Shown here one piece after another: positions 1 through 35,386 of a DNA stretch of 35,386 bases. The position numbers were made by a program, and so were the translations under genes. Positions within the stretch are counted from its first letter, which is position 1. Each line of letters opens with the position of its first letter. The notes below the pieces were generated by a model. The model worked only from the letters and a program-made list of their open reading frames with translations, was not told where the DNA came from and ran no database searches. This DNA is from Pseudoxanthobacter soli DSM 19599 (lineage in GTDB: Bacteria; Pseudomonadota; Alphaproteobacteria; Rhizobiales; Segnochrobactraceae), in the NCBI GenBank assembly GCA_945898215.1, contig CAMDHY010000038.1, positions 1-35,386 of the forward strand. Reading direction: 5' to 3'.

Positions 1-25
1 CCCACGGCGATCCGATATCGTCGTG

Positions 26-400
26 TCAGCAGGTCGTTTCGCCGGCGCCGGTGGTGCGCTGCCCCTCGGCGGCCGCCGTCGGCTCGCCGTCCTGCTGGCG
101 CTGGACGTCCTGGGGCGAGGTCGCGACGTCGGATCCACCGCCGGGCGCGGTCGCCATCGGCATCGTCGAGCCGTCTTTCGCCAGCTGGCCGGGCGCGGCC
201 GCGCCGGCCTCGCTCGCCGGGCCGGTCGTCGTCCCGGTGGCGCCGGCATCGGCGCTGCCGTCGGCCGGCTGCTGCAGCGGCGCCAGGCTGCCGTCCTTGG
301 AAATGCCGGACGTGCGGCTCGCGCACTCGGCGTCGGCCGAGGCCGAGCCAAATCCCAGAAGCGCCGCGGTCGCGACGGCCGTGAGGATTGCTTTTCGCAT
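26..400 (-). CDS. Small secreted protein with two KDG motifs, function unknown
   Basis: The predicted protein is 124 residues. It starts at the ATG at 400, chosen because GGAGGAAAC lies just upstream and a clean signal peptide follows (MRKAILTAVATAALLGFGSASA, cleavage near residue 22-24). A longer frame reaching 457 would bury this signal and is rejected. The mature part is rich in Ala, Gly, Thr and Ser and looks disordered. It carries two related motifs, KDGSLAPL at 35-42 and KDGSTMPM at 75-82, and a PQDVQRQQ stretch near 97. Only two cysteines are present, one near the mature N-terminus (26) and one as the last residue (124), which could form a disulfide. The KDG/P pattern recalls small secreted hypothetical proteins of Rhizobiales. 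No function is known to me. It stands alone, same strand as the EAL gene, with 90 nt between them. Confidence 0.8.
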   Translation of the reverse strand: MRKAILTAVATAALLGFGSASADAECASRTSGISKDGSLAPLQQPADGSADAGATGTTTGPASEAGAAAPGQLAKDGSTMPMATAPGGGSDVATSPQDVQRQQDGEPTAAAEGQRTTGAGETTC

Positions 401-490
401 GGGTGTTTCCTCCGTGACGGGTGGCCCCGCGGGAAGAAAACCCTGGAAACGCCGCAAGGTTGCACGGAGGTCCGGCGCCGTCTGGCCGCT

Positions 491-1726
491 CTAGGCGGCG
501 CTCGCCATCGCCCGGTCGCCGCTCGCCGGGAGGGGTTGCGGACGGCCGAGGAGGTAACCCTGCACGGCGTCGGCGCCGATGGCCTGCAGCACCCGCAGCT
601 CCGCCTCCGTCTCCACACCCTCGGCGACGATGACACTGCCGACGTCGTGGGCGAAGCCGATCAGCGCGGATGCCAGCGCCTTGCGGGCCGGGTCGCTGTC
701 GATGTCGCGCGTCAGGTTCATGTCGAGCTTGATGATGTCCGGGCGCAGCTGGAGGATGTGCTGCATGCTGGCGTAGCCCGCCCCGGCATCGTCGACCGCG
801 AGCCGGAAGCCGCGCGCCCGCAACGGCGCCAGGGCGTCCGACAGGGCGTCGTAGTCATCGACCGTGGCGTTCTCGGTGAGCTCGATGACGAGCCGGTCGG
901 CTGGCGCGATGGCGAGCAGCGCCGGGAGGGCGTCGCCGCGGATCGTCGCGGGCGAGGCGTTGATCGAGCAGTAGGCGCCCGCCGGAAGATCCGGCAGGAT
1001 CGCCAGTGCCTTGCGCAGCGCCGCGATCTCCAGCGCCTCGCGCAGGCCGACCTCGTCCGCCTCGGCGAACCAGACGTCCGGCGTCCGCTGCGGCTCGGCG
1101 CAGAAGCGCGACAGGCACTCGAACCCGACGATCTCGCGTCCCGGCAGCAGGTGGATCGGCTGGTGGACGATGAAGAAGCCGTCGTCGTCGATGAGCGACT
1201 GCACCCGCGCGAGACGCTCGCCCGCCGCCAGAGCTCGCTGCCGCTGGCGATCGATGTCGTAGGCCGCGAGGTCCGCGAAGGCTCGCATCATCTGCAGGTC
1301 GCGGCGGTTGAGCGATGTGTCCGGGTTCGGGCCGAGGCAGCAGAACATGCCGAAGACGGCGCCGTCCGAGAGCCGGATCGGCACGCTGACGTGGGCGCCG
1401 ATCGGCACCGCCGCCGTGATCGGCATCGCCATCGCGATCGGCTCGCGGGTGGTGTCGGGGATGAGCTCGGGCAGCCGGCCGGCGAGGATGTGGCGACAGT
1501 AGACGTCGTCGAGGGACCGCGAATCGCCGGGCTTGATCATCGCCTCCAGTCCCGGCGCGTCGACCTCGCGGAAGACCGACTGGCCGTCGACGAACTCCGA
1601 CACATAGGCGACCTGCAGGCCGAGATGGCGCCGCATCACCTGCAGCGAGCGCTTCACCATCCCCGTCGCTTCGCCGTCGGAGCGGATGGTCTCGGCGAGC
1701 AGGTTGCGAAGGTCGGAGCTGGGCAT
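491..1726 (-). CDS. GAF-EAL cyclic-di-GMP phosphodiesterase
   Basis: A 411-residue cytoplasmic protein from the ATG at 1726; a GTG at 1786 in the same frame would add 20 residues of low-complexity sequence and is less likely. Residues about 25-165 form a GAF-type sensor domain (YCRHI, VPIRL, FGMFCCLG). Residues about 175-400 form an EAL domain. The signature reads ECL (E203), and the metal and catalytic positions look intact: N256, E282 in IELTEN, D312-D313 in VDDAGAGYAS, K333 in IKLDMN, E369 in VAEGVET, Q389 in QGYLLGRP. By family knowledge it should hydrolyse c-di-GMP to pGpG under control of a ligand bound by the GAF domain. The ligand cannot be read from the sequence. There is no GGDEF domain. 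It is divergent from the RibD-type gene. Confidence 0.9.
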   Translation of the reverse strand: MPSSDLRNLLAETIRSDGEATGMVKRSLQVMRRHLGLQVAYVSEFVDGQSVFREVDAPGLEAMIKPGDSRSLDDVYCRHILAGRLPELIPDTTREPIAMAMPITAAVPIGAHVSVPIRLSDGAVFGMFCCLGPNPDTSLNRRDLQMMRAFADLAAYDIDRQRQRALAAGERLARVQSLIDDDGFFIVHQPIHLLPGREIVGFECLSRFCAEPQRTPDVWFAEADEVGLREALEIAALRKALAILPDLPAGAYCSINASPATIRGDALPALLAIAPADRLVIELTENATVDDYDALSDALAPLRARGFRLAVDDAGAGYASMQHILQLRPDIIKLDMNLTRDIDSDPARKALASALIGFAHDVGSVIVAEGVETEAELRVLQAIGADAVQGYLLGRPQPLPASGDRAMASAA

Positions 1727-1986
1727 GAGTCTCGGGTCCGGGGCGATGCGCGAGGCGGGGCGTCCGTGCGGGGCGTGACGCGACACGCTTGGGCACAGTT
1801 AGGGTCCAGCGATTCCAAAACGAAGGGAGGGCCTTCTGGTTCCCTCCGTTGGCGCGATGGGCGGAAGGCTGCGAGGGTCAGCCTACGCTCTACGCCTCGC
1901 ATCGTGAGACGGATGCACCGGCGGCAAAAAACGCGCGACCAGGCGGACGCCGCTTGGGCCTGCGACCTGAACCAAGGCGGGCCTCG

Positions 1987-3003
1987 ATGCGTACCGTGCT
2001 ACAAGAGCCCAACGGGAGGATGCCGCCCTTGCGAACGATCGCGCCGCCGTATTGGCCGAGGGATGCCGGCGAGCCACGCCGGGCAGCCGCGCGTCGCCCG
2101 GCGGATCCCTGGCGTCTTTATCTCGAGGCCCTCCAATCCGGGGCGCGAGTCCCGAACGCCTGCCGGCCCCTCGACGCCGTCTATGGTCCGCTGGCGCACG
2201 CCGACGCGACGCGCCCCTTCGTCGTCGCCCAGCTCGGCCAGTCCCTCGACGGCCGCATCGCCACCGTCACCGGCTCCTCGCACTACATCTCCGGTCCCGC
2301 GGCGCTGACCCACCTGCATCGCCTGCGCGCCCTCGTCGATGCCGTGCTCGTCGGCATCGGCACCGCGGTCGCCGACGACCCGCAACTCACCGTCCGTCAC
2401 TGCGCCGGCGAGAGCCCGGTGCGTGTCGTTCTCGATCCTTCTGGGCGTCTGCCGGCGGCCCTGCGCTGCCTCGCGGATGATGGCCCGCCGGTGCTGGTGA
2501 TCCGCCGCGCCGGACCGGGCGTGACGGCCTGTGACCGCATCGTGCCGGTGGCCGCCGGCGCCGATGGGCGCCTCGATCCGCGGGCGATCGTCGAGGCTCT
2601 GGCGGCCCGCGGCCTGCGGCGCATCCTCGTCGAGGGCGGCGCGCAGACCGTTTCCGGCTTCGTTGCCGCCGGCGTGGTCGACCGGCTCTACGTCACGGTC
2701 GCCCCGCTCATCATCGGCTCCGGCACCGAGGGCCTGCGCCTGCCGGAGATCGCGGCGCTGACCGAGGCGCTGCGGCCGCCGACGCGCGTGCATGTGCTCG
2801 CCGACGGCGACGTCCTGTTCGATTGCGATCTCGCAGCGGCCCGCCCGGCCGCCCTCGGAGGAGATGACGATGACGGCCGCCGTCTACTCGCCCACCGCCC
2901 GCCTGCTTCACTGGCTGACGGCGATCGCGGTGATCGCCGCGATCCCACTCGCCATCGCGATGAACAACGTGCCGAGCGGGCCGGTCCAGAACACGCTGTT
3001 TGA
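1987..3003 (+). CDS. Stand-alone RibD C-terminal-type (DHFR-fold) reductase
   Basis: The predicted protein is 338 residues from the ATG at 1987; another ATG at 2020 with GGGAGG immediately before it is possible. Residues about 77-283 match the RibD_C reductase domain: SLDGRIAT at 86-93, a long conserved block with ALVDAVLVGIGTAVADDP near 115-132, and ILVEGGAQ at 213-220. The deaminase half of bifunctional RibD is absent. The family reduces pyrimidine or pterin-like ring systems with NADPH and shares the dihydrofolate reductase fold. The domain ends near residue 283, yet the frame stays open for about 55 more residues that overlap the cytochrome b561 gene by 140 nt and look like out-of-frame translation. 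A stop in the third frame at 2865-2867 would give a normal ATGA junction, so a frameshift or base error is suspected. Its position beside a pterin-synthase-like operon suggests a role in that pathway rather than riboflavin synthesis. Confidence 0.8.
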   Translation: MRTVLQEPNGRMPPLRTIAPPYWPRDAGEPRRAAARRPADPWRLYLEALQSGARVPNACRPLDAVYGPLAHADATRPFVVAQLGQSLDGRIATVTGSSHYISGPAALTHLHRLRALVDAVLVGIGTAVADDPQLTVRHCAGESPVRVVLDPSGRLPAALRCLADDGPPVLVIRRAGPGVTACDRIVPVAAGADGRLDPRAIVEALAARGLRRILVEGGAQTVSGFVAAGVVDRLYVTVAPLIIGSGTEGLRLPEIAALTEALRPPTRVHVLADGDVLFDCDLAAARPAALGGDDDDGRRLLAHRPPASLADGDRGDRRDPTRHRDEQRAERAGPEHAV

Positions 3004-3406
3004 CCTGCACCGCTCGTTCGGGGCGCTCATCCTGCTCCTGGTGCTGATCCGGCTGCCCTACCGCCTGTTCGCTGGCGCGCCGCCGCCCGAACCCTCGCTG
3101 CCGCGCTGGCAGATCGGGCTGTCGCACGCCGTGCACTGGCTCCTCTATTTGTTCCTGCTGGTGATGCCGATCGTCGGCTGGGTCGGGACGTCCGCCTACG
3201 GCGCGCCGATCACGGTCTTCTGGCTGTTCCAATTGCCGGAGATCGTCGCCAAGAACGAGGCGCTCGCCGAGACGCTGCTCGACGCGCACGCGACCGCCGG
3301 CCTGATCATGGGCGGGCTGGTGGTCATCCACATCGCCGCCGCGCTCTATCACCGCTTCATCCGCCACGACGGCGTGCTGGCGCGGATGCTGCCCTCGGCG
3401 GGGTGA
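2864..3406 (+). CDS. Cytochrome b561 family membrane protein
   Basis: A 180-residue protein if it starts at 2864 (ATGACGATG); the second ATG at 2870 has better spacing from GGAGGAG at 2857-2863 and gives 178 residues. Four hydrophobic segments are seen at about 14-34, 49-68, 87-108 and 143-164. Histidines sit where the di-haem cytochrome b561 family has its axial ligands: H16 in LLHWLTA, H49 in FDLHRSFG, and H142 and H156 in the last helix. H88 and H91 are also present. It is expected to carry electrons across the inner membrane between quinone and a periplasmic partner. It overlaps or directly follows the RibD-type gene and is probably co-transcribed. Its stop is only 4 nt from the convergent methyltransferase stop. 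Its redox partner is not evident here. Confidence 0.87.
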   Translation: MTMTAAVYSPTARLLHWLTAIAVIAAIPLAIAMNNVPSGPVQNTLFDLHRSFGALILLLVLIRLPYRLFAGAPPPEPSLPRWQIGLSHAVHWLLYLFLLVMPIVGWVGTSAYGAPITVFWLFQLPEIVAKNEALAETLLDAHATAGLIMGGLVVIHIAAALYHRFIRHDGVLARMLPSAG

Positions 3407-3410
3407 TCCC

Positions 3411-4316
3411 TCAGCGGCGCGGCGGCGTCGCGAACAGGTCGGTGTGGCCGATGACGCAGCCCGCCGCCGTGCGGCGGTCGGCGAGCCAGCGCGCGGCGAC
3501 CGCTTCCTCGAGCCCGGCCGCCCGCGCGGCGCCGGCCCACCCCTCCGCCAGTTCGGCGATCAGGGCGGCGTGTTCCGGGCCGAGCCGCCACGGGCTCTTC
3601 TCCGTCCGAACGGTGTAGCCGCGGGCGGCAAGCGCCGTCGCGAGGACCCCCGATGCGTCCGGTCCGAGGGCCGGGCCGAAGCCCTTGTCGATGCCCTGGT
3701 GGCGGCGGAAGGCGTCGGCCACCGCCGCATCGTCTGGGTGGGGCGGCGACCACGTGCTCGTGCCGTCGACGTCGAGGGCGACGTAGACCGCCGCCCCCGC
3801 CGTCGCCACCGCGTCGGCGAAAATCTCGATGAAGGCGGCTGAGACGAGGTCGAACAGCGCCGAGGCGGTGACGAGATCCACGCCCTCGAGCAGCGCGGCC
3901 CAGTCGGCGCGGGCGAGATCGGCCTGCCGCCACGAGACGTCGACCGGCATCGTGCCGACATGCAGCGATAGGACGTGCAGCGACAGACCGCCGCCCGAAG
4001 CGGGGGGCGTCTCGGCCGGAGTGGAAACCCTTCCGGTGCCGGCGCCCCCGATCATGGTGGCGGACCAGGTTGCGAGGATCTGGCGTCCCGCCGCCACCAG
4101 AGAGCCGTCGTGGTCGACGAGCGTCCAGTGCTGCGCCGCTGGCAGGTGCGGCGAGAGCGCCCGCAGCGTCGAGCCCGTACCCGCCCCGAGATCGAGGATT
4201 CTCAGGGCGTTGGCACCGGATCCGAAAGCCGCGACGGCAGCGACGAGGGCGGGGCTGCGCGCCGCGCCGTCGGCCGGCTCGCGCAGCGCCAGCCAGTCGC
4301 TCGAGAAGCCGGTCAT
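3411..4316 (-). CDS. Class I SAM-dependent methyltransferase
   Basis: A 301-residue soluble protein. The start at 4316 is preferred because its ATG overlaps the stop of the glycosyltransferase by one base (TGATG), the usual form of translational coupling. The Rossmann-type SAM site is seen as LDLGAGTGS at 41-49, an acidic strand end LVDHD at 66-70, and later WRQADLA and DLVTASALFDL, matching motifs I, II, post-II and IV. A C-terminal half with KSPWRLGPEH and an Arg/Ala-rich helix probably forms the substrate pocket. The substrate cannot be read from sequence. It is the last gene of the four-gene minus-strand operon, so it may methylate a pterin-like or glycosylated product made by the upstream genes. 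A serine- and glycine-rich insertion near residues 88-110 is unusual. Confidence 0.82.
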   Translation of the reverse strand: MTGFSSDWLALREPADGAARSPALVAAVAAFGSGANALRILDLGAGTGSTLRALSPHLPAAQHWTLVDHDGSLVAAGRQILATWSATMIGGAGTGRVSTPAETPPASGGGLSLHVLSLHVGTMPVDVSWRQADLARADWAALLEGVDLVTASALFDLVSAAFIEIFADAVATAGAAVYVALDVDGTSTWSPPHPDDAAVADAFRRHQGIDKGFGPALGPDASGVLATALAARGYTVRTEKSPWRLGPEHAALIAELAEGWAGAARAAGLEEAVAARWLADRRTAAGCVIGHTDLFATPPRR

Positions 4317-5383
4317 CAGGATGCCTTCGCCAGGTGGTTCGCCGGATCGGAGGTCAGCGCCGCTGCGACCGCCGCCGCGGTGTCGTCCCACGTCGGCAGC
4401 GCCGCGCCGGCCCGGCGCGCCGCCGCCGCCGTCCGCCGCCTGAGCGCCGGATCGCCGAGGAGGCGGGCGAGCGCCGCGGCGGTGGCGTCGGCGTCGCCGG
4501 GCGCCACCAGCAGGCCCGCGTCGGCAGGAACGGTGTCGCGCACCGCGCCGCCGTCGCCGGCGACGATCGGCAGTCCCGCCGACAGCGCCTCGGCGAAGGC
4601 CATGCCGTAGCCCTCGTGGGTGGAGACGAGGGCGAACAGGTCGGCGCCGAGATAGTGGTCGAGCAGGGTGAGCGGTGTCACCGCGCCCGTCAGCCGGATG
4701 CGATCCTGAAGGCCGCGCTCCGCGATCGCGTGCCGGAGCGCCGCCGCACAGGCCGGGTCACGGCGGTCGTCGCCGACGAACACCGCCCGCCACGCGCGAT
4801 CGCGGATGCGGTCGAGGGCCGCCACGAGGGTGGCGTGGCCCTTGCGGCGCGTGATCGACGCCACCGTCAGGATGGTCGGCACGGCGCCGGTACCGACGGC
4901 CGGCGGCAGCCGGTCGGTGCCGGGCAGGGCGACCGTCAGGCGGTGCTCCGGAACGCCGTAGTCGGCGATGAGCGTGCGCGCGGTCGCCGGACTAGTGGCG
5001 ATCACTGCGGCGGCGGTCGCGAGCGCGGCCAGCTCGGTGGCGGCGATGGCGGCCGCCTCGGTGTCGCTGCGGCCGCCTTCGAGGGCGAGAGGGTGGTGGA
5101 CGAGCACCGCCACTGGTCGCCGAAGTGCCTGCAGCCGCTCGGCCGGCAGGGCCCCGAACGCGAGGCCGTCGACGAGGACGACGCCGTCCGCCGGCACCGA
5201 TGCGATCGAATCGAACGCCGAATCGATCGAATCATGAGCCGGCTCAGGAAAATCGGCGGGCAGCGGGATGAGGCGCGCCGACCAGCCCCGGCGGCGCAGC
5301 GCCGCCACCAGGGCCCGGTCGTAGGCGTAGCCTCCGGTGACGGTTTCGGGATCACCCGGAACCATCAGAAAAAGCTCAGGCAT
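4316..5383 (-). CDS. GT4 family glycosyltransferase (GT-B fold)
   Basis: A 355-residue protein with the GT-B two-domain layout of family GT4. An N-terminal glycine-rich acceptor-side loop (TGGYAYDRAL, 16-25) is followed by the linker ITRRKGH at 177-183, which supplies the basic residues that bind the donor phosphates. The EX7E motif is E257 to E265 in STHEGYGMAFAEALSAG. No membrane segment or signal is seen, so it is cytoplasmic. Its start overlaps the end of the pterin-synthase-like gene by 8 nt and its stop overlaps the methyltransferase start. This ties it to a small-molecule operon rather than to cell-envelope sugar synthesis. Pteridine glycosyltransferases are known in cyanobacteria, so a pterin acceptor is plausible but unproven. 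Donor sugar unknown. Confidence 0.85.
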   Translation of the reverse strand: MPELFLMVPGDPETVTGGYAYDRALVAALRRRGWSARLIPLPADFPEPAHDSIDSAFDSIASVPADGVVLVDGLAFGALPAERLQALRRPVAVLVHHPLALEGGRSDTEAAAIAATELAALATAAAVIATSPATARTLIADYGVPEHRLTVALPGTDRLPPAVGTGAVPTILTVASITRRKGHATLVAALDRIRDRAWRAVFVGDDRRDPACAAALRHAIAERGLQDRIRLTGAVTPLTLLDHYLGADLFALVSTHEGYGMAFAEALSAGLPIVAGDGGAVRDTVPADAGLLVAPGDADATAAALARLLGDPALRRRTAAAARRAGAALPTWDDTAAAVAAALTSDPANHLAKAS

Positions 5384-5783
5384 TCGCCACCGGACCTTCG
5401 AACCAAGCCCGCGCTACATGCGATTCATGCAGGGTCACGCGGACCGAATCGAGGCCCTCGGACCCCGGCCCGAGGCGCCCGTCGCGGGCAGCCTCGACCA
5501 TCCGATCGAACACCCATCGGCAGAGGAATTCGGTCGTCGTCAACTTTCCCGCGAGCTCGGGCACCGCATCGAGGTTGCGATAGCTTAGCCGGCTCATGGT
5601 CTCCTTGAGCACGTCGGTGGCCCGGCCGATGTCGACGACGAAGCCGTGCTCCGTCAGCGTCGGGCGGAAGAAGGCGACGTCGACGACGAACGTCGCCCCA
5701 TGCAGGCCCTGGGCGGGACCGAACACCGGGTCCGGCAGGCTGTGCGCGATCATCATGTGGTCGCGGACTTCGACGGCATACAT
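5376..5783 (-). CDS. 6-pyruvoyl-tetrahydropterin synthase / QueD-like protein lacking canonical catalytic residues
   Basis: A 135-residue protein from the ATG at 5783, preceded by GGGAGACC. The length and order of elements match the PTPS/QueD T-fold family. H14 (MIAHSL) and H28 (LHGA) correspond to two zinc histidines. GFVVDIGRA at 48-55 matches the usual G-VVDF block, TTTE at 82-85 matches PTxE, and E120 in LHES matches the pterin-anchoring glutamate. However, the third zinc histidine is Ala30 (HGA instead of HGH), the nucleophilic cysteine of CxxxHGH is Ala24, and the Asp-His pair before LN is Ser67-Tyr68. Pterin binding may therefore be kept while normal PTPS or QueD chemistry is not. The gene overlaps the GT4 gene by 8 nt and lies 78 nt after the dehydrogenase, in one operon. 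Confidence 0.82.
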   Translation of the reverse strand: MYAVEVRDHMMIAHSLPDPVFGPAQGLHGATFVVDVAFFRPTLTEHGFVVDIGRATDVLKETMSRLSYRNLDAVPELAGKLTTTEFLCRWVFDRMVEAARDGRLGPGSEGLDSVRVTLHESHVARAWFEGPVANA

Positions 5784-5861
5784 GGATTCGGTCTCCCGTT
5801 TTCGTTGGGTCGGCGGCATACGCGGCCGCGACTGGGTCGGATCGACTAGCGTGGTAAGGCG

Positions 5862-6896
5862 TCAGTCGTAGCGGACGACGATGCCGAGTGCGCCGCCGCC
5901 GGGGGCGAGCGCCGCCGGCAGCCGGCGAGGCAGGTCGGCGAAGGTGATCTCGGTGTCGAGCAGTACGTCGAGGCACGGATCGTCGAGAAGATCGAGCGCC
6001 TTCTCGAGACGCCGGCGGTAGCTCCACCGCGGCCGCCGCGACGGCGAGACGCTGCCGACCTGCGACCCCACGAGCCGCAGGCGCTGCGAGTGGAAGGCGC
6101 CGCCGAGCGGGGCCGCCACCGTGCCCTCGCCGTACCACGACATCTCGATGATCGCGGCCTCAACTCCGGCCGCGGCGATGGCGTTGGCGAGTCCCGGCGC
6201 CGAGGCGGAGGCGTGGAAGACGACGTCACAGTCACCGGGGCAGTCGTCCGGCAGGGCGAAGCGGCAGCCGAGCGCCGCGGCAACGGCGGCGCGCTCGGGG
6301 ACGATGTCGACGAGCGTCACCGCGGTGCCGGCGATGCGTGCAACGAGGCTCGCGACGAGGCAGCCGACGAGGCCGGCTCCGACCACGGCGACGCGGTCGC
6401 CGGGGCCGACGGCGCCGTCCCACACCGCATTCAGCGCCGTTTCCATGTTGGCGGCGAGCACGGCGCGGCGCGGCGGAATGCCGCCGGGCACCGGCACCAG
6501 CATCGTCGTCGGGGCGGTAAACACGTCTGCGTGAGGCACCAGCGCGAACACCGTGCGGCCGGCGAGATCGCCCGGCCCGTCCTCGACCGTGCCAACGGCG
6601 GCGTAGCCATACTTCACCGGAAACGGGAAGGCGCCCTGCTGCGCCGGCGCCCGCATGCGGCCGTGTTCCGAAACCGGCACGCGACCCGCGAGAACCAGCC
6701 GCTCCGTGCCGCGGCTGACCCCGCTGAACAGGGTCCGCACCCGCGCCTCGCCGGGTCCGACCGGCGCGACGGACTCCTCCCACAGGTCCACCCGGCCCGG
6801 CGCGACGTACCAGAGGGCGCGGGCAAGCGCTCGCCGGGGCGGCCCGTCGCCTGCCCGCATTTCGGCCTCTTGCGTCGCGGAGTGTTCGCCCATCAT
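5862..6896 (-). CDS. MDR-family (BchC-like) dehydrogenase without the usual zinc ligands
   Basis: A 344-residue protein starting at one of two adjacent ATGs (6896 or 6893), with GCGAGG a few bases upstream. A longer frame to 6962 lacks a ribosome site. The N-terminal GroES-like half has SGVSRGTERL (58-67) where zinc alcohol dehydrogenases have CGSD, and KYGYAAVG (95-102) where they have GHE. The four-cysteine structural zinc lobe is absent. The C-terminal half has the nucleotide-binding glycine motif VVGAGLVG near 171-178. The overall pattern (GTERL, FPFPVKYGYAAVG) recalls zinc-independent members related to BchC and threonine-dehydrogenase-like proteins. It probably uses NAD(P)H to oxidise or reduce a side chain. 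It is the first gene of the minus-strand operon that continues with the PTPS-like, GT4 and methyltransferase genes. Confidence 0.82.
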   Translation of the reverse strand: MMGEHSATQEAEMRAGDGPPRRALARALWYVAPGRVDLWEESVAPVGPGEARVRTLFSGVSRGTERLVLAGRVPVSEHGRMRAPAQQGAFPFPVKYGYAAVGTVEDGPGDLAGRTVFALVPHADVFTAPTTMLVPVPGGIPPRRAVLAANMETALNAVWDGAVGPGDRVAVVGAGLVGCLVASLVARIAGTAVTLVDIVPERAAVAAALGCRFALPDDCPGDCDVVFHASASAPGLANAIAAAGVEAAIIEMSWYGEGTVAAPLGGAFHSQRLRLVGSQVGSVSPSRRPRWSYRRRLEKALDLLDDPCLDVLLDTEITFADLPRRLPAALAPGGGALGIVVRYD

Positions 6897-6951
6897 GGTC
6901 CTCGCGTTCGATCCCAAGTCGAATACCACCGACAGGACGATAACCCCCGAG

Positions 6952-8841
6952 ATGTCGACCACGTCTGGTTATAGGCCGTCGCGCCCGCCGCGCCACGACG
7001 CCCCGCCCGGCGCGTCCCCCGAGGGGCCTGCGGCCGCGCTGTCGATGGTTCCCGCCGACCCGGCGTGGACGCCCGCCGATCTGCAGCCCAGGGCGGTCGT
7101 CGCCCGCCGCCGCCTCGTCATGGCGACGCTGGAACTCGGCACGCTCGCAGCCCTCACCGCCGGCCTGTCGGTGCTGCTCGGCCACGGCGGCTGGTCCGTC
7201 CTCGACGGCGTGCTTCTCGTTACCTTCCTGCTTTCGACGCCGTGGACGGTGATCGGCTTCTGGAACGCCGTCATCGGCTTTGCGATCCTGCACGGCACCC
7301 GCGATCCGATGGCGGTGGTGGCGCCTTTCCTGTCGCGGGCCCACCCGGACGATCCGATCACGGCCAGGGTCGCGCTGGCGCTCTGCATCCGCAACGAGGA
7401 CCCCGACGCCGTCTTCGCCCGGCTCTCCGTCATGCGCGAGGCGCTCGACGCGACGCCGTGGGGCGAGCGCTTCGTCGTCGTCGTGCTGTCGGATTCCTCG
7501 AAGCCCGAGATCATTGCCGCCGAGGAGGCCGCCGCGTCGCGCCTGTCCGCCGGCTCCCGTCATGCGGGCTCGGTCCGCTACCGCCGCCGCACCGACAACG
7601 CCGGCTTCAAGGCCGGCAACATCCGCGAGTTCGTCGACCGCGCCGGCGACGAGTTCGAGTTCATGATCACGCTGGACGCCGACAGCCTGATGTCGGCCGA
7701 CGCCATGCTCGAACTCGTCCGCGTCATGCAGGCGACGCCGCGTCTCGGCATCCTGCAGAGCCTCGTCGTCGGCCGCCCGGCCGAGAGCGGCTTCGCCCGC
7801 ATCTTCCAGTTCGGCATGCGCCATGGCATGCGCAGCTACACCACCGGCAGCGCCTGGTGGCACGCCGACTGCGGTCCCTACTGGGGCCACAACGCCGCGA
7901 TCCGCATGGACGCCTTCCGCGAGCACTGCCGCCTGCCGGCGCTGCCGGGGCGGCCGCCGCTCGGCGGGCCGGTGCTGTCGCACGACCAGATCGAGGCCGC
8001 GATGATGCGCCGCGCCGGCTACGAGGTGCGCGTGCTCGCCCGCGAAGGCGGCAGCTTCGAGGAGAACCCGCCGGCGCTGCCGGACTTCCTTAAGCGCGAC
8101 CTGCGCTGGTGCCAGGGCAACATGCAGTACTTCAAGCTGATCGGCATGCCGGGCCTGAAGCCGGTCAGCCGGCTGCAGGTGCTGCTCGCCATCCTGATGT
8201 ATTTCGGCGCCGCCGGCTGGGTGGTGTTCATCGCCGCGAGCGCCTTGAAGGTGTTCGAGGCGCCGGCGAGCGAGCCGTTCCCGGCCGCCTTCGGCGTCTT
8301 CTTCTTCTTCGTCATCTTCACGATGAGCCTGATGCCGAAGCTCGCCGGCGTCGCCGACATCCTCGTGCGCGCCTCCGAGCGGCGGCGCTACGGCGGCGGC
8401 ACCCGCCTCGTCGCCGGCGCCCTGATCGAGGTCATTGCCTCGACCCTGATGGCCCCGGCGGTGGCGCTGGCCGACACGATCTTCATGATCGGCCTCCTGT
8501 TCGGCCGCCGCGTCGGCTGGGAGGGGCAGAAGCGCGACGGCTACCGCCTGACCTGGGCGCACGCCGTCCGGGGCTTGTGGCCGCAGGTGGTCTTCGGCGC
8601 CGCCGTCGGTGTCCTGCTCGCGGTGATGATGCCGGGCGTGCTGCCCTGGGCCTCGCCGATGCTCGCCGGCCTGATCGGCGCCCCGGTCTTCGCGGTGGCG
8701 ACCGCCGCCCCGGGCTTCGGCCGCTGGCTCGCCACGCGCGGCCTCTGCGCCATTCCCGAGGAGTTCATCCCGGACGCGACGCTGGTCGCCGCCGAGACGG
8801 CGGAGGCGGGTGAGCGGCGCGACGAGCGCATGGCGGCTTGA
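6952..8841 (+). CDS. opgH: Glucans biosynthesis glucosyltransferase MdoH/OpgH
   Basis: A 629-residue inner-membrane GT2 protein from the ATG at 6952; an ATG at 7045 giving 598 residues is an equally credible start, as no clear ribosome site favours either. Two transmembrane segments near 58-78 and 84-113 precede the cytoplasmic catalytic domain. That domain shows D181 (LSDSS), DADS at 242-245, HDQ at 344-346 and DLRWCQGN at 383-390, the D,D,D,(Q)RW set of processive GT2 enzymes in the form typical of OpgH. Several hydrophobic segments follow from about 408 onward. It makes the beta-glucan backbone of osmoregulated periplasmic glucans from UDP-glucose. The usual partner opgG is not in this window. 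It is divergent from the dehydrogenase gene and convergent with the broken hydrolase. Confidence 0.92.
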   Translation: MSTTSGYRPSRPPRHDAPPGASPEGPAAALSMVPADPAWTPADLQPRAVVARRRLVMATLELGTLAALTAGLSVLLGHGGWSVLDGVLLVTFLLSTPWTVIGFWNAVIGFAILHGTRDPMAVVAPFLSRAHPDDPITARVALALCIRNEDPDAVFARLSVMREALDATPWGERFVVVVLSDSSKPEIIAAEEAAASRLSAGSRHAGSVRYRRRTDNAGFKAGNIREFVDRAGDEFEFMITLDADSLMSADAMLELVRVMQATPRLGILQSLVVGRPAESGFARIFQFGMRHGMRSYTTGSAWWHADCGPYWGHNAAIRMDAFREHCRLPALPGRPPLGGPVLSHDQIEAAMMRRAGYEVRVLAREGGSFEENPPALPDFLKRDLRWCQGNMQYFKLIGMPGLKPVSRLQVLLAILMYFGAAGWVVFIAASALKVFEAPASEPFPAAFGVFFFFVIFTMSLMPKLAGVADILVRASERRRYGGGTRLVAGALIEVIASTLMAPAVALADTIFMIGLLFGRRVGWEGQKRDGYRLTWAHAVRGLWPQVVFGAAVGVLLAVMMPGVLPWASPMLAGLIGAPVFAVATAAPGFGRWLATRGLCAIPEEFIPDATLVAAETAEAGERRDERMAA

Positions 8842-8844
8842 CTA

Positions 8845-8859
8845 AGGGCGCTCGGCCCT
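8845..8859. terminator. Small hairpin between convergent genes
   Basis: AGGGC and GCCCT form a 5-bp stem with a 5-nt loop in the 17-nt gap between the opgH stop and the stop of the hydrolase gene. There is no T-run on either side, so a termination role is only a guess from its position. Confidence 0.25.
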
Positions 8860-9607
8860 CACTCCCCGCTTCGCGCGTTGAGCCAGGCGATCGTGCGGGC
8901 GGCGATGCCGTCGAAGTCGTGCGGCTTGAAGTGGCGCTCCCAGTAGTGGCCGTATTCCGGCAGCACCTCGAGCGTCACGTCGGGGTTGCCGGCGGCCTGG
9001 AGCGCCGCCGCCATCGCCTTTGAGGCCTCCGGCGGGGCTTGCAGGTCGGCGGCGCCGTGCAGCAGGTAGACGGGCTGCCGGATGCGATCGGCGCAATTGA
9101 TCGCCTGCACCGTCTCGTAGCACTCCGGCATGTCCGCCGGCGTACCGCCGACCCACTGGCAGAGCCGGGCGTAGCGGCCGGCCGCATAGCCTTCGAGACG
9201 CCCTCGAGCTCGCGCCGGAACGTGCTCGGCGCGCCCCAGGCGACGACGCCGGCGAAGCGTGGATCGAGCCCGGCCGTCCGGAGCGCCCCCGTGCCGCCGC
9301 GCGAGTGGCCGACGAGGAAGACGCGCGCGGGATCAATGTCGGTTTCCGCCTGAAGTCGTTTGAGGCCGAGTGCGTAGTCGGCCGGATCGTCGATCGCAAA
9401 CGCCGCACGCCAGCTGATGGCCAGTGCGTGATAGCCGGAAGCCGCCAGGCGTTCCCCGAGCCAGGAGAGCCCCGCCGGATCGCCCTTCCGCAGACCGCCG
9501 GGACCGATGACGACGCCCGCCCGCCGGCCGGGCAGCGCCGAGCGGTGCAGGATCGCCGGCTGCGGCCCGGCGGCGGTAGTGGCGAGGGAGATCGTTTCGG
9601 CGGCCAC
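8859..9607 (-). pseudogene. Alpha/beta hydrolase (dienelactone-hydrolase-like), frameshifted
   Basis: The start is the GTG at 9607, chosen because GAGGAAG lies five bases upstream and the protein family begins here. The first frame gives VVIGPGGLRKGDPAGLSWLG (oxyanion region), the nucleophile elbow GHSRGG, then GAPSTFRRELEGVS. Near 9191-9196 the frame is lost. Continuing one base off gives GYAAGRYARLCQWVGG, the acid loop LLHGAADLQAPPE and the histidine region EYGHYWERHF, ending at 8859. Restoring one G (GTCTCGAAGG to GTCTCGGAAGG) would rejoin the two parts into about 249 residues with a full Ser-Asp-His triad. It is either a recent pseudogene or a one-base sequence error; both halves still look well conserved, which favours a very recent event or an error. 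The substrate is unknown. Confidence 0.8.
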
Positions 9608-9812
9608 GGCGCTTCCTCGGGCTGACGGCCGTCGCGGCGCGGCCGCGCGCACTATGGCGCGACCCGCCCGGCCAGCTGAAATGACGAGCGCTGATGCGGG
9701 CGAGCGGAATTGCTGATGGGCTCCGGGCGACATCGCAGCTTCGCCGACCACTGCTTCAATGGCGGAACGCCGCCGCTCCCCCCGGTTGGCGCGTTGCAAG
9801 CGAGGCATTCCG

Positions 9813-11072
9813 ATGAAGCGAGCGATTCTCAGGGCCGCGGCTGCCCTCTGTCTGGCGCTGTCGGCGGGCGGTGTTCCGACCTTCGAGGTGTGGGCGCAGG
9901 GCGCCGAGGACTCCGCGCAGCTCGGGCCACGGCCGTTCTACCTCGTCGACCGGATGGCGGACGGCGAGCTCAAGCAGGCGCTCGCCGCCTGTGCGACCGG
10001 GCCGTTCACCCCGTCGAGCTTCTCGATCGGCCACCGCGGCGCGCCGCTGCAGTTTCCCGAGCACACGCGCGAGGGCTATCTCGCCGCCGCCCGCATGGGC
10101 GCCGGCATCCTCGAGTGCGACGTCACCTTCACCAAGGACCGCCAGCTCGTCTGCCGGCACTCGCAGTGCGACCTGCACACCTCCACCGACATCCTGGCGC
10201 GACCGGAGCTCGCCGCGAAGTGCACGACGCTGTTTACCCCCGCTGACCCGGCGACGGGCAGGAAGGCCGAGGCGAAGTGCTGCACGAGCGACCTGACGCT
10301 CGCCGAGTTCAGGTCGCTGCAGGGCAAGATGGACGGCGCCAACGTCAACGCCACCACCGTCGCCGACTACATGAAGGGCACCGCCGGCTGGCGCACCGAC
10401 CTCTATGCCTCGACCGGCATGCTGATGACGCACGCCGAGAGCATCGCGCTGTTCAAGGACCTCGGCGTGCAGTTCACGCCCGAACTCAAGGCACCGAGCG
10501 TGCCGATGCCGTTCGACGGCGACTACACCCAGGACGCCTACGCCCAGCAACTGATTGACGAGTACAAGGCCGCCGGCATCGACCCGGGGGACGTCTTCGC
10601 CCAGTCGTTCCAGCTGCGCGACGTGCTCTACTGGCTGAAGGCCGAGCCGGCGTTCGGCGCGCAGGCGGTGTTCCTCGACGACCGCGACGAGACGCTCGCG
10701 GGCTTCGACGCGATGAAGCCGGAGACCTGGAAGCCGACGATGCAGGAGCTCGTCGGCCAAGGCGTCGAGATCGTCGCCCCGCCGACGCACGTGCTGGTGA
10801 CGCTCGACCCGCAGGGCAAGATCATGCCGTCAGCCTACGCCAAGGCCGCGAAGGATGCCGGCCTCGACATCATCACCTGGACGCTGGAGCGCTCCGGCAC
10901 GCTCGCCGACGGCGGCGGCTACTATTTCCAGAGCGTCAAGGATGCCATCAAGGGCAGCGGCGACACCTACGTGCTGCTCGACGTGCTGGCGAAGGACGTC
11001 GGCGTGCGCGGTGTCTTCTCCGACTGGGCCGCCACCGTCACCTATTACGCCAACTGCATGGACCTCGACTGA
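9813..11072 (+). CDS. Secreted glycerophosphodiester phosphodiesterase
   Basis: A 419-residue protein from the ATG at 9813, with GCGAGG seven bases upstream and a signal peptide ([20 protein letters not shown], cleavage near 28). The catalytic core of the GDPD TIM barrel is clear: HRGAP at 74-78, the E83-H84-T85 block, E101 and D103 in ILECDV, H116, and E224 in FTPELKAPS. Towards the C-terminus [10 protein letters not shown] matches the last barrel strand. By family knowledge it hydrolyses glycerophosphodiesters to glycerol-3-phosphate and an alcohol, here in the periplasm or outside the cell. It has more cysteines than usual (for example C60, C102, C114, C119, C137, C156, C157), which suggests disulfides in the exported protein. 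It has no evident operon partner. Confidence 0.9.
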
Positions 11073-11218
11073 GACAGGGTGCGTGCTTGCGGGGACGGCC
11101 GGGACGCGCCGGCATTCCCTTCGTGCGAGCGCAGATCGGGGCGCGCGGCGAGGGGCGCGCGCTCGCGCGGGCGGGCGTCCTGCTTCGGCCTTCGTGATGG
11201 AACGGAAGCGAGGTCTAG

Positions 11219-11710
11219 ATGGGTGCGGGAACTTTGCGGCTGGCTAGCATCGCTGCCCTCGTCGCCCTTGCAGCTGTGGTGACCGCCGCCGGCGCCCGGG
11301 CCGACACGGCGGCCGACGAACGGGCGATCACCGAGCGGCTGCAGCGCTGGACGGCGGCCTTCAACGCCCGCGACGCGGCGGGCGCCTGCGACCTGTTCGC
11401 GCCGGACCTCGTCTATTCGCTGCCGGGCCTCGTCGATGCGTCCTACGAGCGGATGTGCGGCAACTTCCGGGCGGTGTTCGCCAAGCCGGGGCTGCGTCTC
11501 ACCTACGCCGAGCCGGACATCCACGAGATCCTCGTCGACGGCGACCTTGCGGTGGTCCGCCTCACCTGGACGCTCACCGCCGAGGCGAACGGCGACACGG
11601 ACACCACGTCCGACGAGGGCCTGGACGTCTTTCGCCGCCAGCCGGACGGCCGCTGGTCGATCATCCGCTTCATGGCGTTCCCGACGCGGGAAAACCGGGT
11701 GCTGGAGTAG
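11219..11710 (+). CDS. Secreted SnoaL/NTF2-like protein (DUF4440-type)
   Basis: A 163-residue protein from the ATG at 11219, with GCGAGG five bases upstream. Residues 1-28 are a signal peptide ending near GARA. The rest fits the small cone-shaped NTF2/SnoaL fold: an N-terminal helix ITERLQRWTAAFNARDAAGACDLF is followed by strands ending in GRWSIIRFMAFPTRE. Two cysteines (about 60 and 80) may pair. Family members bind small hydrophobic ligands or act as isomerase-like enzymes, but many have no known role and none can be assigned here. The gap of 146 nt from the phosphodiesterase gene has no terminator, so co-transcription is possible. It converges with the FG-GAP gene with 34 nt between the stops. 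Confidence 0.8.
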   Translation: MGAGTLRLASIAALVALAAVVTAAGARADTAADERAITERLQRWTAAFNARDAAGACDLFAPDLVYSLPGLVDASYERMCGNFRAVFAKPGLRLTYAEPDIHEILVDGDLAVVRLTWTLTAEANGDTDTTSDEGLDVFRRQPDGRWSIIRFMAFPTRENRVLE

Positions 11711-11744
11711 GGCGGCGGCAAGTCCGGTGTGCTCCCCTCCGCGG

Positions 11745-13895
11745 CTACTTCCACGGCTGCCCGAACAACACATAGCCGCCGCCCGAGCCCGTCTTCGAGG
11801 TCAGGTCCTCCGTGCTCAGCACGAAATCGTCGCGGCCGTCGCCGTTCACGTCGCCGACACCCGCCACCCGCCCCCGTCCGTCTATCCCTTTGAGGCGGAC
11901 GGCGCGCACCGACTTCGAGCGGTCGAACTCGACGAGACCTGGGAAGGTCCTCTGGCCGAGCAGCAGGTAGGCGCTCAACGGTTCCTCCTCGCCACCGAAC
12001 ATCACGTCGCCGATGCCGTCGCCATTGACGTCGCCGACGCCCGCGGACCAGATCGCCGAGGTCTTCGTGCGGAAACCGTTGCGGCCGTTGAGGCTCGTGA
12101 GGCCGAAAGAGGCGGGGAAGCCGCCGGTCGCCTTGCCGAAGACGACGAAGCCGGCCCGTGCGAAGTGGTATTGTACGGTGGGCGCGTCGCCTTGCCGGGC
12201 CGTGAGCACGATGTCGTCGACGCGATCGCCGTTGACGTCGCCGGCTGCACCGGCGGTCTGCGCGATGCCGAGATTGTCGTTGCGCAGCACACCGGGGATG
12301 ACGAAGCCGTCGCGGCCGTCTAGCTCTGCAAGCCTGCGACGGAAAGGCACGGGCTTCTTCGAGCCGAAGACGACGTAGACGGCACCGGCATTCACCACGT
12401 CGCCGTGGTTTGCTCGCGGCGCGCCGACCAGGATGTCGGCAAGGCCGTCGCGGTTGAGGTCGCCTGCGCCGGTGACCCACTCGATCGGCGCTCCCTGCGC
12501 ACGCAGCAGCACATAGCCGTCGTCCTGGTCCAGGCCGTCGACTGCGATCACCGGCGGGAAGTCGCCGTCCTTGCGCCCGAAGACGACATTTACCGCGACG
12601 CCCTGGTAGTCCTCGGTCGACGTCGCGCCGATGTCGTCGATGCCGTCGCCGTTGACGTCACCGAGGATCGCCGCCCGGCCATTGGCCGAGATCAGCACCG
12701 CCTCGCGGGGCTTCGGCACGTTCGGGTCGAGGATGACCGTCTTCGGCATGTCGTCCCGGCCGAAGACCACCCAGCTGCCGATCTGCGAGCTCAGCAAGAT
12801 GTCGTCGCGCCCGTCGCCGTTGACGTCTCCGCCGCCGGAGACGCTGTCGCCGAGGAGCAGACCGCCGCGGTGGCCGACGAGACGGAAGCCGTCGGTGCCG
12901 TCGAGCCGCGACGCGTCGACGACATCCGGAATCTTGCGGCTCGGCCCTCCGTACACGACCGCCGCATAGCCGGGCCTGCGTCGATCCGGCCAGGCGCCGA
13001 ACGGCGCCCCCATCAGCACGTCGTCATAGCCGTCGCCGTTGAAGTCGCCGGCGGTGCTGGTCGTCCGCCCGAGGCCGTGCTGTTCCCAGTTCGGCCGGTT
13101 GCGGATGGCGAAGCCTTCCGCCGGCCGCATTTTCGGCAGGTCGATAACGTCGGTGGCGTTGCGGTCGATCTTCTGCGAGATCGTCACCGGCTCGGACATC
13201 GGGCCGATGTTTCCCGCGGCGTCGACCAATGCCATTTGGTAAGTGTGTGTGGCGTTCTCGGGCGGCGCAATCAAGAAGTCGGTGCGGTTCAGGAAGTTCA
13301 AGGATCCAAAGTAGGTAGGGGTTCCGTCATTCCGAAACAGGGTGAGCCAACCATCCTGCGCACCGTTCTGATCGACCGAGAGCGTCACTTCGAGGGCATC
13401 AGTGGTGACGGATACTGGCGCAGGTCGCTCGAGGCGACTGCCATACGCGAACGTGGGCGCGGCGATCGGTGCAATGTCGTCGAAGAAGATTGCAAACAGC
13501 ATCCCGGTTTCGGCAGTCCCCAGTCGGACGTCGACAGCGAACAGGTTCTCCCCGTAGTCCAACTTCGGAAGCTGGAATTCGAAGCGCCCCTTCGAATCCG
13601 CAACGGTCGAGCCCACGGATTTGACGTCTGTGGTTTCCCCGACCATTTGGCTGTATCGGACCTTGGCATTGGGGGAGGTGACGCCGCCGACCAGCGGTGT
13701 GCGATCTGATGTGGTATCGAAGGTTCCGCCGGTCCGCGACTTTCCCTTCAGTTCGAATGTCGGAGTGAGGATTCGTTCCGCAGCCGCCGGTGCGCTGACC
13801 ACCACCAGTGCGGCGAGCAGTGCAACGCCGAGGGGACATCTCGGCGACCACATCGCGCGTCGCGACACGGGGGCCTGACGGCATAACATTCCCAT
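11745..13895 (-). CDS. Secreted seven-repeat FG-GAP (integrin-alpha-like) beta-propeller protein
   Basis: A 716-residue protein from the ATG at 13895; another ATG at 13853 would still keep the signal peptide (CPLGVALLAALVVVSAPAAAE). Residues about 40-260 form an Ig-like or beta-sandwich region with GRFEFQLPKLDYGENLF and DAAGNIGPMSEPVTI, as in bacterial Ig-like extracellular modules. From about 275 there are seven FG-GAP repeats, each with a calcium loop of the form DxNxDGxxD. They start near residues 284 (DFNGDGYDD), 357, 413, 479, 553, 622 and 682 (DVNGDGRDD). Seven copies fit one closed seven-bladed propeller. The protein ends right after the last blade with no anchor or sorting domain seen. 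It is likely a calcium-binding surface or secreted protein; partner unknown. The repeats make the DNA internally repetitive. No operon link to rpe is needed, since rpe lies upstream on the same strand with hairpins between. Confidence 0.85.
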   Translation of the reverse strand: MGMLCRQAPVSRRAMWSPRCPLGVALLAALVVVSAPAAAERILTPTFELKGKSRTGGTFDTTSDRTPLVGGVTSPNAKVRYSQMVGETTDVKSVGSTVADSKGRFEFQLPKLDYGENLFAVDVRLGTAETGMLFAIFFDDIAPIAAPTFAYGSRLERPAPVSVTTDALEVTLSVDQNGAQDGWLTLFRNDGTPTYFGSLNFLNRTDFLIAPPENATHTYQMALVDAAGNIGPMSEPVTISQKIDRNATDVIDLPKMRPAEGFAIRNRPNWEQHGLGRTTSTAGDFNGDGYDDVLMGAPFGAWPDRRRPGYAAVVYGGPSRKIPDVVDASRLDGTDGFRLVGHRGGLLLGDSVSGGGDVNGDGRDDILLSSQIGSWVVFGRDDMPKTVILDPNVPKPREAVLISANGRAAILGDVNGDGIDDIGATSTEDYQGVAVNVVFGRKDGDFPPVIAVDGLDQDDGYVLLRAQGAPIEWVTGAGDLNRDGLADILVGAPRANHGDVVNAGAVYVVFGSKKPVPFRRRLAELDGRDGFVIPGVLRNDNLGIAQTAGAAGDVNGDRVDDIVLTARQGDAPTVQYHFARAGFVVFGKATGGFPASFGLTSLNGRNGFRTKTSAIWSAGVGDVNGDGIGDVMFGGEEEPLSAYLLLGQRTFPGLVEFDRSKSVRAVRLKGIDGRGRVAGVGDVNGDGRDDFVLSTEDLTSKTGSGGGYVLFGQPWK

Positions 13896-14017
13896 GGCCG
13901 GACACTTTCGTTCGCTGATGCGGTCTATCTCTACCAAAGGTTGCCACGTTGGCGCGGCAGCAACAAGGCTGCGAGCGGCGGATCACGCAGGAGACCGGAA
14001 GTGGCCACGCGGCGGCG

Positions 14018-14052
14018 CCGTGCGCGCACGGCCGGGAGGCGCCGCGGCCTCC
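14018..14052 (-). terminator. Two hairpins just downstream of rpe
   Basis: GGAGGC (14035-14040) pairs with GCCTCC (14047-14052), and CCGTGCGCGCACGG (14018-14031) is self-complementary. They start four bases after the rpe stop, at the end of the Calvin-cycle operon. There is no T-run on the minus strand, so this may be an mRNA 3' stabilising structure rather than a true intrinsic terminator. Confidence 0.4.
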
Positions 14053-14055
14053 GCC

Positions 14056-14745
14056 TCACGCCGCCGTCTTCATCGCCGCTTCGCCGCCGGCGCGGATGGC
14101 CGCGATGTTCGCCGCGTAGGCCTCGGGGGTGCCGCCCTTGAAGACGGCGGAGCCGGCGACGAGGCTGTCGGCACCGGCCTCGGCGCAGAGGCGCGCCGTC
14201 TCCGGGTTGACGCCACCGTCGATCTCGATGCGGATCGGCCGATCGCCGATCATCTGTCGGATCCGGCGGATCTTCGGCAGCTGCGAATGCAGGAACGACT
14301 GGCCGCCGAAGCCGGGGTTCACCGTCATCACCAGCACCAGGTCGACCTTGTCGAGCACGTACTCGATGGTGCTCTCCGGCGTCCCCGGGCAGAGCGTGAC
14401 GCCGGCCTTGCAGCCGAGGCGGCGGATCTCCTGCAGCGTCCGGTCGATGTGGGGCGAGGATTCGACGTGGGCGATGATTTGGTCGGCGCCCGCCTTGGCG
14501 AAGGCCTCCAGGTAGGGGTCGACCGGGGCGATCATCAGGTGGACGTCGAAGGGCTTCGTCGTGTGCGGGCGCAGCGCCTTCACGACGTCCGGGCCGATGG
14601 TGATGTTCGGCACGAAGTGGCCATCCATGACGTCGACGTGGATCCAGTCGGCGCCGGCGGCGTCGATGGCACGCACCTCCTCGCCGAGGCGGGCGAAGTC
14701 CGCCGACAGGATCGACGGGGCGATGACGAGGGGCTGCTGGCTCAT
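14056..14745 (-). CDS. rpe: Ribulose-phosphate 3-epimerase
   Basis: A 229-residue TIM-barrel enzyme that interconverts ribulose-5-phosphate and xylulose-5-phosphate, returning pentose to phosphoribulokinase in the Calvin cycle. Metal ligands are seen as H36 and D38 in [13 protein letters not shown]69 in DVHLMI, and D176 in EIDGGV. The flexible phosphate loop is [12 protein letters not shown] at 140-151. D38 and D176 are also the acid/base pair of the family. Its length is normal. It is the last gene of the cbb operon, 10 nt after cbbX, so the name cbbE also applies. It lies downstream of the strong hairpin that follows cbbS and may be made in smaller amounts than Rubisco. Confidence 0.96.
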
Positions 14746-14755
14746 CGGGAAGTCC

Positions 14756-15697
14756 TCAAGCGCGGGTCTCGGAAGCGGCCTTGAACACCCGGCTCGACAG
14801 GATGTCCTCCGCTTCGATGGTCATGATGTCGCCGGCCGTCAAGGGCTCGGCCGCGCGGGCGACGAGCCGGTTCGCCTGCCGGAGGCGGGCGCGATCGAGC
14901 GCGTTGCGGATCGAGCGGGCGTTGGAGAAGTGCGGCTGCCGGCGGCGGGCGACGACGTAGGACTCGAACGCCGTCCTCGCCTCCGGGCTCAGCCGGTAGT
15001 TCTGGTCGGAAAGCAGCTTCTCGCCGATCGAGACGAGCTCGCCGTCGCCATAGTCGGGGAAGTCGATGTGGTGGGCGATGCGCGAGCGGAAGCCGGGGTT
15101 GGAGGAGAAGAACTTGTCCATCCGGTCGCCGTAGCCGGCGAGGATGACGACGAGGTCCTCGCGCTGGTTCTCCATCACCTGCAGCAGGATCTCGATCGCC
15201 TCCTGGCCGTAGTCGCGCTCGTTCTCCTGGCGGTAGAGGTAGTAGGCCTCGTCGATGAAGAGCACACCGCCCATCGCCTTCTTGAGGATCTCCTTCGTCT
15301 TCGGCGCGGTGTGGCCGATGTACTGGCCGACGAGGTCGTCGCGCGTGACGGAGACGAGGTGACCGCGTCGGATGAAGCCGAGGCCGTGCAGGATCTCCGC
15401 CATCCGCATGGCGACCGTCGTCTTGCCGGTGCCGGGGTTGCCGGTGAACGACATGTGCAGGGTCGGCGCCTCCGCCGCGAGCCCGAGCCGGCGCCGCACC
15501 CGCTCGATCAGCAGGAGTGCGGCGATCTCGCGGATGCGCGTCTTCACGGGTTTGAGCCCGATCAGGTCGCGGTCGAGCTTGTCGAGGATGGCGTCGATCC
15601 CTGCCTCGGCGCGCTCGGCGAGGAGGTCGACGCGGACGGTCGGATCGAACGGGGCAGGGGCCTCGCCGGCGGCTTCGGTGTGGGTGACGGTGTTCAT
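14756..15697 (-). CDS. cbbX: Red-type Rubisco activase CbbX (AAA+)
   Basis: A 313-residue AAA+ ATPase from the ATG at 15697; a longer open frame upstream is repeat-derived and rejected. Walker A is GNPGTGKT at 86-93, the pore loop is YIGHT at 126-130, Walker B is VLFIDE at 145-150, and the arginine-finger region is NPGFRSR at 200-206. By family knowledge CbbX forms RuBP-stimulated hexamers that pull on the C-terminal tail of the red-type large subunit to release inhibitory sugar phosphates. Its presence agrees with the red-type CbbL/CbbS encoded just upstream. It is separated from cbbS by 333 nt that hold a terminator-like hairpin and a palindromic element, so it may be expressed by readthrough or from an unseen promoter. 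Confidence 0.96.
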
Positions 15698-15715
15698 GGG
15701 GGGCGGCTCCGTTCT

Positions 15716-15874
15716 ACGCGTCCCTCCCCTGCCAGGGGGAGGGACGGGCCGCGCAGCGGCCAGGGTGGGGCCCGTCGATCCGGAGTGAGACGGCCGATGT
15801 CGCGGTCCTGATTGACAGGCCCCCACCTGCCGGCTGCGCCGGCTGTCCTCCCCCCTGGCAGGGGGAGGACGCGT
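15716..15874. repeat. Palindromic MITE-like element, copy 1 (cbbX/cbbS gap)
   Basis: About 159 bp bounded by imperfect inverted ends. The left end ACGCGTCCCTCCCCTGCC matches the reverse complement of the right end GGCAGGGGGAGGACGCGT. Each end is also a local palindrome around CTGCCAG/CTGGCAG. Inside the left end GGCCGC-GCA-GCGGCC and inside the right end GCCGGC-TGC-GCCGGC form further hairpins. A second, clearly related copy lies at 21483-21626 in the opposite orientation. No coding potential is seen. Together with the terminator at 15908-15981 it fills the 333-nt gap between cbbX and cbbS. Confidence 0.8.
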
Positions 15875-15907
15875 CAGCGTTCGGGTCATGCGTCGGCGCA
15901 TCGAAAC

Positions 15908-15981
15908 AAAAAACGGCGGCTTCCGGGTGGTCCGGCGAGAGGGCGCCGGACCCACGGAGCGAGCGGGTCCGGAAGCCGCCG
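15908..15981 (-). terminator. Structured intrinsic terminator/attenuator after cbbS
   Basis: On the minus strand a 13-bp outer stem is formed by CGGCGGCTTCCGG (15981-15969) and CCGGAAGCCGCCG (15926-15914), followed at once by TTTTTTG (15913-15907). Inside is a second hairpin, GGTCCGGCG (15952-15944) with CGCCGGACC (15937-15929), loop of six bases. GGACCC/GGGTCC can form an alternative pairing with the inner arms. It begins about 50 nt after the cbbS stop. It fits a strong rho-independent terminator or partial attenuator that sets cbbLS apart from cbbX-rpe. Confidence 0.75.
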
Positions 15982-16030
15982 CAAGGGGAGGCCCGCGCCA
16001 CGCCAGGCGCGGAGCGCTCCACGGAGCGTG

Positions 16031-16453
16031 TCAGCCGCCGTAGCGGCGGCCTTCCGGCTGGTTCGCCGCATAGGAGCGCGTCGTGTAGGCGATCTTGCGC
16101 CCCTCGCGCTCCTGGCGGATCAGGTCGAAGCCGGGCTCGTCGGCCGGGCGGTTGACGATGAAGGAGATGCGCAGCGACTCCCACGTATGGGTGGCGTCGA
16201 AGGCCGACATGCGGATGTACTTGTCGCCGTGGATGCGCCGGCAGTCGGAAAGCTCCTTCATCACGCCGGCGGCGTCGCGGAGATCGAACATCGGCAGGCC
16301 CCACATCTCCCAGTAGGTGTTGCGGGGGTGGGGGTCGTCGGTGAACTCGAGGTTCACCGCCCAGCCCTTGTCCAGGCAGTACTGCACCTGGGCGCGGATC
16401 TGGTCGTCGGTGAGGTCGGGCAGGAACGAGAAGCAGCCCTGGGTGACGCGCAT
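16031..16453 (-). CDS. cbbS: Ribulose bisphosphate carboxylase small subunit, red type
   Basis: A 140-residue protein from the ATG at 16453, with GGAGGAAAC just upstream. It begins MRVTQGCFSFLPDLTDDQI, typical of red-type form IC small subunits, and has the core block NTYWEMWGLPMFDL. The C-terminal extension (SLRISFIVNRPADEPGF to EGRRYGG) is the extra beta-hairpin that red-type small subunits use to fill the central solvent channel of the L8S8 complex; green-type proteins lack it. It follows cbbL by 107 nt, with a hairpin between. The stop is followed by the terminator-like structure at 15908-15981. Confidence 0.97.
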   Translation of the reverse strand: MRVTQGCFSFLPDLTDDQIRAQVQYCLDKGWAVNLEFTDDPHPRNTYWEMWGLPMFDLRDAAGVMKELSDCRRIHGDKYIRMSAFDATHTWESLRISFIVNRPADEPGFDLIRQEREGRKIAYTTRSYAANQPEGRRYGG

Positions 16454-16529
16454 GGTTTCCTCCTGCGCCGCTGGCGCGGCAATCGGAATGCTCGGCCGCG
16501 GCTGACGCGGCTTCGGGGATGGGGCGGAC

Positions 16530-16551
16530 GGGGCGCCGTCGCGGGCGCCCC
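16530..16551 (-). other. Hairpin in the cbbL-cbbS gap
   Basis: GGGGCGCC (16530-16537) and GGCGCCCC (16544-16551) form a perfect 8-bp stem with a six-base loop, nine bases after the cbbL stop. There is no T-run, so it is more likely an mRNA processing or stabilising structure than a terminator. Confidence 0.5.
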
Positions 16552-16560
16552 GCGAAAGGC

Positions 16561-19354
<2,794 letters not shown>

Positions 19355-19422
19355 CGGGTTTCCTCGGCTGATCGTGAGCGGTCGGCGGCGGGCTGGCCGG
19401 ATTGAGCGGTGCCCGCGGCGCC

Positions 19423-21453
19423 TCAGTTGGACTTGTGGGTGACGGCGAGCGCCGCGGCGACGACGGCGTCCTCGGTGATGCCGAACTTCTGGAAGAGCAC
19501 CTCGGCCGGGGCGCTCGCCCCGAAGCCGTGCATGCCGACGAACACCCCGTCGTCGCCGAGCCATCGCGCCCAGTCGCCCTCCACCGCCGCCTCGATGCCG
19601 ACGCGCGGGGCGCGGCCGAGGACGGAGCGGCGGTACTCGGCGTCCTGCTCGCGGAAGAGATCGAGGCAGGGGGCGGAGACCACCGCGGCGCGCACCCCGT
19701 GGGTGACGAGCGCCTCGGCCGCCGCCACCGCGAGCGACACCTCCGAGCCGGTGGCGATCAGCGTCACGTCGCGCCAGCCTTCCGGCTCGACCAGGACATA
19801 GGCGCCGCGCGCCGTGCGGTTGGCGCCGGCACCGTCGCGCCGCAGCGTCGGCAGCGCCTGCCGCGACAGGCAGAGCACCGACGGGCGTTTCGCCGCGCGC
19901 AGCGCGCACTCCCAGCTCTCCGCCGTCTCGACCGCGTCGGCCGGGCGGAAGACCAGAAGGTTCGGGATCGCCCGCAAGGCCGCCAGGTGCTCGACCGGCT
20001 GGTGGGTCGGCCCGTCCTCGCCGAGGCCGATGCTGTCGTGCGTCATCACGTGGACGACGCGCACCCCCATCAGGGCGGCCAGCCGAATGGCGGGCCGCGA
20101 ATAGTCGGCGAAGCAGAGGAACGTGCCGCCGTAAGGCACGAAGCCGCCGTGCAGCGCCATGCCGTTCAGCGCTGCCGCCATGCCGAGTTCGCGGATGCCG
20201 AAGTGGATGTAAGAGCCGGAGAAGTCGGCCGCCGACACCGGCAACTGGCCCTTGGCGTGGGTGAGGTTCGAGTGCGTCAGGTCGGCCGAGCCGCCGGCGA
20301 GCACCGGCGTCGCCGGCACGATGGCGTCGAGCACTTCGCGCGAGGCCTGGCGGGTGGCGATCGACGGCGCCTTCGTCGCAAAGCCCGACTTCACCGCTGC
20401 GATGGCGCGGTCGAAGTCGGCGCCCAGCTGGCCCGTCATGGCGGCCTCGAAGGCGGCGCCAACGCGGGTTCCCTGGGCGGCGAGGCGGCCTTCCCAGGCG
20501 TGGCGGGCCTCGCGGCCGCGGCTGCCGGCGGCGGCCCAGGCGACGCGGACGTCGTCGGGGATCTCGAAGGGCTGCCACGGCCAGTCGAGCACGGCGCGGG
20601 CGGCGGCGATCTCGGCGGCGCCGAGCGGCGCCCCGTGCACCTTCTCGGTGCCCTGCTTGGTCGGCGCGCCGAAGCCGATCACCGTCTTGCAGGCGATCAG
20701 CGAGGGGCGGTCGGACGTCTGGGCCGCCGCGATGGCGGCCGCCACCGCCGCCCGGTCGTGGCCGTCGACGCGGGCGACGGCCCAGCCGGAGGCGGCAAAG
20801 CGCGCCAGCTGGTCATCGGAGCACGACAGCGAGGTGCGGCCGTCGATGGAGATCTCGTTGTCGTCGAACAGCACGATCAGCCTGTTGAGCTTGAGGTGCC
20901 CGGCGAGCGAGATCGCCTCGTGGCTGATGCCCTCCATCAGGCAGCCGTCGCCGCACAGCACGTAGGTGCGGTGGTCGACGAGGTCGTCACCGAAGCGGGC
21001 GTTCATCATGCGCTCGGCGAGCGCCATGCCGACGGCGCTGGCGAGACCCTGGCCGAGCGGCCCGGTCGTCACCTCGACACCCGGCGTGTGGCCGTACTCG
21101 GGGTGGCCGGCGGTCTTCGAGCCCCACTGGCGGAACTGCTTCAGCTCCTCGATGTCCATGCCCGGCGTGCCGGTGAGATGGAGCAGCGCATAGAGCAGCA
21201 TCGAGCCGTGGCCGGCCGACAGCACGAAGCGGTCGCGATCGGCCCAGTCGGGTGCGGCCGCGTCATAGCGCAGGAAGCGGGTGAACAGCACGGTGGCGAC
21301 GTCGGCCATGCCCATCGGCAGGCCGGGATGGCCGGACTTCGCCTTCTCGACGGCGTCCATCGCGAGGGCGCGGACGGCGTTCGCCATGTCGCGATCGAGA
21401 TCGCGCGGGGCAGGGGGGGCGGCTGTCGTGGCCTGTCTGTCGTGGGCGGTCAT
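19423..21453 (-). CDS. tkt: Transketolase
   Basis: A 676-residue thiamine diphosphate enzyme from the ATG at 21453, with GGGGAG upstream. The N-terminal domain has [10 protein letters not shown] (H42), SAGHGSML (H82) and the ThDP/Mg motif GDGCLMEG at 168-175 ending in DDN at 197-199. The middle domain has [10 protein letters not shown], the glutamate block [10 protein letters not shown], and [19 protein letters not shown]. The C-terminal domain is complete. It moves two-carbon units between sugar phosphates in the regenerative part of the Calvin cycle (cbbT in cbb naming). It lies 196 nt after prk, in a gap that holds the second copy of the palindromic element. Confidence 0.97.
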
Positions 21454-21482
21454 CGGCTCGCACTCCCCAAAGAGGTGGCGTT

Positions 21483-21626
21483 CGTCCTCCCCCTGCCAGG
21501 CGGGAGGACAGCCGCGCGCAGCGCGGCAGGTAGGGGCCCGTCAATCCGAACACCGGCCCCAGTTGGGATTGACTGGCCCCACCCTGACCGCTGCGCGGTC
21601 TGTCCCTCCCCCTGGCAGGGGAGGGA
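21483..21626. repeat. Palindromic MITE-like element, copy 2 (prk/tkt gap)
   Basis: About 144 bp, related to the element at 15716-15874 but in the opposite orientation. Its right end (21601-21626), read on the minus strand, matches the left end of copy 1 closely, including the CCGCGCAGCGG hairpin and the CAGGGTGGGGCC block. Its left end matches the right end of copy 1, including GTCCTCC and GGCTG. Both ends are palindromes around CTGCCAG or CTGGCAG. No coding potential. Confidence 0.8.
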
Positions 21627-21649
21627 TGAAGAGCGTTCCGCCATCCCCC

Positions 21650-22525
21650 TCACAGCGCCCGCCTCCGCCGCTCGACGAGCTGCAGGATCAGGGGCGTCAG
21701 GATCAGCTGCATGGCGAGGTCGAGCTTGTTGCCCGGGATGACGATCGAATTCGCCCGCGACATGAAGCTGTCGTGGATCATCGACACCAGGTACGGGAAG
21801 TCGATGCCACGCGGGCTCTTGAATCGGATCACGACGAGCGACTCGTCCGGCGTCGGGATCCAGCGCGCGATGAACGGGTTGGACGTATCCACCGTCGGCA
21901 CGCGCTGGAAGTTGACGTCGGTCTCGGTGAACTGCGGACAGATGTAGTTGATGTAGTCCGGCATCCGCCGCAGGATCGTGTCGGTGACGGCTTCCGTCGA
22001 GTATCCGCGCGTCGACCGGTCGCGGTGGATCTTCTGGATCCACTCGAGGTTGATCACCGGCACGACGCCGATCTTGAGATCCGCATGGCGGGCGACGTCG
22101 ACCTCGGGCGTCACGACGGCGCCGTGCAGGCCCTCGTAGAAGAGCAGATCCGTCGGACCGGTCAGCCGCTCCCACTCCGTGAAGGTGCCGGGGCTGCCGC
22201 CATAGAGGTCCGCCTCCACCGCGTCGTGGATGTAGTGGCGGAAGGTGCCGGTGCCGCTCGTGCCGTACTCGGCGAACAGCTGCTCCAGTTCCCGGAAGAG
22301 GTTCGCCTCCGGCCCGAAGTGGCTGTAGTGGCGGTTGCCCTTCGCCTGCTCCTCGGCCATCTCGCGCTTCATGGCGAGGCGGTCGAAGCGGTGGAAGGCG
22401 TCACCCTCGACATAGGCCGCCTCGACCTGCTCGCGGCGGAAGATCTGCTCGAAGGTGCGGCGGACCGAGGTGGTGCCGGCGCCGGACGAGCCGGTGACCG
22501 AAATGATCGGGTGCTTGACGGACAT
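21650..22525 (-). CDS. cbbP: Phosphoribulokinase
   Basis: A 291-residue proteobacterial-type phosphoribulokinase from the ATG at 22525, with GGAGG upstream. The P-loop is TGSSGAGTT at 11-19. Further family blocks are EGDAFHRFDR, the HYSHFGPEAN loop, LLFYEGLHG (catalytic and Walker B region), RHADLKIGVVPVINLEWIQKIHRD, and RGYSTEAVTDTILRRMPDY. It phosphorylates ribulose-5-phosphate to RuBP, the Rubisco substrate. This bacterial form is NADH-activated in known members and lacks the redox cysteines of plant enzymes. It follows fbp by 23 nt and is clearly in the same transcript. Confidence 0.97.
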   Translation of the reverse strand: MSVKHPIISVTGSSGAGTTSVRRTFEQIFRREQVEAAYVEGDAFHRFDRLAMKREMAEEQAKGNRHYSHFGPEANLFRELEQLFAEYGTSGTGTFRHYIHDAVEADLYGGSPGTFTEWERLTGPTDLLFYEGLHGAVVTPEVDVARHADLKIGVVPVINLEWIQKIHRDRSTRGYSTEAVTDTILRRMPDYINYICPQFTETDVNFQRVPTVDTSNPFIARWIPTPDESLVVIRFKSPRGIDFPYLVSMIHDSFMSRANSIVIPGNKLDLAMQLILTPLILQLVERRRRAL

Positions 22526-22548
22526 GGGCGTGCCTCCGGGCTCGGTCT

Positions 22549-23586
22549 TCAGGCCCGAAGGAGACCACGATTGCCGAACAGCGGCGACTTGTGCGCCGCC
22601 GGCTCGCGCTGCACGCGCTCGAAGTGCGCCACCTCGTGGGCCGAGCCGAAGATCAGTGGCACACGCTGGTGCAGCCCGGTCGGCGCGACGTCGAGCATGC
22701 GCTCGGTTCCGGTGGTGCAGCCGCCGCCGGCCTGCTCGATCAGCATGCCGATCGGGTTCGCCTCGTAGATCAGCCGCAGGCGGCCATTCTCGTAGCCGCG
22801 CCGCGCGTCGCCCGGATAGAGATAGATGCCGCCGCGCGTCAGGATGCGGTGCGCCTCCGCCACCATCGAGGCGATCCAGCGCATGTTGAAGTCGCGCCCG
22901 CGCGGACCGGCGCTGCCGGCCAGGCACTCGTCGACATAGGCGCGGAACGCCGGATCCCAGTGGCGGTAGTTGGAGGCGTTGACGGCGAACTCCGACGTCC
23001 GCTCGGCGATCCGCACCCGCCGCGCCGTCGGCACGAAGGCATCGGTGTCGGGATCGAGCGTATAGACGTCGGTGCCGTCGCCGACGGAGAGCACCAGCGC
23101 GCACTGCGGGCCGTAGAGCAGGTAGCCGGCGGCGAGTTGGCGATGGCCCGGCTGCAGGAAGGCGTCGCCCTCGGCGATCGCCGGCAGCACCGAAAAGATC
23201 GTGCCGACCGAGACGTTGGTGTCGATGTTGGAGGAGCCGTCGAGCGGGTCGACCGCCACCACCAGCGGCGCGCCGGGCTTCATCGGCACCGCGGCGTCCA
23301 TCTCCTCGGAGCAGAAGGCGGCGACCGGGGCGGTGACGAGCGCCTCGAGCAGGAGGTCGTTCGCCGCGACGTCGAGGGCCTTCTGGTCGTCGCCGGTGGA
23401 GGAGGCGCGGGTGACGGCGGCGAGGCCGCCCTCGATGGCGCCGCGGCGGACCACGGCGGCGATGCGGCGGCCGGCGGCGGCGAGCGCCACCACCGTCTCG
23501 GCGACGGCGACGCGGCCGGCATCGTTGCCCGACCAGGCTTCGAGAGCGGATTCGAGACGCGGGTGCGCCATCGCGGTGTGCGGCAT
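22549..23586 (-). CDS. fbp: Fructose-1,6-bisphosphatase, class I
   Basis: A 345-residue enzyme from the ATG at 23586, placed by GGAGGGAAG just upstream; an in-frame ATG at 23571 is possible. The metal and phosphate residues are in place: SEE at 93-95, DPLDGSSN at 113-120, then IDTNVSVGTIFSV, and the sugar-phosphate sites NMRWIASMVAEAHRIL and IYLYPGD. It removes the C1 phosphate of fructose-1,6-bisphosphate and in autotrophs often also acts on sedoheptulose-1,7-bisphosphate (cbbF). It is the first gene of the cbb operon, divergent from cbbR across a 282-nt control region. The C-terminus (HFERVQREPAAHKSPLFGNRG) is family-typical. Confidence 0.97.
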   Translation of the reverse strand: MPHTAMAHPRLESALEAWSGNDAGRVAVAETVVALAAAGRRIAAVVRRGAIEGGLAAVTRASSTGDDQKALDVAANDLLLEALVTAPVAAFCSEEMDAAVPMKPGAPLVVAVDPLDGSSNIDTNVSVGTIFSVLPAIAEGDAFLQPGHRQLAAGYLLYGPQCALVLSVGDGTDVYTLDPDTDAFVPTARRVRIAERTSEFAVNASNYRHWDPAFRAYVDECLAGSAGPRGRDFNMRWIASMVAEAHRILTRGGIYLYPGDARRGYENGRLRLIYEANPIGMLIEQAGGGCTTGTERMLDVAPTGLHQRVPLIFGSAHEVAHFERVQREPAAHKSPLFGNRGLLRA

Positions 23587-23868
23587 GACTTCCCTCCTGA
23601 GCCCCCGGCAGGCTGGCCGGGCGGCCGGTCGTTTCCTCGACGCTCGGAAGGTTGATCCCCGTCTCGGTCGGCCGGTTCCTCCGGCGCGGCGACGGGTGCT
23701 CCGATCGGTGTTCTTCTCTGCGGGCTCGTGTGGCCCGCTTGTCGGGTGCGCTCTTGTCCGTGCCGGTCGGCGCGGCTCGCTCCCTGATGTCCGGACTGTG
23801 ACGCCGGCCATCCAGAAAGTAAATTTGTTTCTTCTTGCGCATCCCTTCAAAAAAAGTGAATCTGTCCC
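23587..23868. promoter_or_regulatory. cbbR-cbb divergent control region
   Basis: This 282-nt space separates the starts of cbbR (plus) and fbp (minus) and must hold the promoters for both. Most of it is GC-rich like the genes, but 23815-23865 is strikingly AT-rich (AAGTAAATTTGTTTCTTCTT and an A7 run). No ORF is convincing in it. By analogy with other cbb operons it should be bound by CbbR. I could not place -35/-10 boxes with confidence. Confidence 0.75.
23847..23861. promoter_or_regulatory. Candidate CbbR (LysR-type) binding site
   Basis: TTCA-N7-TGAA is a near-perfect palindrome containing TCA-N7-TGA, which fits the TNA-N7-TNA (T-N11-A) pattern known for CbbR sites. It ends seven bases before the cbbR ATG, within the AT-rich block, and so could mediate autorepression as well as activation of the divergent operon. 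Confidence 0.55.
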
Positions 23869-24822
23869 ATGCGATCCGTCACCCTCAAGCAACTGCGGGC
23901 CCTCGCGGCGGTGGAACGAACGGGGGCCATCACCGCGGCCGCGAACGAGCTCGCCGTGACGCCGCCGGCGGTGACGGCACAGATCCAGCTCCTCGAGCGC
24001 ATCGTCGGCCTGCCGGTGCTGGAGCGGGCCGGCGCCACCTTCCGGCCGACCGTCGCTGGGCGCGAGCTCCTCGACGCCGCCGCCCGCATCGAGCAGGCGC
24101 TCGCCGAATGCGGCGGCGCCCTCGACGCCCTGAAGAGCCTCGACGCTGGCCAGGTGGCGGTCGGCGTCGTCTCGACGGCGAAGTATTTCGCTCCGCATGC
24201 GCTCGCCGCCTTCGCCCGCGCCAATCCGCGCATCGACCTCAAGCTCGTGGTCGGCAACCGCGCCGAGATCATCGCCGGCCTCGAGCGCCTCGACCTCGAC
24301 GTCGCCATCATGGGTCGCCCGCCCGAACAGCTCGACGTCGAGGCGGAGGCGATCGGCGAGCACCCGCACGTCGTCGTCGCCGATCCCGCCCATCGGCTCG
24401 CCGGCCGGCGGGCGATCCCGGCGGCTGAGATCGCCCGCGAGCGGCTGATCTCCCGCGAGGATGGCTCCGGCACCCGCGCCCTCACCGAGCGCCTGTTCGA
24501 ATCGCTCGACGAGCGGCCGCGCTACGCCCTCGAGATGGGCTCCAACGAGACGATCAAGCAGGCCGTCATCGCCGGCCTCGGCATCTCGCTGATCTCCGCC
24601 CACACGGTCGCCGCCGAGGTCGCCGACGGGCGGCTGTCGATCCTCGACGTGACGGGGCTGCCGATCATCCGCCAGTGGTACGTGGTGCGCATGCGCGGCA
24701 AGCGCTTCCTGCCGGCGGCGCGGCGCCTGCATGTCTTCCTGAAGGAGGAGGCGAACCGTTTCCTGCCCGTCGTGCCGGGCCTGCAGCCGGCCGAGCCGCA
24801 GCGGCGTCGCGCGCGAAACTGA
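23869..24822 (+). CDS. cbbR: LysR-type transcriptional regulator of the cbb operon
   Basis: A 317-residue LysR-family protein. Residues about 4-62 form the winged helix-turn-helix (TLKQLRALAAVERTGAITAA, then PAVTAQIQLLE). Residues about 90-300 form the effector-binding domain, with VGVVSTAKYFAPHALAAF and NETIKQAVIAGLGISLIS, a block typical of CbbR. Known CbbR proteins sense metabolites such as RuBP or NADPH and activate cbb genes; the effector here is not visible. The gene is divergent from fbp, the standard CbbR arrangement. The start at 23869 has no good ribosome site, and an AT-rich palindrome lies right before it, so translation may be weak or self-controlled. Confidence 0.94.
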   Translation: MRSVTLKQLRALAAVERTGAITAAANELAVTPPAVTAQIQLLERIVGLPVLERAGATFRPTVAGRELLDAAARIEQALAECGGALDALKSLDAGQVAVGVVSTAKYFAPHALAAFARANPRIDLKLVVGNRAEIIAGLERLDLDVAIMGRPPEQLDVEAEAIGEHPHVVVADPAHRLAGRRAIPAAEIARERLISREDGSGTRALTERLFESLDERPRYALEMGSNETIKQAVIAGLGISLISAHTVAAEVADGRLSILDVTGLPIIRQWYVVRMRGKRFLPAARRLHVFLKEEANRFLPVVPGLQPAEPQRRRARN

Positions 24823-25026
24823 TCCCGCCGCATCTGCCGTGGGGAAAAGTCCTTCCCGTGGATGGTGTCCGGAAGGGGAAACCATCCTCGTTCATCCATC
24901 CGACACAGGGTGAATTGTCTCGGCCGCTGCGGCTTGCTACAGGTGCTGAAAATCACCCTTCGCCCGGCCGCCACTCAGAGCGGTGCCGCGAACGGGTCGG
25001 TCCTTCCAGGGGCGAACGAAGACAAT

Positions 25027-25950
<924 letters not shown>

Positions 25951-25955
25951 CAGAC

Positions 25956-27272
25956 ATGGCGGCTCGTACCGAGCATTCCGTCGCGGCATCCTTCAAGGAC
26001 GCCGCGATCGCCGCGGTGATCGCGCTGGCGCTGTTCGGCCCGCTCGTCGGGCTGCGCACCGAGGTGACGACCGGCGGCCTCTTCCTGTCGCAGCGCTGGG
26101 GCGACGTGGCGATCGCGGTCGCCGTCGTCTTCGTCGGCCGGCTCCTCCTCAACGTGTTCGTCTTCAAGACGGACCGGCCGGCGACCAACCTGTTCTCGGG
26201 CATGAAGCTGTCGGCCGGTGCGCTCGCCCGCATCGGCCCGGTGTTCGGCCCGCTGATGCTCGGCCTCGCCCTGACGCTGCCGTTCATCCTCCTCTACGGC
26301 GCGCCGAGCCAGAGCCGCTACTACATCGACCTCGGCATCCTCGTGCTCACCTATGTGATGCTTGGCTGGGGCCTCAACATCGTCGTCGGCATGGCCGGCC
26401 TGCTCGATCTCGGCTACGTCGCCTTCTACGCCGTCGGCGCCTATTCCTACGCGCTGCTCGCCATCAATTTCGGCTGGTCGTTCTGGCTCTGCCTGCCGCT
26501 CGCCGGCGTCCTGGCCGGGCTGTGGGGCATCACGCTCGGCTTCCCGGTGCTGCGCCTCCGGGGCGACTATCTCGCCATCGTGACGCTCGCCTTCGGCGAG
26601 ATCATCCGCATCGTGCTGCTCAACTGGTACGAGTTCACCGGCGGCCCGAACGGCCTCAACAACATCCCGCGGCCGAGCTTCTTCGGCCTCGAGTTCGACC
26701 GCTCGCCGGAGGGCTTCGCCGCCACATTCGGCCTCGAGTTCGCGGCGATCCACCGGATCATCTTCCTCTACTACCTGATCCTGGCGCTGGCGCTTCTCAC
26801 CGCCTTCGTCACCGTGCGGGTCCGAAGACTGCCCGTTGGTCGCGCCTGGGAGGCCCTGCGCGAGGACGAGATCGCCTGCCGGTCCCTCGGCATCAACACG
26901 ACGACGACGAAGCTCACGGCCTTCGCAATGGGGGCGATGTTCGGCGGCTTCGCCGGCTCCTTCTTCGCCACCCGCCAGGGGTTCATCTCGCCGGAATCCT
27001 TCACCTTCATCGAATCGGCGGTGATTCTGGCGATCGTCGTGCTCGGCGGCCTCGGCAGCCAGATCGGCGTCGTCATTGCCGCGATCGTGCTGATCGGCGG
27101 CTTCGAAATCTTCCGTGACTTCGCCGAGTACCGCATGCTGGTGTTCGGTCTCGCGATGGTGCTGATCATGGTCTGGCGGCCGCGCGGCCTGATCTCCACC
27201 CGCAAGCCGACGATCGCGCTCGGCAAGGCGAAGGCGATCGGCGGCGAACTCGTCGGGGAGGGCCGGGGATGA
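25956..27272 (+). CDS. livM: Branched-chain amino acid ABC transporter permease LivM
   Basis: A 438-residue permease from the ATG at 25956, five bases after the livH stop; the ribosome site is weak, so coupling to livH is likely. The first 115 residues or so hold extra hydrophobic segments (for example IAAVIALALFGPLVGL) that make it longer than the about 320-residue core, as in many alphaproteobacterial LivM proteins. The core has NIVVGMAGLLDLGYVAFYAVGAY split across one helix, the coupling loop RAWEALREDEIACRSLGIN, and GGLGSQIGVVIAA. It pairs with LivH. Its stop overlaps the livG start by four bases (ATGA). Confidence 0.95.
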   Translation: MAARTEHSVAASFKDAAIAAVIALALFGPLVGLRTEVTTGGLFLSQRWGDVAIAVAVVFVGRLLLNVFVFKTDRPATNLFSGMKLSAGALARIGPVFGPLMLGLALTLPFILLYGAPSQSRYYIDLGILVLTYVMLGWGLNIVVGMAGLLDLGYVAFYAVGAYSYALLAINFGWSFWLCLPLAGVLAGLWGITLGFPVLRLRGDYLAIVTLAFGEIIRIVLLNWYEFTGGPNGLNNIPRPSFFGLEFDRSPEGFAATFGLEFAAIHRIIFLYYLILALALLTAFVTVRVRRLPVGRAWEALREDEIACRSLGINTTTTKLTAFAMGAMFGGFAGSFFATRQGFISPESFTFIESAVILAIVVLGGLGSQIGVVIAAIVLIGGFEIFRDFAEYRMLVFGLAMVLIMVWRPRGLISTRKPTIALGKAKAIGGELVGEGRG

Positions 27273-28131
27273 CGCGCTGGACGAAGGATCCGGTGCTCAC
27301 CGTCGAGCACCTCACCATGCGGTTCGGCGGCCTCGTCGCCGTCAACGACCTGACCTTCCAGGCCGGGCGCGGCGACATCACCGCGCTCATCGGCCCGAAC
27401 GGCGCCGGCAAGACCACGGTCTTCAACTGCATCACCGGCTTCTACAAGCCGACCGAGGGGCGCCTCACGGCCCGCCACGCCGACGGCAGGACCTATCTCC
27501 TCGAGCGCATGCCCGACCACGCCATCTCCGGCGAGGCGAAGGTGGCGCGCACCTTCCAGAACATCCGCCTGTTCGGCGGCATGACGCTTCTCGAAAACCT
27601 GATGGTGGCGCAGCACGGCCCGCTGATGCGCGCCTCCCTCTTCGGCATCGGCGGCCTGTTCGGCATCGGCAGCTACCGCAGGGCCGAGCGGGCGGCGATC
27701 GACAAGGCGCGCTACTGGCTCGACCGCGTCGGCCTGCTCGCACGTGCCGATGATCCCGCAGCCGATCTCCCCTACGGGGCGCAGCGCCGGCTCGAGATCG
27801 CCCGCGCGATGTGCACCGGGCCGGAACTCCTCTGTCTCGACGAGCCCGCCGCCGGCCTCAACCCGCGCGAGTCCGCCGAGCTCAACGAACTCCTGCTCTA
27901 CATCCGCCGCGAGCAGGCGACCTCGCTGCTCCTCATCGAGCACGACATGAGCGTCGTCATGGAGATCTCCGACCACGTCGTCGTGCTCGACTACGGCGTC
28001 AAGATCTCCGACGGCGAGCCGGAAGCGGTGCGCAACGATCCGAAGGTCATCGCCGCCTATCTCGGCGTCGACGACGACGAGGTCGAGGCGGTCGAGCACG
28101 AGGTCGAGGAAGTCGAGCGGGAGGTCGCCCG

Positions 28132-28135
<4 letters not shown>
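27269..28135 (+). CDS. livG: Branched-chain amino acid ABC transporter ATP-binding protein LivG
   Basis: A 288-residue ABC ATPase. Walker A is GPNGAGKT at 42-49, the Q-loop region is ARTFQNIRLFGGMT, the signature is the LivG-type LPYGAQRRLEIARAM, Walker B is LLCLDEPAAGLNP, and the switch histidine is in LLIEHDMSVVM. It powers import through LivH-LivM with LivF. The last about 22 residues after YLG are an unusual acidic tail (EVEAVEHEVEEVEREVA), longer than in typical LivG, which mostly end soon after AYLG. Both ends overlap neighbours by ATGA, so it is strictly in the operon. Confidence 0.95.
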
Positions 28136-28905
<770 letters not shown>

Positions 28906-28948
28906 CGCCCGACGACAACCGGCCGACCTGGGCCGACGAGGGAACGGA

Positions 28949-29302
28949 ATGGGCTTTCTCTACGAAGAGACCTTGGGCGTCTTCCTGCTTCTCCAGCTCG
29001 TCCTCGGCGGCGGTGCCGCCTGGATGACCGGCCGCGCCGTGGCGCGGTCGTGGCGGCCGGCGTGGTCGCTGTTTTTCTATCTCTTCCTGCTCACCTTCGC
29101 CGTGCGCTTCCTCGACTTCGCGCTGTTCGGCGGAACACTTGTGTCGGCGTATTACTTCATCGTCGACTTCGTCATCCTGCTCGTCATCGGCTACCTCGGC
29201 ATGCGGGTGACGCGCGCCGGCCAGATGGTGAAGCAGTATCCGTGGCTCTATGAGCGCGCGGGCCCGGTCTCGTGGAGGGATCGCAAGCCGGGCGCGGCGT
29301 GA
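28949..29302 (+). CDS. Small membrane protein of the DUF6867 type, in the liv operon
   Basis: A 117-residue protein from the ATG at 28949, with GAGGGAACG upstream. It begins MGFLYEETLGVFLLLQLVLGGGA and has about three hydrophobic segments (about 8-28, 38-60 and 67-85), then a charged cytoplasmic-type tail, TRAGQMVKQYPWLYERAG. The pattern matches the small Rhizobiales proteins called DUF6867 that sit between livF and the binding protein gene. Its role is unknown; its position suggests an accessory subunit or modulator of this importer. The 43-nt gap to livF and same strand place it in the operon. The 137-nt gap to livK has no clear terminator. Confidence 0.8.
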   Translation: MGFLYEETLGVFLLLQLVLGGGAAWMTGRAVARSWRPAWSLFFYLFLLTFAVRFLDFALFGGTLVSAYYFIVDFVILLVIGYLGMRVTRAGQMVKQYPWLYERAGPVSWRDRKPGAA

Positions 29303-29439
29303 GAGTGCCGGCATCGCGGGTGGCAACGGCCGACAAAATGGCGATACCGTTCCAGCCGGATTGCGGGCAGTATGTGGCCAAGCGGGGCGACCCCGTGGCC
29401 GGTTTCGGTCCGACTTCCAGACTTCCGGAGGAGTAAGCA

Positions 29440-30546
<1,107 letters not shown>

Positions 30547-30582
30547 TCGGCAGCCCCGTTCAGCGCGGGCGGTCGCGTTTTC

Positions 30583-30652
30583 CCTTCTCCCGGCCAGCCG
30601 GGAGAAGGTGGCGCGCAGCGCCGGATGAGGGCCGCACCGCAAAGCGGTGCGG
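30583..30652. repeat. Three-hairpin intergenic repeat, unit 1
   Basis: Hairpin 1 is CCTTCTCCCGGC (30583-30594) with GCCGGGAGAAGG (30597-30608). Hairpin 2 is GGCGC-GCA-GCGCC (30610-30622). Then comes GGATGAGGG, then hairpin 3, CCGCACCGC-AAA-GCGGTGCGG (30632-30652). Related units are at 31816-31882 and, inverted, 31913-31982. This type of palindromic unit is common between genes of alphaproteobacteria. Confidence 0.85.
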
Positions 30653-30692
30653 AAGCCCGAACCGCCGGCCTCCCAAGCTGTCAGAACCACCC

Positions 30693-30726
30693 GAAGCCCC
30701 GGCCCTCGCGCCGGGGCTTCTCTTTT
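30693..30726 (+). terminator. Intrinsic terminator of the liv operon
   Basis: GAAGCCCCGG (30693-30702) and CCGGGGCTTC (30711-30720) form a perfect 10-bp stem, with one more C-G pair inside, followed by TCTTTT (30721-30726). It lies 147 nt after the livK stop and before the P1 peptidase start. Confidence 0.85.
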
Positions 30727-30776
30727 GTGCCCCCCCGGGGGAGGCTGCGCCGGAGAATCGCCCCAGGAGGACCGCC

Positions 30777-31805
30777 GTGCGACCGGGACCGCTCAACCTG
30801 ATCACCGACGTGCCGGGCCTTTCCATCGGCCACGCCGACGACGCCCGCCTCAAGTCCGGTGTCACCGTCGTCGTCCCCGACGAGCCCGCCGTCGCCTCGG
30901 TGATGGTGCTAGGCGGCGCGCCGGGCTCGCGCGACACCGAGCTCCTCGCTCCGGATCAGACGGTGCCGGCGGTCGACGCGATCGTGCTGGCGGGCGGCTC
31001 CGCCTTCGGCCTCGACGCCGCCGGCGGCGTGCAGGCGCGCTTCGCCGAGATCGGCCGCGGCTTCGCCATCGGCCCGGCGGTGGTGCCGATCGTGCCGGGC
31101 GCCATCCTGTTCGATCTCCTGAACGGCGGCGACAAGGCCTGGGGCCGCTACGCGCCCTACCGCGAGCTCGGCTACCAGGCCGCGACCGCTGCAGCCCCCG
31201 GCGCCTTCCCCCTCGGCACCATCGGCGCCGGCGCCGGCGCCAGCGTCTCCGGCCCGAACGGCGGCGCGCTGAAGGGCGGTCTCGGCTCGGCCTCCGCCGT
31301 GCTGCCGAACGGCATCACGGTCGGTGCCATCGTCGCGGTGAACGCGCTGGGTGCCGCCACCATCGGCGACGGCCCGCACTTCTGGGCGGCCGCCTTCGAG
31401 GAGGGCGACGAGTTCGGCGGCCTCGGCTGGCCGTCACCGATACCGGCCTCGGCGCGGGCGATCCGCACGAAGTTCGGCGCCGTCTCCTCGCTCGCCAACA
31501 CCACGATCGGCCTCGTCGCCACCGACGCGGTGCTCACCAAGGCCGAGGCCCGCCGCCTCGCGGTGATGGCCCACGACGGCTTTTCCCGCGCCCTCTGGCC
31601 CTCGCACACGCCCTATGACGGCGATACCATCTTCGCCCTCTCGACCGCCCGCCGCCCCCTCGGCACCGCGGCGACGGACTTCCTCGAGCTCGGCGCGGCG
31701 GCTGCCGCCGTGATGGCGCGAGCGGTGGCCCGCGGCGTCTACTCTGCGACCCCCGCCGACGGCGACCCGTGGCCGACGTGGGCGAGTGCGTTCGGACGCG
31801 GGTGA
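30777..31805 (+). CDS. P1-family (DmpA/NylC-like) N-terminal-nucleophile peptidase
   Basis: A 342-residue protein starting at the GTG at 30777, with AGGAGG six bases upstream; the frame is open further back but runs through the terminator. It begins LNLITDVPGLSIGHADD, as P1 enzymes do. Family blocks are GGAPGSRDTELL, AIVLAGGSAFGLDAAGGV, KGGLGSAS and TVGAIVAVNALG. The self-cleavage site is expected at N241/T242 in ANTTIGLVATDA, giving a threonine nucleophile at the new N-terminus, as in NylC-type members (DmpA uses serine). Known members hydrolyse N-terminal D- or beta-amino acid peptides or nylon oligomers; the substrate here is unknown. No signal peptide is seen. It converges with tamB. Confidence 0.9.
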   Translation: MRPGPLNLITDVPGLSIGHADDARLKSGVTVVVPDEPAVASVMVLGGAPGSRDTELLAPDQTVPAVDAIVLAGGSAFGLDAAGGVQARFAEIGRGFAIGPAVVPIVPGAILFDLLNGGDKAWGRYAPYRELGYQAATAAAPGAFPLGTIGAGAGASVSGPNGGALKGGLGSASAVLPNGITVGAIVAVNALGAATIGDGPHFWAAAFEEGDEFGGLGWPSPIPASARAIRTKFGAVSSLANTTIGLVATDAVLTKAEARRLAVMAHDGFSRALWPSHTPYDGDTIFALSTARRPLGTAATDFLELGAAAAAVMARAVARGVYSATPADGDPWPTWASAFGRG

Positions 31806-31815
31806 GGGGAGTTTT

Positions 31816-31882
31816 CCTTCTCCCGCAGAGCGGGAGAAGGTGCCCGAAGGGCGGATGAGGGCCGCGCGGCGAAGCCGTGCGG
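31816..31882. repeat. Three-hairpin intergenic repeat, unit 2
   Basis: Hairpin 1 is CCTTCTCCCGC (31816-31826) with GCGGGAGAAGG (31830-31840). Hairpin 2 is GCCC-GAA-GGGC (31842-31852). Then comes GGATGAGGG, then hairpin 3, CCGCGCGGC-GAA-GCCGTGCGG (31862-31882), with one G-T pair. Same orientation as unit 1. Confidence 0.85.
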
Positions 31883-31912
31883 AATGCCGCGGATGCGGAG
31901 CGTCGCTCGCCC

Positions 31913-31982
31913 GCCCCGCTCACGCGGGGCGCCCTCATCTGGCGCTGCGCGCCACCTTCTCCCACCGGTCGGTGGGAGAAGG
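31913..31982. repeat. Three-hairpin intergenic repeat, unit 3 (inverted)
   Basis: In inverted order: GCCCCGC-TCAC-GCGGGGC (31913-31930), then GCCCTCATC, a GGCGCTGCGCGCC hairpin, and CCTTCTCCCACCG with CGGTGGGAGAAGG (to 31982). With unit 2 it forms an inverted pair between the convergent P1 peptidase and tamB genes, where it may end transcription from both sides. Confidence 0.85.
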
Positions 31983-32011
31983 GAACCGCGATCCTCGCGA
32001 CCCGCCCCGCC

Positions 32012-35000
32012 TCAGTAATCCACCTCGACCCCCACGCCCAGCGCCGACGAGCCGTCGGCGCCGAGCTGGCCCTGGACGTTGAGGTTGTCGGTAATGTCGA
32101 CCTGCACCTTCACCCGCGTCGAGTCGGCGCCGGCGCCCTGCTGCACGCCGACGAAGACGTTGTCGGTGGCGTAGCCGCCGATCTCGATCGCCGGGCGGTT
32201 GTTCTCGTCGTTGACGACCCCCAGCCGGTCGACGCCGAGGCGCGAGCGCAGGCCGGCGAGCAGGCCGCCGCTGCGCGCGCCCGTCAGCGAGGCGACCGCC
32301 TCGGCCAGCGCGATCGCCTGGCCGGCGTTCAGCCCCGCCGACAGCTGTCCGAACAGGATCACCGACAGCACCTCGTCCTCCGGCAGCTGCGGCACCGAGG
32401 AGAAGCGGATCACCGGGGCGGAGGCGCGGCCGGTGATCGAGACGAGCGCCGTGTAGCTGCCCGAGCGCGTCGTCGCCTGCAAATCGAGGATCGGGTCGAG
32501 GGTGTCGGCGAACGAGATCGTGCCGGTGGTGATCGTCAGGCGCTGGCCGATGATGTCGACGACGCCGTACCTGAGCCTGAGGCCGCCGTTGACGATCGGC
32601 GCTCGCGTCGTGCCGGTGATGCGGAAGTTGCCGCCGAAGTCGGCATTGATGCCGGAGCCGCGCACGACGATCTGGTTGGTGGCCGTCACCGTCAGGTCGA
32701 GGCGGGCGTCGAAGGGTGGCGGCGGCGGCGCCGCCCGGCCGTTCGCCCCGCGCGGGTTCGGCTGCGGGAAGAACTGGCGGCGATCCGGCGGCACGTTGGT
32801 GTGCGTCACCGGGATGGTGGTGGCGCTGCCGGGCAGCCGGTCGGGGATCGTCACTTCGACGCGGTCGAGCCGCACCGTGCCAACGATCACCGGCGCGCGG
32901 GCGAGGGGACCGGTGATCGTCACGGTGGCGTCGACGATGCCGCGGGCGATCGGCTCGTTGCGCACGACGGCGCGCTGCGTGGCGACGCGCAGGTCGCCCG
33001 GGAAGCCGGCGTTGGCGTCGAGGCCGATCGAACCGGTGACCGTCAGCGTGCCGCCGTCGGCGAAGCGGCCGGAGAACGAGGTGACGCGGGCCGTGCGCGT
33101 GTCGAGGCGGATCTCGCTCGTGATCGCCTCGATGCGCAGGTCGTTGGTGATGTCGGCGAAGGAGCCGCCGGCAATGCGCACCGTGCCGCTGACCGCCGGC
33201 GCGGCCGTCGTCCCGGCGATGCGCGCGTCGAGCGTCGCCCGCCCGCCGACGTCCATCGTCGGCGGCAGACCGAAGAGCTGCACCAGCGCGAGGTCGGTGT
33301 TGCCGGTCACGGTGAGGCCGATCTGGCCGGCGCCGAGCGGCACGGCGCCGTTGAACGTGAGGCGCGTCGACGTGCCGACGGTGGCGGTGCCGTTCACCGT
33401 CACGCGCGTCGGCTCGACGGCTCCGCTCACCTGGGCTGCAACGGGCGGCATCCCGGCCGCCTGCGGCGAGGCGAGGCCGGCGAGCGTCAGGTCGTAGCTG
33501 CCGCGCGGCGCCGCCGGCGTGCCGTTGATCGTTGCCGTTCCGCTGACGGTGCCGGCGACCGGCAGGTCGGCGGCGGCCAGCCGCGCGAGCGCCAGCGGCA
33601 CCTGCTGCAGCCGCGCCTGCAGCGCCAGTGCGGTGGCGGAGACGGTGCCGGTGACGGCCACCGTACCGCCGCCGCGGGCGGCAAGCGCCGCATCGAGACG
33701 GACGCCGCCATTGGCATCGACCCGCACGGTGGCTGGGCGCGCCAGCGCGATCTCGGCACCGTTGCCGCTCGCCGATGCCCGCGACAGGGCGACGTCGATA
33801 GCCCCGTCGGTCCGCCGCTGCACGCGGGCCGCGGTGGAGACGGCGAGGCCGTTGACGCGCGCGTCAGCCGTCACGTTGGTGTCGTCGAGGGCACCGCTGG
33901 CGGTGGCCCGCAGACCGCTGATGGCGGTGCCACCGGTCACCACTTCGCCCGCGGTGGCGGTGAGGTCGACGCGGGGTGCTGCCGGCAGGCCGGAGACGGT
34001 GCCGTTCACCGAGAGGTTCGAGACCGTGTTGCCGGCGACGGCCAGCCGGCGCGAGGCGACCGTGATCCGCGCCGGACCCTGGCGCCCGGCCGGCAGCTCG
34101 ATGTTCGCCTCGAGCCCGCCCGAGGCGGCGAGGCCGGCGAGCGCCGCGGCGGGGGCGAGGTCTGTGGCGACGACGTTGAGGCGGCCGGTGGGCACGCCGT
34201 CGGCGCCGAGGGTGAGGGCGCCGCTCGCGGTGAGGCCGACGAAGGCGAGACGCTCGATGTCGAGCCGCTCGCCAGTCGCATCGCGGCCGAAGCGGATGGT
34301 GCCGGCGATCGGCCGGCCCTGCGAGGAGCCGGCGAGAACCACCGAGCCCGACTGCGTGCCGGGCTTCGTCAGGTCGACGTCGCCGGTGGCGGTGAAGCCG
34401 TCGAGGCGGTTGCCGGCGGCCACCAGTCCGTCGCCGGCGAGGCGGAAGGCGACGTTCGGGGCGAGGGCGTCGCCGGTCGCCGTCGCCGTGAGGCGGGCGG
34501 CGCCGCCGAGTGTCGGCGTGATGCGGGCGAGGTCGGTGACCGCCACGTCGACGGTCAGCGTGTCGTTCGCGGCACCCAGCGCGCCCTTGCCCTCGGCGGT
34601 GATGACGCCGCCGGCGACGCTGAGGCGGTCGATGGTCAGCGTCTCACCGTCATAGGTGATCGCCGCGTCGACCGTCGGCGTCGGCCCGAGCAGCGCCTCG
34701 ACCTCGGGCACGCCGGCCGAGAAGCCGGTGGCACCGCCGTCGAGGGCCAGCGTCAGGCGCGAGCCGTCGAGGGCGGCGTCGAGGGTGCCGGTAAGGTCGA
34801 CGGCGCCGGTCAGCGGCTGGCCGGCGAGATCCGAGAAATAGGCGAGGTCGGCGACGCGGATGCGGCCATCCGCCTTCGCGGTGTCGGCGGTCGTCGTGGC
34901 GGCGAAGGTGACGTCGGCGCCGAGGCCGGTGAGGGCGACGTCGCGCAGCACCACGCCGCCAGCCGGGTTCAGCGTCGCCGCACCGGAGAACCGCGGTGCC

Positions 35001-35386
35001 GCGGCGGAGTCGACCGTTGTACCGCCGATGGCGACGCCCGCGGTGGTGACGGTGAAAGTGGCCTCGCGGCCGGCCGTGTCGGCGGCGTCCTCGGCCGGCG
35101 CGGTCGAGGCGGCGGCGACGGTGACGCGCTCGACCGTCAGCCGGTCGGTGCTCGCCACGCCGTCGACCACCGCATCGAGCGTGACGTCGGGATCGGCGAG
35201 ACGTCCGGTGAGGTGTGCGGTTCCGCGCCCGCCCGTCCAACCGGTCGCGGCGGGGACGAGCCCGGCGAAGGCGGCGGAATCCGACAGCGTGATGTCGGCG
35301 GTGACGTCGATGGTGTCGGCAGCGGGATGGAGGCTGCCGCGGGCGGCGACGGCGCCGGCGGCGGCCGTGACGGTGGCAGTCTCCAG
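32012..35386 (-). CDS. tamB: TamB/AsmA-like translocation and assembly protein, C-terminal part
   Basis: The frame enters at the right window edge and ends at 32012, so at least 1,124 residues are present and the N-terminus is missing. The region is a long run of Ala/Gly/Thr/Val-rich beta repeats (for example GTVSGLPAAPRVDLTA, VSGTVRIAGGSFADI), the bridge-like groove of TamB/AsmA-type proteins. The C-terminal TamB domain is clear: GNFRITGTTRAPIVNGGLR, YGVVDIIGQRL, SVPQLPEDEVLSVILFGQLS, then DNLNVQGQLGADGSSALG, and VEVDY at the very end, an outer-membrane-type terminal motif. TamB works with TamA in outer-membrane protein insertion and in lipid transport between membranes. In Hyphomicrobiales tamA usually lies directly upstream, here beyond the window. 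Upstream of 35170 the frame remains open to the edge, so an internal GTG there is not the start. Confidence 0.9.
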   Translation of the reverse strand: METATVTAAAGAVAARGSLHPAADTIDVTADITLSDSAAFAGLVPAATGWTGGRGTAHLTGRLADPDVTLDAVVDGVASTDRLTVERVTVAAASTAPAEDAADTAGREATFTVTTAGVAIGGTTVDSAAAPRFSGAATLNPAGGVVLRDVALTGLGADVTFAATTTADTAKADGRIRVADLAYFSDLAGQPLTGAVDLTGTLDAALDGSRLTLALDGGATGFSAGVPEVEALLGPTPTVDAAITYDGETLTIDRLSVAGGVITAEGKGALGAANDTLTVDVAVTDLARITPTLGGAARLTATATGDALAPNVAFRLAGDGLVAAGNRLDGFTATGDVDLTKPGTQSGSVVLAGSSQGRPIAGTIRFGRDATGERLDIERLAFVGLTASGALTLGADGVPTGRLNVVATDLAPAAALAGLAASGGLEANIELPAGRQGPARITVASRRLAVAGNTVSNLSVNGTVSGLPAAPRVDLTATAGEVVTGGTAISGLRATASGALDDTNVTADARVNGLAVSTAARVQRRTDGAIDVALSRASASGNGAEIALARPATVRVDANGGVRLDAALAARGGGTVAVTGTVSATALALQARLQQVPLALARLAAADLPVAGTVSGTATINGTPAAPRGSYDLTLAGLASPQAAGMPPVAAQVSGAVEPTRVTVNGTATVGTSTRLTFNGAVPLGAGQIGLTVTGNTDLALVQLFGLPPTMDVGGRATLDARIAGTTAAPAVSGTVRIAGGSFADITNDLRIEAITSEIRLDTRTARVTSFSGRFADGGTLTVTGSIGLDANAGFPGDLRVATQRAVVRNEPIARGIVDATVTITGPLARAPVIVGTVRLDRVEVTIPDRLPGSATTIPVTHTNVPPDRRQFFPQPNPRGANGRAAPPPPPFDARLDLTVTATNQIVVRGSGINADFGGNFRITGTTRAPIVNGGLRLRYGVVDIIGQRLTITTGTISFADTLDPILDLQATTRSGSYTALVSITGRASAPVIRFSSVPQLPEDEVLSVILFGQLSAGLNAGQAIALAEAVASLTGARSGGLLAGLRSRLGVDRLGVVNDENNRPAIEIGGYATDNVFVGVQQGAGADSTRVKVQVDITDNLNVQGQLGADGSSALGVGVEVDY

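Follow-up and report, generated by a model that had tools for sequence, protein, structure and literature searches.

The closest described relatives of the gene cluster analyzed here belong to PTPS-IV, a subfamily of COG0720 defined by the signature FGPAQ (PMC5445326). PF00925 and PF01872 genes were reported in the neighborhood for cluster 62 of PMC5445326, where PF00925 was labeled as GTP cyclohydrolase I including FolE2, whereas the Pfam name is GTP cyclohydrolase II. For PTPS-IV, unpublished work on archaeal F420 is cited in PMC5041015. No assigned function for PTPS-IV was found in the open-licence literature, including the accessible text of PMC5041015 and PMC5445326, and that text does not name a GT4 glycosyltransferase, a methyltransferase (MT), a medium-chain dehydrogenase (ADH) or an MdoH-like protein as its partners. 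The closest solved relative of the protein studied here is SCO6650 (PDB 3d7j), deposited as an uncharacterized protein.

The window, i.e. the whole analyzed stretch of 35,386 nucleotides from Pseudoxanthobacter soli DSM 19599, contains a PTPS-IV gene within a conserved cluster whose genes look as if they direct the synthesis, from GTP, of a small pterin-like molecule that carries a sugar. No report on the identity of this product was found in the open-licence literature.

Gene layout and conservation of the cluster

Profile searches of the window gave the same families and gene layout for the minus-strand run and the plus-strand pair as the first description (Table 1). The run ADH-PTPS-GT4-MT occupies positions 3411-6896, and the genes for RibD_C and cytochrome b561 face it from the plus strand; their predicted convergence on the run was borne out by the coordinates and the Pfam profiles. 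The tail of the RibD_C frame, 3' of the profile end, overlaps the b561 gene, and the MT stop lies 4 nt from the ends of the convergent genes. Overlaps of 1 to 8 nt had been claimed for the whole run. They exist between GT4 and MT (1 nt) and between PTPS and GT4 (8 nt), but ADH and PTPS are separated by a gap of 42 to 78 nt, depending on the choice of the PTPS start. The genes placed inside a boundary at 6896 do belong to the set, but the divergent MdoH-like gene just beyond it, also part of the conserved set (49 of 60 loci), had been missed.

Table 1. Features of the cluster and its borders in the window
Feature	Position	Strand	Remarks
RibD_C-type reductase, no deaminase domain	1987..3003	+	PF01872, 5.5e-41; profile match stops at 2841
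Cytochrome b561	2870..3406	+	PF01292, 1.6e-31; facultative member
Divergent class I SAM-dependent methyltransferase	3411..4316	-	Methyltransf_25, 24.2 bits, weak, under cut-off 27
GT4 glycosyltransferase	4316..5383	-	PF00534, 1.7e-27
PTPS-IV T-fold protein, signature FGPAQ	5376..5783	-	PF01242, 1.1e-20
Medium-chain dehydrogenase (ADH) without zinc ligands	5862..6896	-	Leads minus-strand run
ADH/MdoH-like divergent intergenic region	6897..7050	.	Putative promoters, inferred
MdoH/OpgH-like membrane GT2	6937..8841 (approx.)	+	Start codon uncertain; profile match from 7051

The neighborhood was compared around PTPS orthologues of other genomes. From the same order, 67 strong loci besides that of the window were collected, and G024, G038, G072, G083, G136, G182 and G205 were left out. 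The remaining 60 loci contained ADH and GT4 in 59 cases each, MT in 54, RibD and b561 in 28 each, and GTP cyclohydrolase II (GCHII) in 22. Of 43 loci in other orders of the class, 36 (all but G281, G409, G411, G482, G492, G563 and G626) were compared; ADH was present in 35, GT4 in 34, MT in 31, RibD in 27 and GCHII in 13. Nine loci from outside the class (11 without G733 and G887) all contained ADH, GT4 and MT, together with RibD in 8 and GCHII in 3. The PF01872 gene of the window and the PF00925 (GCHII) gene in 22/60 and 13/36 loci of relatives reproduce the neighborhood described for PTPS-IV. ADH, PTPS and GT4 were the most constant genes, and the cluster was conserved across the class and the phylum and in part in a second phylum. 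In four of the nine outside-class loci GT4 and MT formed one fused protein, which supports the view that both act together. The gene order was rearranged at some loci (e.g., L086 and L088, with GT4 displaced), and the PTPS-IV gene of L041 had no core partners. The same lack of core partners was seen on two Streptomyces plasmids, whereas in Methylosinus trichosporium OB3b the cluster lies on pOB3b1; the plasmid sample comprised 11 of 20 records, 2 of the 11 without annotation. One comparison covered the best 80 of 583 relatives, and the loci named from it form an uneven sample.

Properties of the encoded enzymes

FGPAQ and the longer FGPAQxxHGA were present in 60 of 60 PTPS-IV sequences (that of the window and 59 orthologues), and the motifs CxxxHGH, CxxxxxHGH and ExxHGH of PTPS-I, -II and -III were not matched. 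One Streptomyces plasmid homologue had FGSAQ instead of FGPAQ. In all 60 sequences Ala replaced the Cys of CxxxHGH and the third zinc His, and in the LDHxxLN columns, aligned also to human PTPS, Asp was replaced by N, A, R, T, S or K and His by Y or F. In PTPS, the Asp and His of LDHxxLN and three zinc His residues have functional roles. Because these catalytic and zinc residues are lost, the protein is unlikely to carry out PTPS or QueD chemistry; classical QueD or BH4 chemistry was rejected on this ground, and the predicted PTPS/QueD-like function gave way to membership in PTPS-IV. The T-fold and the invariant glutamates are retained, and both the fold and its invariant residues have been preserved in two phyla. 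The predicted model (pLDDT 95) gave a TM score of 0.93 to SCO6650 and of about 0.7 to QueD, and the identity with the 3d7j chain was 53% over the structural alignment.

For ADH no Pfam match was obtained at 0.001. The best NCBIfam match was bchC (TIGR01202) with 34.3 bits, and an assignment as BchC was rejected because the family cut-off is 291. Aligned to a Palleronia protein that bears the annotation zinc-dependent ADH, the window's protein has Ser in place of the ligand Cys and GYA in place of GHE, and it lacks the four-Cys lobe of the structural zinc, so the designation as a zinc dehydrogenase did not survive. Ordinary alcohol oxidation is disfavored because the zinc ligands are lost. Judged by these residues, it is likely that neither the PTPS nor the "zinc" dehydrogenase does its annotated job. 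In a structural comparison of ADH, polyol dehydrogenases were among the tied top rows (Z 30-32). E257 and E265 of the GT4 motif EX7E were invariant in 23 of 23 aligned proteins.

The RibD_C protein is of the stand-alone kind, and its best solved match is a RIB7/archaeal-type enzyme, 6p8c, named 2,5-diamino-6-ribosylamino-4(3H)-pyrimidinone 5'-phosphate reductase. It scored 116.4 bits against TIGR01508, under the cut-off of 186.45. It is thus a candidate for the enzyme that reduces what GCHII makes. The same genome has another RibD_C match, in a 427-aa frame on contig C125, which could serve riboflavin.

The GCHII of the relatives is of the PRK08815 type, the Agrobacterium pAt copy passing NF006456 (471.1 versus 464 bits), and C269, C280 and C282 were invariant in 24 of 24 sequences. 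No cluster-type GCHII was found in the window's own assembly (97% complete). Neither of the two PF00925 matches in this genome was of the cluster type; one was the back half of RibB without the Cys ligands, and the other we take to resemble the uracil-catabolism type. It had been predicted that the precursor comes from elsewhere. No GCHII was found in the window, but the set of the relatives includes one; as the window starts at contig base 1, its absence there says little. With a cyclohydrolase of type II, the riboflavin kind, in the set, there is no need to postulate the usual dihydroneopterin as precursor. In S. fungicidicus a creatininase-family gene adjoins GCHII. The idea of an Actinomycetota deformylase was abandoned, as the creatininase-family gene reached 141 bits with MftE and 37 bits with ArfB, both below cut-off.

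Among 249 genomes, cluster-type RibD was present in 50 of 67 with PTPS-IV and in 1 of 182 without it; for cluster-type GCHII the corresponding numbers were 38 and 7. The profiles behind these counts were built from cluster members, the 300-bit GCHII limit was chosen after viewing the list, and the Fisher values are inflated by shared ancestry. Five of the seven PTPS-IV-negative genomes with cluster-type GCHII belonged to the genus g33, and nine of the 67 positives had neither gene. In the genus g38, RibD and GCHII occurred in both PTPS-IV positives and in none of four negatives; a mere housekeeping role of GCHII in riboflavin synthesis is weakened, as the cluster type was present in this genus only with PTPS-IV. 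In the genus g37, RibD occurred in four of four positives, which had no cluster-type GCHII, and in none of four negatives. In G065, G206, G070, G106 and G229 the RibD-GCHII pair was present although it lay at least 50 kb from PTPS-IV, indicating that the association is more than one of position.

The MdoH-like GT2 passed NF003958 (523.8 versus 419 bits) and NF003962 (500.8 versus 328 bits) and fell short of NF003963 (811 versus 884 bits). At the limit used, 43 of the 45 matches to its group in 199 genomes came from PTPS-IV-positive genomes, and on a Neorhizobium plasmid the gene lies 2 nt upstream of ADH in the same direction. Across 190 loci it was found in 109 and a CDP-alcohol phosphotransferase in 39, with both in 3 and neither in 45, of which 17 were stretches of less than 19 kb. 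In other lineages the phosphotransferase occurs with a flippase-like protein in place of the MdoH-like GT2, and either arrangement suggests a membrane or periplasmic end point. OpgG was detected in 12 of 16 genomes searched, once adjoining the RibD-GCHII pair (G166), and gave no match in the other 4; it was absent among the conserved neighbors of the cluster.

A candidate pathway and its alternatives

We consider it fairly probable that the genes form one dedicated pathway leading from GTP through GCHII, RibD_C, ADH with PTPS-IV, and GT4 with MT to a pterin-like product. GCHII, whose gene adjoins the cluster in part of the relatives, would open GTP to the pyrimidinone phosphate after which the reductase 6p8c is named. 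The stand-alone RibD_C would then reduce the ribosyl to a ribityl group in the archaeal/fungal order with the 2-amino group retained, giving a 2,5-diamino-6-ribitylamino-pyrimidinone. ADH, lacking zinc, and the T-fold protein PTPS-IV may convert this to a pterin-like (2-amino-4-oxo) product, to which, in the presumed order, GT4 would add a sugar and MT a methyl group. With the MdoH-like GT2, or elsewhere the phosphotransferase and the flippase-like protein, and with b561, the product could have its final place within the membrane or beyond it, and it may take part in redox reactions. Of the reduced, glycosylated and methylated pterin-like molecule originally predicted, glycosyl and methyl transfer are still the best guess, in agreement with the GT4-MT fusion; the final pterin ring is conjectural.

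Only tentatively can a more specific reading be offered, a second route to pterins that is free of GTP cyclohydrolase I and uses GCHII, RibD_C, ADH and PTPS-IV. After the opening of GTP and the reduction by RibD_C, the dehydrogenase would oxidize C2' to a ketone. GTP cyclohydrolase I reaches the same keto intermediate by Amadori rearrangement. PTPS-IV, without the usual zinc site, would condense the 5-amino group with C2' and close the ring; the pterin would be glycosylated, methylated and brought to the membrane or across it, and b561 could there pass electrons to it or accept them from it.

An accidental neighborhood of unrelated genes, which the shuffled gene order at some loci might suggest, is hardly credible. 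Conservation across many genera, from the class to part of a second phylum, excludes chance; the linkage counts, the gene fusion and the co-occurrence of RibD with PTPS-IV, even in unlinked copies, refute it, and the predicted conserved unit stood. Synthesis or modification of a periplasmic glucan or a membrane glycolipid as the task of the cluster, with the GTP-derived part as a minor decoration or regulator, is very unlikely. The frequency of the MdoH-like GT2 and of the phosphotransferase among the 190 loci, and the OpgG matches in 12 of 16 genomes, one of them beside the RibD-GCHII pair in G166, would fit this, but the loci with neither enzyme, the genomes without an OpgG match and the near constancy of ADH, PTPS and GT4 argue against it.

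The source of the pterin could also be FolE (GTP cyclohydrolase I), which would supply dihydroneopterin for PTPS-IV merely to bind or present and for GT4 and MT to decorate, with GCHII and RibD_C as fellow travelers for riboflavin. The T-fold and glutamates kept in PTPS-IV, the riboflavin role of GCHII and the nine positives without cluster-type RibD and GCHII are consistent with this. It is nevertheless unlikely, as a general riboflavin role does not predict the near absence of cluster-type RibD from PTPS-IV-negative genomes, and the 427-aa frame could serve riboflavin. Rather doubtful, too, is an end product other than a pterin, namely an analogue of a pyrimidine, lumazine or flavin with sugar and methyl groups attached. 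Toxoflavin-type pathways combine GCHII- and RibD-like enzymes with methyltransferases, and the riboflavin-type enzymes and the missing PTPS catalytic residues agree with such a product; but a 2-amino-4-oxo ring system fits better with the constancy of ADH, PTPS-IV and GT4, higher than that of the other genes, and with a PTPS fold that has its invariant residues in two phyla.

The analysis assigns a full partner set to the PTPS-IV (SCO6650) family. Two annotated enzymes are probably misnamed, the PTPS/QueD for its lost residues and the ADH for its lost zinc ligands. If the ring closure is true, pterins would have a second biosynthetic origin.

Comparison with known systems

QueD/PTPS-I, PTPS-II and PTPS-III share the T-fold and PF01242 with the window's PTPS, but the catalytic Cys, the third zinc His and the Asp and His are replaced in the latter and its 59 orthologues. 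BchC, a dehydrogenase of the bacteriochlorophyll pathway, is the top NCBIfam family for ADH, with a cut-off far from reached. The NF003958 cut-off links the MdoH-like GT2 to the OpgH/MdoH glucan glucosyltransferases; in contrast to these, its group is, at the limit used, nearly confined to PTPS-IV-positive genomes and has no OpgG in the conserved neighborhood. The archaeal/fungal riboflavin route shares the stand-alone RibD_C, often paired with GCHII, whereas the RibD_C of the cluster sits with ADH, PTPS-IV, GT4 and MT; among the conserved families, whose lists are only partly annotated, no lumazine or riboflavin synthase was recognized. With PTPS-IV and SCO6650 as far as described in the accessible text, the cluster has FGPAQ, the fold and the PF00925/PF01872 neighbors in common, and the neighbor labeled there as cyclohydrolase I/FolE2 is corrected to cyclohydrolase II.

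Gene layout and conservation of the cluster

The predicted arrangement, with the genes for the dehydrogenase (ADH), PTPS homologue, GT4 glycosyltransferase and methyltransferase (MT) on the minus strand and the RibD_C and cytochrome b561 genes converging on them, was borne out. Operon overlaps of 1-8 nt were found at two of three junctions (1 and 8 nt), while ADH and PTPS are separated by a gap of 42-78 nt. As the window starts at contig base 1, genes left of the RibD side may be off the contig. The GAF-EAL gene had no counterpart in 60 same-order loci.

Features of the cluster region in the window
Feature	Coordinates	Strand	Remark
GAF-EAL protein	491-1786	-	adjoins RibD
RibD_C protein	1987-3003	+	converges on minus-strand run
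Cytochrome b561	2870-3406	+	converges on minus-strand run
Methyltransferase	3411-4316	-	
GT4 glycosyltransferase	4316-5383	-	
PTPS homologue	5376-5783	-	
Dehydrogenase (ADH)	5862-6896	-	
MdoH-like membrane glycosyltransferase	past 6896		divergent from ADH

The RibD reading frame runs 134 nt into the b561 gene (RibD tail, window 2841-3003). The tail past the conserved Asp-Cys comprises 58 aa, compared with at most 32 aa in the measurable relatives (68 of 96); the stop codon may have been lost, or the extension may stem from a frameshift or a misassembly.

Within the order, 67 of 249 genomes contained a strong PTPS match (E ≤5.8e-17; next match 8.9e-6). Orthologues were present in 45 of the 385 genomes sampled from the class (E ≤1.6e-28) and in 27 of the 398 sampled from the phylum, of which 11 lie outside the class. 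The protein clearly forms an orthologous group, here PTPS-IV. Conservation of the neighbourhood, which had been proposed as the check, was found for its core genes in the order, in the class and outside it. The 60 fetched same-order loci contained ADH (59), GT4 (59), MT (54), MdoH (49), RibD (28), b561 (28), FkbM (27), GTP cyclohydrolase II (GCHII; 22) and a periplasmic hypothetical protein (20), and the 36 loci from the rest of the class ADH (35), GT4 (34), MT (31), RibD (27), GCHII (13), b561 (7), MdoH (6), FkbM (5) and the periplasmic hypothetical (1), some of the stretches being truncated at contig ends. All nine loci outside the class had ADH, GT4 and MT, with RibD in eight, GCHII in three, MdoH in two and b561 in none. 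In four of the nine (L214, L215, L217 and L220; L and G numbers denote loci and genomes) GT4 and MT form a single open frame of about 656-662 residues, a fusion linking their functions.

Co-inheritance, plasmids and putative membrane modules

The stand-alone reductase RibD and GCHII are co-inherited with PTPS-IV, as judged by matches to profiles made from cluster members (cluster-type) and by counts that ignore shared ancestry. Cluster-type RibD (E ≤1e-50) occurred in 51 of 249 genomes, namely 50 of 67 with PTPS-IV and 1 of 182 without, the latter (G122) being 56% complete. Cluster-type GCHII, at a threshold of at least 300 bits picked once the list had been inspected, was present in 38 of the 67 genomes with PTPS-IV and 7 of the 182 without, and nine PTPS-IV genomes lacked both. 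Within genus g38 RibD and GCHII were present in 2/2 positive and 0/4 negative genomes; within g37 RibD was present in 4/4 and 0/4, and cluster-type GCHII in no positive. In five genomes (G065, G206, G070, G106 and G229) the RibD-GCHII pair lies at least 50 kb from PTPS on the same contig, and the association thus goes beyond physical linkage. Of 199 genomes, 45 gave hits of the MdoH-like group (E ≤1e-150); 43 of these carry PTPS-IV, and the other two (G076, G111) both belong to g37.

The core was also located on plasmids of Methylosinus, Thiodictyon, Agrobacterium, Palleronia and Neorhizobium, and in Actinomycetota on a Microbacterium plasmid with RibD and a Streptomyces fungicidicus plasmid with GCHII, where RibD was absent from the gene listing of the region. 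In the partial gene tables of two further Streptomyces plasmids (L228, L229), PTPS had no ADH, GT4 or RibD within 9 kb, and a second PTPS-IV copy in G166 (L041) was without core partners. Neorhizobium plasmid pNCHU2750c (L236) carries mdoH, dehydrogenase, PTPS, glycosyltransferase and hypothetical genes in one orientation, the first two spaced by 2 nt. This plasmid was typed conjugative, and the cluster may therefore move between strains. On the Palleronia plasmid (L235) an inositol-monophosphatase-family gene and a PfkB kinase gene (4171-4974 and 9997-10887) surround the cluster and are candidates for phosphate or sugar handling.

Among 190 loci, 80 of which were the best 80 of 583 relatives, an MdoH-like GT2 (>400 bits) was present in 109 and a CDP-alcohol phosphotransferase in 39. 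Only three loci (L126, L219, L220) have both, and 45 lack both; 17 of these 45 are stretches shorter than 19 kb. Of the 19 loci with flippase-like LPG_synthase_TM genes, 18 also have the CDP-alcohol enzyme, as do 20 of the 22 that carry a gene resembling one annotated 'sulfatase' (without a Pfam match). All 46 loci with the periplasmic hypothetical have MdoH too, and at L068 the two share a single frame; of the 68 loci with FkbM, 49 have MdoH and 16 have the CDP-alcohol enzyme. The two modules would be alternative means of delivering the product into or across the membrane, and lineage could explain part of the pattern. An OpgG match that begins about 190 nt after the GCHII match of an unlinked RibD-GCHII pair (G166:C15:73756-77265) hints at a tie to periplasmic glucan genes.

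GCHII and the proposed route

The cluster GCHII belongs to PF00925, in Pfam GTP cyclohydrolase II. An excerpt of PMC5445326 places PF00925 and PF01872 next to PTPS-IV, for which it gives the signature FGPAQ, and describes PF00925 as GTP cyclohydrolase I including FolE2. The naming matters because GTP cyclohydrolases I and II make different products. The Agrobacterium GCHII passed NCBIfam NF006456, three Cys were invariant in 24 aligned copies, and the Tyr of KxRAY was kept in 53 of 55 copies, the motif not being found in two. The S. fungicidicus GCHII (L232 12645-14138) reads RAM, with Met where Tyr is usual, and adjoins a creatininase-family gene. Met at this position yields the formylated product in Streptomyces. 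A profile search of the window's assembly found no cluster-type GCHII, which may be an effect of the contig edge. The only two PF00925 matches in this genome (L209 3650-4840, minus; L210 3128-4381, plus) were a RibB whose GCHII half has lost its Cys ligands and, apart from it, a GCHII homologue of a different type.

Among solved structures RibD_C matched 6p8c best (142 bits), which is named as a reductase of the GCHII product, followed by 2azn (136); bifunctional RibD chains scored about 120 bits and below. The dehydrogenase has an MDR fold, with several polyol and alcohol dehydrogenases tied at Z of about 31. It has lost both the zinc ligands and the structural zinc lobe; 'zinc-binding alcohol dehydrogenase' is therefore a misnomer. 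GT4 retains the EX7E glutamates.

The gene set, its co-inheritance, the GT4-MT fusion and the residue losses are observed; we infer every reaction of the pathway and its product. GTP would be converted by GCHII and RibD_C to a diaminopyrimidine, which would yield a pterin-like, glycosylated and methylated product; this is the best-supported account and is somewhat favoured. Its boldest version, a pterin route free of GTP cyclohydrolase I, seems rather unlikely. It would explain the joint occurrence of the four enzymes, and also why the PTPS-IV fold was kept and the old catalytic residues lost; the main point against it is the missing zinc of the dehydrogenase.

PTPS-IV compared with known proteins

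The function of PTPS-IV is given in an excerpt of PMC5041015 solely as unpublished work on archaeal F420. In an alignment of the window protein and 59 orthologues, with human PTPS as residue reference, FGPAQxxHGA was present in 60/60 sequences. In all 60, Ala stands in place of the Cys and the third zinc His of the usual CxxxHGH, and LDHxxLN has other residues at its Asp (N, A, R, T, S or K) and His (Y or F) positions. Both E85 and E120 are invariant, and one of them would be expected to anchor a pterin. The model (pLDDT 95) matched SCO6650 (3d7j) with a TM of 0.93 and an rmsd of 1.0, and QueD with a TM of about 0.7. SCO6650 reportedly is without zinc, the triad and PTPS activity, and is said to be able to bind a pterin-like ligand.
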